From the NCBI GenBank assembly GCA_903927345.1, contig CAIYMO010000011.1, forward strand, positions 1 through 64,000: a stretch of DNA of 64,000 bases. The letters are read 5' to 3'. The notes under the pieces are model-generated. The model worked only from the letters and a program-made list of their open reading frames with translations, did no database searches and was not told the origin of the DNA. The DNA is from an uncultured Armatimonadota bacterium (GTDB lineage: Bacteria > Armatimonadota > Fimbriimonadia > Fimbriimonadales > Fimbriimonadaceae). The translations under genes and the position numbers were made by a program. Shown here piece after piece: positions 1 through 64,000 of this stretch. The stretch's first letter is position 1. Every line of letters begins with the position of its first letter.

Positions 1-1
1 C

Positions 2-127
2 ATGGGCGGCATGGGCGGCGGCATGGGCGGCATGGGCGGCGGCATGGGCGGCATGGGCGGCGGCATGGGCGGCATGGGCGGCGGCATGGGCGGCATGGGC
101 GGCGGCATGGGCGGCATGGGCGGCGGC
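2..127. repeat. 21-bp tandem repeat, six perfect copies
   Basis: Unit ATGGGCGGCATGGGCGGCGGC starts at 2, 23, 44, 65, 86 and 107 with no mismatches. It is in frame and encodes MGGMGGG. Absence of synonymous drift suggests recent expansion or slippage. The array begins at the window edge, so the copy number is a minimum. Confidence 0.95.
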
Positions 128-163
128 GGCATGGGCGGCGGCGGCTTCGGTGGTGGCTTCTAA
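2..163 (+). CDS. C-terminal end of a Met/Gly-repeat protein (5' end outside window)
   Basis: Only the tail of this gene lies in the window, ending at TAA 161-163. The frame starting at base 2 reads a heptad repeat MGGMGGG six times, then a degenerate Gly/Phe tail (GFGGGF). Such tails are low-complexity and give no function by themselves. The next gene, 36 bp downstream on the same strand, is a secretin with its own Gly-rich stretch, so this is probably another pilus or secretion component of one operon, but that is inference. The reading frame is supported by the stop position and by the perfectly periodic codons (ATG GGC GGC ATG GGC GGC GGC). Confidence 0.6.
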   Translation: MGGMGGGMGGMGGGMGGMGGGMGGMGGGMGGMGGGMGGMGGGGMGGGGFGGGF

Positions 164-199
164 GGAGTCATTTAGTTAACAGTGATTGTGGGAGTTCAA

Positions 200-1876
200 A
201 TGCAAAGAAAGTTCAAATCAATTCGCGGAGTTATTGGTGCTTCGCTCATCCTGGGATCTGCGCTGGCAACGGCGCAGAACTCAGACGTTCGGATGAATGT
301 ATCCCTCAAGGATGCTGACCTTGTCACTGCGACAAGAATGATCACCGAAAAGACCGGCGTACAGTTCTACTTTACTGGGACCAAGCAGTTCAGCAGAGTC
401 ACCACGACTCTTAAGGACCAAACGGCCGATGATGTCATTCGATACATCTGCGATGCTGCAGGAGCATACGTCTCCCGCGACGAGAACGGTGTTTACAGAA
501 TTAGCTCTGACAAGCCAGCCGCAACAGTCGCACAAACTGAATCGCGACCAGCTGCAAGCATCATCAAGAAGATCAAGCTTCTTCACCAAGGTGCCGACGA
601 CATTTACGTTCAGGTCGTCATGGGCAAATTCCTCGATCCTCTTGCTAAGCACAAGGATCTTGGTCGAGCATTCGAGATGGCAAAGCGAGTTGTCGCTCCT
701 GCTTCTCAAATCGGAGCAGCTGCAACTTCATTCTTTGACTCAGCACAGAAGATCAACCAATACAAGCCACAGTCAATGACGTCCAACGAGCAACTTGTTA
801 ACCAAGCGCTCTCGGAAGTCGGAACTGGCGGTTCGACCATCTCCCTCCCAGGTGAGGGTGCCTTCCAAAGAGGCGGTGGCGGTGCTGGTGCAGGTCTCGG
901 CGGCGGTGGCGGCCAGGGTGGCGGTCTCGGCGGCGGTGGCGGACTTGGTGGCGGCGGCCTCGGTGGCGGTGGTCTCGGACAAGGCGGCGGCGGTGGTTCA
1001 CAGCTTCAGCCTGGTCAAGGTCTCGTTCCAAGCACGATCGACTTCATCACCTACGATCCAACCGATAACAGCCTTATCGTTCGGGGAACCAGCGAAGAAG
1101 ACATCAACCAGCTTGCGAACATCATCGCTCAATTCGATGTAGCTCCTAAGCAGGTCAGTATCAAGGTCGAGTTCATCACGACGACTGAAAACGTTGACCA
1201 ATCGCTCGGATACAGCATTCAATACTCACGCGGTGCACTCATCGCAGGTATGAACGCAACTGAATTCCAGCGCGCTTCGGACCCCGTCTTCTTCACCTAT
1301 GCTTCAGGCGACGCAGTCTTCCGACTTCGAACCCGACTCTCGAACGGTTACGGACGAGTTGTAACTGCACCGGTCATCCGAACGGTGAACAACACTCCTG
1401 CAACCGTGTTTGCAAGCACAACTGACTACATCCTTAGCTCGGTAACAACTGCAAACGGCGTTGGTGGCGTAAACACCTTCACGACTCCACAGGCGATTCA
1501 GATCGGTACCGTCCTTTCGGTTACCCCACGAATCAACGGCGACGGAACCATCTCGATGGGTCTTGCTCCTACGGTTTCGACGATCACTGGAACTCGATCA
1601 ATCGCGGTTTCGGCAACGACGAACCAAGAAGTACCCATCTTCACGACTCAGTCGGTCACGGCTGTTATCATCGTGAAGGATGGCGACACGATCGTTCTCG
1701 GTGGATTGAACACTGACTCAACCAACACGCTGGTCAACCGAGTCCCTGTACTCAGCGACCTCCCAATCGTTGGTCAGTTCTTCAAGCGAACTCAGAAGCA
1801 GAAGACGTCAAGCGAACTCTTGATCTTTGTTACTCCAAAGATCATTGACGACTCCGAAACCGGCTTCAACCCCTGA
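200..1876 (+). CDS. Secretin (PilQ/GspD family) with Gly-rich linker
   Basis: This 558-residue exported protein should form an outer-membrane secretin ring for a type IV pilus or type II secretion system. An N-terminal signal peptide ends near ALATAQ. A small STN-like domain follows (about residues 24-80), then a helical region, a Gly-rich linker (about 225-270), an N-type domain beginning VPSTIDFITYD, and a C-terminal secretin domain with the typical VPVLSDLPIVGQFF and LLIFVTPKII signatures. I chose ATG 200 because GGGAG at 190-194 sits 5 nt before it; an in-frame GTG at 182 lacks this. A strong terminator follows directly. Whether it belongs to the pilus or a general secretion system cannot be settled from the window. 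Confidence 0.88.
   Translation: MQRKFKSIRGVIGASLILGSALATAQNSDVRMNVSLKDADLVTATRMITEKTGVQFYFTGTKQFSRVTTTLKDQTADDVIRYICDAAGAYVSRDENGVYRISSDKPAATVAQTESRPAASIIKKIKLLHQGADDIYVQVVMGKFLDPLAKHKDLGRAFEMAKRVVAPASQIGAAATSFFDSAQKINQYKPQSMTSNEQLVNQALSEVGTGGSTISLPGEGAFQRGGGGAGAGLGGGGGQGGGLGGGGGLGGGGLGGGGLGQGGGGGSQLQPGQGLVPSTIDFITYDPTDNSLIVRGTSEEDINQLANIIAQFDVAPKQVSIKVEFITTTENVDQSLGYSIQYSRGALIAGMNATEFQRASDPVFFTYASGDAVFRLRTRLSNGYGRVVTAPVIRTVNNTPATVFASTTDYILSSVTTANGVGGVNTFTTPQAIQIGTVLSVTPRINGDGTISMGLAPTVSTITGTRSIAVSATTNQEVPIFTTQSVTAVIIVKDGDTIVLGGLNTDSTNTLVNRVPVLSDLPIVGQFFKRTQKQKTSSELLIFVTPKIIDDSETGFNP
870..1000. repeat. Imperfect GGC/GGT low-complexity repeat inside the secretin gene
   Basis: About 130 bases of degenerate GGCGGTGGC-type sequence encode runs of Gly broken by Leu, Gln and Ala (motif GGGGLGGG). 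It lies between the N-terminal and secretin domains and probably acts as a flexible linker. The codons vary more than in the upstream 21-bp array, so it is older. Confidence 0.85.
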
Positions 1877-1896
1877 GGTTAACTACCATTAAAACT

Positions 1897-1930
1897 AAGG
1901 GTGGCGAGCATTGAGTTCGCCACCCTTTTT
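1897..1930 (+). terminator. Rho-independent terminator after the secretin gene
   Basis: A perfect 11-bp stem (1897-1907 with 1917-1927, AAGGGTGGCGA and its complement), a 9-nt loop, and a T tract reaching 1930. It separates the secretin operon from aroK. Confidence 0.92.
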
Positions 1931-1941
1931 CAATTATAAAG

Positions 1942-2448
1942 ATGAAGTCTTGGGTACTGGTTGGAATGATGGGTGCAGGCAAGAGCACGGTTGGCCGTCG
2001 CCTTGCTGAACTTGCCAGTCGTGATTTCATTGACACCGATCAGCTGATTGTCAATCGACTCGGCAAGAGCATTGAGCGGATCTTTGAGCAGTACGGGGAG
2101 CAGACGTTTCGCGATCACGAAACAAGCATCATCCAATCTCTAACACCGGGTCCAAACATTGTATCAACAGGAGGCGGCGCAATCATGCGAGCCGAAAACC
2201 GAGAAGCCCTCTCCAAAATTGGTACAACGATTTACCTACGCGTCTCAAAAGAGCAGTTGATCGAACGTTTGAAAACGAGTAGGAAGAAGAGGCCCTTGCT
2301 GAAACGCGACGATTGGGAAACAGCATTTCAGAAAATCTTTGATCAGCGAAGCGAAATCTACGAGAAATGCGATCTTATCGTTGACCTCGATAATCTCTCC
2401 CTTGAAGACGCCGCTGACCGACTCTATAAGGACCTTAACAATGAGTGA
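1942..2448 (+). CDS. aroK: Shikimate kinase
   Basis: Phosphorylates shikimate to shikimate 3-phosphate with ATP in aromatic amino acid synthesis. The 168-residue length is normal. Walker A G-M-M-G-A-G-K-S-T is at residues 8-16. The shikimate-binding pair D31/D33 (I-D-T-D), R57 (F-R-D-H-E) and the STGGGA loop (75-80) are all present. It heads a chain of overlapping genes; its stop overlaps the aroB start by 8 bp, so coupled translation is likely. No clear Shine-Dalgarno precedes ATG 1942. Confidence 0.95.
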   Translation: MKSWVLVGMMGAGKSTVGRRLAELASRDFIDTDQLIVNRLGKSIERIFEQYGEQTFRDHETSIIQSLTPGPNIVSTGGGAIMRAENREALSKIGTTIYLRVSKEQLIERLKTSRKKRPLLKRDDWETAFQKIFDQRSEIYEKCDLIVDLDNLSLEDAADRLYKDLNNE

Positions 2449-3448
2449 TCTTTTCGTAAAGTTGCATTCCGGATCAACTCAAATCAAGTTCGAGTCGCTT
2501 CAAGTCGGGACTGATGCCTTAGTCGTGACCGATTCAAATCTCTCATCCAGATTGTCGAGCTATCAGCCAATCGTCGTCCCGGCAGGAGAACAGTCGAAGA
2601 ATCTTCAGCAGTATGGATCGATACTCGACCAACTCTCTGCGCGTGGAGCAAAGCGTAAGACCAAGCTCGTTGCAGTAGGAGGCGGAGTGATTGGTGACTT
2701 GGTTGGTTTTGCCGCTGCCACCTACATGCGCGGAATCCCTCTCATCCAAGTGCCCACGACCCTTCTGGCAATGGTTGACAGCTCGGTCGGCGGAAAAGTT
2801 GGTATCGATACGCACGGCGGGAAGAATCTCGTTGGAGCCTTCTATCCTGCCCAAGTGGTTTATGTCGATGTTAGCTGGCTGAAGACACTCCCGCAGCTGC
2901 AGTGGGCATGCGGAATGGCAGAGGTGATCAAGTACGGCTTGATCATGGATGCTGAGCTTCATGAATCTCTCTCGACGTCGCCAATGACTGAGATGGATGA
3001 ACGGAGATCAAGCGAGGTTATCCGTAGGTGCATCGAACTTAAAAAGAAGGTCGTTGAAGCAGACGAATTCGAGACAACCGGTTATCGGGCAATTCTCAAT
3101 TTTGGGCATACGATTGGACATGCCATCGAAAAACTGACCAACTACGAACAATACACCCATGGTGAGGCCATCGCTGTGGGAATGTACGTCGAATCGATCA
3201 TTGGCGAAAAGCTCGGACTATCCACACCTGGTCTAGCCAAGGAAGTAGCTGCGATCCTCGAAGCACATTCACTTCCAACGAACTCTCTTGTTCTCAAGGA
3301 TGTTGAACACATAATACAATTAATGAGAGGGGACAAGAAATCGGTGCGAGGCGAAATATCCATGAGCTTAGTGACGCAAATTGGCGAAGCAAGACTGGTC
3401 CACGATATTCCGGAATCTCTTGTCCGCGAGGTGCTTAGTGCAACTTGA
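2441..3448 (+). CDS. aroB: 3-dehydroquinate synthase
   Basis: Converts DAHP to 3-dehydroquinate, using NAD and a metal. The NAD-binding GGGVIGD (about residues 80-86), the PTTLLAMVDSSVGGK segment, MAEVIKYG, the metal-site NFGHTIGHAIE and HGEA are all visible. It starts at ATG 2441, overlapping aroK by 8 bp. At 335 residues it is slightly shorter than the usual 350-360, mostly at the N-terminus. The aroK-aroB pairing is common in bacteria. Confidence 0.95.
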   Translation: MSDLFVKLHSGSTQIKFESLQVGTDALVVTDSNLSSRLSSYQPIVVPAGEQSKNLQQYGSILDQLSARGAKRKTKLVAVGGGVIGDLVGFAAATYMRGIPLIQVPTTLLAMVDSSVGGKVGIDTHGGKNLVGAFYPAQVVYVDVSWLKTLPQLQWACGMAEVIKYGLIMDAELHESLSTSPMTEMDERRSSEVIRRCIELKKKVVEADEFETTGYRAILNFGHTIGHAIEKLTNYEQYTHGEAIAVGMYVESIIGEKLGLSTPGLAKEVAAILEAHSLPTNSLVLKDVEHIIQLMRGDKKSVRGEISMSLVTQIGEARLVHDIPESLVREVLSAT

Positions 3449-3653
3449 TCGATACCGGCCACTGATCGCCTGTGTCCTCTTTGGCATTCTAGCCATCGCT
3501 AACCTTGCGTATGTCTTTGCCTACTCAAACGGATCGGTAGCGGATATCTCTGCGAAGTGGGACATGCCGCAAGTCAAGATTCTTAACTTGGTGCTTGTGA
3601 TCGCTCTTGTAGCCGTAGGGTTCGTCAAGCCCAACGTGGAGGACGACTCGTGA
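3438..3653 (+). CDS. Small two-helix membrane protein between aroB and the PASTA gene
   Basis: A 71-residue protein starting at GTG 3438, preceded by GAGG at 3428-3431. It overlaps the end of aroB by 11 bp and the start of the next gene by 4 bp (GTGA). Two hydrophobic segments (about residues 8-27 and 49-63) flank a short loop with acidic residues. I recognise no family. The tight overlap with the PASTA receptor gene suggests co-translation and possibly a membrane partner, which is inference. Confidence 0.7.
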   Translation: MQLDRYRPLIACVLFGILAIANLAYVFAYSNGSVADISAKWDMPQVKILNLVLVIALVAVGFVKPNVEDDS

Positions 3654-5446
3654 TCGGAGAAACACTTGGCCTTCGATATGACATTCAGACGAAGATCATT
3701 GAAGGGCCGATCTTTACGATGTATTCCGCACGCGATCGTCTCAGCGGTCGTAGTGTCGGAATCAGGGAGATCAAATCCCCATTCAACGATGAGATGGAGT
3801 TCATTCGATCTCTCGTGCAATTGATTCCAAAGCTGACAGTTGGTCATCCAGCAATCGAGAATCTGCAAGAAATTTTTGAGGAGAAAGGTCAGCACTACCT
3901 GCTTTCCGAAATGCCAAAGGGCTCCCTCTTGCGAGACAGGATCAAGCGCTTTGCTCCCTTCACTGTGCCAGTTGCGCTCGCAACTGCACAGGCCGTAGCA
4001 GAAGCCCTTGACGCCCTTCATCAATCGGGAATCGCCCACGGAGACGTCGGACCGCACAATATTGTCGCCACCCATGATGGAAGCGCAAAAATTCAGCTCG
4101 CGGGGATATGGCGCACTTACCCACTGAGCCGCACCGCCGGTGCCGCGGTTCTGCCCCAGATGGCACCGTACCTGGCTCCAGAAGTCTGTATGGGTGCCGA
4201 GCCTAACCCTCTCTCCGACCTTTACAGCTTGGGGATCATTCTTTACGAGCTTCTGGTCGGCACAGTGCCGTTCCAAGGCGAGAATCCAACCGCAACCACC
4301 ATGCGGCACATCAGTAGCCCTGTCCCGAGCTTGAGAGGGATCAATGCTTCTATTCCAGTAGCTGTAGAGCAATTGGTGTCGAAGCTGCTCGCCAAGAAAC
4401 CAGAGAATAGATTCCAATCAGCCCATGAATTGGTGATCGAGCTTAGGCAAATCAGCGATCAACTTCGGTTCGGACGAGCACCTTCAGCCAAAAAGTCCGA
4501 TGAACCCGCCCAAGCACCTGTCGTTGAACCAGCCAAGCCCACTCGCAATCAACGTAAAGTAGAAAAGCCCAAGCCGCTAGCGTCGGGAGAATCTGAAGAG
4601 GACGCCAAAGCCAAACGGGTCAAAAAAGATCGCGACGTTCCAAGTTGGCTGATGGGATTAATCGCGGTGGCCATCCTTGGAGCTGCTGGCATGATCATGG
4701 CCTTTGTCGTCGATCTCGCCCAGAAGCCTAGAGAAATCAAAACTCCAAATGTGCGCGGAGTCAGTGTTTCCGAGGCCAGGGAACAGGTGCGCAAGCTCAA
4801 GCTGAGTGTTCGCGTCGCCAGTAAGGAGCCGAACGAACGACTCGAACCCGACCACATCATCAGCACGCGCCCCGCACCTGGTCAGCTGATTCGTGAAGGC
4901 GGGACGATCGATCTCACCGTCAGCTCGGGCTCACGGCGCGTCAAAATGCCTAGCTTGCTCAACATGACGGCCGACGAGGCAAAGATCGCGCTTGGTGCAA
5001 TGAATCTTGAGCTCGAGGGGCGCCCTGCCCGAATCACAATCAGGAAGAACGAAGCGGTCCCAGGGGCAATTATCAAGCAGCTACCAGAGGCGGGAATGGA
5101 AGTGAGCCGCTTCAGCAAAGTCCGAATCTGGATCGCTGCCTATTCAGATAACCCACTCGGCTCACTCCCTGGAGAGAGTGATAGTCAGGATGGTGCGATC
5201 GCAAGGAGCTTCAAATTTGAGCACAAGGTCAGCAAGGCTGACGGTGAAGTTCGAGTCAGTATCGAAATGACCGACGAAGCCGGTACCACCGAGGTTCACA
5301 ACGACTCGTATTCGAACGGCGACACCATCACGGTAAACAAGATCGGCTACGGGCCAAAGGCGACATTCAAGGTTTACTATGACGGTGTCCTCCAAGACAC
5401 GATCGACGTTGAGCCCAAGCTCACCGGTGCCAAACCAACACCATGA
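3650..5446 (+). CDS. PASTA-domain Ser/Thr kinase-like receptor, probably a pseudokinase
   Basis: A 598-residue membrane receptor of the PrkC/PknB type. The kinase-like domain spans about residues 8-270, a transmembrane helix 331-355, two PASTA repeats about 364-426 and 430-497, and an extra external domain to 598. PASTA domains bind peptidoglycan fragments. The ATP site looks dead: the VAIK lysine is R39 (V-G-I-R), DFG is replaced by L150-A151-G152, and the catalytic-loop lysine is G134 (H-G-D-V-G-P-H-N). The HRD aspartate (D132) and APE (176-178) remain. GTG 3650 follows GGAGG at 3639-3643. Proximity to rpe matches the prkC neighbourhood of Firmicutes, though rsgA is absent here. It may act as a scaffold or sensor rather than an enzyme. 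Confidence 0.85.
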   Translation: MIGETLGLRYDIQTKIIEGPIFTMYSARDRLSGRSVGIREIKSPFNDEMEFIRSLVQLIPKLTVGHPAIENLQEIFEEKGQHYLLSEMPKGSLLRDRIKRFAPFTVPVALATAQAVAEALDALHQSGIAHGDVGPHNIVATHDGSAKIQLAGIWRTYPLSRTAGAAVLPQMAPYLAPEVCMGAEPNPLSDLYSLGIILYELLVGTVPFQGENPTATTMRHISSPVPSLRGINASIPVAVEQLVSKLLAKKPENRFQSAHELVIELRQISDQLRFGRAPSAKKSDEPAQAPVVEPAKPTRNQRKVEKPKPLASGESEEDAKAKRVKKDRDVPSWLMGLIAVAILGAAGMIMAFVVDLAQKPREIKTPNVRGVSVSEAREQVRKLKLSVRVASKEPNERLEPDHIISTRPAPGQLIREGGTIDLTVSSGSRRVKMPSLLNMTADEAKIALGAMNLELEGRPARITIRKNEAVPGAIIKQLPEAGMEVSRFSKVRIWIAAYSDNPLGSLPGESDSQDGAIARSFKFEHKVSKADGEVRVSIEMTDEAGTTEVHNDSYSNGDTITVNKIGYGPKATFKVYYDGVLQDTIDVEPKLTGAKPTP

Positions 5447-6093
5447 AGTACGAACTTGCTCCTTCAATCCTCAGCTTTGATTTAACTGCGCTTTCGACCT
5501 CAGTTCCGAAGTTGATGGCGGCAGGTGCTCATATCGTCCATTTAGATGTGATGGATGGTCAGTTCGTGCCACCGATCACCTTCGGAGATGCCCTTGCTGC
5601 AAATCTTCGCAAGCACACGGACGCGCCGATGGAAGCCCACCTCATGACCCTAACTCCAGAGAGGCACTTCGATGCATTTATCAAAGCGGGGTGCAAGCGA
5701 ATCATCTTCCATGCAGAGGCAACGGTGCACGCTCATCGGCTCATTCAGAGCCTCAAGAGCCAAGGAATCGAAGCAGGTGTAGCGATCAATCCGGGAACTC
5801 CAGTCAGTGTTCTTGAGCCGATCATCGACGACATCGATATGGCACTCGTAATGACGGTTAACCCAGGCTGGGGAGGCCAGTCGTTCATTCCGTCCACCAT
5901 GCCCAAAATCCAGTGGATTCGGGAGCGCAGACCAGAGATGGATATTCAGGTTGACGGAGGGATTGACCCGGTCACCTTGCCTCAGGTGATCTCGGCTGGG
6001 GCAAACGTTTTCGTGGTGGGTAGCTACTTGCTCCGCGCACCGAGCCTAGAGGAGGGAGTGCAATCAATCGTAAGTGGCTTCCCCTCAAACTGA
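5443..6093 (+). CDS. rpe: Ribulose-phosphate 3-epimerase
   Basis: Interconverts ribulose 5-phosphate and xylulose 5-phosphate in the pentose phosphate pathway. The 216-residue TIM barrel shows APSILS, the metal-binding HLDVMDG, EAHLM, TVNPGWGGQ and VDGG motifs in the expected order. ATG 5443 overlaps the preceding stop by 4 bp (ATGA), so it is translated from the same message as the PASTA gene. Its product feeds ribulose 5-phosphate metabolism, which fits the riboflavin gene ribD downstream. Confidence 0.95.
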   Translation: MKYELAPSILSFDLTALSTSVPKLMAAGAHIVHLDVMDGQFVPPITFGDALAANLRKHTDAPMEAHLMTLTPERHFDAFIKAGCKRIIFHAEATVHAHRLIQSLKSQGIEAGVAINPGTPVSVLEPIIDDIDMALVMTVNPGWGGQSFIPSTMPKIQWIRERRPEMDIQVDGGIDPVTLPQVISAGANVFVVGSYLLRAPSLEEGVQSIVSGFPSN

Positions 6094-6380
6094 TCGTCAC
6101 AATTTCGTTGGTGGTCGGACTCGGTCTCGCTGCGAGCTGGCCTTGGACGCTCGGACGAGTTCCAGGTGCAAAGGACTCAATTGAGTCGAAGCTGGAGTTC
6201 CTCCAAACCGGAGGCATTCTTGTCTTCGCAACTCTTGCCTCGCTGGTTACTGCTTCCGTAGGCGCAATCATCCTCGCCCGAGCGGCTCGCGAGGAGTATC
6301 GCGAAGAGCTAAGCGAAAACCTTAAAGACCTTGTCACCGAGACTCAGGAGGCAATCAATCGAAAACGAGCTCAAGATTGA
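6063..6380 (+). CDS. Small two-helix membrane protein; apparent ATC start
   Basis: About 105 residues: a positively charged N-terminus, a first membrane helix (LIVTISLVVGLGLAA), a second helix (GGILVFATLASLVTASVGAII), then a charged helical tail rich in Glu and Arg. No family recognised. The in-frame canonical starts (TTG 6108, GTG 6111) fall inside the first helix and have no Shine-Dalgarno. GGAGGG at 6051-6056 lies exactly 6 nt before an in-frame ATC at 6063, which would give a sensible N-terminus (N-R-K-W before the helix). A conservative start would be 6108. It overlaps rpe and, by 23 bp, ribD. Confidence 0.6.
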   Translation: MNRKWLPLKLIVTISLVVGLGLAASWPWTLGRVPGAKDSIESKLEFLQTGGILVFATLASLVTASVGAIILARAAREEYREELSENLKDLVTETQEAINRKRAQD

Positions 6381-7431
6381 GGAAATCCTATACGGGTTAG
6401 GGTTTCTAAGCCAACACGGGCTACCCGCGCCCAACCCTCATGTGAGCTGCTTGATCATCAAGGATGGGCAGATTGTTGGAAAAGGCTTCCATAACTTCTC
6501 GGGCCAAGCTCACGCGGAGATCAACGCTCTTCGGGAAGCAGGAGAGCAAGCGCGCGGAGCCAGCGTGTATGTTTCGCTCGAACCGTGCAACCATCATGGA
6601 CGAACTGGCCCATGCTCAGAAGCCCTAATCAACGCTGGGGTCAAAGAGGTGTTCTACGCGCTTCCTGATCCAAATCCGAGTGCAGCCGGTGGGGCGCAGC
6701 GGCTGATAGATGCAGGAATCCCGGCGACCCTTTTGGCAAGGAATAAGAACATAGTCGAGTTCAACCGGCAGTTTCTATATTCTCATTACACCGGACGCCC
6801 GTTCGTCACCGTTAAGGCGGGAATTTCTTTGGATGGAAGGATCGCCCTCCAGTCTGGAGAGTCGCAGTGGATTACGTCAGAAAATGCACGCAATGATGCA
6901 CAAATCCTTCGTGCTCACCGTGGAGTAGTTTTGGTCGGAAGGCGGACGGCAGAACTGGATCGAGCTCGGTTGACGGTGCGTTCAGTAGATATCCTCCGCC
7001 AGCCGCTTCGTGCCGTGATCGACCCGAGCCGTAAACTTGCAGAGGATCTTCCAATCTTCGACGAAAGCTCCGAAACACTGAGGTTCACACATACGCCGAC
7101 CGCACCGGACGATGTACTGTTCACTGACCTACCTGGTGTACTTCAGGAACTTGGTCGCCGCGGGCACCGAGGTGTTCTGGTCGAGGGCGGTCGCCATACG
7201 ATCACTGAGTTTATTAAGGCTGACCTTGTTGACGAAGTCGTGCTTTACGTCGCGCCTGTGATTTTAGGCGACGGACCGTCGTGGGTGTCCGAGTTGGGTA
7301 TCGAACTGCTCAGCGATGCGCCAAAGTATGTCTTGGCCCACAGTTACACCTTGGATGAGAATACGATTCACGCAAATCAGAAAATCATCCTCTACTCCCG
7401 GAACCTTTCTGAGTTTGTTACGTCAGAGTAA
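6358..7431 (+). CDS. ribD: Bifunctional riboflavin deaminase/reductase RibD
   Basis: Carries out the deamination and side-chain reduction steps of riboflavin synthesis. The N-terminal deaminase has the zinc motifs H-A-E and P-C-N-H-H-G-R-T-G-P-C; the C-terminal reductase has KAGISLDGRIA, SGESQWIT and VEGG. Length is about 357 residues, normal. The start is odd: AGGAGG at 6346-6351 points with 6-nt spacing to ATC 6358, while the nearest canonical codon, TTG 6331, lies upstream of that Shine-Dalgarno and has none of its own. The N-terminus from 6358 aligns well with known RibD starts. A terminator follows. Confidence 0.93.
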   Translation: MENELKIEEILYGLGFLSQHGLPAPNPHVSCLIIKDGQIVGKGFHNFSGQAHAEINALREAGEQARGASVYVSLEPCNHHGRTGPCSEALINAGVKEVFYALPDPNPSAAGGAQRLIDAGIPATLLARNKNIVEFNRQFLYSHYTGRPFVTVKAGISLDGRIALQSGESQWITSENARNDAQILRAHRGVVLVGRRTAELDRARLTVRSVDILRQPLRAVIDPSRKLAEDLPIFDESSETLRFTHTPTAPDDVLFTDLPGVLQELGRRGHRGVLVEGGRHTITEFIKADLVDEVVLYVAPVILGDGPSWVSELGIELLSDAPKYVLAHSYTLDENTIHANQKIILYSRNLSEFVTSE

Positions 7432-7511
7432 ATGTTGGTCGAAAGATCAACAGTGAACTCCAAGCACTGAATAGCGAAAGCCGCCGCAAGGTAGCTTTCA
7501 TCCCTCCCCAA

Positions 7512-7551
7512 GCCCCGCGCCTGTCTCCCCCTATGGCCGGGGCATCTTTTT
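7512..7551 (+). terminator. Rho-independent terminator after ribD
   Basis: GCCCCG(C)GCC at 7512-7521 pairs with GGCCGGGGC at 7535-7543 with one bulged base, followed by ATCTTTTT. It closes the aroK-ribD operon and lies just upstream of the FKBP promoter box. Confidence 0.75.
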
Positions 7552-7554
7552 AGG

Positions 7555-7560
7555 TAAGGT
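7555..7560 (+). promoter_or_regulatory. TAAGGT box 7 nt before the FKBP start (leaderless promoter candidate)
   Basis: TAAGGT fits the TAnnnT form of a -10 element and is separated by exactly 7 nt from ATG 7568, which would put the transcript start at or next to the start codon. AAGG could instead be read as a distant Shine-Dalgarno. No clear -35 is visible. Confidence 0.45.
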
Positions 7561-7567
7561 ATCCGAA

Positions 7568-8278
7568 ATGCTAAGCGCCGTTCTGTTTTTGGCCCTTCAA
7601 CAAGGCACTCCGACGACCCCTCCACCCGTGAAAGAAGACAAACCCATTCGAGTTATTCAAGGCCTTGACGTTGTTGACATGGAATACACCGGTCGGCTTG
7701 CCGACGGAAAACAGTTCGATAGCAGCGTCGGAAAACCACCATTCCGCTTCCAAGTAGGAGTCGGTGCCGTCATCAAAGGATGGGATACGGGCGTGCTCGG
7801 TCTCAAAGAAGGAGACTCCAAAGAGCTCGTTATTCCTCCCGATCAAGGTTACGGTGCACAAGGCGCGGGAGACGTGATTCCCCCCAACGCCACATTGAAA
7901 TTCGATATCAAAGTGATTCGTATCATCCCAGCCGCTGTGGTTGAGGTTTTGAAAGAAGGCACTGGAGAAGGATTGACCTCAAAGAAGGGAGTCGAGGCAA
8001 AAATTCGACTGACTCTCAAAGATGGCAAGAAGCTAACTCCCGATAAGGAGGAGCCCGTCACTCTCGGCATTTCTCCCGAGCTCCCATACGGCATCAATCA
8101 GGCAATCATGGGCATCAAGGCTGGCGAAAAGCGCAAAGTAACGTTGAACAGCGACCTGATGTACGGCGACAAGGGTGTTCCTAATCGCGACACTCCCACA
8201 GGGAAAGCCGGTTCCATCATCCCAGGGAAGTCAACCTTGATCTTGGAAGTCGAAGCAATTCGAATCGTCAATATCTAA
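7568..8278 (+). CDS. Exported protein with two FKBP-type peptidyl-prolyl isomerase domains
   Basis: A 236-residue protein with a short hydrophobic N-terminus and two FKBP-like domains (about 28-118 and 121-236). The first domain keeps the family signature: VDMEYTGRLADGKQFDSS, F-x-V-G-x-G-x-V-I-K-G-W-D and GYG, ending F-D-I-K-V-I-R-I. The second is diverged and lacks the V-I-x-G-W-D core, so it may serve as a chaperone or dimerisation part. Likely acts in the periplasm. It converges on the leftward RAYT-like gene with a 4-bp overlap of stop codons. Confidence 0.85.
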   Translation: MLSAVLFLALQQGTPTTPPPVKEDKPIRVIQGLDVVDMEYTGRLADGKQFDSSVGKPPFRFQVGVGAVIKGWDTGVLGLKEGDSKELVIPPDQGYGAQGAGDVIPPNATLKFDIKVIRIIPAAVVEVLKEGTGEGLTSKKGVEAKIRLTLKDGKKLTPDKEEPVTLGISPELPYGINQAIMGIKAGEKRKVTLNSDLMYGDKGVPNRDTPTGKAGSIIPGKSTLILEVEAIRIVNI

Positions 8279-8745
8279 GGCGCATCCGGTACAAACAACG
8301 GAGAGTATTCGCCGGGCTCCTCAACAAGCTCGGCGGTTACTGGCGACTCCAAAATATTCGTCCACAGTTCTTCGAATTCGCCATCATCGCGAATGATTCG
8401 ATCAAAGCTTTCGGTGTAGAACGGCGGGAAGCGCTCTTCAGACTTCTTGATGATGTCTTTTCCAGCCTTCGTCTTCGCCTTTTCAACGATATCGCTGAGT
8501 TCCCAAGGAACGCCTTCGGTTTTTTCGGCAACCCGAAAGATCAACTCAGTCTGCTCAGGAAGAACGCAGGCGATCACCAAGTCCCATTTTTTACCATCGG
8601 GTCTCCGAAGGTGATAGAGAATCCGATCGCACTCCCAGAGCGTGAGCGGGCGTCGGTGCCGAAACGTCACATAGTAGGTGACGTTGTCCGCTCTCCAGTG
8701 GGGCAACTTACCTCGCCAAATGTGAAAGTTTGCCCACTTAGACAT
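8275..8745 (-). CDS. RAYT-like (Y1/HUH transposase family) protein lacking catalytic residues
   Basis: A 156-residue protein aligned by eye to REP-associated tyrosine transposases: RGKLPHW...VTYYVTFR at the N-terminus, a beta strand ending VIACVLPEQTEL, and a C-terminal F-D-R-I-I-R-D, NILESPVTAELV and PGEYSPL block. The usual M-P-N-H-V-H becomes L62-P-E-Q-T-E67, so both histidines are gone, and the nucleophile tyrosine of E-Y-F-D-R is S113. It should therefore be unable to cut DNA. It overlaps the AlkC-like gene by 8 bp and ends the glnB operon. No REP palindromes were noticed nearby. It may be a domesticated DNA- or RNA-binding protein. Confidence 0.72.
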   Translation of the reverse strand: MSKWANFHIWRGKLPHWRADNVTYYVTFRHRRPLTLWECDRILYHLRRPDGKKWDLVIACVLPEQTELIFRVAEKTEGVPWELSDIVEKAKTKAGKDIIKKSEERFPPFYTESFDRIIRDDGEFEELWTNILESPVTAELVEEPGEYSPLFVPDAP

Positions 8746-9493
8746 ACTTGCTAGCCTTCTTCACGATGGCATGAGTTGCGTCGCTATCCGACTCGGTCAG
8801 CCAGCGGTCCAAAGTCTCTCGAACAAAATAGGGTCGGTCCTTGGCCACGTCGTTAAGCCAGTTCCCAACCGACTCCTGGACATACTTGGAAGGATCAGCT
8901 TTGAGGGGATCCAGGATGACCAGACCCTTGGCCGGGTTCTCTCTCAATTCCATGATGTGGGTCGACCAAACTCCACGGGGTCGCGTTGACTCCGACGCGA
9001 ACCTTCGAATGTTGGCGTCCGACTCTTTGGTCCATTCGACCAAGAGCTCAAGAGCGAGCTCTAACTCTGCATGGATATGAGGACGGACCGATAGCCAAGC
9101 CCACTCTCGAACTGCAAAATGGGGATCGGTGGCAAACGGGCGAATCATCTCGAGACGTTCCTTTAAAGCAAGGTCAGGGAGTGCACCGACCGTAAAGCTT
9201 GCCCAACCTCGAGCCGTATCAACTGCCGACGTTGCCGCCATAGCAAGCTCATCCGGGTGATCTTGGAGGCACTCTCCAATTAACCGCATTCTTGCAACGA
9301 TGCCGTCCGCGTGGCGAAGATCATTTCCCAGCGAGGGGTTCATGATCGAAGGCAGAATCGCACGAATCAGGGTGGATTGATTCATTGCAAGGCACTCCGA
9401 CATGGATTTTGTCTCCTCGCGACCTTTATTGAGCCGATCCAGAATATGGGGAGGGATCGCGGTTCGGCTCGGGTATCCCTTCCGTTCAGTCAT
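8738..9493 (-). CDS. HEAT-repeat DNA alkylation repair protein (AlkC/AlkD-like)
   Basis: A 251-residue, all-helical protein of the AlkC-like glycosylase superfamily, which removes 3-methyladenine from DNA. Diagnostic stretches include DPHFAVREWAW, a segment around RRFASESTRPRGVW, and LKADPSKYVQESVGNWLND. ATG 9493 is preferred: the stop of glnB ends 1 bp upstream, giving coupled translation, and upstream residues in the same frame are Arg-rich and unlike the family. It shares an operon with PII and a dead RAYT, an unusual combination. Substrate specificity cannot be read from the sequence. Confidence 0.82.
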   Translation of the reverse strand: MTERKGYPSRTAIPPHILDRLNKGREETKSMSECLAMNQSTLIRAILPSIMNPSLGNDLRHADGIVARMRLIGECLQDHPDELAMAATSAVDTARGWASFTVGALPDLALKERLEMIRPFATDPHFAVREWAWLSVRPHIHAELELALELLVEWTKESDANIRRFASESTRPRGVWSTHIMELRENPAKGLVILDPLKADPSKYVQESVGNWLNDVAKDRPYFVRETLDRWLTESDSDATHAIVKKASKYV

Positions 9494-9494
9494 C

Positions 9495-9836
9495 TTAAGA
9501 GAGTGCGGCGTCTCCTCGTTCGCCGGTTCGGATTCGAATCGCTTCCACGACTTCCGTGACAAAGATCTTGCCGTCGCCGATTTCACCCGTTTGGGCCGCC
9601 GACATAATGGTTGCAATCCCTCGTTCTAAATCCGAGTCTTTGACCACCACCATCACTCGCATTTTCGGGAGCAAGTTCACTGCAGGTCGATCTCCCTGGA
9701 AACCTTCGGTCCGTCCCATCTGGTGACCATAGCCCCTCACCTGTTCGCAGGTCATGCCTTGGATGCCTGCATCATCAAGTGCTTGCTTGACTGCGTCCAA
9801 CTTTCCAACTTGAATATAAGCTTCAATTCGTTTCAT
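9495..9836 (-). CDS. PII-family nitrogen/carbon signalling protein with atypical T-loop
   Basis: A 113-residue trimeric PII protein that should bind ATP/ADP and 2-oxoglutarate. Q39, K58, G-D-G-K (K90) and R-I-R-T-G (R101, R103) are kept. In the T-loop, Y46 is F and Y51, the uridylylation site, is P51; the cyanobacterial phosphosite S49 is D49. It therefore cannot be regulated by GlnD at Tyr51. There is no amtB, glnA or glnD nearby; its operon partners are DNA-repair-like genes. G-G-A-A-G precedes ATG 9836. Confidence 0.9.
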   Translation of the reverse strand: MKRIEAYIQVGKLDAVKQALDDAGIQGMTCEQVRGYGHQMGRTEGFQGDRPAVNLLPKMRVMVVVKDSDLERGIATIMSAAQTGEIGDGKIFVTEVVEAIRIRTGERGDAALS

Positions 9837-9861
9837 GTCTTCCGTGACCTCTACTAGTTCA

Positions 9862-9867
9862 ATTATA
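9862..9867 (-). promoter_or_regulatory. -10 box TATAAT for the glnB operon
   Basis: On the minus strand a perfect TATAAT lies 25 nt upstream of ATG 9836. The hexamer 17 nt further up (TTCAAT) matches the -35 consensus at only three positions. The leader of about 20 nt contains GGAAG, so this gene is not leaderless. Confidence 0.55.
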
Positions 9868-9904
9868 ACGCTCCGAAGAACCTGATTGAATCGTCTATCA
9901 ATGT

Positions 9905-11152
9905 GTGGGTCAATTTGCCTCCCGGCGCACCCTATTAGTCGGAATTTGCCTGGCGATCGCCTTGGCGGCCATCGCGCTGTTTCTAACTCACAATTTCCTG
10001 CTCACTGGAGTCGCATTGGTCGGTGTAGCTGTCTATGCCTTTCTTTCTGATGACCAGGAGAGGTTGCTGCTGGCGGATATGGCAAATCAGTCGGAAGAGT
10101 TTGCCCGGACAACTAATGCTGCGCTAGAACAAAAGGCAGCTGTGGATGCATTTGCCGATGGTCTTGACGCAGGGATTTTCGTCTGCGATGACCGGGCCCA
10201 TATCAGCTATGCAAATACGTTCGCCCAACAGCTCTTCGGGTTTGAGAATCCCCAGGGACGGTCCATTCTGGCAGTCACGCTTTCGGTTGAACTTGAACAG
10301 CTGGTGCTCCGAGCTCTGGAAGACGAAAGCCGAGTCGAGGCGGAACTTGCGTTTAGCTTCCCCCAAGAGAGAATTTGCCGTGCAAGCGCATGGCGGGCTC
10401 CCTCGGGCCTTAATCGCATCTACCTCGCGCTTGTCGATATCACGGACATCCGCCGCCTTGAGCGAGTACGAAGAGACTTTGTCGCAAATGTTTCGCACGA
10501 GCTTCGCACCCCAATGACGATTATTCGATCGTTCAGCGAAACGATGCTCGACGACGACGACCCGTCGGTTCGTGAGAAGTACCTCACTCGAATCATCAAT
10601 GAAGTGGACCGCTTGACCAGCATCACTCACGACCTGCTGGTTCTAAGCACCGCAGAATCGAGCTTGGTGCGGAAGGGCCCTTGCGACATTGGCGAAATCC
10701 TTCGCTACGCCCATAATCTTCTCGAGCCTCGCGCCAGTGAAAAAGGGCTGACGCTTGAGCGAATCGCGCCAGACTCGATGTTCATCGAAGCGAATAGCTC
10801 TCAAATCACCCAGGTGATCGTCAACCTCCTCGAAAACGCCATTAAGTACACCAATGAAGGAGGCGTGATCGTCAAGCTGCAAGACGAGGAAAGTGGCATC
10901 AGAATTGACTTCACCGACACGGGGGTCGGAATCGCCGCAGAACATCTCCCAAGGCTCTTCGAACGCTTCTATCGAGTCGATAAGGGACGGAGCCGACATC
11001 TTGGAGGAACTGGGCTCGGACTCAGCATTGTCAAACACATCGTCGAAGCCCACGGAGGTCGAATCCTGGTTGATTCATCTCTCAACCAAGGGTCAACCTT
11101 CACGATTCATCTCCCGATCGGTGACGTGGTGTCCGAGGCAGAGTCCGCTTAG
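9905..11152 (+). CDS. PAS-containing membrane sensor histidine kinase (PhoR-like), orphan
   Basis: A 415-residue sensor with two closely spaced N-terminal membrane helices (about 9-47), a PAS domain (about 80-185) and a HisKA/HATPase module. The phosphoacceptor is H198 (V-S-H-E-L-R-T-P), the N box contains N311, and the G boxes are DTGVGI (338-343) and GGTGLGLSIVKH. The order resembles PhoR/WalK. No response regulator gene lies nearby, so its partner is elsewhere. GTG 9905 is the likely start; there is no strong Shine-Dalgarno. The gene diverges from glnB across 68 bp. Confidence 0.92.
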   Translation: MGQFASRRTLLVGICLAIALAAIALFLTHNFLLTGVALVGVAVYAFLSDDQERLLLADMANQSEEFARTTNAALEQKAAVDAFADGLDAGIFVCDDRAHISYANTFAQQLFGFENPQGRSILAVTLSVELEQLVLRALEDESRVEAELAFSFPQERICRASAWRAPSGLNRIYLALVDITDIRRLERVRRDFVANVSHELRTPMTIIRSFSETMLDDDDPSVREKYLTRIINEVDRLTSITHDLLVLSTAESSLVRKGPCDIGEILRYAHNLLEPRASEKGLTLERIAPDSMFIEANSSQITQVIVNLLENAIKYTNEGGVIVKLQDEESGIRIDFTDTGVGIAAEHLPRLFERFYRVDKGRSRHLGGTGLGLSIVKHIVEAHGGRILVDSSLNQGSTFTIHLPIGDVVSEAESA

Positions 11153-11194
11153 GTTTCAACTCTAGGGCGAGATGCGGTACCTTAACAACTGGTA

Positions 11195-12055
11195 ATGGCG
11201 CGAGTTGGCTTTGTTGGATTAGGGGTCATGGGAGCGCCGATGGCGGGTCATCTCCTCAGTGCCGGACACTCGGTGAGCGTGTGGAATCGAACGCCGGGCA
11301 AGGCAGATTCACTTGTCGAGAAGGGGGCTAAGATGGCACCCAATCTCGCCTCGCTTGCCGAGAACTCTGATGTCATCATCTCGTGCGTTGGCCGCAGTGA
11401 AGATGTCGACCAAGTCGTTTCTGCGATGGCAGACTGTGCTGCGGCCGGAACCCTGTTCATCGACCAAAGCACCATTGAGCCTGCTATGGCTCGTTCGCTT
11501 GCTCGTCGTCTCGCTGAGAAGGGTTTGCGCTTCGTGGACGCACCGGTTACCGGCGGATCCATGGGTGCCCAAAACGGAGCTCTTACGATTTTCTGCGGCG
11601 GCTCAGAGGCTGATGTGATCGAGGCTATCGAGATCATGGCGCCGTACACTAAGCGTGCCGAGCGAGTCGGTGAAGTCGGTGCGGGCCAAATGATGAAGCT
11701 CGCAAACCAAGTCGCCGTCGGTGGAGCGCTGGTCGGCCTCTGCGAAAGCCTCGCATTTGCGGCTAAAGTGGGTCTTGACGTCGAACAAGCGCACAGCATG
11801 ATCGGTGGCGGAGCCGGTGGTAGCTGGGCGTTCCAGAACTACGGACCCAAACTTCTTGCCAGCGACTGGTCCCCTGGTTTCAGTGTTAAGAACCAGACTA
11901 AAGACTTTGGATATTGCGAGTCTGCCGCTGCTGACCTCGGGCTTGAAATCCCGATGACCGCACTCGTGAATGAGCTTCTCAAACGACTTGCCGATGCTGG
12001 AAGAGAAGAGGACACAACCGCTGCCCTCTACGACGTTTATCTTGATCGCTTATGA
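11195..12055 (+). CDS. NAD(P)-dependent beta-hydroxyacid dehydrogenase (3-hydroxyisobutyrate dehydrogenase family)
   Basis: A 286-residue oxidoreductase with the N-terminal Rossmann motif G-F-V-G-L-G-V-M-G-x-P-M-A, the substrate-binding DAPVTGGSMGAQNG loop, and the catalytic lysine in G-A-G-Q-M-M-K-L-A-N-Q. Family members oxidise 3-hydroxyisobutyrate, tartronate semialdehyde or related acids; the exact substrate is not visible. Its stop overlaps the start of the ABC transporter ATPase (ATGA), so the two are co-translated, hinting that it acts on a compound brought in by that transporter, though this is inference. Confidence 0.88.
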   Translation: MARVGFVGLGVMGAPMAGHLLSAGHSVSVWNRTPGKADSLVEKGAKMAPNLASLAENSDVIISCVGRSEDVDQVVSAMADCAAAGTLFIDQSTIEPAMARSLARRLAEKGLRFVDAPVTGGSMGAQNGALTIFCGGSEADVIEAIEIMAPYTKRAERVGEVGAGQMMKLANQVAVGGALVGLCESLAFAAKVGLDVEQAHSMIGGGAGGSWAFQNYGPKLLASDWSPGFSVKNQTKDFGYCESAAADLGLEIPMTALVNELLKRLADAGREEDTTAALYDVYLDRL

Positions 12056-13539
12056 ATCTAGCCGTCGAAATGACCCAGATCAGCAAGCGGTACGGCGACG
12101 TACAGGCTTTAGATCAGGTGTCGCTCGCGGTTGAAAAGGGAACAATCCACGCTCTGGTCGGCGAGAACGGCGCGGGCAAAACAACGCTGATGAAGGCGCT
12201 CTATGGTGCTCTGATTCCCGATTCAGGTCTGATTCGTCTGAATGGCGACCGTGTGACTCTGAAGAGCAGCCGTGAAGCAATCGCCCAGGGCATCGGAATG
12301 GTGAGCCAGCACTACGGCATCATTGGCGAGCTCACAAACCTCGAAAATCTGATCCTTGGAGCAGAAAACGGACCTGTCCTCACCCCGGCGCAAAACGAGC
12401 AGCGGGCGCAGGAGTTGGCCCAGCAAATGGGTTTTGAGTTTGACTGGAGTGCTGAAAGCTCGACATTAAGCCCGGCCGGCGGTCAAAAACTCGAAATCCT
12501 CAAGCTCCTCTGGCGCAACTCGCAGATCATGATTTTGGACGAGCCAACGGCGATGCTCTCACCCCAAGATAGCGATGCTCTCTATGCTTCGTTGAAACAG
12601 CTCGCCGCGAGTGGAACGACGATTATTGTCGTCACCCACCGACTGCCCGAAGTCTTTGAACATTGCAAGCGAGTCACCGTCGTGCGAGGGGGATGCCTCA
12701 TCGCTGACCACGAAGTCGCCGAAGTCGGCGCGACCCAACTCGCGGAAGAAATCGTTGGCGGAAGCGTTATCGAGCGCCCAACCCCGGTTTCGAGTGCAAG
12801 CGGTGTAACAAGCCTAGCCGTCAGCGACCTCGAAGTGAAAGGTGACAAGGGACAAGTTGCGGTCAAGGGAATTTCTTTTGATCTCAAGGCCGGGCAGCTC
12901 GTCGGAATTGCAGGAGTTGACGGAAACGGTCAGCGTGAGTTGTTCCACTCAATCATCGGCTATGCCAAGCCAATCGCTGGTTCGATAACCTTGAACGGAG
13001 ATAGCTGGATTGGAGCGAGCATTGGCGAACGAATCATCGCCGGTCTGCGAGTTATTCCGGAGGATCGCCACCATGAAGGGGTCATCGAAGATTGGACGCT
13101 TTTTGAAAACTCTTCGCTCGGGCTCCAACGCCTCGCTGAGTTTTCCAACATAGGCGCAGGGCAAGCCGAGCTGGCTCCAAGAATGGCGGAGAAGTTCAGC
13201 ACCAAACACGGCGGACTCAACCAAAAGATGGGCAGCCTCAGTGGAGGCAACCAGCAACGATTTGTTGCGGGGCGAGCCCTCGAAATCTATCCTAAACTGA
13301 TCCTGGCGTTCCAGCCAGCTCGGGGTCTTGATCTCAACAGTACGACCAAGGTTTACCGAGAGATCCGACGGCGTTGCGATGAAGGAGCGACTGCCGTCAT
13401 TGTGAGCTTCGACCTCGATGAGTTGCTCGATTTCTGCGACCGCATTCTCGTCATGAATCACGGCGAATTGTATGAGCCGAAGCCGGAAGAGGCGCGAGAT
13501 CGAACCGCAATCGGGCGACTCATGGTAGGTGCAGCTTGA
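12052..13539 (+). CDS. Sugar/nucleoside ABC transporter, fused double ATPase
   Basis: A 495-residue protein with two ABC domains, as in the BMP-family (YufO/RbsA-type) importers. Domain 1 has Walker A G-E-N-G-A-G-K-T-T and Walker B ILDEPTA. Domain 2 has the degenerate Walker A G-V-D-G-N-G-Q-R-E-L typical of the group and a good signature LSGGNQQRFVAGRAL. The first-domain signature is diverged (LSPAGGQKLEILK), also common here. It begins an operon with two permeases, with overlapping start and stop codons. No substrate-binding lipoprotein is encoded nearby. Confidence 0.92.
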   Translation: MNLAVEMTQISKRYGDVQALDQVSLAVEKGTIHALVGENGAGKTTLMKALYGALIPDSGLIRLNGDRVTLKSSREAIAQGIGMVSQHYGIIGELTNLENLILGAENGPVLTPAQNEQRAQELAQQMGFEFDWSAESSTLSPAGGQKLEILKLLWRNSQIMILDEPTAMLSPQDSDALYASLKQLAASGTTIIVVTHRLPEVFEHCKRVTVVRGGCLIADHEVAEVGATQLAEEIVGGSVIERPTPVSSASGVTSLAVSDLEVKGDKGQVAVKGISFDLKAGQLVGIAGVDGNGQRELFHSIIGYAKPIAGSITLNGDSWIGASIGERIIAGLRVIPEDRHHEGVIEDWTLFENSSLGLQRLAEFSNIGAGQAELAPRMAEKFSTKHGGLNQKMGSLSGGNQQRFVAGRALEIYPKLILAFQPARGLDLNSTTKVYREIRRRCDEGATAVIVSFDLDELLDFCDRILVMNHGELYEPKPEEARDRTAIGRLMVGAA

Positions 13540-14672
13540 GCGAGTACAGGGTACCGAGTGGAGTCGTGGTTCGCGTATTCTTGCTCTTGGCGAAGCTGTT
13601 GATTCGTTGTATCTCTTCAGGGCGAGATTTTGCCTTAAAGCTCTACAGGGCACAGCGATCCGGTGATCTTAGGAAGCTTTTTCACGCTACCGTGCTTGGA
13701 CTTGCGGGATCTATTTTGCTTGTCGCATCGCTCATGGTGGCGGGTGCGAATCCTGTCAGTGCAATCTCGCAATTGCTGACTGGATCGGTCGGATCCGCCT
13801 CCGCAATCAGTGGAACCATCCGAGAAATGACCCCACTCCTGATCCTGGGAGTGTCGGTATTTCTGGCCCTGAAAGCTGGGCTGTTCAATATCGGCGCCGA
13901 AGGTCAGTTCCTCGTTGGCTCATGCTTTGCTGCCGCCACGATGCTCGCCGTGGGAGGTCCTCTAGGAGTTGTCCTCGGCGTCCTCGTTGGTGCGATCAGC
14001 GGAGGACTGTGGGCACTCCCGGCCGGATACATCAAAGCGTTCCGAAACGGGCATGAAGTTATCACAACGATCATGCTCAACAACATTGCGGTTAACCTCA
14101 CAAAGTGGTTGGTCAGTGGTCCCTTTAAAGGCGAGAAGGCAGTCAGTGCCACCACGGCGACGCTACCGATCAACTCCCAGCTCACCCCGTTGATCAAGAT
14201 CGGCCAATTCGAACTTCCCCAAGCCGTCGTTGTCGGAATACTGCTGACCGTCGGTGTCGGTTACTGGCTCACAAAGACCACAAGCGGATACGAACTCAGA
14301 GCTGCTGGAGCGAACCCAACCGCTGCCGAGTTCGCTGGCGTAAAGACCAAACAAGTCACTGTCAAGGCTATGTTCCTCAGCGGGTCAATCGCCGGCATTG
14401 CGGGGGCGCTCCAAATCGCTCAGTTCGAACACCGCTTCTACGATGGTTCAAGTGTCGGTTACGGCTTTGACGCCCTCGGGGTCGCACTTCTAGCTGGCGG
14501 AAACCCCTATGGCCTCTTCGCGAGTAGCTTCCTCTTCGGTGCCCTAAACAAAGGAGGCACAAGCCTAATGGGGCTTGGGATCGACAAAGGAATCACTACG
14601 ATGGTTTTGGCCATCGTCATCATCATCTTCGCGGCAATCAAGTATCGTCAGCGAGGAGGGCAAAATGATTGA
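13536..14672 (+). CDS. ABC transporter permease 1 (BPD_transp_2 family)
   Basis: A 378-residue integral membrane protein with about eight to ten helices. Family features include FNIGAEGQFLVG, GHEVITTIMLNNIA, and the cytoplasmic coupling segment GYELRAAGANPTAAEFAGV. It matches YufP-type permeases for nucleosides or related solutes. The start is TTG 13536 overlapping the ATPase stop (TTGA). A charged N-terminal extension of about 45 residues precedes the first helix. It pairs with the following shorter permease. Confidence 0.9.
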   Translation: MSEYRVPSGVVVRVFLLLAKLLIRCISSGRDFALKLYRAQRSGDLRKLFHATVLGLAGSILLVASLMVAGANPVSAISQLLTGSVGSASAISGTIREMTPLLILGVSVFLALKAGLFNIGAEGQFLVGSCFAAATMLAVGGPLGVVLGVLVGAISGGLWALPAGYIKAFRNGHEVITTIMLNNIAVNLTKWLVSGPFKGEKAVSATTATLPINSQLTPLIKIGQFELPQAVVVGILLTVGVGYWLTKTTSGYELRAAGANPTAAEFAGVKTKQVTVKAMFLSGSIAGIAGALQIAQFEHRFYDGSSVGYGFDALGVALLAGGNPYGLFASSFLFGALNKGGTSLMGLGIDKGITTMVLAIVIIIFAAIKYRQRGGQND

Positions 14673-15486
14673 TCTGATCAAGCAATGCATCACGATGTCA
14701 ATTCCGCTGGTGCTGATTGCACTCGCTGGATTCTTCAGTGAGCGAGGCGGCGTCATCAACATCGGCCTAGAAGGGAAGACATTGCTCGCCTGCTTCTTTG
14801 CGGTTGCGTTCTCTTCCCGCTTCGGACCAGGAATGGGTTTGTGCCTCACCATAGTTGCCACCAGCCTGGTCTCGCTGTTGCATTGGCTCCTCACCCAGGT
14901 CTACCGAATGGACCACATCATCAGTGGCATGGCGATAAACCTCCTTGCCGCGGGCGCGACCAGCTTCTTTAAATTCAAGTTTGCTCCCGACGGTCTGGAC
15001 GATGCTCACAGCCCACCGAAAATGCTTCTCTATGCTTTGGGGATCATCGCCCCCGCACTTCTCTGGTGGTTAAGTCATAAAACTCGATTTGGACTTCAGC
15101 ATCGCAGTGCCGGTAGCGACCCCGACAAAGCGCGTCTGCTTGGAATCAATCCGCAAGGAATCCGGTTCATGGGTCTCATCGGAACTGGAGTATTGTGTGC
15201 TCTCGCAGGTTCGCTCTTGATCGCGGAGACCCCGCAGTTCACCGACGGAATGACTTCCGGCCGTGGGTACATCGCTCTCGCTGCGCTGATCCTGGGCGGT
15301 TGGCGTCCGGTCAACGCAGGTCTTGCTTGCCTGCTCTTCGGAGCTGCAAGCGCGCTTCAGATTCAGTACAACGGCCAATACATTCCATCAGAGGCTTGGA
15401 AGAGCCTTCCTTACCTTGTAACACTTCTCGCCATCGCTGGTTTCCTCGGTAGGAACCGTACGCCCGCCGGACTCGGTAAACCCTGA
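14665..15486 (+). CDS. ABC transporter permease 2 (BPD_transp_2 family)
   Basis: A 273-residue partner permease (YufQ-like) with eight or so helices. Signatures are FSERGGVINIGLEGK, DHIISGMAINLLAAG, R-S-A-G-S-D-P-D-K-A-R-L-L-G-I and GRGYIALAALILG. ATG 14665 is chosen because GGAGG lies just upstream (14655-14659) and it overlaps the previous stop by 8 bp. Together with the preceding genes it would import a nucleoside, purine or simple sugar; the substrate is not determined by sequence. Confidence 0.9.
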   Translation: MIDLIKQCITMSIPLVLIALAGFFSERGGVINIGLEGKTLLACFFAVAFSSRFGPGMGLCLTIVATSLVSLLHWLLTQVYRMDHIISGMAINLLAAGATSFFKFKFAPDGLDDAHSPPKMLLYALGIIAPALLWWLSHKTRFGLQHRSAGSDPDKARLLGINPQGIRFMGLIGTGVLCALAGSLLIAETPQFTDGMTSGRGYIALAALILGGWRPVNAGLACLLFGAASALQIQYNGQYIPSEAWKSLPYLVTLLAIAGFLGRNRTPAGLGKP

Positions 15487-15487
15487 T

Positions 15488-16597
15488 ATGATCCCGACCT
15501 TTCTTCTCGTCCAAGCTGATGCGAATGCTGTTTTGAAGCAGGTCATCGCCAAGCACATTTCGATGACCAGTGCATCGGCGTTTGTACGCGAAGGGAATAG
15601 CCGAGCATTACCTGTCAAGGTCTCGTTCTCGCCAAAGGGTGGCCGTGCATGGCTGCCGAATCAGACGATTGTCGAATCCAGCGCCACACGGATGCGCTTT
15701 TACGACGATATTTTCGGTCAGGTTGCAAACTCGGACCCTCGCACAGTGGCACATCCCGAGCGGGATCTGATTGCTTCGGCAATTGTCCACCGAGAGGCAA
15801 TGGCGTTCCTCATCGACGACTCAATCAAGAAGGAGTTCTTGAACGATATTTCGAAGATCTCCGGGTGGAAGCTGAGCGGATCGAGCCTCAAAGCAGTCGA
15901 TAAGCGAAAAGCGACCACCACAATTCAGTTCGATGCCCAAAAGCGCATCATCCGAGTCAGCGTCTCGATGAACAAACGCACGATCCTCGATAACATGATC
16001 GAGTACGTTGCGGAGTCCAGCATCCCCGCCATCCCTGCGACCGCAAAAGTGCGCCCTGCTTTGCAACCTCGACCTCAGGTCCCCATTTCGACAAGCCCGA
16101 ACGTGATGATAAACGTTTTTGCCGTCTGGCGGGCAATGTCGCGTCTAGGAACATCAACAGTGACTCAGAGCACTGACGCCCATACCTATGTCACGAGTTT
16201 CGGTTCGGGGCGCATCTCTGAAAGCGGCGGAGCAAAGCCTTGGAAGTTCGAATCCGGCAAGCTCTCGGTCGGGGGAAGCACAAAACCAGTTTCCTCAGCG
16301 ATGGCTTTGGACAACTTGAAAGGCGTCGGAGTAGACGTTTCGCCGATTTCTCGCTACTTGATGAACGGTCAGATTCCGTTCTTGGACATCTTCAACCGAG
16401 CCGATAAGATCGGCGACGGCCCATCAATAAGCGTAGACGGAAAGATGGCGCGCATCATCAACGTCGAGCGTAGCGGAAACCGAATCAGGCTCTACTCAGA
16501 TACCGCCACGAACCGTGTGGTGATGCTCTCGAATGAGACCCGAGATGCCCGTGGTAACTGGACCACCGCATCCCGACTCCGCTTGAGTTACCGCTAA
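15488..16597 (+). CDS. Unknown protein, possibly LolA-like beta-rich, exported
   Basis: A 369-residue protein starting 1 bp after the permease stop. It is rich in alternating hydrophobic beta-strand patterns. The last third (ISVDGKMARIINVERSGNRI followed by acidic and basic strands) resembles periplasmic LolA-type or DUF2092-type domains, but I cannot assign a family. The N-terminus is only weakly hydrophobic (MIPTFLLVQA). It converges on the S41 protease gene with a 4-bp overlap. It could be transcribed with the ABC operon. Confidence 0.6.
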   Translation: MIPTFLLVQADANAVLKQVIAKHISMTSASAFVREGNSRALPVKVSFSPKGGRAWLPNQTIVESSATRMRFYDDIFGQVANSDPRTVAHPERDLIASAIVHREAMAFLIDDSIKKEFLNDISKISGWKLSGSSLKAVDKRKATTTIQFDAQKRIIRVSVSMNKRTILDNMIEYVAESSIPAIPATAKVRPALQPRPQVPISTSPNVMINVFAVWRAMSRLGTSTVTQSTDAHTYVTSFGSGRISESGGAKPWKFESGKLSVGGSTKPVSSAMALDNLKGVGVDVSPISRYLMNGQIPFLDIFNRADKIGDGPSISVDGKMARIINVERSGNRIRLYSDTATNRVVMLSNETRDARGNWTTASRLRLSYR

Positions 16598-17895
16598 CCG
16601 CCTCGTTCTTTGCGAAGGCGGATGCGCTCAAAGATTGAAAGTGCTGCTTCGATGGCCTTGTCGGGCTTTCCTGGCAGCTGGACCGGAGGTCCTTCAACCA
16701 TCACATCGGGAGCGATCGGGTTTGCTTCGAGTCGTACACCGCCGCTAGTAAGGTAGTCGGCAATCGGAAGCTGAACAAAGAATCCCTGTGCGATCGGGTT
16801 ATAGGTTGAAAAGAGCACCGCTCCCGCCGAATTCTGCCCAACAACGTTCAGTTGGCCAATCTTAGGGTCGTATTCCTCTTCTCCCTTCTCGTTTACGACT
16901 TTGCCATATTGCTCTCGTAGCGAAGCGGTGAAGATTTCGCTCGCACTGCCAGTACCACCGTTGATTAAGATCACCAGATTCCCACGGAAACCGATTTCCT
17001 GGTCCACTGCCGTCAGCTTCATCGTCGCAAACGGAATCAATTCCTTCAAGTCGGCTGGCTCACGCTTGTTCTCTGCGCGGAATTTTACAAGGGCCGCCCG
17101 ATTCAGCATCGATCCCATGCGGACATCCGAGTCCAGGAAGTAGCCCGCAAGGTGGAACAGGTTCACGACCGCGCCACCGCCATTAAGCCGCAGGTCAACA
17201 ATGAGGTTATCCGACTTCATTACTGACTTCATCAGCTCATCGACCGCCTTCGCATCGTACGCACGATCAAAGGTGTGGATGGTCAGCAGGGAAGTCTTGG
17301 GCGCGATCTCCTTGATCGTGTCTTTCTGGATGGTCGAGAACGGACGTCGCGTGATGGCGAAGTCAAACTTCTTTCCATTCGACTTCTTAACTCGAAGTTT
17401 GACGATTGTGCCTTCGTCGCCGACCATGATTGTCTTTTCGTCGACCTTCTTTCCATCGACCTCGAGGATCACGTCTCCAACCTCAAGCCCAGCTTTCGAA
17501 GCAGGGCTGTCCTCTACGACTCGCGTAATCAAACGGCCACCCTCGGCGATGACGCTCGTAATTCCAATTCCGGTGGTCTTCCCGGTCGTGCGCTGGTTCA
17601 TGTCTTTCGGGGTTGCCAGCATGATGTGGCTAAAACCGAACTTTCGAAGTGCGAGGTTAACCGAATTGCGAAACTCCTCATCGTTCTTTGCTTCGTCGAT
17701 CTTCGGCTTTTCCGCAGCAAGGAAGTCCCGGAACTTCTTGAAATCAACTCCAGGAACAAATGCAGAGGCTTCGATGCGCGACGTCAGCGATTCCAGAATT
17801 TCCGCTTTGACTTCGGGCTTTTTGTCCACGGTCTGGGCAAAGGCGGAACTGGTTACAACCAGTAAGGTAATCGGAAGAAGTCGAGACAGTTTCAT
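16594..17895 (-). CDS. Exported S41-family (C-terminal processing-like) peptidase with PDZ domain
   Basis: A 433-residue protein with signal peptide (MKLSRLLPITLLVVTSSAFA). A PDZ domain (about 108-190) includes SPASKAGLEVGDVILEVDGKKV. The peptidase core shows DLRLNGGGA and the nucleophile Ser in G-T-G-S-A-S-E-I-F. The usual catalytic-lysine motif (K-T-F-G-K) of CtpA is not seen; the corresponding stretch is GQNSAGAVLF, closer to S41 members that use a different catalytic set. Probably periplasmic. It lies 36 bp behind two clpS genes on the same strand and may be in their operon. Confidence 0.85.
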   Translation of the reverse strand: MKLSRLLPITLLVVTSSAFAQTVDKKPEVKAEILESLTSRIEASAFVPGVDFKKFRDFLAAEKPKIDEAKNDEEFRNSVNLALRKFGFSHIMLATPKDMNQRTTGKTTGIGITSVIAEGGRLITRVVEDSPASKAGLEVGDVILEVDGKKVDEKTIMVGDEGTIVKLRVKKSNGKKFDFAITRRPFSTIQKDTIKEIAPKTSLLTIHTFDRAYDAKAVDELMKSVMKSDNLIVDLRLNGGGAVVNLFHLAGYFLDSDVRMGSMLNRAALVKFRAENKREPADLKELIPFATMKLTAVDQEIGFRGNLVILINGGTGSASEIFTASLREQYGKVVNEKGEEEYDPKIGQLNVVGQNSAGAVLFSTYNPIAQGFFVQLPIADYLTSGGVRLEANPIAPDVMVEGPPVQLPGKPDKAIEAALSIFERIRLRKERGG

Positions 17896-17931
17896 ATCGG
17901 ATTGAATAGCAATACGCTAATTCCGACCAGA

Positions 17932-18216
17932 TTACTCAGCAATGACTTCGACTTTGATGCCAATTTGCCGAATGATGTGAGCAACATCCTCGCACTCTTC
18001 TTTTCCGGCGTTGTGCACCACGGACTTGCCAAGGTGGTCCACTTCCCAAGTTTCGATGTACGCCTCTTCCTCATCGCAATGAGTTGCGATCATCAGAATC
18101 ATCATCACCTCATAGTAGGTGTTTTTTTCGTTGTTATAAACAACCACGATCCAGCTCTCGGTCTGGGTTTCGCTGCCACCCGCAAGATCGGGCCGAACAA
18201 TTGTCTCGGTCGCCAT
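17932..18216 (-). CDS. ClpS-like adaptor, divergent copy (second of tandem pair)
   Basis: A 94-residue protein of the ClpS fold, which hands N-degron substrates to ClpAP/ClpCP. Aligned to E. coli ClpS, N34 is N28 and T38 is T33, but an extra residue lies between them, and H66, which contacts the substrate amino group, is D60 (E-V-D-H-L-G-K). The position of M62 is T56. It may bind another degron or none. ATG 18216 lies 5 bp after the first clpS; upstream residues in the frame are Cys-rich and unlike the family. Confidence 0.8.
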   Translation of the reverse strand: MATETIVRPDLAGGSETQTESWIVVVYNNEKNTYYEVMMILMIATHCDEEEAYIETWEVDHLGKSVVHNAGKEECEDVAHIIRQIGIKVEVIAE

Positions 18217-18221
18217 GCTAC

Positions 18222-18506
18222 TTAGTCGTTCCACTCGGGACAAACCGTGGTCTGCACTCCAATTGCTCCCACAACCTGAGCAACTCGTTCGCACTCAGCT
18301 TGGGTATCAAAGTGGATGGGAGCCTTACCGTAGTGGTGCGCTTCCCAAGTCTCTATTTCGGCCTCTTCCACACTGCATTCGGTGGCCGCCATTACAGTGA
18401 GAAGCACGAGGTCATAAGGCGTGTGATCGTTATTGTGGATCACCGCCATGTACCGCCCAGCATTGCTGAGTTCGTCTTTCTGCTGCTCAAAAACTGTCTG
18501 ACTCAT
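18222..18506 (-). CDS. ClpS-like adaptor (first of tandem pair)
   Basis: A 94-residue ClpS-family protein. The substrate-pocket region reads H-N-N-D-H-T-P-Y, matching N-D-D-Y-T-P-M of E. coli, and A-H-H-Y-G-K keeps the histidine equivalent to H66 (H57). M40 is Y31 and M62 is T53, so the pocket shape differs. This copy looks the more functional of the two. Its start overlaps the YfhO stop by 4 bp, so it is translationally coupled to a membrane protein gene. No clpA or clpC gene is in the window. Confidence 0.85.
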   Translation of the reverse strand: MSQTVFEQQKDELSNAGRYMAVIHNNDHTPYDLVLLTVMAATECSVEEAEIETWEAHHYGKAPIHFDTQAECERVAQVVGAIGVQTTVCPEWND

Positions 18507-20710
18507 TTCTGTTTTCGGAACACCAGCGCGAGACTGGCAAGGGTCGCCAAAGCCGCTAGCCCAAGGTAAATCGCCTTCGGGCCAGGGTAGCGAAGCACCA
18601 CCCGCGTCGTTCCTTCCTTACATTGTACAAAACGAAACCCTTCTGCGTTCGAAATTATGCATCCTGGAGTGTCAGATGTCATTCCCTCGATGTAGCGGTC
18701 TTCGATGCTAGTCCCTGTTCCATTGTCACTGAGTTCAATGACTTGGCGGTCGTAACCGTCCTCTATGATCTTCCCACCGAACTCGACCCGTCCGCCATCG
18801 GACAGTTTGGGATCATAAGGTGAGGCATGCAAACGTGATACCACTTCATAGTTGACAGTTCCGAATATGCCATTGATCTTCGACTGCTCGCCTTCCCTTG
18901 GTCTCCACAACATCATGTTCCCATTCTCTGGTGGAGCCGGCTCGGACCCGATGGCCTCCTTAAGTCGATTCACAAACCGTCCATCAAGAATCGAATCGTA
19001 TCCAAACAGGTCATGGACCCGCATAACCGTGGCTAGGTTCGGAGGCATTGTAGCCACCGGCGTCTTTGCAATGTTCCAAGCCTTCGACTCAAACGCGACA
19101 CGTTGTTGCGCCGGAATGTCCAGCTTTGGCAACTCGACCGGCTTCCCGCTTAGCGGGAACTGCCAGGCGGCGGTCAACACAACTGCAAGACCTACCGCCA
19201 GGATCGATCGTTGGCGGACCAGGAGCGCCACCATGACTGACCCAAGTAGCGCGGTTACGGCGACCAGCGGAAGCTGCTTCCCAGTGCAGATCGCAACAAT
19301 CTTGTCCAGATTCTCGACTCCCAGTGACCCCGCAACCAAGTTCATTCCGTTGAAGCCAATCGCCAACAGGGCAACTGGGATCGCGGCCAGAGCAAACCAC
19401 TTTTTGTCTGCCCTTTCTGGAAGTCTATCAAACCCGAACCCCGCCAGCGCACAGACTCCCAAAACAATGAGAACCAGCGACCGACCTGGAGAGCCCGTCG
19501 CACTCCAGCCAGGGAAGTAGAAAAACAGCAAGCGGTTGACTGGCGTTCCGAACGCCAACAATAACCCCAAAAGTGAAAGTGATAAAGGAACTGCCGTGAA
19601 AGCGAAACTCTCCACCCTCTTGGGACTGATTGAGTCCTCTGTTGAATCAGTCGAGCTGTTGGAATCCTGAGCCGGTCCCTTTCTACGAGCAAACCCAAAC
19701 GCACCCACGAAAGCAAGCACCAAAACTACTGGCGATACCCAAAGCGCACACTCCGCCGGATTCGAGCCGATCTTGGCATACATCGGCCAATAAGCATTCG
19801 GCAACCCAGAATCACCCAGCACTGTATTGTCAGCCGAAGGATCACCAAGTAACCGAGGGTGTACAACCGACAAAGCTTCAAACGGCTTCAGCGCCCCCGC
19901 AACATAGGCCGCATACCCCTCTTCTGACGGCGCATTCTTGCGGTGCGAGTTCGCCGAGTTTGCCAAAACGAGCGAGACCTGGGGCCAAGCGATGACCGCC
20001 CCGACAACAACGCCAAGCAATCCGACCAAAACCCTCCGGTCCGAAACCGCGCGAACCAGAGCCGCCAGAACAACAGCCATCAATCCGTAAGCGGCAAACT
20101 GCAAGTGGCCCGCGAGGAGCATCATCCCCACCGCAAGTCCAACCTCCGCGACTCTGCGCGACGTGGATGTAGCCACAAGCCCCGCCAGAGCCCAAGGCAG
20201 CCAAGCTACAGTCGTCGGCACACTCGCCAGTGGAGCCCAAGCGATCATGAACTGCGACATCGCAAACCCAATGCCCGCAAGCATGGCCCCTGTCTCGGAT
20301 ACCTTCAGTCGGCGTAGCCAAACGAACACTCCGAGCCCCGCCAAGAAACCGTGAAGGACTCCCAGCAAAAGCATTTTCAACGGCACTGAACCCGGAACAA
20401 AGGCAAACAGAATGTGTAGCGGATAAAACGCTCCGCTCTGTGAGTTACCCGCTAGAGGCTGACCAGCCAGCTGGTACGGGTTCACCAGTGGCATTTGCCC
20501 ATGCCGCCACGAGTCAAAAACGATGTCCCTCCAGGGCCAGAACTGGAGCACTCCGTCGGCCTGCAAAACATCCCAGCCGTATGACGGGGCCGAGCCGCCG
20601 ACCATCGCTTGAATATGCTCAGTCGGTCCAAGCTGTTTCCCACCAATCAAAGCAGGCAGAAATGGGATCAGTGCCGCGAGAAAGAGCAGGAGCACAGGAA
20701 GCCGACGCAT
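18503..20710 (-). CDS. YfhO-family polytopic membrane protein
   Basis: A 735-residue protein with about twelve helices in the first 480 residues and a soluble C-terminal part before a final helix and K-Q-K end. Family-type features include the early loop L-Q-F-W-P-W-R and N-P-Y-Q-L-A-G-Q-P-L-A-G-N. YfhO-like proteins are GT-C-fold membrane glycosyltransferase relatives; in Bacillus one is linked to teichoic acid glycosylation. The function here is open. The gene leads the operon with the two clpS genes, and its start lies 6 nt after a TAAACT box. Confidence 0.82.
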   Translation of the reverse strand: MRRLPVLLLFLAALIPFLPALIGGKQLGPTEHIQAMVGGSAPSYGWDVLQADGVLQFWPWRDIVFDSWRHGQMPLVNPYQLAGQPLAGNSQSGAFYPLHILFAFVPGSVPLKMLLLGVLHGFLAGLGVFVWLRRLKVSETGAMLAGIGFAMSQFMIAWAPLASVPTTVAWLPWALAGLVATSTSRRVAEVGLAVGMMLLAGHLQFAAYGLMAVVLAALVRAVSDRRVLVGLLGVVVGAVIAWPQVSLVLANSANSHRKNAPSEEGYAAYVAGALKPFEALSVVHPRLLGDPSADNTVLGDSGLPNAYWPMYAKIGSNPAECALWVSPVVLVLAFVGAFGFARRKGPAQDSNSSTDSTEDSISPKRVESFAFTAVPLSLSLLGLLLAFGTPVNRLLFFYFPGWSATGSPGRSLVLIVLGVCALAGFGFDRLPERADKKWFALAAIPVALLAIGFNGMNLVAGSLGVENLDKIVAICTGKQLPLVAVTALLGSVMVALLVRQRSILAVGLAVVLTAAWQFPLSGKPVELPKLDIPAQQRVAFESKAWNIAKTPVATMPPNLATVMRVHDLFGYDSILDGRFVNRLKEAIGSEPAPPENGNMMLWRPREGEQSKINGIFGTVNYEVVSRLHASPYDPKLSDGGRVEFGGKIIEDGYDRQVIELSDNGTGTSIEDRYIEGMTSDTPGCIISNAEGFRFVQCKEGTTRVVLRYPGPKAIYLGLAALATLASLALVFRKQK

Positions 20711-20716
20711 CGCATC

Positions 20717-20722
20717 AGTTTA
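20717..20722 (-). promoter_or_regulatory. TAAACT box 6 nt before the YfhO start (leaderless promoter candidate)
   Basis: On the minus strand TAAACT is followed by GATGCG and then ATG 20710. No Shine-Dalgarno exists. With a -10 ending 6 nt before ATG, transcription should begin at the start codon. It mirrors the box at 20753-20758. Confidence 0.6.
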
Positions 20723-20752
20723 ACGCGTTCAACTCTGACTTGCCTACCAAAG

Positions 20753-20758
20753 TAAACT
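20753..20758 (+). promoter_or_regulatory. TAAACT box 6 nt before the acetyltransferase start (leaderless promoter candidate)
   Basis: TAAACT, then GTCCCA, then ATG 20765. Together with the minus-strand box it forms the inverted repeat CAGTTTA (20716-20722)/TAAACTG (20753-20759), so two divergent genes carry identical promoter-to-start geometry. Confidence 0.6.
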
Positions 20759-20764
20759 GTCCCA

Positions 20765-21910
20765 ATGGCACTCCACATCGAACGATGCACCGATCTCGAA
20801 GAACTCTTCAAGGTGTGGAGTCCCACGTATCGGGACAATAAGCCGGTCGAAATCGAACCTGACAAGCCTCGGCACGACGAAGCATTCGCCGCACGCATTG
20901 ATGGTCGAATCGTAGGAGCCTTCGCCTCTTTGCCCATGCTTGTCACCCGTCAGCAAGCCGAGCTGAAATGTGCAGGAATCGCTGGAGTGGCGGTCATGCC
21001 CCATGAGCGGCAGCATGGCGTTGGCAAGGCGATGATGGAGCACGGAATCCGCCACTACCGAGACGCGGGCTATGACCTTGCCTCGCTGTATGCTTTCAGC
21101 GAGAAGTTCTACCGAAAATTTGGCTACGAGGTAGCCGGATACAAGTACGGAATCAAAGTCGACATGGGGCGATTCCCACGCTTCGATCTGTCGCTTCCTG
21201 CGACAAAGCTCTCCGCCGCAGATCGAGACCAGATCAAAGCTTGCTACGAAGCGTTTGCAAAGAAGCGGTCCGGTATGAACCTCCGGCCCGAGAATCAATG
21301 GGATCGAATCATCCAACTCGATTCAAATAAGGCGATCTACACGGTCGGTGAGCCCATTGAGGCGTACGCTATTGTCACCCACGACTGGAATTTCTGGGTC
21401 GAGCAAAAAGTCGATGAGTTCGTTTGGACCACACCGAAGAGCTACGAATCGCTCCTCAGCGTACTGAGCGGGATCGGAATCAACAAAACCCACTTGAGCT
21501 GGATCGAGCCGTCCGATTCGCCCTTCCGAGCTAAGTATTGGGATCGCGGAACCGAGTTGAACGCCGGGTCGGGGTACCTGATGTGGCGAGTTCTCAACGT
21601 TCCCCAGGCACTCTCCAAACTGAAACCCCAACACTCCGGAAGCTTCACCTTCGAAGTCGTTGATGAGCATTTCACGGAGAACGAGGGTCCCTGGCAGGTC
21701 GATTTCAGTCCCGAAGGAGTGACCGTCCAAAGAGCGAACGAAGCAGGCTTCGAACTGGATATTCGGCAGTTTTCTCAAGCCTATATGGGTGAGCCTAGTT
21801 TGTTGGCCCTGGCGATGAACGACCTTATTGACGTGCGTTCCTCGGCAGATTTGCAATCGGCAAGTCAGCTTCTCACCGCCTCCTCGGTTTGCTGCATCGA
21901 CGCCTTCTGA
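20765..21910 (+). CDS. Eis-like GNAT N-acetyltransferase
   Basis: A 381-residue protein with an N-terminal GNAT domain and a C-terminal second GNAT-like plus SCP2-type region, as in the Eis family. The acetyl-CoA loop is V-M-P-H-E-R-Q-H-G-V-G-K-A-M-M, and the stretch SLYAFSEKFYRKFGYE is typical of the group. Eis enzymes acetylate aminoglycosides or proteins in some bacteria, but most homologues have no known substrate. It diverges from the YfhO operon across 54 bp. A terminator lies about 165 bp downstream. Confidence 0.85.
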   Translation: MALHIERCTDLEELFKVWSPTYRDNKPVEIEPDKPRHDEAFAARIDGRIVGAFASLPMLVTRQQAELKCAGIAGVAVMPHERQHGVGKAMMEHGIRHYRDAGYDLASLYAFSEKFYRKFGYEVAGYKYGIKVDMGRFPRFDLSLPATKLSAADRDQIKACYEAFAKKRSGMNLRPENQWDRIIQLDSNKAIYTVGEPIEAYAIVTHDWNFWVEQKVDEFVWTTPKSYESLLSVLSGIGINKTHLSWIEPSDSPFRAKYWDRGTELNAGSGYLMWRVLNVPQALSKLKPQHSGSFTFEVVDEHFTENEGPWQVDFSPEGVTVQRANEAGFELDIRQFSQAYMGEPSLLALAMNDLIDVRSSADLQSASQLLTASSVCCIDAF

Positions 21911-22074
21911 CAGCCAATTTACTAGCTTTGGATCACCCCGGTAACAAAGCGGAAGTTTCGGCATGTTTTCTGCGGAATTCTTGTGACGTCAGCGGGTTTG
22001 CCTCCGTTGACAAACACAACAAGATCCGGGCCGCTTATCTACGAGAGTCCGGACGAAAACCCTCCAAGCCCATC

Positions 22075-22104
22075 GGGCCCGCCTTCGTTGCGGGCCCTTT
22101 TTTT
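22075..22104 (+). terminator. Strong rho-independent terminator
   Basis: GGGCCCGC (22075-22082) pairs perfectly with GCGGGCCC (22090-22097) around a 7-nt CTTCGTT loop, followed by seven T. It most likely ends the acetyltransferase transcript, leaving a 3' untranslated region of about 165 nt (21911-22074) in which I see no protein gene; a small RNA there is possible but not supported by other evidence. Confidence 0.92.
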
Positions 22105-22116
22105 GCCAATTTCTGG

Positions 22117-23880
22117 TTAGGGGGCGATGGTCAAGTACTCATTCCACTGAGTATCTTGGGCGAGCTTGAGCTTCGCATAATCCACCGCTCGGTTATTCCC
22201 CAGCGAGTCGTTCGCGTTAAAGGTCGAAGCTGGCGAGAAGTCGATCGCGAGCCCAGTCGAACCTGCTGAGTTCGAGTTATGGCCCTCATAGACAATTGCG
22301 TTAGCTGCCGCCGTTTTCAAGTTGGCAATCGAAGTGAGAACACCGGAGATGGAGGTCCCTGCCTCAACTCGCTTCGCGACGTCCAGCAAATCACGATAGT
22401 TTCGTGCCGCATTGGGACTGTATGACTGTGCATTCGCCCGAACAGTCTGGATCAAACTTGTCAGCGCGACGCTGTTGGTGTTTAGCTGACTGCCGAAGTC
22501 CGAAACTGCCGTCGCCAACGGTGCAAACTGCGACGTGTCCAAGATCGACTGAGTGATCTTTCTGGTCTGATAAGCAGTGACCGCCAGCGGACCATCAACA
22601 AATCCTTTGCAAAGGTTCAGCGTCGTGTCGTCTGGATTGTCGCGGAACTTGTTGAAGACGAGCTGATACGGATAACCTTCGCCGGGAGGGGACTCCTCAG
22701 AGCCAACGACATACTTGGTGTTGCCTTTGATCTCGTAAGCGACCTCAAACATCTGCATGAGGCTGCAATCCCAAGTGATGAAATCAAACTGTTCGGAGCC
22801 GAACGCTTGGTTTAAGTCCCAAATCTGGATCGAGGTGCCTTTCTCGTCGTCATAGCTCACGGCGCGAGAGGTCGGCGATCGAAGCCAGCCATTACCGTGA
22901 TTCCAAATCACGATTCCGTAGCGATCCGCCGGATAGTTAGCCTTGCCCCACTGGATGAACTGGTTGAGAGTCTGGGGTGAGCCCATATCAACCGTCGTTC
23001 CCATATCCTGCAACATCTCTGAAGCAATCGTCGAAGTTGTGTCTGGCTTGACAAGGTATCGGCGAGTGCCGTCAAAAAGCCCGCCCGAGAAAGCAGAAGG
23101 GTAGTTCTTCCATTGAACGACAATGCGAACATCGGGGTTGGACGCGACCTGCTCCATCTGGTTTACGTTCAGCTGCGAATAGGCCTGTAAGTCGTTAGCC
23201 GCGTTTAGATAAACCAGAATCGTCCACTTCTTCTTAACCGCTCCGCTTGGCGTGGTCGTGACGAGAGCTGAACCGTTTAGAGAAAGGGGGGTGTAGGTTG
23301 CCCGCACACTTCCGGTGCCCTGCGCGGTGGCTGAGAAGCTTCCGTCGCTTGTGACAGAACCAACGCCACCAAGCGCCGTCCAAGTGAATCCGTTCGGAGC
23401 GACAAACGTTGGCACGGAGGACGAGTTCAATCCATTAGCCACGAACACTTCACCTCGACCAACCTGTACAGTTGCAGTCGAGGGCGAAACTTCGATTGAG
23501 TTGATCGCGGTTCCCACGGCCGAGTTCACGACGAGACCGCCTGAGAGGGTGACGCGCTTTCGGATCTCACCCATCAAAGTGCCGTCGCCGTTAGAGCCCG
23601 AATAGAGCTGAACGAGGAGCTGGTATTGCCCGTCTGCAATTTGGAACGTCACTTCCTCAATTGGAGTCGTTGGGCTACGCAGGATGGCACTGGTGACATC
23701 AACACCGTTCAAGTTTCGGATAATCACCCGCTGCGATTGACCCGAAAGCTGTCCAGGAGCACCATTCAGAGTCCAGTTGGTCCGGTAGGTGAGACCGGTC
23801 GCCCCACCTCCTCCGCCACCGCATCCAATCAGTGTGATGATGAGCATCACGAAACCAAGCAAAGAGAGGCGGCGTTCCAT
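22117..23880 (-). CDS. Clostripain-family (C11) cysteine peptidase lipoprotein
   Basis: A 587-residue lipoprotein: signal peptide with lipobox L-I-G-C (C20) followed by a Gly run. The first third holds beta-sandwich domains including a BIG2-like segment (INSIEVSPSTATVQVG). The C11 domain begins W-T-I-L-V-Y-L-N-A-A-N-D-L; the catalytic His is in W-N-H-G-N-G and the catalytic Cys in W-D-C-S-L-M-Q. It is likely surface- or periplasm-exposed and self-processing like its relatives. ATG 23880 gives the best signal peptide; ATG 23901 is an alternative. Confidence 0.88.
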   Translation of the reverse strand: MERRLSLLGFVMLIITLIGCGGGGGGATGLTYRTNWTLNGAPGQLSGQSQRVIIRNLNGVDVTSAILRSPTTPIEEVTFQIADGQYQLLVQLYSGSNGDGTLMGEIRKRVTLSGGLVVNSAVGTAINSIEVSPSTATVQVGRGEVFVANGLNSSSVPTFVAPNGFTWTALGGVGSVTSDGSFSATAQGTGSVRATYTPLSLNGSALVTTTPSGAVKKKWTILVYLNAANDLQAYSQLNVNQMEQVASNPDVRIVVQWKNYPSAFSGGLFDGTRRYLVKPDTTSTIASEMLQDMGTTVDMGSPQTLNQFIQWGKANYPADRYGIVIWNHGNGWLRSPTSRAVSYDDEKGTSIQIWDLNQAFGSEQFDFITWDCSLMQMFEVAYEIKGNTKYVVGSEESPPGEGYPYQLVFNKFRDNPDDTTLNLCKGFVDGPLAVTAYQTRKITQSILDTSQFAPLATAVSDFGSQLNTNSVALTSLIQTVRANAQSYSPNAARNYRDLLDVAKRVEAGTSISGVLTSIANLKTAAANAIVYEGHNSNSAGSTGLAIDFSPASTFNANDSLGNNRAVDYAKLKLAQDTQWNEYLTIAP

Positions 23881-23936
23881 AGCGATCCCGGAGTATCTCA
23901 TTATGACGATCCAACTTCCCGGTAGGTTCAATAATT

Positions 23937-23959
23937 GTCAACCTTGACTTTTTAGTCAA
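23937..23959. promoter_or_regulatory. Cluster of three GTCAA/TTGAC half-sites between C11 peptidase and sufC
   Basis: GTCAA (23937-23941), TTGAC (23944-23948) and GTCAA (23955-23959) lie within 23 bp of the 118-bp divergent intergenic region; TTGACT-TTTT-AGTCAA is a perfect inverted repeat. On the minus strand TTGACT with 17-nt spacing leads to AATTAT, a possible promoter for the peptidase gene. It could be an operator shared by both genes; the regulator is unknown. Confidence 0.4.
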
Positions 23960-23998
23960 CTTTCCGCCTCAATGATACGTAGGAACCATTTGCACCCC

Positions 23999-24757
23999 AT
24001 GCTGACGATCACAGACCTAACTGCGCGTGTTGAAGAGAAAGAAATCCTCAAAGGGATCAACCTGACCATTAATCCTGGCGAAGTCCACGCCATCATGGGT
24101 CCAAACGGCTCGGGCAAGTCGACTCTGGCTTCCATCCTTGCCGGTCGCTCCGACTACGAAGTCACCGGGGGTTCCGTGGAACTTTTCGAGAAGGACCTTC
24201 TTGAACTCGAGCCAGACGAGCGCGCTGCTGAAGGTCTGTTCCTTGCCTTCCAGTATCCCGTCGAAATTCCAGGCGTCACCAACACCTACTTCCTCCGATC
24301 TGCGATCAACGCAATTCGCAAATATCACGGTCAAGAAGACATGCCTCCCAAGGAGTTCATGGCTCTGGTCAAACAGAAGGCCGCTCTAATGGAACTCGAC
24401 CCGGCAATGCTTTCCCGATCAGTCAACGAGGGCTTCAGCGGCGGCGAAAAGAAACGAAACGAGATCTTCCAGATGGCAATGCTCGATCCGAAGCTCTGCG
24501 TGCTCGACGAAACGGATTCTGGTCTTGATATCGACGCTCTCAAAGTAGTCGCTAACGGCGTAAACGCACTTCGCGGCGGAGACCGAGGAATTTTGGTCAT
24601 CACCCACTACCAGCGTCTCCTAGACTACATCGTGCCCGACTTCGTCCACGTTCTGATGGACGGCAAGATCGTAAAGTCCGGTGGAAAAGAGCTTGCTCTC
24701 GAACTTGAAGAGAAGGGTTATGACTTCATCAAAGAGGAGCTCGCCGCGAAAGCATGA
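23999..24757 (+). CDS. sufC: Fe-S cluster assembly ATPase SufC
   Basis: A 252-residue ABC-type ATPase of the SUF iron-sulfur assembly scaffold. Walker A G-P-N-G-S-G-K-S-T, the SufC-type signature FSGGEKKRNEIFQM, Walker B LDETDSGLDIDAL and the THYQRLLDY switch region identify it clearly. ATG 23999 matches the usual N-terminus (M-L-T-I-T-D-L); an upstream in-frame ATG at 23972 would add nine residues. It overlaps sufD by 4 bp. sufB, sufS and sufU are not in the window. Confidence 0.96.
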   Translation: MLTITDLTARVEEKEILKGINLTINPGEVHAIMGPNGSGKSTLASILAGRSDYEVTGGSVELFEKDLLELEPDERAAEGLFLAFQYPVEIPGVTNTYFLRSAINAIRKYHGQEDMPPKEFMALVKQKAALMELDPAMLSRSVNEGFSGGEKKRNEIFQMAMLDPKLCVLDETDSGLDIDALKVVANGVNALRGGDRGILVITHYQRLLDYIVPDFVHVLMDGKIVKSGGKELALELEEKGYDFIKEELAAKA

Positions 24758-26073
24758 TCGCCACGCTCGATCCCCTGGTAGCTGATTACGATCAGCTTCT
24801 TCCCGTGATTGCCGCCGACGGTTTGGCTGGCTTTGAGGAGCTCCGAGCGGCTGCGATTCGACGCTACCGCGAGTCGGGAATCCCGACGACCCGTGACGAA
24901 GAGTTCAAGTACACCCCGCTCCACGCTCTCACCGAGACCAAGTACCGCTTTGGTTACGGCGCAAACCTGACTCGTGAAGATGTATCGGGCTTGCTCGTCG
25001 GAGATATTGACGCCATCACGGTGGTGTTTGTCAACGGACAGTTCGCTCCTGACCTCTCATCAACCGATTCATTGCCAAACGGCGCTTACATTGGCTCGTT
25101 CAGCGATGCGAGGGGATTCGAAGATGAGATTCACGCGAACCTCGGAACGATCGCTCACTTCAATAATCGCCTAGGTTCAACCAACGACCTTCGATTTGTT
25201 GATCTGAATTCTGCTTACCTCGGTGACGGAACTCTGATCTTCCTTGAGAAGAACGTTACGGTCGAGCGACCGATTCACGTTGTTCACGTCGTTTCCGCTT
25301 CCGATGTTGCCGCCCTGAGCTTCCCACGCAACCTGATCGTCTTGGGTGAAAATGCTGAAGCGAAGGTGATCGAGTCGTACGTCACCCACGCTGGGAACGG
25401 AGTCACCATCCCGGTCACCGAAATACGTTTGGCCGCCGCCGCTCGGCTAGAGCACAACAAGGTTCAAAACGAAAGCCTTGCCTCGACTCACATCGCGAAC
25501 ATCTTCGTCGATCAGGCAAAGACTTCGGTCTACACGTCAAACAACATCAATTTCGGCGGAGGAGTCGCGAGAACAGACATCAACGCTTATGTCGGTGGTG
25601 AATACTGCGAAACCTGGCTGAACAGCGCAAACGTTGCGACCGGCTCGCAGATCATTGACAACCACACTAGAATCGATCACGCGCTGCCAAACTGCCAGTC
25701 GTTTGAAGTCTATAAGTCAATTCTTAAAGACAATGGTGTCGGAGTCTTCAACGGCAAAATCTTCGTTTACGAAGACGCTCAAAAGACCGACGCTAAGCAG
25801 ACCAATCAGGCGATCCTGCTCTCACCGACTGCGACCATGAATACCAAGCCACAGCTTGAGATCTTCGCTGACGACGTCAAGTGCACGCACGGTGCGACCA
25901 TCGGTCAGCTTCGCGACGACGCGCTCTTCTATCTCCGAGCCCGAGGAATTCCTCTCGCCGAGGCTCAGGGTCTTTTGGTTTACGCATTTGCCGCCGAAGT
26001 TCTTGAGAAGATCACAATCGACGAGGTTCGCGAGAAGTTGGAAGCCGCACTTTTTGAGAAGTTGGGAAGCTAG
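24754..26073 (+). CDS. sufD: Fe-S cluster assembly protein SufD
   Basis: A 439-residue beta-helix protein that forms the SufBCD scaffold with SufC. The conserved C-terminal block includes N-T-K-P-Q-L-E-I-F-A-D-D-V-K-C-T-H-G-A-T, L-F-Y-L-R-A-R-G-I and E-A-Q-G-L-L-V-Y-A-F, diagnostic of SufB/SufD. The N-terminal R-D-E-E-F-K-Y-T is typical of SufD rather than SufB. It is coupled to sufC by ATGA overlap. It converges with the next gene, sharing 4 bp at the stops. Confidence 0.93.
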   Translation: MIATLDPLVADYDQLLPVIAADGLAGFEELRAAAIRRYRESGIPTTRDEEFKYTPLHALTETKYRFGYGANLTREDVSGLLVGDIDAITVVFVNGQFAPDLSSTDSLPNGAYIGSFSDARGFEDEIHANLGTIAHFNNRLGSTNDLRFVDLNSAYLGDGTLIFLEKNVTVERPIHVVHVVSASDVAALSFPRNLIVLGENAEAKVIESYVTHAGNGVTIPVTEIRLAAAARLEHNKVQNESLASTHIANIFVDQAKTSVYTSNNINFGGGVARTDINAYVGGEYCETWLNSANVATGSQIIDNHTRIDHALPNCQSFEVYKSILKDNGVGVFNGKIFVYEDAQKTDAKQTNQAILLSPTATMNTKPQLEIFADDVKCTHGATIGQLRDDALFYLRARGIPLAEAQGLLVYAFAAEVLEKITIDEVREKLEAALFEKLGS

Positions 26074-26990
26074 TTCTTCACAAGGGCGGACAGTTCGGCA
26101 TTCCGTTTGGCCGCATTTTCGCCCACCTTCTGGTAGTCAGCGTCTAGGGGGACGGTGAAATAGACCTTTTCTCCATCCTCTGACACCGCCTTCAGGCGTG
26201 GTTGGCATTCTTTGAGCGCGGCTTGGAGTTCAAAGAACGACTTGACCCCTTTCGCTTTTGGATAGAGTATCTCCCAGTTTAGAAAGGCCATTTGAATCCA
26301 ATCCGCCTTAAAATCTCGCTTGAATGATTTGCGATCGGTTAGCGGGAAGTTTCCAGCTACGATATAAGCCGTCGTCACGAATTCGCCTTTTAGAATAGCG
26401 TTGAAGTCTGGAGCCGGAAATGGTGCCGCCAGTTCCTGATGCTTGGAGAACCAAGTTGGGTTTGTCTTCGCGAAGCCGGTGGCACCCTTGACGTAAATGG
26501 CCTGCATCGCCGCCACCACGAATTGAGGAACCAGGCTTCGGTTCCAGCCCTTGTTCAGCATAAGTTGCCTTGCGACGGTCAGCAACTCGATCCTTTGATC
26601 CTCTGTAGTTTTCGAGTCGAATGCCTTTTTAACCATCTCCTTGAAAAGAGCCTTACAAGTCGCTTGTCCTGGAAATCCCGTCATTGGATCAGCAGGGTCG
26701 TCAATCGTTAACGGGTCAACTTGGCTACCGAGCGGCCTCAACTTGACAAGCGCAGCCTCCCAGTCGATTTGTTGCAGCGGTTCCATCGCACCCGGAGTTT
26801 GGCCCGGCTTGAACTGAGCGACAATCGACCGCAATACTTCGTGAGATCTCCTGGTCGTCAATGAAGCTGAATACTCCTGCAGTGCCGCCTTCGTGACCGG
26901 AAGCCCGAGTTTGCCCAGCCGAGCCTGAGAGGCAAGCACCTCGTCCTTGATGTCGGGATTGATCAGGAGAAGTGTCAGAGTAGCAACCAT
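26070..26990 (-). CDS. Unknown protein, probably exported
   Basis: A 306-residue protein with a short hydrophobic N-terminus (MVATLTLLLI) and an otherwise mostly helical, basic sequence. I recognise no family. Repeated Trp/Tyr-rich helices (WIQMAFLNWEILYPKAKG) are visible, but no catalytic motif. It is a single-gene unit: it converges with sufD and its start lies 7 nt after a TACAAT box. Confidence 0.6.
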   Translation of the reverse strand: MVATLTLLLINPDIKDEVLASQARLGKLGLPVTKAALQEYSASLTTRRSHEVLRSIVAQFKPGQTPGAMEPLQQIDWEAALVKLRPLGSQVDPLTIDDPADPMTGFPGQATCKALFKEMVKKAFDSKTTEDQRIELLTVARQLMLNKGWNRSLVPQFVVAAMQAIYVKGATGFAKTNPTWFSKHQELAAPFPAPDFNAILKGEFVTTAYIVAGNFPLTDRKSFKRDFKADWIQMAFLNWEILYPKAKGVKSFFELQAALKECQPRLKAVSEDGEKVYFTVPLDADYQKVGENAAKRNAELSALVKN

Positions 26991-26997
26991 TTGAACT

Positions 26998-27003
26998 ATT
27001 GTA
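26998..27003 (-). promoter_or_regulatory. TACAAT box 7 nt before a start codon (leaderless promoter candidate)
   Basis: Minus-strand TACAAT, then AGTTCAA, then ATG 26990. One mismatch from TATAAT. No Shine-Dalgarno precedes the gene. Confidence 0.55.
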
Positions 27004-27023
27004 CGACCCCATCGCCGTAAAGG

Positions 27024-27128
27024 ATGCAGAGTAACCCCACCTTCCAGGCGGTTACTGACACCGACCTAGACCGCCTGGACTACCCGGGCACACACTTTCA
27101 CAAAACTTTGAAAGTTCCCATCGCGTAG
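27024..27128 (+). CDS. Possible 34-codon small ORF upstream of ubiD
   Basis: ATG 27024, preceded by AAAGG, runs to TAG 27126-27128 and ends 12 nt before the ubiD start. It encodes a soluble, charged 34-residue peptide (MQSNPTFQAVTDTD at its start). It contains a 9-bp inverted repeat. It may be a leader peptide, a small protein or chance; there is no homology evidence. Confidence 0.3.
   Translation: MQSNPTFQAVTDTDLDRLDYPGTHFHKTLKVPIA
27044..27078. promoter_or_regulatory. 9-bp inverted repeat upstream of ubiD
   Basis: CCAGGCGGT (27044-27052) and ACCGCCTGG (27070-27078) are perfect complements separated by 17 nt. No T tract follows, so it is not a simple terminator. It could be an operator or an RNA hairpin in the ubiD leader. 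Confidence 0.4.
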
Positions 27129-27140
27129 ACTCTTTTGCCA

Positions 27141-28685
27141 ATGGCTTACCGCGACTACCGACATTTTCTGGAGTTCCTTGAATCAAAGGGCGAGCTCAAG
27201 CGGATCACCGAGGAGGTTTCGCCGTACTTGGAAATCACCGAGATCACGGATCGGGTCGTGAAGAAGGGTGGGCCTGCACTGCTGTTCGAAAACGTTGTGG
27301 GACCGACGCACCGCACCTCATCGCCCAACCCGCAAAGCGCGGTCCAACGAAACCCGTCGATTCATCCAGCTGAGAGGCCAACTGATCGAAGGAAATACGA
27401 CTTTCCGGTTGCGATCAACACCATGGCGACGCGCCAACGAATGAGCTGGGCGCTTTCGTGTGACGACTTCGAAGAGCATGCCGGACGCATCGCTGAACTT
27501 CTAAAGCCTGAGCTCCCAAAGGGTCCCGTCGAGGCTCTCAAGAAGCTCCCATGGCTCCTGGGTGAACTCAAGAATATTCCGCCGAAGGAAGTCTCCAAGG
27601 CGCCTTGTCAGGAGATCGTCTGGCAGGGTTCCGATATCGATCTTCGGAAGCTTCCGGTTCTGACGTGTTGGCCAGAAGATGGCGGCCCGTTCGTCACGCT
27701 TCCACTCGTCTTCACCCACGACCCAAACACTGGGAAGCGGAACGTGGGAATGTACCGAGTACAGATCCACGACGAGAAGACTTGTGGCATGCACTGGCAG
27801 ATGCACAAGACTGGCGCCCGACAAATGGAGGACGCAGCGGCGAAGAAGCAGAACTTAGAAGTTGCGATTGTTCTCGGTGGCGATCCGGTCTACAACTTTT
27901 CTGCGATCTCTCCTTTGCCTCCCGGAATTGATGAAATGCTTTTCGCAGGATTCCTTCGCAAGCAACGCGTCGAGACCGTGAAGTGCAAAACTGTCGATGT
28001 CATGGTTCCGGCGGACGCCGAGATCGTCATCGAAGGTTACGTCGACCCTTCCGAGAAACGACTCGAAGGTCCATTTGGCGATCACACTGGCTACTACTCG
28101 CTTGCCGAAGACTTCCCGGTACTGCACGTCACGGCGATCACCATGCGTGACAAGGCAATCTATCCCGCGACCATCGTTGGTCAGCCCCCGATGGAAGACG
28201 GCTGGATGGGCAAAGCGGTCGAGCGGATCTTCATGCCGATGATCCAGCTTTCGGTGCCAGAGATTATCGACATGAATCTGCCCGTCGAGGCAACGTTCCA
28301 CAACATGGCGTTCGTCTCGATAAAGAAGAAGTATCCGGGTCATGCCTATAAGGTGATGAACGCGGTCTGGGGACTCGGAGGGCTTTCGTTTACCAAGTTC
28401 GTGTTCATCTTCGACGAGGATTGCAACGTCCAAGATATTGGTGAGTGCCTGTTCCGAATTGGCGCGAACTGCGACCCGTCGCGAGATACTTTGATGAACA
28501 AGGGACCCGTTGATCAGCTTGACCACGCCTCGATTGCCGAGGGGTTTGGCGGCAAAATCGGGTTTGACTGCACCCACAAATGGCCGGGTGAGAACGGCTT
28601 CTCACGACCTTATCCGAAACTGATTACGATGGCGGATGATGTCGTGGCGAAGGTTGATTCGATGTGGAACCGGCTGGGTCTCTGA
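27141..28685 (+). CDS. UbiD-family prenylated-FMN decarboxylase with a 31-residue insertion
   Basis: A 514-residue UbiD-type (de)carboxylase; the cofactor would be made by UbiX, not encoded here. Family motifs include the N-terminal Y-R-D-Y-x-x-F-L-E, G-G-P-A-L-L-F-E-N, M-Y-R-V-Q, and R-L-E-G-P-F-G-D-H-T-G-Y-Y, which carries active-site acids. Between F-E-N-V-V-G and Y-D-F-P-V there is a 31-residue polar stretch (27303-27395) where relatives are contiguous. The substrate is unclear: menaquinone/ubiquinone precursor or another aromatic acid. The start at ATG 27141 lacks a Shine-Dalgarno; TAGACT lies 9 nt upstream. Confidence 0.88.
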   Translation: MAYRDYRHFLEFLESKGELKRITEEVSPYLEITEITDRVVKKGGPALLFENVVGPTHRTSSPNPQSAVQRNPSIHPAERPTDRRKYDFPVAINTMATRQRMSWALSCDDFEEHAGRIAELLKPELPKGPVEALKKLPWLLGELKNIPPKEVSKAPCQEIVWQGSDIDLRKLPVLTCWPEDGGPFVTLPLVFTHDPNTGKRNVGMYRVQIHDEKTCGMHWQMHKTGARQMEDAAAKKQNLEVAIVLGGDPVYNFSAISPLPPGIDEMLFAGFLRKQRVETVKCKTVDVMVPADAEIVIEGYVDPSEKRLEGPFGDHTGYYSLAEDFPVLHVTAITMRDKAIYPATIVGQPPMEDGWMGKAVERIFMPMIQLSVPEIIDMNLPVEATFHNMAFVSIKKKYPGHAYKVMNAVWGLGGLSFTKFVFIFDEDCNVQDIGECLFRIGANCDPSRDTLMNKGPVDQLDHASIAEGFGGKIGFDCTHKWPGENGFSRPYPKLITMADDVVAKVDSMWNRLGL

Positions 28686-28851
28686 CGCAGACCCAGCAGT
28701 CGAAGTGACTCCAGGATTAGGTTTTGTAACAAAGCAGAGAGGAGAAGGCGAAGCTGTTGCGACACTTCTTGAAGTCACGCACCGTCGGCCTAAGCCAAAC
28801 AGCGATTTCAATCACGCACTCCGAGCGACTCCCCAAGGTAATCTATCGTAG

Positions 28852-28865
28852 AACCCAATTGGGTT
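28852..28865. promoter_or_regulatory. 14-bp perfect palindrome upstream of the E2 gene
   Basis: AACCCAATTGGGTT lies 13 bp before ATG 28879 in a 193-bp intergenic region that otherwise shows no gene. Its position next to the start fits a repressor operator. A second hairpin, CTGGGTCT...AGACCCAG, spans the ubiD stop codon but lacks a T tract. Confidence 0.4.
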
Positions 28866-28878
28866 TGGAAGACGCGAT

Positions 28879-30123
28879 ATGACCGAAGTGATCATGCCTA
28901 AGATGGGCGACGGAATGGAAGAAGGGACCCTTGTTGAGTGGCTCGTCAAAGACGGCGACAAGGTTAAGTCGGGGCAGGTCATTGGGAACATCCAGACCGA
29001 TAAGGCGACCCTTGAACTCGAAGCTCCGGGCTCAGGATTCCTGACGGGCTTTTTGTTGACGGCTGGTCAGACCGTTCCGGTCGGCGTTCCTATCGCAATC
29101 ATTTTGAAAGAAGGCGAAACTGTTCCTGCAGGTTGGGGATCGGGCGGTGGCTCTGCTCCCGCAGCCGCATCTGCTCCAGCCGGAGAGTCCGCGCCAGTAG
29201 CTGCGTCGGCTCCTGCAACTTCAGCTCCGGTTTCGAACGAGCGAGTGAAGGCTTCTCCGTTGGCAAAGAAGATCGCAGCCGAACTTGGTGTTGACCTAGG
29301 CTCAGTCACCGGAAGCGGTCCTTCGGGACGCATCGTTCAGAAGGACGTCGTCGCCGCGAAAGGCTCCGGCTCGGCCGTGGCTGCTCCAACTGCAACACCT
29401 GCGAAGGCGGCTCCAGCATTTGCTCCTGTGGCAGCAACCGCAGAAGACGTTAAGGTTCCTTTGAACCGAATTCGACAAGTCACCGCTAAGCGAACTCAAG
29501 AAAGCAAGCAGCAGGTTCCTCACTTCTACGTCACGGTTGAGGTCGACGTCGAAAAGATCATGCAGCTCAGAGAGATGTTTAAGGCTGAGGACAGCGGTAA
29601 CGTCTCAATCAACGACTTCGTCGTGAAGGCCTCCGCACTTGCGCTTCAGGATATGCCCCAGGTCAACAGCGTATTCCAGGGTGATCACTTGCTCCAGCAC
29701 GGTGGTGTACACATCGGCATCGCCGTCGCCCTTGAAGACGGTCTTACCGTTCCAGTCGTCAAGAACGCGAACCTAAAGCCGATCCGACAACTGTCGGCGG
29801 AAGTAAAGGACTTGGCGTTCAAGGCAAAAGGCAACAAGCTTTCGATGGACGAGTTGACCGGTTCAACCTTCAGCATCTCGAACATGGGAATGTTGGATGT
29901 CGATACGTTCCTCGCGATTGTCAACCAGCCAAACGCTGCGATTGTCGCAATCGCTTCGGTCCGCAAGAAGGTCGTCGTAGGCGATGATGACGAGGTCGAA
30001 ATCCGACATCGCATGAACATCACCGGCTCGTTCGACCACCGAGTCGCTGACGGAGCGGTAGGTGCGAAGTTCATCAACCTCATCAAGAGCTACCTCGAGA
30101 ATCCGACCCGACTGCTGGGTTAA
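28879..30123 (+). CDS. Dihydrolipoamide acyltransferase (E2 of a 2-oxoacid dehydrogenase complex)
   Basis: A 414-residue E2 with one lipoyl domain (K42 in Q-T-D-K-A), an Ala/Pro-rich linker, an E3-binding domain (about 115-155, K-A-S-P-L-A-K-K-I-A), a second linker and a C-terminal catalytic domain with the S-F-D-H-R-V-A-D-G-A motif. GGAAG precedes ATG 28879. The gene stands alone: E1 and E3 genes are not adjacent. A pyruvate dehydrogenase role is most likely, but a branched-chain or acetoin E2 cannot be excluded. Confidence 0.92.
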   Translation: MTEVIMPKMGDGMEEGTLVEWLVKDGDKVKSGQVIGNIQTDKATLELEAPGSGFLTGFLLTAGQTVPVGVPIAIILKEGETVPAGWGSGGGSAPAAASAPAGESAPVAASAPATSAPVSNERVKASPLAKKIAAELGVDLGSVTGSGPSGRIVQKDVVAAKGSGSAVAAPTATPAKAAPAFAPVAATAEDVKVPLNRIRQVTAKRTQESKQQVPHFYVTVEVDVEKIMQLREMFKAEDSGNVSINDFVVKASALALQDMPQVNSVFQGDHLLQHGGVHIGIAVALEDGLTVPVVKNANLKPIRQLSAEVKDLAFKAKGNKLSMDELTGSTFSISNMGMLDVDTFLAIVNQPNAAIVAIASVRKKVVVGDDDEVEIRHRMNITGSFDHRVADGAVGAKFINLIKSYLENPTRLLG

Positions 30124-30158
30124 TTGACGACGGCATTCGCCGTGGTGACATATCACTG

Positions 30159-30186
30159 ACTCCCCCGATTGGGGGAGTTTTTGTTT
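30159..30186 (+). terminator. Rho-independent terminator after the E2 gene
   Basis: ACTCCCCC (30159-30166), GATT loop, GGGGGAGT (30171-30178), then TTTTGTTTT. Confidence 0.93.
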
Positions 30187-30209
30187 TATTCGTCTGTCAC
30201 AATATTGGG

Positions 30210-31178
30210 GTGGCTACAACCGTTGCCCTCCCGAAGCAAAATTTAATCATTACCCCTACTCCGCTCCATCCGCTCCCGCGGCTTTCGGACGAGCTGGGAA
30301 TTGATCTCTGGATCAAACGCGACGACCTCACAGGATTCGCCTTCGGCGGCAATAAGGGCCGCAAGCTCGAATACCTACTTGGAGAGGCGGTTGCCCGCGG
30401 ATACGACACAATCGTCACTTGCGGCTCGGCGCAATCAAACTTCATTCGCCAGCTTGCAACGGGGTGTGCGATGCTCGGAATCCGGTTCATTGCGGTTGTG
30501 ATGCAGCTCCCGTACGAGTTCGAACCGGCCGATGGTGGAATGCGGACCGAGGGCGGAAACTTGCTGCTCGATGAGTTTGCAGGCGCGGAAATGCGGCTGA
30601 TTCCGAACGACAAATGGGATGTCTTGATGGCGGCTTCTCGCGCACTTCGCGACGAGCAGGTCGCTCTTGGTCGGAACGTATTCGAAATCCCTATCGGTGG
30701 CTCTTCACCTCAGGGGGCATACGCATTCTACGAGGCCGCATCGGAGTTAACTGAGAAGTTCGATATCGTGATTTCTGCATCGTCTTCGGGCTCTACGCAA
30801 ACTGGTCTGACGTACGCTTTCCACGGTTCTTCGACGCGTTATCACGGCGTCGCATGTGATCCCGAGCCCGAAATGGTTCTGGAGTTTGTGGAGCTTGCAC
30901 GGCAGCTCGATCAGATCACAGGTCTCTCGCGGCAGTTAACCGTAGACGATTTCACCTATGACCTCCGGTTTGTCGGTCCAGGTTATGGTGTTGCTTCTGA
31001 GGGCTCGCTGGACGCGATCCGAGTTGCTGCACAGAGGGAAGGAGTCTTTCTCGACCCAATCTATACAGGGAAGGCATTTCATGGCCTTCTAGAGATGGCT
31101 CGCAGTGGGGAACTCGCCGGGAAGAAAGTCTGCTTCTGGCATACGGGCGGAACCCCCGCGCTATTCGCCCTCCCCTGA
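30210..31178 (+). CDS. PLP-dependent enzyme of the D-cysteine desulfhydrase/ACC deaminase family
   Basis: A 322-residue fold-type II PLP enzyme. The PLP lysine lies in R-D-D-L-T-G-F-A-F-G-G-N-K-G-R-K-L-E-Y, the phosphate/substrate loop is C-G-S-A-Q-S-N-F-I-R, and the C-terminal H-T-G-G-T-P-A-L-F is typical. The residue after Q-S-N is Phe where D-cysteine desulfhydrases have His and ACC deaminases Gln, so the substrate is uncertain. GTG 30210 has no Shine-Dalgarno; CACAAT lies 6 nt upstream, one base off the TAnnnT box seen at other starts. Confidence 0.85.
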   Translation: MATTVALPKQNLIITPTPLHPLPRLSDELGIDLWIKRDDLTGFAFGGNKGRKLEYLLGEAVARGYDTIVTCGSAQSNFIRQLATGCAMLGIRFIAVVMQLPYEFEPADGGMRTEGGNLLLDEFAGAEMRLIPNDKWDVLMAASRALRDEQVALGRNVFEIPIGGSSPQGAYAFYEAASELTEKFDIVISASSSGSTQTGLTYAFHGSSTRYHGVACDPEPEMVLEFVELARQLDQITGLSRQLTVDDFTYDLRFVGPGYGVASEGSLDAIRVAAQREGVFLDPIYTGKAFHGLLEMARSGELAGKKVCFWHTGGTPALFALP

Positions 31179-31194
31179 TCCCGACGATCGTCGA

Positions 31195-31235
31195 GACACA
31201 AAATCGCCCTTAGCTGGATTTCCAGCTAAGGGCGA
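31195..31235 (-). terminator. Terminator after the leftward sugar dehydrogenase gene
   Basis: A perfect 14-bp stem (31204-31217 with 31222-31235) around ATTT. On the minus strand it is followed by TTTTGTGTC, a modest T tract. It lies between two convergent genes and may serve both directions. Confidence 0.8.
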
Positions 31236-31241
31236 CTAGAT

Positions 31242-32729
31242 TTACTTGGCAGGGACGATTCGGATGATCTTATCTGGTTGGTTGAGGGCAACGTAAACTG
31301 CTCCATCTGGACCAGTCGCGATGTCTCGAACACGACCCATTCCAACCAACAGCCCTTCGCGCTCAACGAACTTGCCGTCTTTGGTTCGGATTCGATCCAC
31401 TGAGTTACCGCTAAGTCCACCGGCTACTAGGTCACCCTTCCAGTTAGGGAAAGCCGCACCTTTAACAACATCGAGCCCAGAAGCTCCGATGGAAGGGATC
31501 CAGCGGAAGATGGGCATCTTATACTTTTCACCAGGAGCGTTCCAAGGCACCCAATCTGGGGAATCGTTGTAGTTGATGCTAAACGCAACTTTACTCCAGC
31601 CGAAGTTATCTCCCTTCGTGCACTCGTTCAGCTCATCGCCGCCTCGAGGTCCGTGCTCGGTATCCCATACTCGCCCATCGAGTCCGACAGTGAGTCCCTG
31701 TGGGTTCCGGTGGCCATAAGTCCAGACCTTTTCTGCCACGACGCCCTTTCCGACGAATGGATTGTCCTTCGGGATGGAGCCGTCTTCGTTGACTCGATAG
31801 ACTTTGCCGTTTGGCTTGTCGATCTCTTGAGCGATGTTTCCGCCTCCTCGTTCACCTTGGGAAATGAAAACGTGACCTTTGCCATCGAAAGCGATCTTAC
31901 AGCCGTAGTGAACGCTAGACCCGTTGTAGTGTTCTTGCGCGACTTGATAAATCGTCTGTTGCGAACCCCATTGAGCATTCTCGCCGTTCCAGGATAGCTT
32001 GCCTCGGACGACCTTCGTCATCGCGGCACGCGAGCCGTCTGCCTTTGGTTCCGAGTAGCTAATGTAGATCCAGCCGTTGGAAGCGTACTGTGGGTGAACC
32101 GCTACTTCAAGCTGGCCACCTTGGCCAAGCTCAAGAACCTGAGGGAGACCCATGATCTCGCCAACCTTTTGTCCAGCTCGGAAGATATTGATGCCTCCAG
32201 GTCGGTTGGTTACGAGCATTCGACCGTCGGGAAGCCAGTCGAGGGACCAGGGCACTTTAAGACCCTGATTTTGGTCGACAACGGTTTCCACTTTGTAGTT
32301 ATGAAGCTTAGAGTTGAAGACTTCGCCCGTCTTCTTCGGTTGTCCGAGGCCCCATCGGAGCGCCTTGCCTTGAAGTTCTCGAATATGGACGACCAGTCCC
32401 CAAACCTCTTGGTCGGAAAGGGTTTCCCCCATCGACTCCATACCGGTGCCTGGAAGTCCGTTTCGTGTTGCGTCGAAGAACGCTCGGTCATACTTCTGAT
32501 CGAACTTTTCTGCAACCAGCAAACTTTGGGTTCCCCCGCCACCGCCCTCTCCATTTTCGCCGTGGCACTTCGCGCAATAGTCGTTATAAAGCTTAGTGAC
32601 GTTGGTGCGACGCTGCGGATTTTGATTCTTGTTTGGCTCGTATGCTGCTTCTTTCTTGCCGGCGGCAATGGTTGTGCAACCGACGACCAGGCCTGAGGCG
32701 ACGAGCGCAAGTTGTAATAGTTTTGTCAT
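31242..32729 (-). CDS. Lipoprotein fusing cytochrome c to a PQQ-type sugar dehydrogenase domain
   Basis: A 495-residue lipoprotein (lipobox L-V-V-G-C, C18). A small cytochrome c domain carries C52-A-K-C-H56. The rest is a six-bladed beta-propeller like soluble glucose/sorbosone dehydrogenase (L-D-W-L-P-D-G-R-M-L-V-T, H-G-P-R-G-G-D-E-L-N, Y-G-H-R-N-P-Q-G-L). It would oxidise a sugar in the periplasm and pass electrons through its own haem. Here the haem domain is N-terminal. It sits 10 bp behind the GH5-like gene, so both probably act on the same carbohydrate. Confidence 0.9.
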   Translation of the reverse strand: MTKLLQLALVASGLVVGCTTIAAGKKEAAYEPNKNQNPQRRTNVTKLYNDYCAKCHGENGEGGGGGTQSLLVAEKFDQKYDRAFFDATRNGLPGTGMESMGETLSDQEVWGLVVHIRELQGKALRWGLGQPKKTGEVFNSKLHNYKVETVVDQNQGLKVPWSLDWLPDGRMLVTNRPGGINIFRAGQKVGEIMGLPQVLELGQGGQLEVAVHPQYASNGWIYISYSEPKADGSRAAMTKVVRGKLSWNGENAQWGSQQTIYQVAQEHYNGSSVHYGCKIAFDGKGHVFISQGERGGGNIAQEIDKPNGKVYRVNEDGSIPKDNPFVGKGVVAEKVWTYGHRNPQGLTVGLDGRVWDTEHGPRGGDELNECTKGDNFGWSKVAFSINYNDSPDWVPWNAPGEKYKMPIFRWIPSIGASGLDVVKGAAFPNWKGDLVAGGLSGNSVDRIRTKDGKFVEREGLLVGMGRVRDIATGPDGAVYVALNQPDKIIRIVPAK

Positions 32730-32739
32730 AACAGTGGTT

Positions 32740-34665
32740 TTACCTAGCTCTACGGGTTAGCACTACGAGAACATCCGAAGATAAGTTGTCAATTTTTATC
32801 GCGCCGCCCTTGATCGTGGTTGTGGTGTTGAACTCTCGGCCGCTGCTCATGTCGAAGATCTTGGTGTCGTAGACTCCGTCGTTCCACTTTGCATGTGTGA
32901 TTGTGCAAGTTGCTGTGTTACCGTCACCGACCGCTGAGTTGATCCGGATAACAGATTTGTCGCCGTTTGAGGCGAGCATTGCACTGCTGACGGGCATGAT
33001 TCCGGGGATGTCGATGCTTCGGACTCGGAACCAGTCCGGACCGTTGTTTTCGATTCGTAGTACGTGCGGACCAGCGGCGTAGGGAATCCGGATTGATTCT
33101 GCCTTGTTGCCCTGACCCTTCCACTCTTTGGTAAAGACTTCTTTGCCATCAAGGAAAACTTGAGCTTTTGAGCCTCCCGTAGCGAACTCGGCCACGTTGA
33201 TACTCGCCTCGCCAGGCTTCTCGGCTGTGAACTTTATTGAGACTGGATTGGGCTGCATTTCGCGATGCCCGGTGCCCTGGAAGAATCCGGAAAGTTGCCC
33301 AACCGATTCAGCGTCTGCAGGGAGGTCGAAAGTCATCACATCGCTCTTTTCCCAACCACGACCCGGAACCAGCTGAAGTGTTGCTCCCTTCAGCGAGTTG
33401 ACGGCGATCTTCTGGCGTTGGAAGCTCATCGGATCGCCTAGTGATTTTAGGATTCCGATGGATCGCTTGTACTCACCGTACATTCCTGGTTTGTTCATTT
33501 GATCCCAATACCAAAACTGGGCAGCGCCAGAGTGTCCCGCGAAGAACGCACCCCAGATGCCATCACGGATCGCCTCTCGGTCAGAGTGCCCGCTGTCGCC
33601 CCAGCCAATTTCTCCGTGGAAGAGCGGCAGCTTTGCATCCGCTGGCGTTCCCATGACAAATCCCAGAATGCTCGACGGATAGCCGTGTCCCTGCTTGTAG
33701 TCCATCCTCGACCAAATGGGCTGGCCCAGCTCGCTACTTGTCGTGATGAGCCGACAAGGGTCCAACGAGCGGATATAGGTCGCCATGTCGTCGTGCCACT
33801 TAGCTACCGTCTTCCAGTCTCCACCCTTTCGGATGGCCTCGGTGAACTGAACTTCGTTGAACAGCTCCCAAGCCATGATGGAAGGGGAAGACCCCCAGCG
33901 GGCGATTGCATAGCGGATGAAGTTCCTCTGCCTCTTGATCGCTTCGGGATTGGTAAAGAACTCGGTCGCCGTGCTGAGGAAGCCTCCATTCTTCTTGTTC
34001 CAAGGGTGGTCGCTCCAGTTAGGGTTGACGTCGGTGCTGACTTGGCCGTGGTGGAACAGGACGAACTGGAACTTCAGTCCCGTCAATTCAGCTGCGGCGA
34101 TGGTTTCGTCAAGCCGTCGGAGAACTTCTGGGGCAAACTCGCCGTCTTTGGGTTTTGGAAAGCTCGTCGGCCAGTAAGGATTACGGTTATCCCAGTGGCA
34201 GGCCCAAATTCGGGTCCAATTGAGCCCGTTCGCTTTCATGAGGTCCATCTGCTCACGGAACTTGTACTCACCGCCCTGCCAGGCTAGGTTGTGCCCAACA
34301 GGCCAATAGGGAGCTCCGAGCTTGCCATCGGTGAGTCTAAACTTCGTGCCTTCTTTGAAAACGTATCCAGTGATAGGTTCGACGGCAGAGACGGTTACTT
34401 GAACCTTAGTCTTCTGTCCGTTGCGATAGAAATAACCGCGGTACGTGCCCTTGGACGGAGCTACAACGTTGACCTTCCACGTTCCGCCGTCAAAGTAAGC
34501 CGGGAAGGAGAGTTGAAAACCTCCCGCACCATTTTTTGTGACGACCAAGCGGATGTCGTTCTGGCTGGCGTCGTAAGGATTGCCGACTGGTGCGAACTCT
34601 CGAATGGCAACCGTCTTGGCTTTATAGGCAATTGCAGGTGGCTTGATGTAAGCGTCTATCAGCAT
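32740..34665 (-). CDS. GH5-like glycoside hydrolase with N-terminal DUF5060 domain
   Basis: A 641-residue protein: a DUF5060-type beta domain (1-105), a TIM barrel (about 110-420) and C-terminal beta domains. The acid/base Glu is in W-E-L-F-N-E-V-Q and the nucleophile Glu probably in L-F-H-G-E-I-G-W. The barrel resembles cellulase/mannanase-type clan GH-A enzymes. No signal peptide is visible from ATG 34665, which is odd next to a periplasmic lipoprotein. The start codon is embedded in an 11-bp inverted repeat and lies 6 nt after TAGCGT. Confidence 0.83.
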   Translation of the reverse strand: MLIDAYIKPPAIAYKAKTVAIREFAPVGNPYDASQNDIRLVVTKNGAGGFQLSFPAYFDGGTWKVNVVAPSKGTYRGYFYRNGQKTKVQVTVSAVEPITGYVFKEGTKFRLTDGKLGAPYWPVGHNLAWQGGEYKFREQMDLMKANGLNWTRIWACHWDNRNPYWPTSFPKPKDGEFAPEVLRRLDETIAAAELTGLKFQFVLFHHGQVSTDVNPNWSDHPWNKKNGGFLSTATEFFTNPEAIKRQRNFIRYAIARWGSSPSIMAWELFNEVQFTEAIRKGGDWKTVAKWHDDMATYIRSLDPCRLITTSSELGQPIWSRMDYKQGHGYPSSILGFVMGTPADAKLPLFHGEIGWGDSGHSDREAIRDGIWGAFFAGHSGAAQFWYWDQMNKPGMYGEYKRSIGILKSLGDPMSFQRQKIAVNSLKGATLQLVPGRGWEKSDVMTFDLPADAESVGQLSGFFQGTGHREMQPNPVSIKFTAEKPGEASINVAEFATGGSKAQVFLDGKEVFTKEWKGQGNKAESIRIPYAAGPHVLRIENNGPDWFRVRSIDIPGIMPVSSAMLASNGDKSVIRINSAVGDGNTATCTITHAKWNDGVYDTKIFDMSSGREFNTTTTIKGGAIKIDNLSSDVLVVLTRRAR

Positions 34666-34676
34666 TGATAGACGCT
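34651..34676. promoter_or_regulatory. Perfect 11-bp inverted repeat centred on the GH5-like start codon
   Basis: AGCGTCTATCA (34651-34661) and TGATAGACGCT (34666-34676) flank GCAT; bases 34663-34665 are the start ATG of the leftward gene. The right arm overlaps the TAGCGT box at 34672-34677. It can act as a DNA operator or as an RNA hairpin presenting the start codon in its loop. Confidence 0.6.
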
Positions 34677-34677
34677 A
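34672..34677 (-). promoter_or_regulatory. TAGCGT box 6 nt before the GH5-like start (leaderless promoter candidate)
   Basis: Minus-strand TAGCGT, then CTATCA, then ATG 34665. An alternative box, TAACAT, lies 5 bp further up. Confidence 0.45.
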
Positions 34678-34705
34678 TGTTATCAGATTTCTGCCGAAAA
34701 CCAGC

Positions 34706-35695
34706 TTAGTGCCAGGCGGCTGGGATGTTAACCCACTTGTGATGCTCTGCGCCGTCGTAGATGGCACCCATCACGACGTCTCGATTCGTAGCTTCCTTAG
34801 GAGTCACGAGGTCCGCAGGCTTGCCTTCGAGAGCGTCGAGCCAACCGTTGAAACCCGCGGGTTTAGCCGGCTCAAGCTGCTCATATTTCACGAGCTTGCC
34901 ATCCTCGCCAGCAACCATGAGATCGCTACCAAGCGTGGCATATCCCTTGGTACCCATCACCATCAGCCGGTGGGGGTCAGCGACGTCATCCCAACCAGCG
35001 GCCATAGTGCCAATAATTCCGTTCGAGAACTTGAGGATTGCCTCTCCCAGTTCGTCGCAGTTCTCGTAGCGCGCGGTACCGTTGGCAAATGCCCCAGTCA
35101 CACTGTGAACCGAGCCAAACATCCAAAGGAGTAGGTCAAGGACGTGGGTACCCAGATCTCCGAATGCTCCGACCCCTGCGCGGCTCTTGTCCGCCATCCA
35201 GCGCCAATCAGTATCAAACCATCCTCCGAGGGCTCCCGAGTGGCAGTTGCTCGCTCGGACACGGGTGATCATTCCGAAGTGCCGATCGTCGACAAGTTTC
35301 TTGAGGGTCTGCATCTGCGCAGAGCCGCGCATAAAGTAACCCGTTGAGAACACATTCTTGTGCTGACTCAAGGCTTTGAAAAGGGCTTCGGATTGGGTGG
35401 CATTGAATCCGACAGGCTTTTCAACGAAGATCGGCTTCCCAGTTTTAGCGAGTGCAGAAACGATTTCGAGGTGATGCACAGTCTCGCTAGTAACGACATA
35501 AGCAGTGACGTCTTTGTTGTTCGCTAGCTCGGCGAGGGTCTGCACCGGACCTTTGAGATTCTCAGCGTTCTTCTTAGCTCGATCTGTATCGTGATCATAG
35601 ACTCCGGCGCACTCAATGCCACGCTTAAGAACCTCGCCGGAGAATCCCGGGGTGTGGATATGACCAACTCCCGCCCAACCTAGTTTGATGCTCAT
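34706..35695 (-). CDS. Gfo/Idh/MocA-family NAD(P)-dependent sugar oxidoreductase
   Basis: A 329-residue dehydrogenase: Rossmann motif G-W-A-G-V-G-H-I-H near the start, the characteristic E-K-P-V-G (F-V-E-K-P-V-G-F), and a C-terminal alpha/beta substrate domain with H-V-L-D-L-L-L-W. Members act on inositol, glucose derivatives or other sugars; the substrate is not visible. ATG 35695 is preceded in frame by TTG 35698. A TAAACT box lies 8 nt before ATG. It probably works with the neighbouring glycosidase genes. Confidence 0.88.
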   Translation of the reverse strand: MSIKLGWAGVGHIHTPGFSGEVLKRGIECAGVYDHDTDRAKKNAENLKGPVQTLAELANNKDVTAYVVTSETVHHLEIVSALAKTGKPIFVEKPVGFNATQSEALFKALSQHKNVFSTGYFMRGSAQMQTLKKLVDDRHFGMITRVRASNCHSGALGGWFDTDWRWMADKSRAGVGAFGDLGTHVLDLLLWMFGSVHSVTGAFANGTARYENCDELGEAILKFSNGIIGTMAAGWDDVADPHRLMVMGTKGYATLGSDLMVAGEDGKLVKYEQLEPAKPAGFNGWLDALEGKPADLVTPKEATNRDVVMGAIYDGAEHHKWVNIPAAWH

Positions 35696-35703
35696 CAAGG
35701 GGC

Positions 35704-35709
35704 AGTTTA
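35704..35709 (-). promoter_or_regulatory. TAAACT box 8 nt before the Gfo/Idh start
   Basis: Minus-strand TAAACT is 5 nt from TTG 35698 and 8 nt from ATG 35695, predicting a leader of at most 2 nt. Confidence 0.5.
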
Positions 35710-35727
35710 TCCTGTTTTCTGAACGCT

Positions 35728-35937
35728 CTAAGGGTAGGTGATATGAAGGGCAATTCCGATGAATGCCAGAACTAGGACGACTGTGTTCGCCAGTATCTCA
35801 AGCCAGCCGACGAGCACCGCATGCTTGATCCCTAGATTTGGCAACAGCGAGGACTTTCGCGCCCGGATTGTCTTGCCTCCATGCCAAAGGCCATAGAGGC
35901 AAGACAAAGCGAAATAGCCACATACCCAAAGGGGCAT
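35728..35937 (-). CDS. Small two-helix membrane protein
   Basis: 69 residues with one hydrophobic segment at the N-terminus (LWVCGYFALSCLYGLW) and another near the C-terminus (EILANTVVLVLAFIGIALHI). No family recognised. Its start overlaps the M29 aminopeptidase stop by one base (TGATG), so it is translated by coupling. It may be chance, but the overlap and helix pattern favour a real gene. Confidence 0.6.
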   Translation of the reverse strand: MPLWVCGYFALSCLYGLWHGGKTIRARKSSLLPNLGIKHAVLVGWLEILANTVVLVLAFIGIALHITYP

Positions 35938-37055
35938 CAGAAGTTGTCTGGATTCAGACCCTTCAACTCATCCAGCACGAACAGACCGTCCTTGCGAATC
36001 AGCACGTCGTCAAACCAGATTTCACCACCGCCGTATTCGGGACGTTGGATGCAGACGATGTCCCAGTGGATCGAGCTTTTGTTGCCGTTTCCTCCGGGTG
36101 GGTCGTAAGCGTTGCCTGGGGTGAGGTGGAACGAGCCAGCGATCTTCTCGTCGAACAAAGTGTCCTTCATCGGTTCGAGAACGTAGGGGTTGAAGCCGAT
36201 CGCCCACTCTCCGAAGTAACGCGCTCCTTCATCGGTATCAAGAATCTCGTTCAGCTTGGCGGTGTTCGCACCTGCCGTCGCCTCAACAATCTTGCCGTTT
36301 TCAACTCGGAAGAAGATGTCCTTGAACTCCGTTCCCTGGTACAGCGAAACGGTGTTGTACTGAACGGTGCCGTTCATCGATTCGCGGACAGGCGCGGTGA
36401 AGCACTCGCCGTCGGGAATGTTCGCTTCGCCCGCACAACCAACCGCGCCGATCCCTTTAATGCTGAACGAAAGATCAGTTCCCGGGCCGGTAATTCGGAC
36501 CTTATCCGTACGCGCCATCAGCTCTTCGAGTGGCTTGGTCGCAGCCGCCATTTTGGCGTAGTCTAGGGTGCAGACATCGAAGTAAAACTTCTCGAACGCC
36601 GGTGTACTCATGCTCGCCTGTTGTGCCATCCCTGGAGTTGGCCAACGAAGAGCAACCCACTTGGTGTTGGGTACACGAACCCCGAAGACGACGGGTGTGG
36701 TGTATTCCTTCTGCCACATCTTCATGATCTCGCCCGGAACGTCGGCGGTCTCGGCGTAGTTGTGAGTTCCTCGAAGCGCGATGTATGCGGTCATTTGCTC
36801 CATCTCATACTTCTCGATTGCAGCAATCGTCTTTGCGTTGGCTTCGGTCATGCCGTGCAACATCTGGCGCTTGACGAGGTTGCTTTCGAGTCGAACGGCA
36901 ACCTTTGCGCCCCGGGATTGGGCGACTCTGACGATTTCGGCAACAGCCTCCTCAGGAATATCGAAAGCGTGGACAAGGACGGCGTCCTCAGAGTTGAGCC
37001 TTGTCGAGTGGTCGCAAAGCAACTCTGCCAAGCGAGTAATGCGCGGATCAAGCAT
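35937..37055 (-). CDS. M29-family metal aminopeptidase
   Basis: A 372-residue cytoplasmic aminopeptidase of the thermophilic (AmpS/AmpT) M29 family. The metal ligands appear in G-E-A-N-I-P-D-G-E, in Y-F-G-E-W-A-I-G and in the C-terminal block A-G-S-F-H-L-T-P-G-N-A-Y followed by S-S-I-H-W-D. Length is slightly below the usual 400-410. ATG 37055 lies exactly 6 nt after TAACCT and has no Shine-Dalgarno. It removes N-terminal residues from peptides; specificity is broad in the family. Confidence 0.9.
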   Translation of the reverse strand: MLDPRITRLAELLCDHSTRLNSEDAVLVHAFDIPEEAVAEIVRVAQSRGAKVAVRLESNLVKRQMLHGMTEANAKTIAAIEKYEMEQMTAYIALRGTHNYAETADVPGEIMKMWQKEYTTPVVFGVRVPNTKWVALRWPTPGMAQQASMSTPAFEKFYFDVCTLDYAKMAAATKPLEELMARTDKVRITGPGTDLSFSIKGIGAVGCAGEANIPDGECFTAPVRESMNGTVQYNTVSLYQGTEFKDIFFRVENGKIVEATAGANTAKLNEILDTDEGARYFGEWAIGFNPYVLEPMKDTLFDEKIAGSFHLTPGNAYDPPGGNGNKSSIHWDIVCIQRPEYGGGEIWFDDVLIRKDGLFVLDELKGLNPDNF

Positions 37056-37061
37056 GGGAGT

Positions 37062-37067
37062 AGGTTA
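37062..37067 (-). promoter_or_regulatory. TAACCT box 6 nt before the M29 aminopeptidase start (leaderless promoter candidate)
   Basis: Minus-strand TAACCT, ACTCCC, ATG 37055. No other ribosome-binding signal is present. Confidence 0.55.
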
Positions 37068-37078
37068 CCGCGCACACG

Positions 37079-37113
37079 AAAAAGCCCCGGTCTGGCTAGC
37101 CAGAATCCGGGGC
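37079..37113 (-). terminator. Terminator after the small lipoprotein gene
   Basis: On the minus strand GCCCCGG/CCGGGGC (37084-37090 and 37107-37113) encloses the palindrome TCTGGC-TA-GCCAGA and is followed by five T (37083-37079). Confidence 0.88.
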
Positions 37114-37121
37114 CGAAGTGC

Positions 37122-37340
37122 TTACTTCTTGTCTTCTGCAGGAGCGTTCGCGTCTGGCGTAGTGGCCGGAGCGGTCTCGGTTGCAGCTGGTTCGGTTGCG
37201 CCAGGTGCCTTGTTTGGCGACATAGCCGCCGGGGTGGTCGAGGTAGCTGCAGTGGTGTTACCCTCTTCAGCAGATCCGCAACCGGTGACGAGAGCGCCAG
37301 CAACGAGGCTAGCAACGATGAGCATCATGTAATTTTTCAT
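37122..37340 (-). CDS. Small Thr/Ala-rich lipoprotein
   Basis: 72 residues: signal peptide with lipobox V-T-G-C (C21) and then a disordered Ala/Thr/Pro tail ending E-D-K-K. AGGAG precedes ATG 37340. No domain is present; such tethered, low-complexity lipoproteins are usually species-specific envelope components. It has its own terminator. Confidence 0.8.
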   Translation of the reverse strand: MKNYMMLIVASLVAGALVTGCGSAEEGNTTAATSTTPAAMSPNKAPGATEPAATETAPATTPDANAPAEDKK

Positions 37341-37432
37341 GTTTCTCCTGGATTTTCTTGTTTGGTTCCGGGGCTCTTGAACCCGGTTCCAGGAGTTACA
37401 ACGGATCAGCTATGCAAAGGGTTTCCGGTTTC

Positions 37433-37930
37433 TTACCCGCCGTTGAACATATCAAGCGCGCTAACATCAACTTGGACATCTGAAACCCGCCAAGCTTTCT
37501 TAGGGAAGATTAGATATTCGTAGCTATCTTCGCGCTTGAGCGTGATCGTAACGTTCTTCAGTTCTACACTCTGGTTCATGCCGAGGATGCTGACTGACAT
37601 CGTTGCTGGAGTTTCGATCCGCGCCTCGTCGCCAAAAACTTGGGGTTCCAAACTCTTGAACTCAACGTCCGGCTTCAGGCGTTTAATGTAATCCGCGATC
37701 TGGCTTTTTGCTCCAGGAGTCCCTTCTCCATTGACGGTCAAGCTGGCACTTAGCTTTTCGAGGACACCGCCTGGCCGACCTTCCTTGCTTGCCTTGAGAC
37801 CATCTTTCACGGCCTCGAGAATCAGGGTCTTGTCGTCGACCTTGCTGAAGAGTCCTAACGCGAGCTTGGCACCCACAAGAAGGAGGACAACGCCTCCCGT
37901 AACGAGCAAAATCTTTCCGCCTCGAGCCAT
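37433..37930 (-). CDS. Membrane-anchored protein of unknown function
   Basis: 165 residues with an N-terminal membrane anchor (about 6-27) after M-A-R-G-G-K, then a soluble alpha/beta domain whose helix-strand pattern resembles NTF2-like proteins, a weak guess. It follows ribF by 8 bp and is probably the last gene of the flagellar/ribF operon. TAACCT, which includes the ribF stop, lies 5 nt before its ATG, so it may also have its own start of transcription. Confidence 0.65.
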   Translation of the reverse strand: MARGGKILLVTGGVVLLLVGAKLALGLFSKVDDKTLILEAVKDGLKASKEGRPGGVLEKLSASLTVNGEGTPGAKSQIADYIKRLKPDVEFKSLEPQVFGDEARIETPATMSVSILGMNQSVELKNVTITLKREDSYEYLIFPKKAWRVSDVQVDVSALDMFNGG

Positions 37931-37938
37931 GTCTAAGG

Positions 37939-38850
37939 TTACGCCAAAAGTGATCTCACCGATTCGACATCCTTTGCCATTTGCTCCTTGAGCGCGTCAA
38001 GCGAAGGGAAGTTGAGTTCGGGGCGGAGGAAGTGTTCAAGTCTGAGCCGGACGTGCTTACCGTAAAGCGAGTCACCTGGGTAGTCAAGAAGGTAGGCCTC
38101 GATTGATCGTGGGCCGCCACCCGCTGCCGGGCGCGTTCCAATCGCCAGAGCCGCGTCATAGCATTGACCATCGAACAGGATCCGAGAGGCGTACACCCCA
38201 TCTGCTGGAACAACCTGATCAAAAGACCGAGCGATGTTCGCAGTTGGGAAGCCAAGAGTACGACCGAGCTTTTGGCCGTGATCAACGAACCCCTGAATTT
38301 CAAAACCTCGTCCGAGCATGGCATTTGCCTTGGCCAAATCACCGGAGCTGACTGCCGCACGGATAAGGGAAGAGGAAACGCGTTCCTCACCAACGGAGAA
38401 AGCGGACACAACGTCGGTAGTAATGCGCTCGGAAAGCCAATCCAGAGTTCCTTCCCGCCCGTTGCCCATTGCGAAGTCATGTCCAACGACCACTGCTGAA
38501 GCGCGAAGCTTATCAACAAGAATGGTTCGGAAGAACTCGTCCGCACTCATCCGGCTGAGCCAGGCGTTGAATGGAAGGACAACTGTCAACCCAACTCCGA
38601 GATTTTGAAAATGTTCTAGGTTCATCTTCAGAGAAGCAATTGCTTTCGGTGCCTTTGAGGGGTTGAGAACAACCGATGGATGACGATCGAAGGTGACGAC
38701 AATAGAGGGGAGCTCTTCGCGCTTTGCCCGGGCTACTGCCTCAGAAACTACAGCTTGATGGCCCAAGTGAACGCCATCGAACGTTCCGATGCACACGACA
38801 GCCTGCGTCCATTCGGGACGCAGAAGTTCAATTCCAAAATGCACCTGCAT
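37939..38850 (-). CDS. ribF: Bifunctional riboflavin kinase/FAD synthetase
   Basis: A 303-residue enzyme making FMN and then FAD. The N-terminal adenylyltransferase has G-T-F-D-G-V-H-L-G-H and S-S-S-L-I-R; the C-terminal kinase has L-G-F-P-T-A-N and the E-A-Y-L-L-D-Y segment. Length and order are normal. Its ATG shares one base with the stop of the upstream membrane protein gene (TAATG). Confidence 0.95.
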   Translation of the reverse strand: MQVHFGIELLRPEWTQAVVCIGTFDGVHLGHQAVVSEAVARAKREELPSIVVTFDRHPSVVLNPSKAPKAIASLKMNLEHFQNLGVGLTVVLPFNAWLSRMSADEFFRTILVDKLRASAVVVGHDFAMGNGREGTLDWLSERITTDVVSAFSVGEERVSSSLIRAAVSSGDLAKANAMLGRGFEIQGFVDHGQKLGRTLGFPTANIARSFDQVVPADGVYASRILFDGQCYDAALAIGTRPAAGGGPRSIEAYLLDYPGDSLYGKHVRLRLEHFLRPELNFPSLDALKEQMAKDVESVRSLLA

Positions 38851-39290
38851 TAGCTATTCCTCGAAAACATGATAGGGATCGTGAGCAGACCAAATTGAGC
38901 AAGAGCAACCGGAACTATGGTTCCCAAGTCCGTCCAGTGTGAAAGCACCGCCAGCATGGGCGGCACAGTGGAGGTTGATGAGGCCGGAGTGATCAGCGCC
39001 GATGCCAGGAACCAATTTGCTAGATTCCAAACGATCGGAATTGTGATGTTGAGCGGCACAGTCAGTCGCTTGAATGGCACGAAGGACGGCAAGAACGCCG
39101 CAAGAAGCGCAACGATGCCACAAGCCGCAACGGAGCTGCAGAGCGAGACCATGCGAGGGAAGATGCCTTCTTCAACGGGGACCCTGCGGATCGCCCAAAT
39201 CGATGCTACTGCAATGCAGACGACACAACACCCGAGAGAAAGGGTGACCCGTTCGGAAAAGCTAGCCGGGGAGGTCTTCGGGTCGGACAT
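38850..39290 (-). CDS. Four-helix membrane protein of unknown function
   Basis: 146 residues with about four membrane helices and a short Pro/Ser-rich loop. No family recognised. Its start lies 29 bp inside csrA, and its stop overlaps the ribF start, so it is locked between them in one message. A role with the flagellum or flavin metabolism is not implied by sequence. Confidence 0.7.
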
Positions 39291-39468
39291 CGGCAGCGCC
39301 GCGATTCTCCTCTGCGATTTGCTCGTAAATCTCTTTTCGATGAACAGTCACGTCACGAGGAGCGCGAATGCCAAGCCGGACTTGCTCACCGCGCACCTCG
39401 AGGACGACGACCTCGATTCCTTCCCCAATGACGATTGTCTGATTTACTTTTCTGGTGAGGACCAGCAT
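39262..39468 (-). CDS. csrA: Carbon storage regulator CsrA
   Basis: A 68-residue RNA-binding regulator. The core [15 protein letters not shown], the R-L-G-I-R-A-P segment and V-H-R-K-E-I-Y are conserved; R44-type RNA contact falls in the V-H-R-K-E region. GGAGG lies 6 nt before the start. It follows fliW by 37 bp, the arrangement in which FliW sequesters CsrA until flagellin is secreted. A flagellin gene is not in this window. Confidence 0.96.
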
Positions 39469-39505
39469 CTGTCTGCCCTCCTTGGCATCCTAAGTCTTCG
39501 GCGAC

Positions 39506-39964
39506 CTACGCAGCGAGTTTCTCAGCCGGCGCAGACTGCTCCGAAAAGATCGGATGACGCATAGTATACGCCTCATTCTCCAAAACCACTTGTTTTCCGC
39601 GTTTTGTATCCAGATTGATTAGGATCGGAGCTGCAAGATTAGCGGTTGCCGCTTTGGGTTTGCCCACCGGAATAGCAGAAGTGACGAACACTCCAAAGTC
39701 TGCACCCGACATCAAACCAAGCTGATTCGCATCGGCATCGCTGATTTCGGGATCGTAATCGTCGAAGAACGCCGACGGGTCCGCGAGCAAGAACGCCAGG
39801 GACGAATCATTCGCGGATTGCAGCCAGCTGAATGGGCTTCCTGGCTTCGTCGGAACGAGCAGGAACTCAGTGGCCTCCGAGAAGCCGATCAGTCCATTTT
39901 CGAAGCTGATGATGTCGTTGTTTGTGTATTCAATCGTGCCGAAGCGTGTTTGAGTTAAGATCAT
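39506..39964 (-). CDS. fliW: Flagellar assembly factor FliW
   Basis: 152 residues with the FliW hallmarks: G-T-I-E-Y near the start, F-E-N-G-L-I-G-F, F-S-W-L-Q-S-A, and A-P-I-L-I-N and Q-V-V-L-E-N-E-A-Y toward the end. It binds both flagellin and CsrA and couples hook completion to flagellin translation. It lies 5 bp after flgL. Confidence 0.95.
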   Translation of the reverse strand: MILTQTRFGTIEYTNNDIISFENGLIGFSEATEFLLVPTKPGSPFSWLQSANDSSLAFLLADPSAFFDDYDPEISDADANQLGLMSGADFGVFVTSAIPVGKPKAATANLAAPILINLDTKRGKQVVLENEAYTMRHPIFSEQSAPAEKLAA

Positions 39965-39969
39965 GGTCT

Positions 39970-40851
39970 TTATTTGAGGTAGTTCAACAAGCTGAGCCCA
40001 AATCCTTGGCTCATGACTTGAAGGGATGCCTGATAGGCAGTTTCGGCGCTCTTATATTCCATGATCGCCTGAGAGAGATCGACATCCTCGATGTTCGAGA
40101 TGCCGTTTGTGAGTTCTTCCAATCGACGCGAGTGGTCGTTTTGGAAGGACTCAACACTTTTTGCGCGTGTTCCAACATCGCCTCGGATGTTGTTCAGCAG
40201 AGCAATTCCGTCTTGGACTGCTTTGATGCTGACGTCGCTGATCGTTGCCGTGCTGCCACCCTCAAGGTTTGCCTTAAGTTGGTCAAGTGTTGCGTACAAC
40301 GATGTAAATAGTTGAGAGCCGTCGGTGTTAATCGTCACCGCGTCGTTCGAGTTTGCCTCGACTTTGATGGATCCAGAATTGCCCTGATAAGCGATCCCGG
40401 TCGAGGTGACGTTGAACGGCTGCTTATCGGTCGCTGTGCCAGCAAAGAGATAGCCACCCGTTGGGCCCTTGCCGTTGGCAAGGCTGTAGACCTGGTCTCG
40501 GATGGTCGCAATTTCTGCCGCCATAGCTTTTCGAGCATCCGACGAAGTGGTAGCGCTAGCACCAGAAATGGCGATGCTGTTGGCTCGATTGAGAAGTGTT
40601 CCAACTTCGCTGAGAGAGCTTTCACTGGTGTTGAGCCAAGTTTTTGCCCTGTCAAGGTTGGCCTTGTACTGTTCAACGGATGCCTTAACGCCTCGCATAG
40701 TGAGGACGTCACTCAGTCCGCGAGGATCATCTGCGAGCGTGTTGATTCGCTTACCGCTACTGACCCGCTGCTGGGCGATCCGATATGAATCGCCGGCAAT
40801 GTTCATCTGGCTCCGCATCGCTTCAAATTGGTAGTTTGTGCTAACTCGCAT
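39970..40851 (-). CDS. flgL: Flagellar hook-associated protein 3 (hook-filament junction)
   Basis: A 293-residue flagellin-like junction protein. The N-terminal helix R-V-S-S-G-K-R-I-N-T-L-A-D-D-P and the C-terminal Y-Q-A-S-L-Q-V are typical of FlgL. GGAGG precedes ATG 40851 with good spacing. It follows flgK in the usual order. Confidence 0.93.
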   Translation of the reverse strand: MRVSTNYQFEAMRSQMNIAGDSYRIAQQRVSSGKRINTLADDPRGLSDVLTMRGVKASVEQYKANLDRAKTWLNTSESSLSEVGTLLNRANSIAISGASATTSSDARKAMAAEIATIRDQVYSLANGKGPTGGYLFAGTATDKQPFNVTSTGIAYQGNSGSIKVEANSNDAVTINTDGSQLFTSLYATLDQLKANLEGGSTATISDVSIKAVQDGIALLNNIRGDVGTRAKSVESFQNDHSRRLEELTNGISNIEDVDLSQAIMEYKSAETAYQASLQVMSQGFGLSLLNYLK

Positions 40852-40916
40852 TTGTATTCCTCCTGTTCAGAATCATCGGTATTTTCACTGGGTTATCCAT
40901 AGGTGTTTGCTGTAAC

Positions 40917-42305
40917 TTATCGCTTGAGCATGCTGATGAGGTCGCCCAGTGTTTCGTCCATAACGCTCAATACCTTTGCAGAAGCTTGGTAGCTTCGTTG
41001 GAACTGCTGAAGGTTGGCGAGCTCGTCGTCGAGGTTGACTCCAGAGATATCCTGAATCTGGGCTTCGATCTGCTCTCCAAGGGCGTACGCAATCTCGCGG
41101 TCTGTCTGGGCAGTTGAGATGTCTCGCCCTACCGTTGATAAGAGGCTTGAGAAATACGACCGAGTAGTCTGCCCGCCGAGTCCAGCGATGGACTGGTCAC
41201 GAAGCTTCGACATCGCGGTTGCGATTGTTCCATCGCTCGCCGCACTGCTCGTCCCCGTAACGAGGAGGGCTGGATTGATGTCCAGAGCCGAATCGATGTA
41301 CAGGTTCGCCGCACCAAGAATCGGAGTCGTCGCGTTATCCGAGAAGAAGAATCCACCGGCTGCGCCCGCATTGGTCACACCACTTCCGTGGAGGTTGTTA
41401 ACCTGCGACCGCAGGTTATTCGCCAGGTTGTCCAGCTGGGTCATGTAGTTGGCGACATCGGTCATGCCATCGAACTGCCCCTTCAGAACCCCGTTCGTGA
41501 TCGGCCAGTTAACCGATCCACCATCGTTCACTGTGCTAGTTGCTGCATTGAACGTCGTCGGAAACGGTGTCGAGCCAACTTGATCTACCAGCGTGTAGCT
41601 GCCAACGAAAACCGACAGGGAGTTGTCGCTTCCAAGATGAGTGTCGACATTAACGAGTTTGGACAGCTCAGCAACCGCCTGGTCACGCTGATCCATCAAG
41701 TCGTTTGGCTGACCGCCACCGGCCATATTGATCCGGATCTGCTCGTTTAGGCTCCCGATCTGATCGGCAAAGCCTTGGATCGTTGAAATTGTGTCGTTAA
41801 TCTGCTTGGTTTGTGCGTCGTAGGTCGCTTTTAGGTCGCTGTACGCGGTGCGAACCTTCGTCGCAACATCTCGCCCTGCCGCAAGAACTCCTTGGCGGTT
41901 GGTGAGACTGGAAGGGTCGTTCGCGAGGGAAGACCATGAGTTGTAGAACGCATCGAGCGAAGAGCTGATGCCCTTGCCACTGACGTCTAGGAATGAGGCC
42001 TGGACTCGCTCAAGAAGGCTAAGGTTTGCCTCTGCACGACCTTGATCCCCGCCAATATCTTGACGTCGAGATTCGAGGAAGAGGTCTCGTGAACGTGTGA
42101 TTTGGTTAAGGTTAACACCGCTTCCAACGTTGACAACCTTGCCCGCAATATACACATTCGGTGTAGCAACTTGGAGGTCTGTCCGTTGCCGGGAGAATCC
42201 TTTGGTGTTTACATTCGCGATATTGTGCCCAGTCGTATCCAACGAACGTTGGAATGCGTTGAGCGCACGTCGAGATGTTTCGATACCTTGAAATGGACTT
42301 GGCAT
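40917..42305 (-). CDS. flgK: Flagellar hook-associated protein 1
   Basis: A 462-residue junction protein. The N-terminus has the rod/hook motif G-H-N-I-A-N-V-N-T-K-G-F-S-R-Q, and the C-terminus the coiled helix L-Q-Q-F-Q-R-S-Y-Q-A-S-A-K-V-L. GGAGG lies upstream of ATG 42305. It is somewhat shorter than enterobacterial FlgK (about 547), with a reduced outer domain. Confidence 0.95.
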   Translation of the reverse strand: MPSPFQGIETSRRALNAFQRSLDTTGHNIANVNTKGFSRQRTDLQVATPNVYIAGKVVNVGSGVNLNQITRSRDLFLESRRQDIGGDQGRAEANLSLLERVQASFLDVSGKGISSSLDAFYNSWSSLANDPSSLTNRQGVLAAGRDVATKVRTAYSDLKATYDAQTKQINDTISTIQGFADQIGSLNEQIRINMAGGGQPNDLMDQRDQAVAELSKLVNVDTHLGSDNSLSVFVGSYTLVDQVGSTPFPTTFNAATSTVNDGGSVNWPITNGVLKGQFDGMTDVANYMTQLDNLANNLRSQVNNLHGSGVTNAGAAGGFFFSDNATTPILGAANLYIDSALDINPALLVTGTSSAASDGTIATAMSKLRDQSIAGLGGQTTRSYFSSLLSTVGRDISTAQTDREIAYALGEQIEAQIQDISGVNLDDELANLQQFQRSYQASAKVLSVMDETLGDLISMLKR

Positions 42306-42319
42306 GAGATTTCTCCTCC

Positions 42320-42799
42320 TTAGGCAGCGGCGTCAACCAGAATCGATCTCGATCCTGATGGTCGTCCTCGGTAAGGTCCGGTTCCTTCGTTCGCCGCTCG
42401 TGCAATAAGGGTGAGAGTTCCGTTGATGTAGGTCATCTCGCTTTCGATGAGCTTTCGGTTTTTGTTCATCACGTCTTGGATGCGCTGGGCACCGACCAAG
42501 ACCTTGTTTGCCGTGGCTTGAATGACAGCTGCCTCGTCCTTTTCTAGGACAGAGATCAGGCCTCGAAGGCTTGGCGCAGGAGCACCAACTTCTTCGGCCA
42601 GCCTTTTCGCTTCATCAATCGCCTGGGCATCGATGGCGCGGACCGCCGAGAGCTGCATCTCAAGCTCGGGTCGGATTCTCTCGACACGCTCGACATCCCG
42701 AAGGGTGACAGCGACCGTTTGTTCGTGGAGAGTTAGCAAAAGCGAATCAGACGCTTTTAGCCACTCATTCCACAGGGTTTGAAGAGTTTTGGTTCTCAT
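42320..42799 (-). CDS. flgN: FlgN-like flagellar export chaperone
   Basis: A 159-residue, mainly helical protein matching the FlgN pattern: an N-terminal helix with W-x-x-W-L-K-A-S-D-S-L-L, long coiled helices, and a tail ending in basic and small residues. FlgN chaperones FlgK and FlgL, the next two genes in the operon. It overlaps the rod-binding gene by 4 bp. The identification rests on position and helical pattern more than on sharp motifs. Confidence 0.75.
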   Translation of the reverse strand: MRTKTLQTLWNEWLKASDSLLLTLHEQTVAVTLRDVERVERIRPELEMQLSAVRAIDAQAIDEAKRLAEEVGAPAPSLRGLISVLEKDEAAVIQATANKVLVGAQRIQDVMNKNRKLIESEMTYINGTLTLIARAANEGTGPYRGRPSGSRSILVDAAA

Positions 42800-43137
42800 G
42801 CTTGGTTCTCGATGGATGTTTCCGATGTCGTAGGTTTGTTTCGTGCGGTCTTCATGGCTTGTTGTGCTGCCATAGGTGCCACGCTGCGATAAATTGTCTT
42901 GCCGATGCCGAGGCCACCTCGCTGAGACATAAGGTCAGAAAGGTTCTGCTCAAACATGTCCTTGTAAACGCTGGCTCCTGGAACGTCGCTTCCGAAGAGA
43001 CCCTTCTTACCGCCCATCTGCTGGAGGAGCGACTTGAACATGAACGCCTCAAGCCCTTCGGATGCCTTCTTCAGCTTTGCCAGGTCCTTGTTGGCAAGGA
43101 TCAAGGGCTTGATTGCGTTAGATAGTTCCAAATTCAT
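42796..43137 (-). CDS. flgJ: FlgJ-like rod-binding protein, without muramidase domain
   Basis: 113 residues corresponding to the N-terminal rod-binding half of FlgJ (L-E-A-F-M-F-K-S-L-L-Q-Q-M and Y-K-D-M-F-E-Q-N-L-S-D-L-M). The peptidoglycan hydrolase half is absent, as in many non-enteric bacteria, so another enzyme must open the wall. Start and stop overlap both neighbours by 4 bp. Confidence 0.88.
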   Translation of the reverse strand: MNLELSNAIKPLILANKDLAKLKKASEGLEAFMFKSLLQQMGGKKGLFGSDVPGASVYKDMFEQNLSDLMSQRGGLGIGKTIYRSVAPMAAQQAMKTARNKPTTSETSIENQA

Positions 43138-44330
43138 TGGATGATGAGCCTCGCTTTGAGTGCGCCCTGTTGCCGCAGGAGCTGAAGAATGTTGATGATG
43201 TCATTCGCCTTAAGCCGAAGCTCTTGGAAAATCCGAGCAAGGTCAGCAACTGTCGTGTTGGGCGCGAGAACCGCAACATCGGCTTCGCCCTGAGTCGCAC
43301 TCACTCGCTGGTTTGCCACTGCAACAGTCTCACCCTTCGAAAACGGGTTTGGCTGACTTACGCTGATTTGCTCCTGGATTTCGACGCTGATCGAGCCGAC
43401 TGCAATCACTGATGGCGCGATCCGAACGTTTCCACCGATGGTGATGGCTCCCGATTTCTCATTAATGATTACAACTGCGGCATTGTCAACATTGACATTG
43501 AGCTCTTCTAGCTTTGCCATAGTGTTGATTGGATTCACGCCTTTGGGGCTGTTGACCGAAATCGTCTGGCCATTCTCCGCCACCGCACCCAACTCGGGAT
43601 ACTTCTTGTTGATCAGGTCCTGAATTCGGCTGGCTGTCGTCAGATCTGAATCCATCAACTCGAGGTACATCTTGCCGTCGTAAACGATCTTTGTCGGAGC
43701 ACCCTGTTCCACAATTCCTCCATTAGGAACTCGACCAACCGTTGAGAAGCCTGTGGAACTCTGGTTACCGCCTGCTGCCGCCCCAAATCCGCTGATGCTG
43801 ATCGCGCCCTGCGCAATCGTGTATGGGTTTTCGTTGTTGCCGACAGCGTAGAGTTCAGTCCGAAGCAACGTGCCGCCGCGAAGACTCTGGGCATCTCCAG
43901 CGGAGGAAACCGTCACATCAATCAATTGACCGTTCGTGGTGAAAGGTGGCAACTCGGCGGTAACGACAACCCAAGCCGCATTCTTTGGCTCCATGTTCGA
44001 AAGCTGAGCATCCATGTTGATGCTCTTCAAATAGTTCGAGAGCGCCGCCGCAGCTTGAGGATTACGTCGCGTATCACCCGTACCCCCGAGACCGATCACG
44101 AGCCCGAAACCCATGAGCTGGTTACTTCGGATCCCGCGGAATCGAGAAATATCTTTCAAACGAACTTGGACGCCGTTCTTTTCATCTTGGTTGATGATCT
44201 TGAGCCGTCGATCCATTTCGCTTTGCTGACCCTTCGAGTCGTCCGGCTTGGCTGCTGGCTTGGTCGCGGGACCTTGACCGAAGCTCAAGCTGACTGCGAA
44301 AAGAACAAGAGTTGATGTTAGGAGTTTCAT
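43134..44330 (-). CDS. flgI: Flagellar P-ring protein
   Basis: 398 residues with signal peptide (M-K-L-L-T-S-T-L-V-L-F-A-V-S-L-S-F-G). Hallmarks: V-R-L-K-D-I-S-R-F-R-G-I-R-S-N-Q-L-M-G, G-L-G-G-T-G-D, and the C-terminal N-T-T-V-A-D-L-A. A linker rich in Lys/Pro/Asp of about 30 residues follows the signal peptide. ATG 44330 shares one base with the flgH stop. It forms the periplasmic ring of the flagellar bushing. Confidence 0.95.
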   Translation of the reverse strand: MKLLTSTLVLFAVSLSFGQGPATKPAAKPDDSKGQQSEMDRRLKIINQDEKNGVQVRLKDISRFRGIRSNQLMGFGLVIGLGGTGDTRRNPQAAAALSNYLKSINMDAQLSNMEPKNAAWVVVTAELPPFTTNGQLIDVTVSSAGDAQSLRGGTLLRTELYAVGNNENPYTIAQGAISISGFGAAAGGNQSSTGFSTVGRVPNGGIVEQGAPTKIVYDGKMYLELMDSDLTTASRIQDLINKKYPELGAVAENGQTISVNSPKGVNPINTMAKLEELNVNVDNAAVVIINEKSGAITIGGNVRIAPSVIAVGSISVEIQEQISVSQPNPFSKGETVAVANQRVSATQGEADVAVLAPNTTVADLARIFQELRLKANDIINILQLLRQQGALKARLIIQ

Positions 44331-44950
44331 TAGAACAACCAGTCCATAAGCTTCGTAACAAAGCCGCGTCGTTGCCGTTGGTAGATCATTCCAATGCCTT
44401 CGGACTTGATCTCGGCGTTTGCGAGGTTTTCGCTGAGAAGAGTGTTGTCGAGTCGAATATCGTCGAGTCGGCACATACCGGTGAGAGTCATTTGCTGGGT
44501 GTCTCGGTTGATCTTTACTGCCCGGGTTCCCTCAACGACGAATACACCATTCGGCAGGATTTGCTTGATCGTAACGGACATTCGTGCCGACAGCTTGTTC
44601 TGCTGTGAGGACGTGCCCTGCGATTGCATCTGGCTGTCTGCAGCCGAACTCCCTCCCGAAAGGAGAGTGTTCACAAGGCCGACTCCCAGCCAGTTTGCCA
44701 ACGGGATCTCGTTCGGGCCAACCTTGTTCGATTCCTTCTTGTTGTTCTGGACGCTCGCTTGGTACTGACCATTGGAGGATTCGCTGATGATGACGGTCAA
44801 GATGTCGCCAACCTTCCGTGCATTCCGAGTCTGGAAGATGGGCTTGTACGATTTAGGTGTCAAGGAACCGTAGGTCTCATCTGTGGTGGTGGATTGCTGA
44901 GCAAGAGCCACGAATGGGAGAAGAGCAAGAATTAGGAAGAGTTGTTTCAT
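44330..44950 (-). CDS. flgH: Flagellar L-ring protein, without lipobox
   Basis: A 206-residue FlgH with signal peptide M-K-Q-L-F-L-I-L-A-L-L-P-F-V-A-L-A. Family motifs: the V-G-D-I-L-T-V-I-I-S-E-S, L-P-N-G-V-F-V-V-E-G and I-R-L-D-N-T-L-L-S segments. In enteric bacteria FlgH is a lipoprotein; here no Cys follows the signal sequence, so anchoring to the outer membrane must be different. It sits between flgA and flgI, all overlapping. Confidence 0.93.
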   Translation of the reverse strand: MKQLFLILALLPFVALAQQSTTTDETYGSLTPKSYKPIFQTRNARKVGDILTVIISESSNGQYQASVQNNKKESNKVGPNEIPLANWLGVGLVNTLLSGGSSAADSQMQSQGTSSQQNKLSARMSVTIKQILPNGVFVVEGTRAVKINRDTQQMTLTGMCRLDDIRLDNTLLSENLANAEIKSEGIGMIYQRQRRGFVTKLMDWLF

Positions 44951-46122
44951 AGTCGAACCTCGACGGTATTGTTGACGAGGAGGATTCCGGTCTGGATAGA
45001 TCCGGTCTCCGTTTTGACGGTGACCTTTTGGCCGAGAAATGCTTGACCCTGGGCTCGAGCTTTGATCACGACCACCGCAGCGGAAGAAATCATCTTTAGC
45101 TTCACCTCGTCGCCAAGCTTCACCGATGGGATGTTGCCTGTGCCGTAAGTCAGGTTCAGGGTGGTGACGAGCTTTCGATTAACAAGGATGTCAATCGTAG
45201 CGGTGAGCTGACCGTCTCGGATTTGGAGGTTCGACGCTTCAACCGAAGCCTCGCCAACTGGAACCGGGACATCGAACTGTCGTGTCTTTAGCTCGAGATC
45301 AGCATCGAATTCAAACTTCTTCTTAAAGGCGTCTGAAACCGTCTGTGTGATCAAGTTGATCGTAATCGACTGACTCTTCCGCGACACTCTTGCTCCGGTT
45401 GGGACTGAGATGTGGACTGTCCGGATGTCGATCTGAGCGGCGGCAATGTTTGCGCGGATCGCCGCTGTTGAGAGGTTTCGAGCAGTTCCAAAGTAGGGAG
45501 TGCGCCCTAGGTCAATGTTCTTCAACATCTTGACCAGCGCTGGATCGCCACTAATATCTGCGATCGAATCGAGCGTGATTACCTCGCTCTCAACGAGCGA
45601 TTCTGCTCGAACAACGACTTCAGCAGCCGCTGCGCTTGTAAACGAGTTTCCTGCGACACCGGCAGTCTTTGGCTTCGGTGTCTGAACTCGAGTTGGCTGA
45701 GAATTCGTCATTGCAGCCACTTTCTCAAGCCGAATGACCCCCGAAGCTCCTTCGCCTGGGTTGGTGAGCGTCGGCTTGGAGAGCGTCGACAGCATCGATC
45801 CAAAGTTGATAAAGCTTGGAGCGTCGTTGAACACCGCAAGGACGATACGCCCGACTCGTTGCTTTGTGCCACCCACTTGAGCCGTGACTTCGCCATCCAG
45901 CGAGCATGTCAGTGAGGTTGTTCCAGCAGGAGCGAACATCTTGGGGGACAGAATGGATCCATCGGATGCGACCAAGCCCTTGGGCGATGCGATCACTACT
46001 TCGGAGCGCGAGTACAGAACATTTGACCCGCGAGTGAAGCGGAGGTAGCCTTCGCCATCGACCTTGAGAGGAAGCGAAGGAACCGGTGCCAAACAGATTG
46101 CTGAAAGGAGTGCTGAGATCAT
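44947..46122 (-). CDS. flgA: Flagellar P-ring assembly chaperone FlgA, long form
   Basis: 391 residues, longer than enteric FlgA (about 220). A weak signal peptide and an N-terminal beta domain are followed by an SAF-type and FlgA C-terminal region ending F-L-G-Q-K-V-T-V-K-T-E-T-G-S-I-Q-T-G and V-N-N-T-V-E-V, the standard family end. It assists P-ring polymerisation in the periplasm. It lies 3 bp behind flgG and overlaps flgH. Confidence 0.88.
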   Translation of the reverse strand: MISALLSAICLAPVPSLPLKVDGEGYLRFTRGSNVLYSRSEVVIASPKGLVASDGSILSPKMFAPAGTTSLTCSLDGEVTAQVGGTKQRVGRIVLAVFNDAPSFINFGSMLSTLSKPTLTNPGEGASGVIRLEKVAAMTNSQPTRVQTPKPKTAGVAGNSFTSAAAAEVVVRAESLVESEVITLDSIADISGDPALVKMLKNIDLGRTPYFGTARNLSTAAIRANIAAAQIDIRTVHISVPTGARVSRKSQSITINLITQTVSDAFKKKFEFDADLELKTRQFDVPVPVGEASVEASNLQIRDGQLTATIDILVNRKLVTTLNLTYGTGNIPSVKLGDEVKLKMISSAAVVVIKARAQGQAFLGQKVTVKTETGSIQTGILLVNNTVEVRL

Positions 46123-46125
46123 GAG

Positions 46126-46914
46126 TTACCTCTTGAGAGTGTTAAGGGTTTGAAGCATGTCGTCCGAGGTCTGGATGGCCTTGGAGTTGATTTCGTAGGC
46201 GCGCTGAGCTGAAATCATACGAACCATTTCTTCGACAACAGAAACGTTGGAGCCTTCGAGGTAGCCCGCCATGAGACCACCCGCTCCATCGGTTTCTGGA
46301 GCAACAAGGTTTGCAGTACCGGAAGCATTGCTCTCGGTCCAAAGATTTCCACCGATACGATTCAAGCCCGCTGGGTTAGGAAATACTGCGAGTGTGATCT
46401 TGCCGATCGTTTGGGCGACGCTTTGACCACTAATCGTGGCCTCAACGGTTCCATCCTTGAGGATGTTGATCGTCGTTGCATTCGCGGGCACGACGATTTC
46501 AGGTTGAAGCTTGTAACCTGCGCTGGTGACCAGCGCGCCGTTTGAATCCTTCTTAAAGCTGCCATCGCGAGTGTAAGCAAACGAACCGTCTGGCTTAAGG
46601 ACTTGGAAGAAGCCTTCACCAACCACCATGACGTCGCTTGAGTTATTGGTATTCAGCGCAGCGCCCTGAGCGAAGTCGTTCGCAGTAGCAGAGTTAGTCG
46701 CACCAAGACCGTACTGGACGCCGCCAGGGGTCTTCTGGTTGTTTCCAGCCGATGCTCCACCAGCTTGGACCGTCTGGTAGATCAGATCCTGAAACTCTGC
46801 GCGTTGGTGCTTGAATCCTGTGGTGTTGGCGTTAGCAAGGTTGTTCGAGATAACGTCGAGGTTCAGTTGCTGAGCAACCATTCCGGTGGCGGATGTATTG
46901 AGTGATCTTAACAT
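46126..46914 (-). CDS. flgG: Flagellar distal rod protein FlgG
   Basis: 262 residues, exactly the usual size. N-terminus M-L-R-S-L-N-T-S-A-T-G-M with S-N-N-L-A-N-A-N-T-T-G-F, central G-E-G-F-F-Q-V and Y-T-R-D-G-S-F, and C-terminal L-E-G-S-N-V-S-V-V-E-E-M and R-A-Y-E-I-N-S-K-A-I are diagnostic. It extends the flagellar rod through the rings encoded downstream. Confidence 0.97.
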   Translation of the reverse strand: MLRSLNTSATGMVAQQLNLDVISNNLANANTTGFKHQRAEFQDLIYQTVQAGGASAGNNQKTPGGVQYGLGATNSATANDFAQGAALNTNNSSDVMVVGEGFFQVLKPDGSFAYTRDGSFKKDSNGALVTSAGYKLQPEIVVPANATTINILKDGTVEATISGQSVAQTIGKITLAVFPNPAGLNRIGGNLWTESNASGTANLVAPETDGAGGLMAGYLEGSNVSVVEEMVRMISAQRAYEINSKAIQTSDDMLQTLNTLKR

Positions 46915-46997
46915 GGTGGTTTATAGTCATTCTTCTGCCTTCCTTTGCGTTGTCAGCCTCGCATCCTGCTCGGCTTTTCGTCGTCACCTATCGGCTA

Positions 46998-47723
46998 CTA
47001 GCGTTTAAGAATCTCAAGGAGCTTGCCTGTCATGTCGTCCTGGGAGTGGATCGACTTCTGGCTCATCTCGAAGTGTCGGTTGATCTTGATGAGGTCAACC
47101 ATCGTTGAAACAACGTCAACGTTGCTGCCCTCTAGGCTGGCGGTAGCAATGCTCGGGTCGGTAACTCGAGTGGGCTGTCCCGAAGACCACAAGTTGTTTC
47201 CTTCTTTGTTGAACGACCCCGTGAAGACTCCAAGCTTGGCAATGGACTCAGTACCTTGAATCACTTCACCATTCGGAGAAATTTGGACGAGTCCTTCGGA
47301 TTTAAGTTGGATTGGGGTTCCTCGGTCATCAAGCACTCGGTGACCGCGTTGGGTGACGAGGTATCGGTCCGGATCGATTTTAAGTGCCCCGTCGCGGGTG
47401 TACATGGTCTGTCCATCAGCATTCACCGCGAGCATTTCCTGCGTATTCTGAAGAACGATGTCCAAAGGGTTTCCAGTGGATCGCACTGGTCCGAGCTTCA
47501 TGTCGCTTCGTTCGATGACAGCCTCAGGGCCGTTGCCGATGCTTCCGAGCAGTTTTCCACTGCCTCCATCTGCATAAATGTTCTTAACGAGCACGTCAGC
47601 AAACGAGATCGAGTCGGACTTGTATCCGTCCGTCGAGGAGTTTGCAAGGTTGTTGGAGAGTACGTCCATCCACTGGGTCGTAGTCTGCATTGCCTTAGCG
47701 CTTGAATAAATGCCGCGGTTCAT
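46998..47723 (-). CDS. flgF: Flagellar proximal rod protein FlgF-type
   Basis: 241 residues of the rod/hook family: M-N-R-G-I-Y-S-S-A, L-S-N-N-L-A-N-S-S-T-D-G-Y and C-terminal L-E-G-S-N-V-D-V-V-S-T-M. It is placed first in the operon before flgG, which supports FlgF. An 83-bp gap separates it from flgG. A sigma-28-like sequence lies just upstream. Confidence 0.92.
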   Translation of the reverse strand: MNRGIYSSAKAMQTTTQWMDVLSNNLANSSTDGYKSDSISFADVLVKNIYADGGSGKLLGSIGNGPEAVIERSDMKLGPVRSTGNPLDIVLQNTQEMLAVNADGQTMYTRDGALKIDPDRYLVTQRGHRVLDDRGTPIQLKSEGLVQISPNGEVIQGTESIAKLGVFTGSFNKEGNNLWSSGQPTRVTDPSIATASLEGSNVDVVSTMVDLIKINRHFEMSQKSIHSQDDMTGKLLEILKR

Positions 47724-47733
47724 CCCGTAATGA

Positions 47734-47760
47734 GCATCGGCAGGTATTTGTAACAGCTTA
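47734..47760 (-). promoter_or_regulatory. Sigma-28-like flagellar promoter upstream of flgF
   Basis: Minus strand: TAAGCTGT, 11 nt, GCCGATGC, compared with the sigma-28 consensus TAAAGTTT-N11-GCCGATAA (5/8 and 6/8 matches, exact spacing). The -10 ends 10 nt before ATG 47723, so the leader would be only a few nucleotides, in line with the leaderless pattern of this window. Confidence 0.5.
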
Positions 47761-47804
47761 GGGTAAGAACTTCAAAATCTACTCTAGGTTTTGTAGTCTG
47801 CAAA

Positions 47805-47834
47805 GCAAAAGGGCTCGACAGTGACGTCGAGCCC
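47805..47834 (-). terminator. Terminator after the CoA-transferase subunit B gene
   Basis: On the minus strand GGGCTCGAC/GTCGAGCCC (47811-47819 with 47826-47834) with a 6-nt loop is followed by TTTTGC. Confidence 0.88.
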
Positions 47835-47856
47835 GATGCTGAAAGGTCGTGCCTAG

Positions 47857-48519
47857 TTAGGCGAACGAAATCTCGCGCAGATCAGCCGAAACCTCATATT
47901 TGGCCGCTGTCTTCGCCCTAACTTCATCAAGCGATACGCCTGGTGCGAGTTCCAAAAGGGTCATGGAAGAACCGCGGTCAATCGCAAAGACCGCAAGGTC
48001 AGTAATCACCAAATCCACACACGCGCGGCCCGTGAGCGGCAAAGTACAAGCAGGGAGAACTTTGGAGTCTCCAGCCTTGTTTGTGTGCTCCATGACAACC
48101 ACGACCCGCTTCACTCCAGCGACAAGGTCCATCGCCCCGCCCATCCCTTTGACCATCTTTCCAGGGATCATCCAGTTTGCGAGGTCTCCAGTCTCAGACA
48201 CTTCCATTGCGCCGAGAATCGAAAGGTCAATGTGACCACCTCGAATCATTGCAAACGAGTCAGCCGAAGAGAAGTAAGACGAACCAGGAATTTCGGTGAC
48301 GGTTTGCTTCCCAGCGTTGATTAAGTCCGGGTCCTCTTCGCCCTCAAACGGGAAGGGACCAAGCCCGAGCATGCCATTCTCCGACTGTAGAGCAACTTCC
48401 ATCCCATCGGGAATGTAGTTCGCCACCAACGTCGGGATGCCGATGCCGAGGTTCACATAGAATCCGTCTCGCAGCTCTTGAGCTGCCCGTTGTGCCAACT
48501 GATCTCGATTAAGCGCCAT
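47857..48519 (-). CDS. scoB: 3-oxoacid CoA-transferase subunit B
   Basis: A 220-residue beta subunit that moves CoA from succinyl- or acetyl-CoA to acetoacetate-type acids. The catalytic Glu is E47 in S-E-N-G-M-L; G-I-G-I-P-T and G-G-H-I-D-L are standard. It overlaps the preceding exported-protein gene by 11 bp. Its partner subunit A is encoded 1.3 kb upstream at 49813-50514, not adjacent as usual. Confidence 0.94.
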
Positions 48520-49207
48520 TGCTCCTCAACTTCACCGGGACGATTGTCCGCTGAGAAAATGTTACCGAAAGTGTCAGGCCCATGATGGTCATTTTGAGAC
48601 CACCCTCGGCGGACTTGTAACGACCCGATGCCCGGTCAACTGTGAATCGGTACGGCTTGATTACCGAGAGTTTGTCCGACTCCTGCAGATCAGCTCGGAT
48701 GATGGCGACATTAGCGTCAAACTTCTCCAGGACATAGGTGATCTTTACATCGCCAATCTCCGCGTTCGGGGCAAATGTCGACTCCCAACGATCGCCAATC
48801 CCAACCGGATTTGCAGGGAGGACCAGATCGACGGATGTACTCAGGGCGCTGTTTCCAGCAATCGACAGCGATTTGCCTAGAGCATCACACTCTCGCTCAT
48901 AACTCATCCGCCGCATGCCTTCAAAGTTCGCGGCAGCTGCCTCAAGGGCCCCGCTCGTTTGAACGGAAAGTCCTGGAATGAAGACCGAAGCCGTGATGGA
49001 CTTTTCGGTAACAGAAAGGATCCTTTCAGCAAAGTGGATGGTGGCGAACAGAGTGCCATTTTCACCCGCATCAATGGCCATCTTGACCTGATTTTCGTAG
49101 CGCTCCTCTGGCTTCACGTTCCAGCGGAGAGTAATCTTGTCTTCTGCTGCAAAGCAGATGGAGGTCAGCAGAAGTAGGGCACCAAGAATTTGCCCACGAA
49201 TGTTCAT
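48509..49207 (-). CDS. Exported beta-rich protein of unknown function (DUF6263-like)
   Basis: 232 residues with signal peptide ([13 protein letters not shown]) and an otherwise beta-strand-rich sequence. The stretch [11 protein letters not shown] followed by strands recalls DUF6263-type proteins, tentatively. It is co-transcribed with scoB, which it overlaps. ATG 49207 lies 7 nt after TATCAT, another leaderless candidate, and its start faces that of the L,D-transpeptidase gene. Confidence 0.7.
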
Positions 49208-49823
49208 AGTCCATATGATAGCAACTGCAACCCTCTTTCTCGCTTGCAATTCTCTCTTCCCGCAGGTGAAGACGATGCGCGATCAGTTCCTCTCATACCC
49301 ACCGAAAACCGTCTTCTTTCGCGCATTCAAACAGGAGAAGGAACTCGAGATTTGGGCCGGAGCTCGTACGTTGCGTCTAGTGAAAACCTATCCAATTCTC
49401 GCCGCAAGCGGAATCCTCGGCCCAAAGCTGCAAAGGGGAGATCGCCAAGTCCCCGAGGGCTGGTACTTCATCAATCGCTTTAATCCAAAGAGCCGTTTTC
49501 ACCTATCTCTTGGATTGAATTACCCGAACGAGGCGGATCGAATCCGTTCGGCGGGTAAGGATCCCGGCGACGACATCTTCATTCATGGAAGCAACAAAAG
49601 CATCGGATGCCTGGCGATGGGTGATCCCGCGATCGAGGAAATCTATGGGCTAGCTCGGGATGTGAAGTCCAAAATTCACGTCCTGATTCTTCCGAGCCGA
49701 TCGCTGAAAGGCACCTCCGCTCTGGATGCACAACTTCGACTGGTGAACAACGCGTTCGAATCCAAACATCAGGTTCCAAAGGTGAACATATCACCTTCAG
49801 GAGCCTACGAAGTTACTCCTTAG
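49200..49823 (+). CDS. YafK-like murein L,D-transpeptidase, possible lipoprotein
   Basis: About 207 residues. The YkuD catalytic motif appears as [15 protein letters not shown] followed by D-P-A-I-E-E-I-Y, closest to the YafK/DpaA group, which cleaves or forms lipoprotein-peptidoglycan links. The N-terminus has a hydrophobic segment ending F-L-A-C (C16), a plausible lipobox. ATG 49200 overlaps the divergent gene; ATG 49215 is an alternative start. It runs opposite to its neighbours and converges on scoA with an 11-bp overlap. Confidence 0.82.
49215..49220 (-). promoter_or_regulatory. TATCAT box 7 nt before an exported-protein start (leaderless promoter candidate)
   Basis: Minus-strand TATCAT, ATGGACT, ATG 49207. 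The box overlaps an ATG (49215-49217) of the divergent L,D-transpeptidase gene. Confidence 0.5.
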
Positions 49824-50514
49824 GACGGGTCGTTCGACGTTCAATTCGCTTTTCGAAGCTCTCGCCAACGACGATCCGATTGACATAAATCGATGGAGTG
49901 TGGATTTGGTCAGCGTCAAGCTCTCCAACTTCAACCAACTCCTCAACTTCGGCGATGCAGACCTTTCCGGCGGTCGCCATCATGGGGTTAAAGTTTCGTG
50001 CGGTCTTTCGGTAGATGAGGTTCCCAGATCGGTCTGCCTTCCAAGCTTTGACGATGGACAGATCGGCAACCAACCCGGTCTCCATCACGAAGTCTTCGCC
50101 GTTAAACTGGCGAGTCTCTTTGCCGTCTGCGACAAGCGTGCCGAATCCCGTCTTTGTGTAGAAGGCGGGGATACCGGCACCACCGGCGCGGATCCGCTCA
50201 GCCAATGTTCCCTGGGGGTTGAACTCTAGCTCCAACTCACCTGAAAGATATTGGCGCTCGAACTCGGCGTTCTCGCCGACGTAGCTGCTCACCATCTTCT
50301 TGATCTGCTTGGTCTGCAGAAGTAGTCCCAAACCGAAGTCGTCAACACCACAGTTGTTGCTGATGACGGTGATGTCTTTGACACCCGAATCTCGTAGAGC
50401 GACGATGAGGTGTTCTGCGATTCCGCAAAGTCCGAAGCCTCCCGACATGATCGTCATTCCGTCAAAAAGGAGACCTTCGAGGGCTTTCTCGGCGCTGGGA
50501 AAAACCTTGTTCAT
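49813..50514 (-). CDS. scoA: 3-oxoacid CoA-transferase subunit A
   Basis: A 233-residue alpha subunit with [23 protein letters not shown], and the [22 protein letters not shown] segment. It needs subunit B (47857-48519) to be active. No Shine-Dalgarno precedes ATG 50514; TACACT lies 10 nt upstream on the same strand, suggesting a very short leader. Confidence 0.94.
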
Positions 50515-50568
50515 CGTAGCTGTAAGTGTACACGTTCGGACTGCCGTGCCTTGTGCAACGACATCGGA

Positions 50569-50895
50569 CTAGAAGTCGTCGTCGAGTTTGCCTTCTAAAT
50601 CGGCTTCGAGCATTTCTTCCATATCATCGGCAACATCTTCGTCTGCTGCCCTTCCCAGTTCGCGGACGAGTTCTCTCATCTCCGTGGTGGACTCGGGCTC
50701 TCCAAAGTGCTCCAAGCGGTCGGCAATTTCGTCGATGCGATCGTCTTCAGTCCGGAACTTCCCGGGTCGGCTGACCAACTTCTCTCCACGCGGACTTTTG
50801 CAGTGGTCACATTCGACCGAGGCGTCCGCCGTCATCCCGACCAAAGCGCGGTATTTGCGCCCACAGTCGAGACAACGGTATTCAAAGATCGGCAT
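50569..50895 (-). CDS. FmdB-type zinc ribbon protein with acidic tail
   Basis: 108 residues. The N-terminal M-P-I-F-E-Y-R-C-L-D-C and C29-D-H-C32 form a zinc ribbon of the FmdB family, whose role is poorly known. The last 60 residues are strongly acidic and helical (D-E-D-V-A-D-D-M-E-E-M-L-E-A-D-L). It lies 4 bp downstream of the thioredoxin reductase gene and is probably co-expressed. Confidence 0.83.
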   Translation of the reverse strand: MPIFEYRCLDCGRKYRALVGMTADASVECDHCKSPRGEKLVSRPGKFRTEDDRIDEIADRLEHFGEPESTTEMRELVRELGRAADEDVADDMEEMLEADLEGKLDDDF

Positions 50896-50899
50896 TCAG

Positions 50900-51832
50900 T
50901 TAAGCGTGGTGCGAAAGCCAACGTTCAGCGTCAATCGCTGCCATACAACCCGATCCGGCCGCGGTGATCGCTTGTCGGTACGTCGAGTCGCTGATGTCTC
51001 CGGCTGCAAAGACTCCCTCAATGTTGGTTCGAGTGGTTCCTGGCTGGACGAGCAGGTAGCCGGTTTCGTCCATGTCCAGAATTCCCTTGAAAAGATCACT
51101 GTTCGGCTTGTGCCCGATGGCAATGAATACGCCATCAAGATCGAGGTTGCTCAACTCCCCGGTGACCGTGTCCTTCAGTCGGACAGAGCTGACCTTAGGG
51201 AATGGCTCGGTTTGCCCAAGAATCTCGTCTACGGCTGAGTTGTAGATCACCTCAACCTTGGGGTTGTTCAAAACTCGATCAACCATGATTTTGCTTGCTC
51301 TGAACTCGTCCCGTCGGTGAATCAGATAAACCTTGCTAGCATGCTTGGTGAGGTAATCAGCCTCTTCCATAGCGGTGTCTCCGCCGCCAACAACCGCAAC
51401 AACCTTCCCACGGAAGAAGAAGCCATCGCAGGTTGCGCATGCGCTCACACCGTAGCCACCAAAGGTCACCTCGGATTCCAATCCAAGCCACTTCGCGCTG
51501 GCACCCGTGCTGACGATGATTGTGTTCGCCTGGTACTCCTTCTCACCAACCCATGCGCGGAAGGGACGCTGGGAAAAATCGACTTGGTCGACGTGCTCGT
51601 GAATCACTTCGGTGCCAAATCGCTCGGCTTGCTTCTTAAAGAGCTCCATCATTTCTGGTCCCATGATCCCCTCAGGAAAGCCCGGATAGTTCTCGACGTC
51701 AGTCGTGATGGTGAGCTGCCCACCAGGCTGCGAACCAGCGAGAACGACCGGATTGAGGTCTGCACGAGCGGCATAAAGTGCGGCCGTATAGCCTGCAGGA
51801 CCGGAACCGATGATGAGCACGTTGTGAACCAT
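50900..51832 (-). CDS. trxB: Thioredoxin reductase
   Basis: A 310-residue flavoenzyme passing electrons from NADPH to thioredoxin. FAD motif G-S-G-P-A-G-Y-T-A-A, redox pair C132-A-T-C135, NADPH motif G-G-G-D-T-A-M-E-E-A and the H-R-R-D-E-F-R-A-S segment are intact. AGGGA lies shortly before ATG 51832. It is followed by the zinc ribbon gene. Confidence 0.96.
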   Translation of the reverse strand: MVHNVLIIGSGPAGYTAALYAARADLNPVVLAGSQPGGQLTITTDVENYPGFPEGIMGPEMMELFKKQAERFGTEVIHEHVDQVDFSQRPFRAWVGEKEYQANTIIVSTGASAKWLGLESEVTFGGYGVSACATCDGFFFRGKVVAVVGGGDTAMEEADYLTKHASKVYLIHRRDEFRASKIMVDRVLNNPKVEVIYNSAVDEILGQTEPFPKVSSVRLKDTVTGELSNLDLDGVFIAIGHKPNSDLFKGILDMDETGYLLVQPGTTRTNIEGVFAAGDISDSTYRQAITAAGSGCMAAIDAERWLSHHA

Positions 51833-51896
51833 TTCTATTCCCTAAGGGTACCAGGCAGATGCTCTCGCCTAGGAAGGAGTTCCACCAAACCTGCAA

Positions 51897-51976
51897 GAAC
51901 AATATATGGTACTATTTACCAGATATACAAGTCTAATAAGTAATGCAATAAATTTACAAAGTAATTTATTTAGGTC
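51897..51976. other. AT-rich intergenic segment
   Basis: Roughly three quarters A+T, in sharp contrast to its surroundings. It holds several promoter-like boxes (TATATGG, TAATTT, TATACA) for the divergent trxB and small exported protein genes, but no single convincing -35/-10 pair. Confidence 0.6.
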
Positions 51977-52303
51977 ATGAAAATGATCTCTAAGGTACTT
52001 TCAATCTCGGCATCCTTCCTTCTCGTCGGCATCGCCGTTGCAGTGCGTCCCCAAGTGACCTGGCTCAACGTGGAGATGTTCGTCGGAGCAAATGCGACCT
52101 ACGTCCACGCCGACACAATTCCGGCTATTAAGGCGGAGAAAGCCCAAGGTGTCAAAACCTGGGTGGTCTTCGGAACCTCTCCTACAAACCGCGGAAAGCC
52201 TGATAACTCAGGCGTTGGTTGGCCATCAACGGGCAAGGTGATCTACTTCGCGACTCCAGCAGAGGCGAGCATTTGCGGTTCTATGATCGACGCAATCCAA
52301 TAG
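51977..52303 (+). CDS. Small exported protein of unknown function
   Basis: 108 residues with a signal peptide (SISASFLLVGIAVAVRP) and a short mature part containing two conserved-looking Gly/Pro-rich turns and one Cys. No family recognised. It is isolated between trxB and the photolyase gene and preceded by an 80-bp AT-rich stretch. ATG 51983 is an alternative start. Confidence 0.6.
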   Translation: MKMISKVLSISASFLLVGIAVAVRPQVTWLNVEMFVGANATYVHADTIPAIKAEKAQGVKTWVVFGTSPTNRGKPDNSGVGWPSTGKVIYFATPAEASICGSMIDAIQ

Positions 52304-52325
52304 AAAGCGCAGGTGACCCTGCGGG

Positions 52326-53711
52326 TTACGATTCGCTTTGCTTTGAGAGGAGTTTGATCGCAAGTTCCTTCTGAACCATGTGATCAACAACCTCAGGAAC
52401 GTAGCCTGCCTTGGCCCGTACTTCTGGAGACGGCTTGTGGATGTCTCCAGAAATGCCTCGTAACTCCGGCACCCACTCTCGGATAAAGGTGCCCTCAGCG
52501 TCAAATTTCACGCTCTGGAGGTACGGATTGAAAATCCGGAAATACGGTTGCGCATCGACTCCGACTGATGCCGCCCACTGCCAACCACCATTGTTGCTTG
52601 CAAGTTCAAAGTCCAACAATTTAGAGGCGAAATACGCCTCACCCTTGCGGTAGTCAACCAAAAGGTCTTTGGTCAAGAACGACGCGACGATCATGCGTAG
52701 TCGGTTATGCATCCAACCGGTCTCGGCAAAGCATCGCATCGCTGCATCGACGATTGGGTAGCCCGTCTGACCAGCCTTCCATATCTCGAACATCTCGTCG
52801 GTGCCAGGCCATTCGAGGTCTTGGTACGAGGAATTGAAGGTCCCTTCTACAACATGTGGGAAGTTCGCCAAGACGTCGGCGTAGAACTCCCTCCAGATCA
52901 GTTCGTTGAGCCATTTCTCCGCACCCTTGGACGTTTTTGCGTACGCCTGGCGGAACAGCTCGCGGTTCGAGATAGTCCCGAATCGCAGATCAACAGACAA
53001 GTAGCTGGTTGCCTCAGCGGCGGGGAAATCGCGCATTTCTCCATAAACGTCGATCTTAGGCAGAAAAGTCGCGAGCCGCGCCTTTGCAGCAGTTTCGCCA
53101 GCGGCCAACCAAGGTTGTTTGGCGACGAATCCAATTTCCTCAATACTCCAAGGTCGGAGCAACGATGTCAGTTCTGACACCGGCAGAAGCTTGCTCAGAT
53201 CCGGCGTGTATTCCGCAAAATCCTTCGCGGGGATCAGCGCCGCCTTCCAGGCTTTGCTATAGGGAGTGTAAACCTTAAACGGAGTCCCTGACTGGCTGAG
53301 AACCTCGGTCTTCTGGCGCACAAGATGGTCTTTGCAAGTCTTGAACTGAGTGCCTTGGGCCAGGAGGGCCTCGCGAACCGATCGGTCACGCTTCAGGGCA
53401 CCTGGCTCAAGGTCGTGGGCTGTAAATACTTCATCTGCCATTAGCTCACGGGCCAGTTGCGGGATGAGTTCGACGGGATTCCCATGTCGCACGAGGAGCT
53501 GAGAGCCTTGCTGCTTTAACTTTTCATCAATCTCCCTCAGAGACTGATGAATGAAGTTGACCCGAGTATCGTCCCGATCCAGCGGATCCAGAATCTCGGG
53601 ATCAAAAATGAAAACGACGGCAACCGCATCAGCAGATTCGGTTGCCTCGCATAGCGCTCGGTTGTCAGTAAGGCGCAAATCGCGCCGGATCCAGCAGAGT
53701 GCTCGTTTCAC
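52326..53711 (-). CDS. phr: Deoxyribodipyrimidine photolyase (class I CPD type)
   Basis: A 461-residue flavoprotein that repairs UV-induced pyrimidine dimers with blue light. An N-terminal antenna domain (A-L-C-W-I-R-R-D-L-R-L-T-D-N) is followed by the FAD domain with W-L-N-E-L-I-W-R-E-F-Y and N-N-G-G-W-Q-W-A-A-S-V-G-V-D-A, very close to the E. coli enzyme. GTG 53711 gives the conserved N-terminus; the frame is open further upstream but that extension is unlike the family. It diverges from the aldo/keto reductase gene. Confidence 0.93.
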   Translation of the reverse strand: MKRALCWIRRDLRLTDNRALCEATESADAVAVVFIFDPEILDPLDRDDTRVNFIHQSLREIDEKLKQQGSQLLVRHGNPVELIPQLARELMADEVFTAHDLEPGALKRDRSVREALLAQGTQFKTCKDHLVRQKTEVLSQSGTPFKVYTPYSKAWKAALIPAKDFAEYTPDLSKLLPVSELTSLLRPWSIEEIGFVAKQPWLAAGETAAKARLATFLPKIDVYGEMRDFPAAEATSYLSVDLRFGTISNRELFRQAYAKTSKGAEKWLNELIWREFYADVLANFPHVVEGTFNSSYQDLEWPGTDEMFEIWKAGQTGYPIVDAAMRCFAETGWMHNRLRMIVASFLTKDLLVDYRKGEAYFASKLLDFELASNNGGWQWAASVGVDAQPYFRIFNPYLQSVKFDAEGTFIREWVPELRGISGDIHKPSPEVRAKAGYVPEVVDHMVQKELAIKLLSKQSES

Positions 53712-53743
53712 TGGGTCTTCTACGCAAAGATCCGCCCGGGGGT

Positions 53744-53749
53744 TAAACT
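53744..53749 (+). promoter_or_regulatory. TAAACT box 7 nt before the aldo/keto reductase start (leaderless promoter candidate)
   Basis: TAAACT, CTCGAAC, GTG 53757; no Shine-Dalgarno. Confidence 0.6.
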
Positions 53750-53756
53750 CTCGAAC

Positions 53757-54740
53757 GTGAATTATCGAGCGTATGGTCGCACCGGTTGGCAGATTAGTGA
53801 AGTGTCGTTTGGCGCGTGGGCGATTGGAGGAACTTGGGGGCCAGTGCAAGACGACGAGTCAATGGCGGCTCTGCACAAAGCGCTCGAATGCGGCGTAAAT
53901 TTCATCGATACCGCCGATGTCTACGGTGACGGCCACAGTGAGAGGCTGATTCGGCGACTCCGGAATGAGACCTCCACACCATTCTATGTCGTCACAAAGG
54001 CTGGCCGACGCCTGAACCCCCATGTTGCGGACGGCTACACGGCGGAAAATCTCGAGGCCTTTGTGGATCGCTCGCGAGAGAACCTTGGCATGGACACGTT
54101 GGACCTTGTCCAGCTACATTGCCCTCCCACCGACGTGTATTACCGTCCCGAAGTCTTTGAAGCCCTGGAATCACTCAAAACAGCGGGCAAGATTCGGCAC
54201 TGGGGTGTAAGCGTCGAGCGAGTTGAGGAAGCACTAAAAGCGATGGAATACCCCGGCTGTCAGTCGGTCCAAATCATCTTCAACGCATTCCGCCAGCGAC
54301 CATCTGAGTTATTCTTGTCGCAGGCCAAAGCAAAGCAGGTTGGCGTTTTAGCGCGACTGCCGTTGAGCAGTGGAATGTTGACTGGAAAGATGAGCTCAGC
54401 CTCCACTTTCGCCCCTGACGACCACCGCGCGTTCAACCGCGACGGCGCCGGGTTCGATAAGGGCGAAACGTTCTCTGGGATTCCGTTCGAAGTTGGACTC
54501 GAAGCTGTCGAGGTTCTCCGACCGCTCTTGCCAGCAGGCATGTCAATGGCCGAGTTTGCTCTGAAATGGATTCTGATGCACGACGGAGTCACGGCCGTGA
54601 TTCCAGGCGGAAAGCGTGCCGAACAAGTCGAGATGAACTGTGCAAGTTCCGACGTGCCTGATCTCAGTCCGGAAGTGATGGTCAGCGTAAAAGCGGTTTA
54701 CGATCGACTGATCCGGGCTCACGTGCAAGATCGCTGGTGA
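53757..54740 (+). CDS. Aldo/keto reductase
   Basis: A 327-residue TIM-barrel NADPH oxidoreductase. The catalytic tetrad is visible: D in F-I-D-T-A-D-V-Y-G, the Tyr of that motif, K in V-V-T-K-A-G, and H in V-Q-L-H-C-P. The C-terminal I-P-G-G-K-R-A-E-Q cofactor loop is typical. It belongs with the YghZ/auxin-induced-protein-like subgroup. The substrate is not predictable. Confidence 0.92.
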   Translation: MNYRAYGRTGWQISEVSFGAWAIGGTWGPVQDDESMAALHKALECGVNFIDTADVYGDGHSERLIRRLRNETSTPFYVVTKAGRRLNPHVADGYTAENLEAFVDRSRENLGMDTLDLVQLHCPPTDVYYRPEVFEALESLKTAGKIRHWGVSVERVEEALKAMEYPGCQSVQIIFNAFRQRPSELFLSQAKAKQVGVLARLPLSSGMLTGKMSSASTFAPDDHRAFNRDGAGFDKGETFSGIPFEVGLEAVEVLRPLLPAGMSMAEFALKWILMHDGVTAVIPGGKRAEQVEMNCASSDVPDLSPEVMVSVKAVYDRLIRAHVQDRW

Positions 54741-54743
54741 GGC

Positions 54744-54749
54744 TAAACT
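54744..54749 (+). promoter_or_regulatory. TAAACT box 6 nt before tilS (leaderless promoter candidate)
   Basis: TAAACT, TTAAGG, GTG 54756. It lies in the 15-bp gap behind the aldo/keto reductase gene, so tilS may have its own transcript. Confidence 0.55.
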
Positions 54750-54755
54750 TTAAGG

Positions 54756-56156
54756 GTGCTTGAGAGACTTCGGAGACACTTAACCGAGACCGGCCTGATC
54801 TCCGAAGGGTCCCGCCTGCTTGTTGGATACAGCGGCGGGGCGGATAGCACCTGCCTAGTCCATCTTCTCCAGGCGCTGAATGTTGATTTCGTTGCTGCGC
54901 ACCTCCACCACGGCCAGCGAGTCGAAGCGGATAAGGAGATGGCTCTCTGCGAGGCCTTCTGCCAATCCATCGATGTGCCATTTGTGAGCGGACGTGCAGA
55001 CGTCCCGCGAATGTCGCGCGACCTCAAGATTGGGCTAGAGGAAGCCGGCCGAATGGCGCGGTACAACTTTTTGAACCAAGCTGCACGACGCTTGGAATGC
55101 GATCTCATCGCAACCGCACACACCGCAACCGATTCAGTTGAAACGATTCTGTTCAACCTCGTCCGTGGCACCGGACCAAGCGGATTGGCCGGCATCCAAG
55201 GACTTCGCGACGGGCTCCTTCGGCCGATGCTCCCATTCACTCGGGCAGAGACCGTGGAGTATTGCGAGCAAAATGGGCTCTGGTTCCATAACGATCCCGC
55301 GAATGAGTCGATGGACTTCTCTCGGGCCCGAATCCGACATCGCATTTCCCCGGAGCTTGCACTTGTCAATCCAAACTATGAAACCGCCATCCTGAGGTGC
55401 GCTTCAATCTTGAGCGAGGAGGATCAGTTCCTCAACGGTGCAGCCGCCAGTGCCTTGGAACGTGCCGAGCTCCCGCTGAACGGGGAACTTGCCTTCCTCA
55501 CTCGGGACGCCGAAATTGCCTTCGACCGAAACGTGATGAATTCGTTGCCTCCGGTGCTCTTCAAACGTGCCTGCCGCCTCGCCTTCCAAGCGCTTGGAGC
55601 TTCGATTGACTACGATCAGACGGAACTACTCGCAAAAGGATTTTCAACAATCGAGAGCGGATCTGTGACTGCTGACGGCGGTGTCGTTGTTGCGGAGTGG
55701 GATGAAAAAACTCTTCACTTCCGCCAGCTCCAACCAACTGAACCATTCCGCTTCAAACTCACCTGCCCCGGTGAGACTGAGAGTGAGGAGTTCGGTTGGA
55801 AAATCTCGGCTTATCATTCCCCCGCCTCGGAAACTCGGAACGAGAGAACGAAGCTGCGCGTCGAACTGAGCATAGCCAAAACGCAAGGTGAACTTTATTT
55901 CCGATCTGCTCAACCTGGAGACGCCATGCAACCTCTAGGATTTGAGGGGAATCGAAAGCTGAGCGACTTGCTCTCCGAGGCAAAACTGACGAGAGCGGCA
56001 AGGTCTCGATTACCGATTATCTGCGACTTTGTGGGTCCAATTTGGGCACCCGGAGTGTGTTTATCGCACAGAATAGATAAAGAACCCGAGTGTGAGCGGG
56101 TGTTGGTGCTTGAGTTTGAACCGATAATGAGTTCCACGAAAGGTAGCAACGACTGA
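54756..56156 (+). CDS. tilS: tRNA(Ile)-lysidine synthetase
   Basis: A 466-residue enzyme that modifies C34 of the tRNA-Ile CAU anticodon to lysidine, so that it reads AUA. The PP-loop S-G-G-A-D-S is at 26-31, followed by A-H-L-H-H-G-Q-R, T-A-H-T-A-T-D-S-V-E-T, and R-G-T-G-P-S-G-L-A-G-I. C-terminal TilS substrate-binding domains with the R-P-G-D-type turn (A-Q-P-G-D-A-M-Q-P) are present. tilS next to ftsH is a common order; hpt is missing between them. Confidence 0.94.
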   Translation: MLERLRRHLTETGLISEGSRLLVGYSGGADSTCLVHLLQALNVDFVAAHLHHGQRVEADKEMALCEAFCQSIDVPFVSGRADVPRMSRDLKIGLEEAGRMARYNFLNQAARRLECDLIATAHTATDSVETILFNLVRGTGPSGLAGIQGLRDGLLRPMLPFTRAETVEYCEQNGLWFHNDPANESMDFSRARIRHRISPELALVNPNYETAILRCASILSEEDQFLNGAAASALERAELPLNGELAFLTRDAEIAFDRNVMNSLPPVLFKRACRLAFQALGASIDYDQTELLAKGFSTIESGSVTADGGVVVAEWDEKTLHFRQLQPTEPFRFKLTCPGETESEEFGWKISAYHSPASETRNERTKLRVELSIAKTQGELYFRSAQPGDAMQPLGFEGNRKLSDLLSEAKLTRAARSRLPIICDFVGPIWAPGVCLSHRIDKEPECERVLVLEFEPIMSSTKGSND

Positions 56157-56198
56157 CGCCGAAAACGCGTATTTGAGCTTACATCTGTTGGAGAAACA

Positions 56199-58160
56199 TT
56201 GAGAAATAACCGAAATGCCCTGTTCGCCGTGGTGTCACTGATCGTGGTGTCGCTACTTGTGATGATGGTGGCAAATCCAAACAATCTTCGCCTCGCGGGA
56301 AAGACTGAGACTTGGGACAACGCTAAATTCTACGATCGCCTCGACAAAGGCGAAATCGCAGAAGTCACTTGGCGTGGTCGAGAAATTTCAGGCAAAGATT
56401 CTAAGGGAGATAGCTTTGAATTCAACTGGGCCGAGCAAAACTCTGAAGCCGGCAAGCTGTTGATGGGTCGAATTGAGAAGCAAAACGAATCGCTTCAAAA
56501 GGCTGGCAAAGCCGGCATCCCTGTCAAGCTCGAAGAAAACACCGCTGGTAATGCGCTCGTCGGTCTTCTTTCGTTCTTGGCGCCGATGCTGCTCGTCGGC
56601 TTGATGTTCTACTTCCTGGTGTTCCGAGCCGCTCAGCAAAATGGCAACCAAGCGATGAGCTTTGGCAAGAGCAAGGCGCGCCGAGTTGGCGAAAGTGGGC
56701 CTAAGGTCACCTTCGATGACGTCGCAGGAATTGACGAAGCCAAGCAAGAGCTGTTTGAGGTCGTTGACTTCCTTAAGAACACCAAGAAGTATGCGGCTCT
56801 CGGAGCGAAGATTCCAAAGGGAATCCTGCTGACGGGCCCTCCCGGTGTTGGCAAGACCCACTTGGCTCGCGCAATCGCAGGCGAAGCCGGAGTGCCGTTC
56901 TTCCATATTTCTGGTTCTGACTTCGTTGAAATGTTCGTCGGTGTTGGTGCCGCACGCGTTCGAGATCTATTCGAAACCGCAAAAGCACACCGACCTTCCT
57001 TGATCTTCGTTGACGAAATCGACGCTGTTGGACGACAGCGTGGCGCCGGAATGGGTGGTGGTCACGACGAGCGAGAGCAAACCCTTAACCAACTTCTGGT
57101 TGAAATGGACGGCTTCGATCCCAACAGTGGAGTCATCATGATCGCGGCAACAAACCGCCCCGATGTCCTTGATCCAGCCCTCCTCCGACCGGGTCGATTC
57201 GACCGACAGATCGTTGTCGATGCTCCTGACCAAACCGGTCGAAAGGCAATCCTCAACATTCACGCGAAGGGCAAGCCGCTTGACAGCGATGTTGATATCG
57301 ATACCCTCGCCAAGCGAACCCCAGGCTTCACGGGTGCCGATCTGGCAAACACCTTGAACGAAGGTGCGCTCTTGGCTGCACGCCATAACCGAACCAAGAT
57401 CGGTATGCAGGATCTCGAAGAGGCACTCGACAGAGTCATCGCCGGACCTCAACGCAAGAGCCGAATCATGGACTCGGAAGAGCGTCAGGTCATCGCGTTC
57501 CACGAAGCGGGACACGCGGTTATCGGTGAGGTTCTGGAACACTCCGACAACGTCCACAAGGTCACAATTCTTCCTCGCGGGATGTCGCTGGGTTCAACCT
57601 GGCACATGCCTGATCAAGACAAGTACTTGGTCTCGAAAGAAGAACTCCTCGACGATATCACGTCGCTCCTCGGCGGACGTGTCGCCGAAGAACTTGCATT
57701 TGGACGAGTTTGGACGGGAGCTTCCAACGACCTTCAGCGAGTCACGGCTATCGCACGAGCGATGGTCACCAAGTACGGCATGAGCGAGAAGCTCGGAACG
57801 CTGGCGATCGGCGCGTCGCGAGAGAACCCGTTCTTGGGCCGCGACTACTACGAAGAGCGAAACTACTCAGAGGACGTCGCTAAGGCGATTGATGAAGAAG
57901 TTCACGCAATTGTTGATCGATGCCGATCTCGAGCCATCGAGATCTTGACATCACACAAAGCTCAGCTAGATGCGGTTGTCGCAGCACTGCTCGAGCGAGA
58001 GACTTTGGACCGTGAGGAATTCCTCGCGGTGATGGAAGGAAGAGAGCTCCCAGCCTTGAAACAGGTTGAAGAGCCTCCTGTTGCGACCGAAGTTAAGGAG
58101 GCCGAAAAGCCTTCGACACCAGCAAAAACGCCCCCAAGGTTAGAACCTGGGACAATTTGA
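56199..58160 (+). CDS. ftsH: ATP-dependent zinc metalloprotease FtsH
   Basis: A 653-residue membrane AAA+ protease. Helices lie at about 8-25 and 119-142, with a periplasmic domain between. Walker A G-P-P-G-V-G-K-T is 213-220, Walker B I-F-V-D-E-I-D about 269-275, the second region of homology follows ([16 protein letters not shown]), and the zinc site H-E-A-G-H is 435-439. It degrades damaged membrane proteins and short-lived regulators. TTG 56199 is set by GGAG at 56190-56193. The tail is Pro/Lys-rich. Confidence 0.97.
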
Positions 58161-58169
58161 GTTAACATT

Positions 58170-58203
58170 GCGGGACTGAATGCTTTACAGTCCCGCTTTG
58201 CTT
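58170..58203 (+). terminator. Terminator after ftsH, overlapping the next promoter
   Basis: GCGGGACTG (58170-58178) pairs with CAGTCCCGC (58188-58196) around a 9-nt loop, followed by TTTGCTTTCT. Its loop and right arm contain the -35 box of the following promoter. Confidence 0.88.
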
Positions 58204-58213
58204 TCTGTATAAT
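58184..58213 (+). promoter_or_regulatory. Sigma-70-type promoter for the TPR gene
   Basis: TTTACA (58184-58189), 18 nt, TATAAT (58208-58213). The predicted start leaves a leader of about 14 nt before ATG 58234, without a Shine-Dalgarno. Confidence 0.7.
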
Positions 58214-58233
58214 CGGCGAACACATCATTTTCC

Positions 58234-58578
58234 ATGGACATTGAGGATCTGTATCAAAAGGGTTTCCAGCAGCGATGCGAAGGGAACTATCCGGACGCGA
58301 AAGCGACTCTGAGTCGCGTTCTCGCGGCTGATCCTAACCATGTCAACGCTCGACACCAGCTTGCCCTGATCGTCGGCTTTGAAGGTGATTTCGATTGCTC
58401 GCTAGCCGCGCTTGAGGCTCTCGCAAGGCAGTTCCCACAGAATCTAGACGTGCGATACGACTTCGCAATGACCCAAATGATGTTGGGAGATTACGAAGGA
58501 GCATGTGCTCAGCTCAAGTTCATCCTGAGTGTTGACCCGAACCACGAAAAGGCAAAGCAACAAGCCATCTACTGTTGA
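58234..58578 (+). CDS. Small TPR-repeat protein
   Basis: 114 residues forming about three tetratricopeptide repeats (Y-P-D-A-K-A-T-L-S-R-V-L-A-A-D-P-N-H and Y-E-G-A-C-A-Q-L-K-F-I-L-S-V-D-P-N-H are clear repeat B-helix ends). A soluble protein-interaction module; no partner is indicated. It has its own promoter and lies 50 bp before ruvC. Confidence 0.82.
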   Translation: MDIEDLYQKGFQQRCEGNYPDAKATLSRVLAADPNHVNARHQLALIVGFEGDFDCSLAALEALARQFPQNLDVRYDFAMTQMMLGDYEGACAQLKFILSVDPNHEKAKQQAIYC

Positions 58579-58628
58579 TCCCTCTTTTGTAGGATTCACA
58601 GTCCAATTGTCTTCGCGGAACTCCGCCT

Positions 58629-59099
58629 ATGCTCATTTTAGGAATTGACCCCGGCCTCGAACGCGTCGGCTTTGGCGTTGTCCGGCGGGTGGGGTCCAAA
58701 CTCGAATGCCTCGACTATGGGCTGATCAAAACGCCCAAGATCGCCCTACCAGAACGCCTGCTTATGGTCCACGAAGGCGTCGTCGAGTTGATCGACAAAC
58801 ACAAGCCGGATGCAATCGCCACCGAACGGCTACTCTTCACCAAGAACGTGACGACGGCAATGGATGTGGCTAAGTCTCTCGGAACAATCCTACTGGCTTC
58901 CTCAAAGACCGGTGTGCCTTGGACGGAATACTCCCCACCGGAGATCAAGCAAGCCGTAGTTGGGCACGGAGGGGCTGACAAAAAGCAAGTCACCTTCATG
59001 GTGCGCCGGCTTCTTGCCCTTAAAGAAGACCCAAAACCGGACGATGTCGCAGACGCACTAGCAATTGCGATCTGTCACGCGTTTAAAGCCCCGCGTTAG
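58629..59099 (+). CDS. ruvC: Holliday junction resolvase RuvC
   Basis: 156 residues. The catalytic acids are D7 (G-I-D-P-G), E66 (A-T-E-R-L), and D139 with D142 (D-V-A-D-A-L-A). It cuts four-way junctions with RuvAB, whose genes are not in the window. It converges with the next small gene, sharing 4 bp at the stops. Confidence 0.95.
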   Translation: MLILGIDPGLERVGFGVVRRVGSKLECLDYGLIKTPKIALPERLLMVHEGVVELIDKHKPDAIATERLLFTKNVTTAMDVAKSLGTILLASSKTGVPWTEYSPPEIKQAVVGHGGADKKQVTFMVRRLLALKEDPKPDDVADALAIAICHAFKAPR

Positions 59100-59326
59100 G
59101 CCTTGTGCTGGCGACCAACAACCACGAACGCTCCATTGAGCGCCTTGGATTTGCTAACGTGGAAAATCGGCTCATATCCAAGCGTTTCCATCTCGGTGAT
59201 GTACCGCAAGTCAGCTTGATCAATCAGAACCTCGCCGAGACCTTCGACGTTACAATAGCCTCGATCTTCAGGGCGTCCAAGCTCGTCTACTGAAACTCGG
59301 AAGATATTTTCTCGGATCTGCGTCAT
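59096..59326 (-). CDS. Small protein of unknown function
   Basis: 76 residues beginning M-T-Q-I-R-E-N-I-F-R-V. AGGA lies 6 nt before ATG 59326, and a TAAAAT box lies further up on the same strand (within 59348-59356). The sequence is soluble, with alternating strands and helices, and no known motif. The clear ribosome-binding site and a compact fold pattern support a real gene. Confidence 0.65.
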   Translation of the reverse strand: MTQIRENIFRVSVDELGRPEDRGYCNVEGLGEVLIDQADLRYITEMETLGYEPIFHVSKSKALNGAFVVVGRQHKA

Positions 59327-59369
59327 GGCTTTCCTAAGATTCTGACAGATTTTATTCGGGTGTGCGAGA

Positions 59370-59375
59370 TAACCT
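59370..59375 (+). promoter_or_regulatory. TAACCT box 7 nt before the lactonase-like gene (leaderless promoter candidate)
   Basis: TAACCT, ATTTGGA, ATG 59383. It supports ATG 59383 as start over GTG 59362. Confidence 0.55.
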
Positions 59376-59382
59376 ATTTGGA

Positions 59383-60981
59383 ATGAATCCGATCTCGGTG
59401 CGACTCGGCGAAATCTCCTTTGATTTTGAACCACAAAGCGGAACCCTACGCTACCTTCGTGTCGGCTCCGTGGAGCTGATTCGAGGAATCTACTCCGCTG
59501 TGCGTAACGCCAACTGGGGAACACCGGCCTCAAAAGTAGAAGGGTTCAAGCAAAAGTCGTCAGCGGATGGGTGGAGCGCTTCATGGGATGCCGCCATCCG
59601 AGAAGATGCACTGACCTTCTCATGGAAAGGCGCCGCAACCGCCCGAATGATCGATCAACGAATCGAAATCGAATACGAATTTGACGGAGTCAGCACATCC
59701 GATTTCAAGTCAAACCGAACAGGGATCTGTGTCCTTCACCCAAGATCTCATCAGGGCCTGAAATGCGAAGTTGAACACAACCACGGTGAGTGTGAGCAGT
59801 CCGCCTTCCCGACTTCGATCAAGCCTGACCAGCCGTTCAAGGATGTTAAAGCGATCTCACTCGACGTTGCCGCCGGGATCCATGTAAGAACTGAATTTTA
59901 CGGCGAGGTCTTTGAGACGGAAGATCAGCGTAACTACGGCGACGCATCGTACAAGACCTATTCGCGACCGCAAGAGTGGCAGAAGCCGTTCGACATCAAA
60001 CAAGGCGACAAGATCAGTCAGCGGGTGAAGATCACCGTCGATCTCTCCGCCGTCAAGGCGGAAGTCAAGTTGACTGCTAAGGCGGGGATCATGCCCGTGC
60101 TCGGCACGATGGTCAATCGAGCTTTGTCAGACGCCGAAGGGTCGCAACTCAAGGAGCTCGGCCTGAAATGCTGGCTCACTGATCAGATTGGAATGGAGGC
60201 TGCAAAAAAACTGGGCGGTCCGGTATTCCTCCGTACGGAAACGGCTTCGCTACCGGTTGATCTCTCCCCGACGGATGGAATCTGTCTTGCCCCTCCCAGT
60301 GAGTGGCAGAAGCTGAACAGAGTCCGTGGAGCAAAACGACTTTCGACCGCAACCTGGGCGTTCATGCAACTGAACGGCTCTCGGCCCGCATTCGACGAAA
60401 TCGAGGGCTCTGCGTGGACCATGCAGCCGGGAGTTCACCTCTCCGACACCTTAACCGCTCTCGAGGGAGGGTGGACAATCGAAGATCAAGTCCACACTGC
60501 TATATCCTTCGGATCGAAGATGAACTTGGTAGGGCCAATCGAACTCTCTGGGGATGCCACAGACGTGCGGCTCAACTCCATTGAAGCCGCCCTTTTCGCG
60601 CTCTCCGCAATCGCTGGTGCAGCAAAGGGAGGTGCGAACTACACGATCTTGGCGGATGCCACTCGCTTGCCAAACTCGGGATTCGCCCTTGCGCTGGAAC
60701 TGCTTAAGGAAGCTGGCCCAGAGATTGAAGTCTTCGAGTATGAACCGTTCTTTCTCATGATCCGCTCGGGCCGAACGATCCTCGCAAATCTGAGTTGGGA
60801 GCCCACCGATCTGTACAAGCTCTGCCCAATCGATCGCCCAGAGAACATGGAGAACGGGCTTCGAAATGCCTATCGGCTGGTCGACGCCGATAACTTTACT
60901 GAGTGGCGTGCAGTTCTTGCTGGTGCTGAATCACATAACCCCCTCACCATGATTCCCCCGCGCAGTATTGTGGTGATGTGA
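59383..60981 (+). CDS. D-apionate lactonase-like protein (ApnL family, tentative)
   Basis: A 532-residue cytoplasmic protein. The N-terminal half resembles ApnL-type lactonases: I-R-G-I-Y-S-A-V-R-N-A-N-W-G-T, the R-T-G-I-C-V-L-H-P block, F-P-T-S-I-K-P-D-Q-P-F-K-D-V-K-A-I and V-F-E-T-E-D-Q-R-N-Y-G-D-A-S-Y-K-T-Y. These act on lactones from the plant sugar apiose. The C-terminal half is barrel-like and more diverged. The assignment is from memory of the family pattern, not a search. It precedes two flavin oxidoreductases and a GH95 glycosidase. Confidence 0.6.
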   Translation: MNPISVRLGEISFDFEPQSGTLRYLRVGSVELIRGIYSAVRNANWGTPASKVEGFKQKSSADGWSASWDAAIREDALTFSWKGAATARMIDQRIEIEYEFDGVSTSDFKSNRTGICVLHPRSHQGLKCEVEHNHGECEQSAFPTSIKPDQPFKDVKAISLDVAAGIHVRTEFYGEVFETEDQRNYGDASYKTYSRPQEWQKPFDIKQGDKISQRVKITVDLSAVKAEVKLTAKAGIMPVLGTMVNRALSDAEGSQLKELGLKCWLTDQIGMEAAKKLGGPVFLRTETASLPVDLSPTDGICLAPPSEWQKLNRVRGAKRLSTATWAFMQLNGSRPAFDEIEGSAWTMQPGVHLSDTLTALEGGWTIEDQVHTAISFGSKMNLVGPIELSGDATDVRLNSIEAALFALSAIAGAAKGGANYTILADATRLPNSGFALALELLKEAGPEIEVFEYEPFFLMIRSGRTILANLSWEPTDLYKLCPIDRPENMENGLRNAYRLVDADNFTEWRAVLAGAESHNPLTMIPPRSIVVM

Positions 60982-60989
60982 AATCGTAG

Positions 60990-62249
60990 ATGAGTAACGT
61001 GGTCTACGATGTTGCAATAGTCGGAGGTGGACTGGCTGGCATCAATGCCGGCGTAACTGCCTGGGAAGAGGGACTAAGCACCATTCTGATTGAATCATCC
61101 GACGAATTCGGTGGGAAGCTTCGGTCCGACCGGGATGACGAAGGGTTCACCTATGATCGGGGTTTCCAAGTCAATTTCAGTTCCTACGACGAAATTCCGG
61201 TCTATGCCCAAGGTCTTTTAGGTGACCTTGCTGAGCCATTTTCTCCGGGTGCAAAGATCGTAGGGTGCGGAGAGTTGAACCAGTGGGATCCGCTAAAGTC
61301 CTTGTTCTGCAAGGCGGTCAGTCTGCCGGATCTGTTAAAGCTGCTCAAGCTCAACCTCTTTGCAAAGAAATGGCAAGGCTTCCAAACAAGGCAAGCGGCA
61401 CATGAGTTCTTGGTCGAGTTCGGATTCAGTCCGAACTGCATTGCTAAGTTCTTCACCCCGTTCTTGGGTGGAATTTTTCTCGATCGGAGCCTTTCTTTCA
61501 GTGCTCGGCAATTCCTGAAGACCTGGTTTTTCCTGTCACGGGGCAACACTGTTACATTTTCCGAAGGAATCCAATGCCTCCCCGGCGCGTTGCTTTCTGA
61601 GTTTGCTCTGGATCCGTCAAACATCGAAACAGCCTTTCATAAACGCCTAAATTCGCGGGTCACAAGCATAGTCCCGTCCGAGGGCGGCTTAGAAGTGTCC
61701 ACTAACTCGGCACTGATCAGAGCCCGTTCAGTGGTCATCGCCACAGACCCATCGGCAGCCGGTCATCTTCTGGGCCAGCAGTTCAAAGCGGACTACAAGT
61801 CATCGATCTGTCTCTATTTCAGCTCTGACAAGCAAATCACGAACGGCTTGAACATCGTCCTCAATCCCACATCAACCGCTCTCATCAATCAACTTGTCCC
61901 CCTCTCCAACGTTAATCCTGCCTGTGCTCCAAAAGGAAAACACCTCTGTTCAGCCACAATCATCGGCGAACGCCCCGAATCGGACGAGGAGCTCGCCGTG
62001 ATGGCAATCAATGAGATGAATAGTTGGGGCATGAACCTGCCCCCGCTGGAGTTCAAACGTGCCTATCGAATCAAAGAAGCCCAATTGCTCCAAGACCCCG
62101 GCTTCGAAGAGAATGTGCCCTCGATTGAAACCCATCTTTCCGGCGTTTACCTCGCCGGAGAGATGACGACGTCTTCGAGCATCAACGACGCCCTCAAGAG
62201 CGGACGCCTTGCCGCCGAGGCTGCTCTGGCATACTTAAAGAACAAATGA
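60990..62249 (+). CDS. FAD-dependent amine oxidase/phytoene desaturase-like oxidoreductase
   Basis: 419 residues. The dinucleotide motif V-A-I-V-G-G-G-L-A-G-I-N-A-G with E-S-S-D-E-F-G-G-K-L-R-S is typical of the amine oxidase/protoporphyrinogen oxidase/desaturase superfamily, and the C-terminal Y-L-A-G-E-M-T-T-S-S-S-I-N-D-A closes the FAD site. The substrate is unknown. The gene overlaps the next FAD enzyme by 4 bp, so the two are co-translated and may act in sequence. Confidence 0.85.
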   Translation: MSNVVYDVAIVGGGLAGINAGVTAWEEGLSTILIESSDEFGGKLRSDRDDEGFTYDRGFQVNFSSYDEIPVYAQGLLGDLAEPFSPGAKIVGCGELNQWDPLKSLFCKAVSLPDLLKLLKLNLFAKKWQGFQTRQAAHEFLVEFGFSPNCIAKFFTPFLGGIFLDRSLSFSARQFLKTWFFLSRGNTVTFSEGIQCLPGALLSEFALDPSNIETAFHKRLNSRVTSIVPSEGGLEVSTNSALIRARSVVIATDPSAAGHLLGQQFKADYKSSICLYFSSDKQITNGLNIVLNPTSTALINQLVPLSNVNPACAPKGKHLCSATIIGERPESDEELAVMAINEMNSWGMNLPPLEFKRAYRIKEAQLLQDPGFEENVPSIETHLSGVYLAGEMTTSSSINDALKSGRLAAEAALAYLKNK

Positions 62250-63217
62250 GAATCGCAATCGTCGGCGCAGGTGTATCGGGGCTGGCGGCGGCGTATCGCC
62301 TCCGAAAGCTCGGAAGGGAAGTCGTGATCTTCGAAAAGAGCGGTGGACTGGGTGGAAGGGTCAACTCGCGACAACACAAGCTCGGCTACACCTTCGATGT
62401 TGGAGCGACCAGCTTAACTCCGCGAGGCAAATCGATCGAGAAGGTGATGCTCGAGGAGCTCCCTACTACCGAACTGGTCAAGGTGGAAAAGCCGATCTGG
62501 ACCCATTCGGGACTCCGCACCTCGCCCGGTAGCTCGTCCAAGAACTCCACTCCCCGCTACTGCTACCAAAACGGAATCCAAACCTTTGCTAACCTTCTCG
62601 GCGATGGCCTGGACGTGCGACTCAAAACCGATATTCTCGAAATCAAAAGAGAGGGAACTGGTTATCGAGTCGGCGACGAGTATTTCGACGCCACGATTCT
62701 AACCCCGCCCATTCCTCAGGCGTGCCAGCTCCTATGGTCGCTTGGAGAATCGCGGCCCGTTGCAAACGTCTCCTACCGGTCCTGCGTTTCCGTGATGTTG
62801 GGCTACCAAGCCGAATCGGAAACCCCTTATCACGCATTAATCGATACCGAGCAGGTCCATCCTCTCACTTGGCTGTCCGTTGAGAATGCGAAAGTCCCCG
62901 GCCGAGCGCCTGCAGGAGGCTCAGCGTTTGTCGCCCAGCTCAGCGCAAGGTTCTCTCAGCAGAACTACGCTCAGCCGGATGACTACTTTATTGACGCGAC
63001 CGTCACGTTCCTCAAGCATCTTTACGGCTCCGCATTCGCCTCACCCGAAGTGGCAATGGTGAAGAAGTGGAAGTACAGCCAGCCAGAGTCACTTGCTCGG
63101 TTCGAGAACGTGAACCTCCCTGGCTCAACTCTCCTCGTGGCAAGCGACGGTCTGCTGGGTGGACACATTGAAGATGCATTCGAATGTGGCTGGCGCACTG
63201 CAGAATTGCTTGCCTAG
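62246..63217 (+). CDS. FAD/NAD(P)-dependent oxidoreductase, renalase-like
   Basis: 323 residues. The N-terminal I-A-I-V-G-A-G-V-S-G-L-A-A-A-Y-R-L with E-K-S-G-G-L-G-G-R and the C-terminal L-V-A-S-D-G-L-L-G-G-H-I-E-D-A-F-E-C-G match renalase-like and short amine oxidases. It shares only the FAD fold with the previous gene and is not a recent duplicate. The reaction is not known. Confidence 0.85.
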   Translation: MRIAIVGAGVSGLAAAYRLRKLGREVVIFEKSGGLGGRVNSRQHKLGYTFDVGATSLTPRGKSIEKVMLEELPTTELVKVEKPIWTHSGLRTSPGSSSKNSTPRYCYQNGIQTFANLLGDGLDVRLKTDILEIKREGTGYRVGDEYFDATILTPPIPQACQLLWSLGESRPVANVSYRSCVSVMLGYQAESETPYHALIDTEQVHPLTWLSVENAKVPGRAPAGGSAFVAQLSARFSQQNYAQPDDYFIDATVTFLKHLYGSAFASPEVAMVKKWKYSQPESLARFENVNLPGSTLLVASDGLLGGHIEDAFECGWRTAELLA

Positions 63218-63221
63218 AGGT

Positions 63222-63227
63222 TAAACT
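63222..63227 (+). promoter_or_regulatory. TAAACT box 6 nt before the GH95 gene (leaderless promoter candidate)
   Basis: TAAACT, TTGGCG, GTG 63234: the same spacing as before tilS. GAGG upstream is too far to serve as Shine-Dalgarno. Confidence 0.55.
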
Positions 63228-63233
63228 TTGGCG

Positions 63234-64000
63234 GTGATCACGCCACTCGTCGCCGGACTACTTGTTTCCCCATTCGGAGATGATCCTGCGCAAACGCTTC
63301 GGTACGAAAAGCCCGCTGAGAAGTTTTATGAGGCAATGCCACTGGGGAATGGACGAATCGGAGCCCTGGTGTTTGGCGGCACTAAGGAAGAGCGAATTGT
63401 GCTCAACGAATCGACTCTCTGGTCGGGTTCGCCATATGATGCCGACCGAAAAGACGCCCATAAATCTCTGCCCGAGATTCGGCGTTTACTGCTTGAAGGC
63501 AAGAACAAGGAAGCTCAGCAACTCGTTCAAAAAACCTTCGTCTGCCAGGGGCCCGGCTCCAGCTACGGTCACGCGAAAGATGCCCCCTATGGCGCTTACC
63601 AAGTTTTTGGCAACCTGCGACTCACTCACACCGAGGGGCCGGGGCAAGAACCTCGGCTAGGGCTCTATCTTCCAGGCGCATTCGCCGTTGTCGGGGAGAT
63701 AACGACCGCTTTTGTCAGCAAGCCAGACGAAGTTTTTGTGTATTCCAACCCAGTTTGGAATCGAAGTTTCACTCTCACCTTTGATCGAGCGGAGAACTGC
63801 ACGATCACCTCGAAAGGGAACACCATTAGTGTTCGAGGTCAACTCAAAAGTGGGCAATCTGGAATTGAAGGGGTTCGATTCGCGGGTGAAATCCGCGTTG
63901 TCCTGAACGGTGGAACGGTTGAACCAGTCGGTAATGGTCTCAAAGTGAACCCGACCCAGGGGTACATGATCATTGCTTCGCTGGGAACCTCGATGTTCGA
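63234..64000 (+). CDS. GH95-family glycoside hydrolase, N-terminal part (runs off window)
   Basis: An open frame from GTG 63234 to the window edge (255 codons, no stop). After a short hydrophobic N-terminus it reads L-R-Y-E-K-P-A-E-K-F-Y-E-A-M-P-L-G-N-G-R-I-G-A-L-V-F-G, then E-R-I-V-L-N-E-S-T-L-W-S-G and the R-R-L-L-L-E-G-K helix, the N-terminal signature of GH95 alpha-L-fucosidases and alpha-L-galactosidases. The catalytic domain lies beyond the window. It fits with the plant-polysaccharide theme of nearby genes. Confidence 0.88.
   Translation, partial: MITPLVAGLLVSPFGDDPAQTLRYEKPAEKFYEAMPLGNGRIGALVFGGTKEERIVLNESTLWSGSPYDADRKDAHKSLPEIRRLLLEGKNKEAQQLVQKTFVCQGPGSSYGHAKDAPYGAYQVFGNLRLTHTEGPGQEPRLGLYLPGAFAVVGEITTAFVSKPDEVFVYSNPVWNRSFTLTFDRAENCTITSKGNTISVRGQLKSGQSGIEGVRFAGEIRVVLNGGTVEPVGNGLKVNPTQGYMIIASLGTSMF

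Follow-up and report, generated by a model that had tools for sequence, protein, structure and literature searches.

A PASTA receptor with a degenerate kinase active site in the Armatimonadota order Fimbriimonadales

The coupling of cell-wall state to protein phosphorylation in bacteria is usually exemplified by PASTA kinases. Among the membrane pseudokinases of bacteria, the multi-pass protein MviN and EssB/YukC both lack PASTA repeats. A review of bacterial pseudokinases covers seven families and names PASTA solely in its reference list (PMC12599244). The ActPs2 family is defined by a Lys to Arg change in strand β3, an Asn in place of the HRD Asp and a DFG motif that is mostly deleted (PMC12599244). 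A literature search of limited reach returned no description of a PASTA pseudokinase and, as far as it shows, no order has been described in which such a protein is the sole PASTA receptor.

Here we analyze a gene of an uncultured Armatimonadota bacterium (Fimbriimonadales, Fimbriimonadaceae; GCA_903927345.1) located in positions 1-64,000 of contig CAIYMO010000011.1; this whole stretch of 64,000 nucleotides is referred to as the window. The host genome (G000) comprises 3.1 Mb in 57 contigs. We read the gene product as a PrkC-type cell-wall receptor with a pseudokinase domain that acts as a scaffold or switch, with a small two-helix membrane protein as its likeliest partner, and we give this reading a probability of about two in three.

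Domain layout of the receptor

The receptor gene and the domains that it encodes are located as follows.

3650..5446, + strand: PASTA receptor gene with a putative pseudokinase domain; intact ORF, GTG start, 598 aa, Pkinase and PASTA matches
3674..4435, + strand: kinase-like domain, residues 9-262; Pfam PF00069, 101 bits; fold match to PknA/PknB
4643..4720, + strand: membrane helix, residues 332-357; a single helix in the AlphaFold2 model
4739..4927, + strand: PASTA repeat 1; 47.5 bits, PASTA fold matches
4940..5137, + strand: PASTA repeat 2; 31.8 bits, PASTA fold matches
5204..5419, + strand: C-terminal Ig-like beta domain, about residues 519-590; six strands in the models, Foldseek

A preliminary description of this DNA had assigned to the protein the PrkC/PknB layout of a kinase-like domain, a membrane helix and two PASTA repeats, and the Pfam, AlphaFold2 and fold matches all bear this out. 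The Pfam kinase domain was detected at residues 12-259 with 101 bits (cut-off 31.7). The NCBIfam PASTA-kinase model NF033483 matched residues 2-534 with 300.7 bits, which is below its curated cut-off of 450. In the AlphaFold2 model (mean pLDDT 84.5), most blocks of the kinase domain exceed 90, and a low-confidence linker (residues 284-331) precedes the membrane helix. As in PASTA Ser/Thr kinases, an N-terminal protein-kinase fold is thus followed by a helix and then by PASTA repeats. Comparison of the kinase fold with known structures gave PknA/PknB at Z 31-34 and an rmsd of about 2-3 Å; these were the nearest among the matches listed by the structure search, and the absence of MviN from the matches listed excludes nothing.

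The extracellular part, modeled alone, reached a pLDDT of 90.1, and its top Foldseek match was the whole extracellular region of Staphylococcus aureus PrkC (3py9). It is this match over the whole region that brings out the C-terminal Ig-like domain beyond the PASTA repeats, which the preliminary description had overlooked. VIA-align superposed the two extracellular parts with Z 10.8 over 206 residues; since the rmsd was 9.2 despite this score, the domains are angled differently from those of 3py9.

The active site and its conservation within the order

The register of the active site was established by direct alignment to the solved structure of StkP and by alignment to a collection of 80 relatives that includes 78 canonical ones. 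Both alignments give one and the same register, in which the following elements are placed.

3695..3721, + strand: degenerate glycine loop I-I-E-G-P-I-F-T-M (canonical G-x-G-G); I17 and P20 stand at the first and third Gly positions
3764..3766, + strand: R39, replacing the VAIK Lys; register against StkP and canonical relatives
4037..4060, + strand: catalytic loop HGDVGPHN; R131 to G and K134 to G, D132 and N137 retained
4097..4105, + strand: L150-A151-G152, replacing DFG; register against StkP and relatives
4109..4120, + strand: W154-x-x-Y157, directly after the lost DFG; residue counts across families
4466..4474, + strand: R-F-G motif, residues 273-275, beyond the last kinase-fold helix; conservation across the order

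Aligned in register with the solved and canonical relatives, the receptor thus departs from all three hallmark catalytic motifs. PASTA kinases are recognized by intact VAIK, HRD and DFG motifs, and the receptor has R39, HGD (H130-G131-D132) and LAG in these places; a kinase fold that lacks the VAIK Lys and the DFG-Asp corresponds to the general definition of a pseudokinase. The position of the αC Glu falls on Q57 or L58, varying with the alignment, and neither is a Glu. The domain is probably incapable of normal phosphotransfer. The losses named in the preliminary description (R39, LAG at 150-152 and G134, the position of the catalytic-loop Lys) were found in both alignments, and its list was correct but short: the HRD Arg is a Gly, the αC Glu is absent, and I17 and P20 stand in the glycine loop. 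Its further statement that only the HRD Asp and the APE motif (176-178) survive holds for these two elements but not for the word "only", as H130, N137, D190, G195 and R254 are kept in addition to D132. We sought, and did not find, an alignment that supplies the active site with an Asp-Phe-Gly equivalent or with a Lys from another position, which would speak against a degenerate kinase; the register is unambiguous. Among 25 close relatives, the N-lobe contains no invariant Lys or acidic residue that might restore the active site from another position.

A search of 61 genomes gave matches in every one and orthologues, full or split, in almost all; nearly every genome of the order has an orthologue at the same genomic place. 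Sixty of the 61 orthologues with readable active-site columns lack at least one of the VAIK-Lys, the HxD-Asp and the DFG-Asp. The sole exception (G039) has all three together, but carries a Cys at the catalytic-loop Lys. The losses differ between families. In f1, the family of the window, VAIK-Lys and DFG-Asp are both lost, with R39 in 36 of 39 members and DFG-Asp in none; f5 has Arg at the VAIK Lys (7/7) and retains DFG; f2 retains the VAIK Lys and has Gly at the DFG-Asp. As the preliminary description had suggested checking, the substitutions are thus kept in related genomes. The canonical HRD PASTA kinases of the phylum have Lys at the VAIK position (16/16) and Ala at that of W154 (16/16). 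W154 itself is found in 38/39 members of f1 and 7/7 of f5, Y157 in 37/39 of f1, 7/7 of f5 and 13/13 of f2, and P20 in 37/39 of f1. All or nearly all receptors of the order have the R-F-G motif, which is also frequent in the HGD clade described below and is unconserved in HRD PASTA kinases.

The survival of D132 and N137 is a point against our reading, and it would fit an unusual active kinase with D132 as the base, ATP held by R39 or a different basic residue, and an alternative mode of metal binding, as in atypical kinases. Within f1, the HxD Asp is present in 37/39 members and the Asn in 29/39. Escherichia coli YegI is reportedly a kinase without the conserved motifs, which also counts against a dead enzyme. 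In addition, Arg can sometimes stand in for the β3 Lys, as in the bacterial pseudokinases of the DYD family, which carry this substitution, lack the αC Glu and have been modeled in the ATP-bound form (PMC12599244). We nevertheless find an active kinase improbable: the window protein has lost the DFG-Asp, the αC Glu, the loop glycines and the catalytic-loop Lys, the aligned relatives offer no invariant substitute acid or Lys, and three orthologues (G016, G011 and G038) have lost even the HxD Asp with the gene still present. Another possibility is a nucleotide-gated switch, in which no phosphate is transferred and a nucleotide is still bound as an on/off signal. The partly retained catalytic loop is compatible with such a switch, as is R39, which is nearly invariant and not drifting, but in the neighborhood of the pocket, the conserved bulky residues P20, W154 and Y157 are similar, in sequence position only, to the aromatics said to fill the pocket of MviN (PMC12599244). 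We regard gating by a nucleotide as rather unlikely.

In 25 close relatives, five residues of the altered active site (R39, H130, G131, W154 and Y157) do not vary, and the site is therefore constrained rather than drifting. Between the window receptor and that of genome G018, the kinase part is 87% identical and the linker 54%. Because dS had reached saturation in comparisons of the window with its nearest relatives, dN/dS was read from closer pairs of f2 only; it was 0.07 and 0.13 for the kinase part in two such pairs. Judging from these sequence comparisons, the kinase-like domain is under purifying selection. A decaying gene, or an artefact of sequencing or assembly, could be invoked to explain the in-frame TGA inside the matched stretch of one orthologue (G005) and the TAA in another (G058). 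This explanation is already refuted, however, by purifying selection and by identical substitutions in independent genomes, and most of the 33 genera have intact receptor ORFs; we consider it extremely improbable.

The receptor is the single PASTA protein of its own genome. Among 113 genomes of the order, 105 have PASTA repeats, and as 102 of these 105 have exactly two, the receptor is very probably the only PASTA protein in almost every genome.

The HGD lineage and its locus

The survey of the phylum drew on the best PASTA-kinase matches in about 40 further families. A permissive DNA pattern for the HGD loop, which also matches other kinases, served only to find candidates, and an alignment-based search of genome contigs returned mostly canonical kinases of Firmicutes and Actinobacteria. 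The PASTA kinases of the phylum split into two sets, one canonical with HRD and one with HGD (rarely HAD or HGA). The HGD set sits mostly at the locus aroK-aroB-X-KIN-rpe-ribD, where X is a small ORF and KIN the kinase-like gene; aroB, rpe and ribD were not found adjoining the canonical HRD kinases of the phylum within the fetched stretches. In trees, the HGD set forms one clade both without the catalytic columns (92 rows, SH-aLRT 98) and with them (81 rows, SH-aLRT 99). Since an HGD and an HRD PASTA kinase occur together in families f27 and f36, the HGD line is a separate lineage and no simple replacement.

Outside the order, HGD proteins mostly have the Lys, the Asp and DFG, with an Arg at the catalytic-loop Lys in 27 of 31; f39 and f8 provide basal HGD members in which the Lys, the Asp and DFG are all retained. 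Losses of catalytic residues recur in f1, f2, f5, f11, f12, f17 and f28. The fewest state changes on the tree are six for the VAIK-Lys, four for the HxD-Asp and five for the DFG-Asp, numbers that are rough because many inner branches are weak. Three loci of other classes, in f11, f12 and f28 (L227 of G094, L230 of G138 and L122 of G151), have lost at least two catalytic residues at the same locus, with the states R/HGA/DIG, R/HGD/NFS and R/HGD/GFG; these losses apparently arose independently.

The genes that flank the receptor in the window are the following.

1942..3448, + strand: aroK-aroB, upstream neighbors; conserved gene order
3438..3653, + strand: two-helix membrane protein, 71 aa; inferred GTG start, overlaps the receptor start by 4 nt
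5443..6093, + strand: rpe (ribulose-phosphate epimerase), downstream neighbor; conserved order aroK-aroB-X-KIN-rpe-ribD

The receptor lies beside rpe as prkC does in Firmicutes, in agreement with the preliminary description, and rpe is also close by in 61 of the 78 canonical relatives of our collection. The ORF directly upstream of canonical Firmicutes-type kinases was a PP2C phosphatase in all six tested. At the HGD locus, this slot X holds the two-helix ORF at 59 of 79 HGD loci and at 0 of 17 HRD loci, the number of helices in small X ORFs being taken from a hydropathy scan only. In the window, the probable start codon of the ORF is the GTG at 3438, and the stop codon of the ORF overlaps the GTG of the receptor (GTGA, 3650-3653); the same 4-nt overlap occurs at 47 of the 59 loci. 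Changes in this ORF between close relatives are distributed over the three codon positions as 25/8/42, and their concentration on third positions marks it as a real coding sequence. A Pfam search with the protein gave no family match, and a weak NCBIfam match to CrgA (E 0.035) was treated as chance. The suggestion that it may be the partner of the receptor gains support from the conserved synteny and from the 4-nt overlap across many families, and the two proteins may form a complex. Its absence, or failure to be recognized, at 20 of the 79 HGD loci, including most of those of f2, counts against the partner part of our reading.

Other features of this region were recorded. A second small membrane-protein ORF without a clear family match lies between rpe and ribD (6108-6380, + strand), and many genomes of the order have an equivalent in that position; the other classes that were tested yielded none. 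Upstream, aroK adjoins the gene of a GspD/PilQ-like secretin that contains a long linker rich in glycine (182-1876), and the secretin-aroK-aroB neighborhood is conserved in several families. The secretin gene is preceded by a tandem array of CATGGGCGGCATGGGCGGCGG at 1-145, with 6 copies, 100% over 1-127 and perfect or near-perfect across the whole array. At loci of genus g23 of f2 (L049 and others), aroB and the two-helix ORF were not found upstream of the receptor, although rpe is present downstream at most of these loci.

The receptor could instead be a substrate or an allosteric activator of the one canonical kinase of its genome (G000:C34), and not the partner of the two-helix protein. Apart from the receptor, the genome encodes just this one protein with a kinase domain, whose motifs are intact, and it has a PP2C gene adjoining an FHA gene on contig C57; a precedent is MviN, which is phosphorylated by PknB to recruit FhaA (PMC12599244). 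The receptor and kinase loci show no genetic linkage, however, and we hold such a link to be possible but doubtful. The FHA gene (G000:C57:79780-81069) and the directly adjoining PP2C gene may constitute a separate phospho-signaling pair.

Proposed role and comparison with known systems

We favor a receptor with a pseudokinase domain and a two-helix partner. By analogy with PASTA kinases, its outer part, with two PASTA repeats and the Ig-like domain, would most likely still recognize peptidoglycan or its precursors. The cytoplasmic kinase-fold domain probably signals by a change of shape or by the docking of proteins, a scaffold-like role for which EssB/YukC and MviN provide the analogy (PMC12599244). 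Judging from gene order, the co-translated two-helix membrane protein, in the slot of the Firmicutes PP2C, would be the most likely partner, which makes it a candidate open to testing. For the whole order, we see even odds that the pseudokinase is the only PASTA cell-wall receptor, forms a dedicated complex with the two-helix protein in the place of PP2C, and derives from the phylum-wide HGD lineage by repeated loss of catalysis with the receptor kept.

An order that keeps the receptor and drops catalysis would represent a natural separation of sensing and scaffolding from phosphorylation. Such an order would likewise reveal which parts of PrkC are held by selection without the enzyme, and a single phylum offers a graded evolutionary series of intact, partial and dead forms.

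Among described systems, the receptor resembles PrkC/StkP/PknB (NF033483) in domain order, kinase fold, PASTA repeats and place near rpe, and S. aureus PrkC also in its C-terminal Ig-like domain. Unlike these kinases, it lacks catalytic residues, scores 300.7 bits against their cut-off, and adjoins a two-helix membrane protein in place of a PP2C gene. The pseudokinase domain of MviN (ActPs3) is likewise part of a membrane-linked bacterial protein tied to cell-wall synthesis but belongs to a different lineage. EssB/YukC of type VII secretion is also a membrane pseudokinase with a non-catalytic, structural role, but it belongs to a secretion machine. The DYD and ActPs2 families share the β3 Lys to Arg change, but unlike the receptor they occur mainly in Actinobacteria, DYD also in Firmicutes (PMC12599244). 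ActPs2 has moreover lost the HRD Asp; the receptor has the Arg of that family, but it retains the HxD Asp, and its DFG is substituted rather than deleted. Finally, Clostridioides difficile CD2148 is similar as an atypical membrane Hanks-type protein that is possibly a pseudokinase, but it is devoid of PASTA repeats and coexists with an active PrkC (PMC9674922), whereas the receptor described here is the only PASTA protein of its genome.
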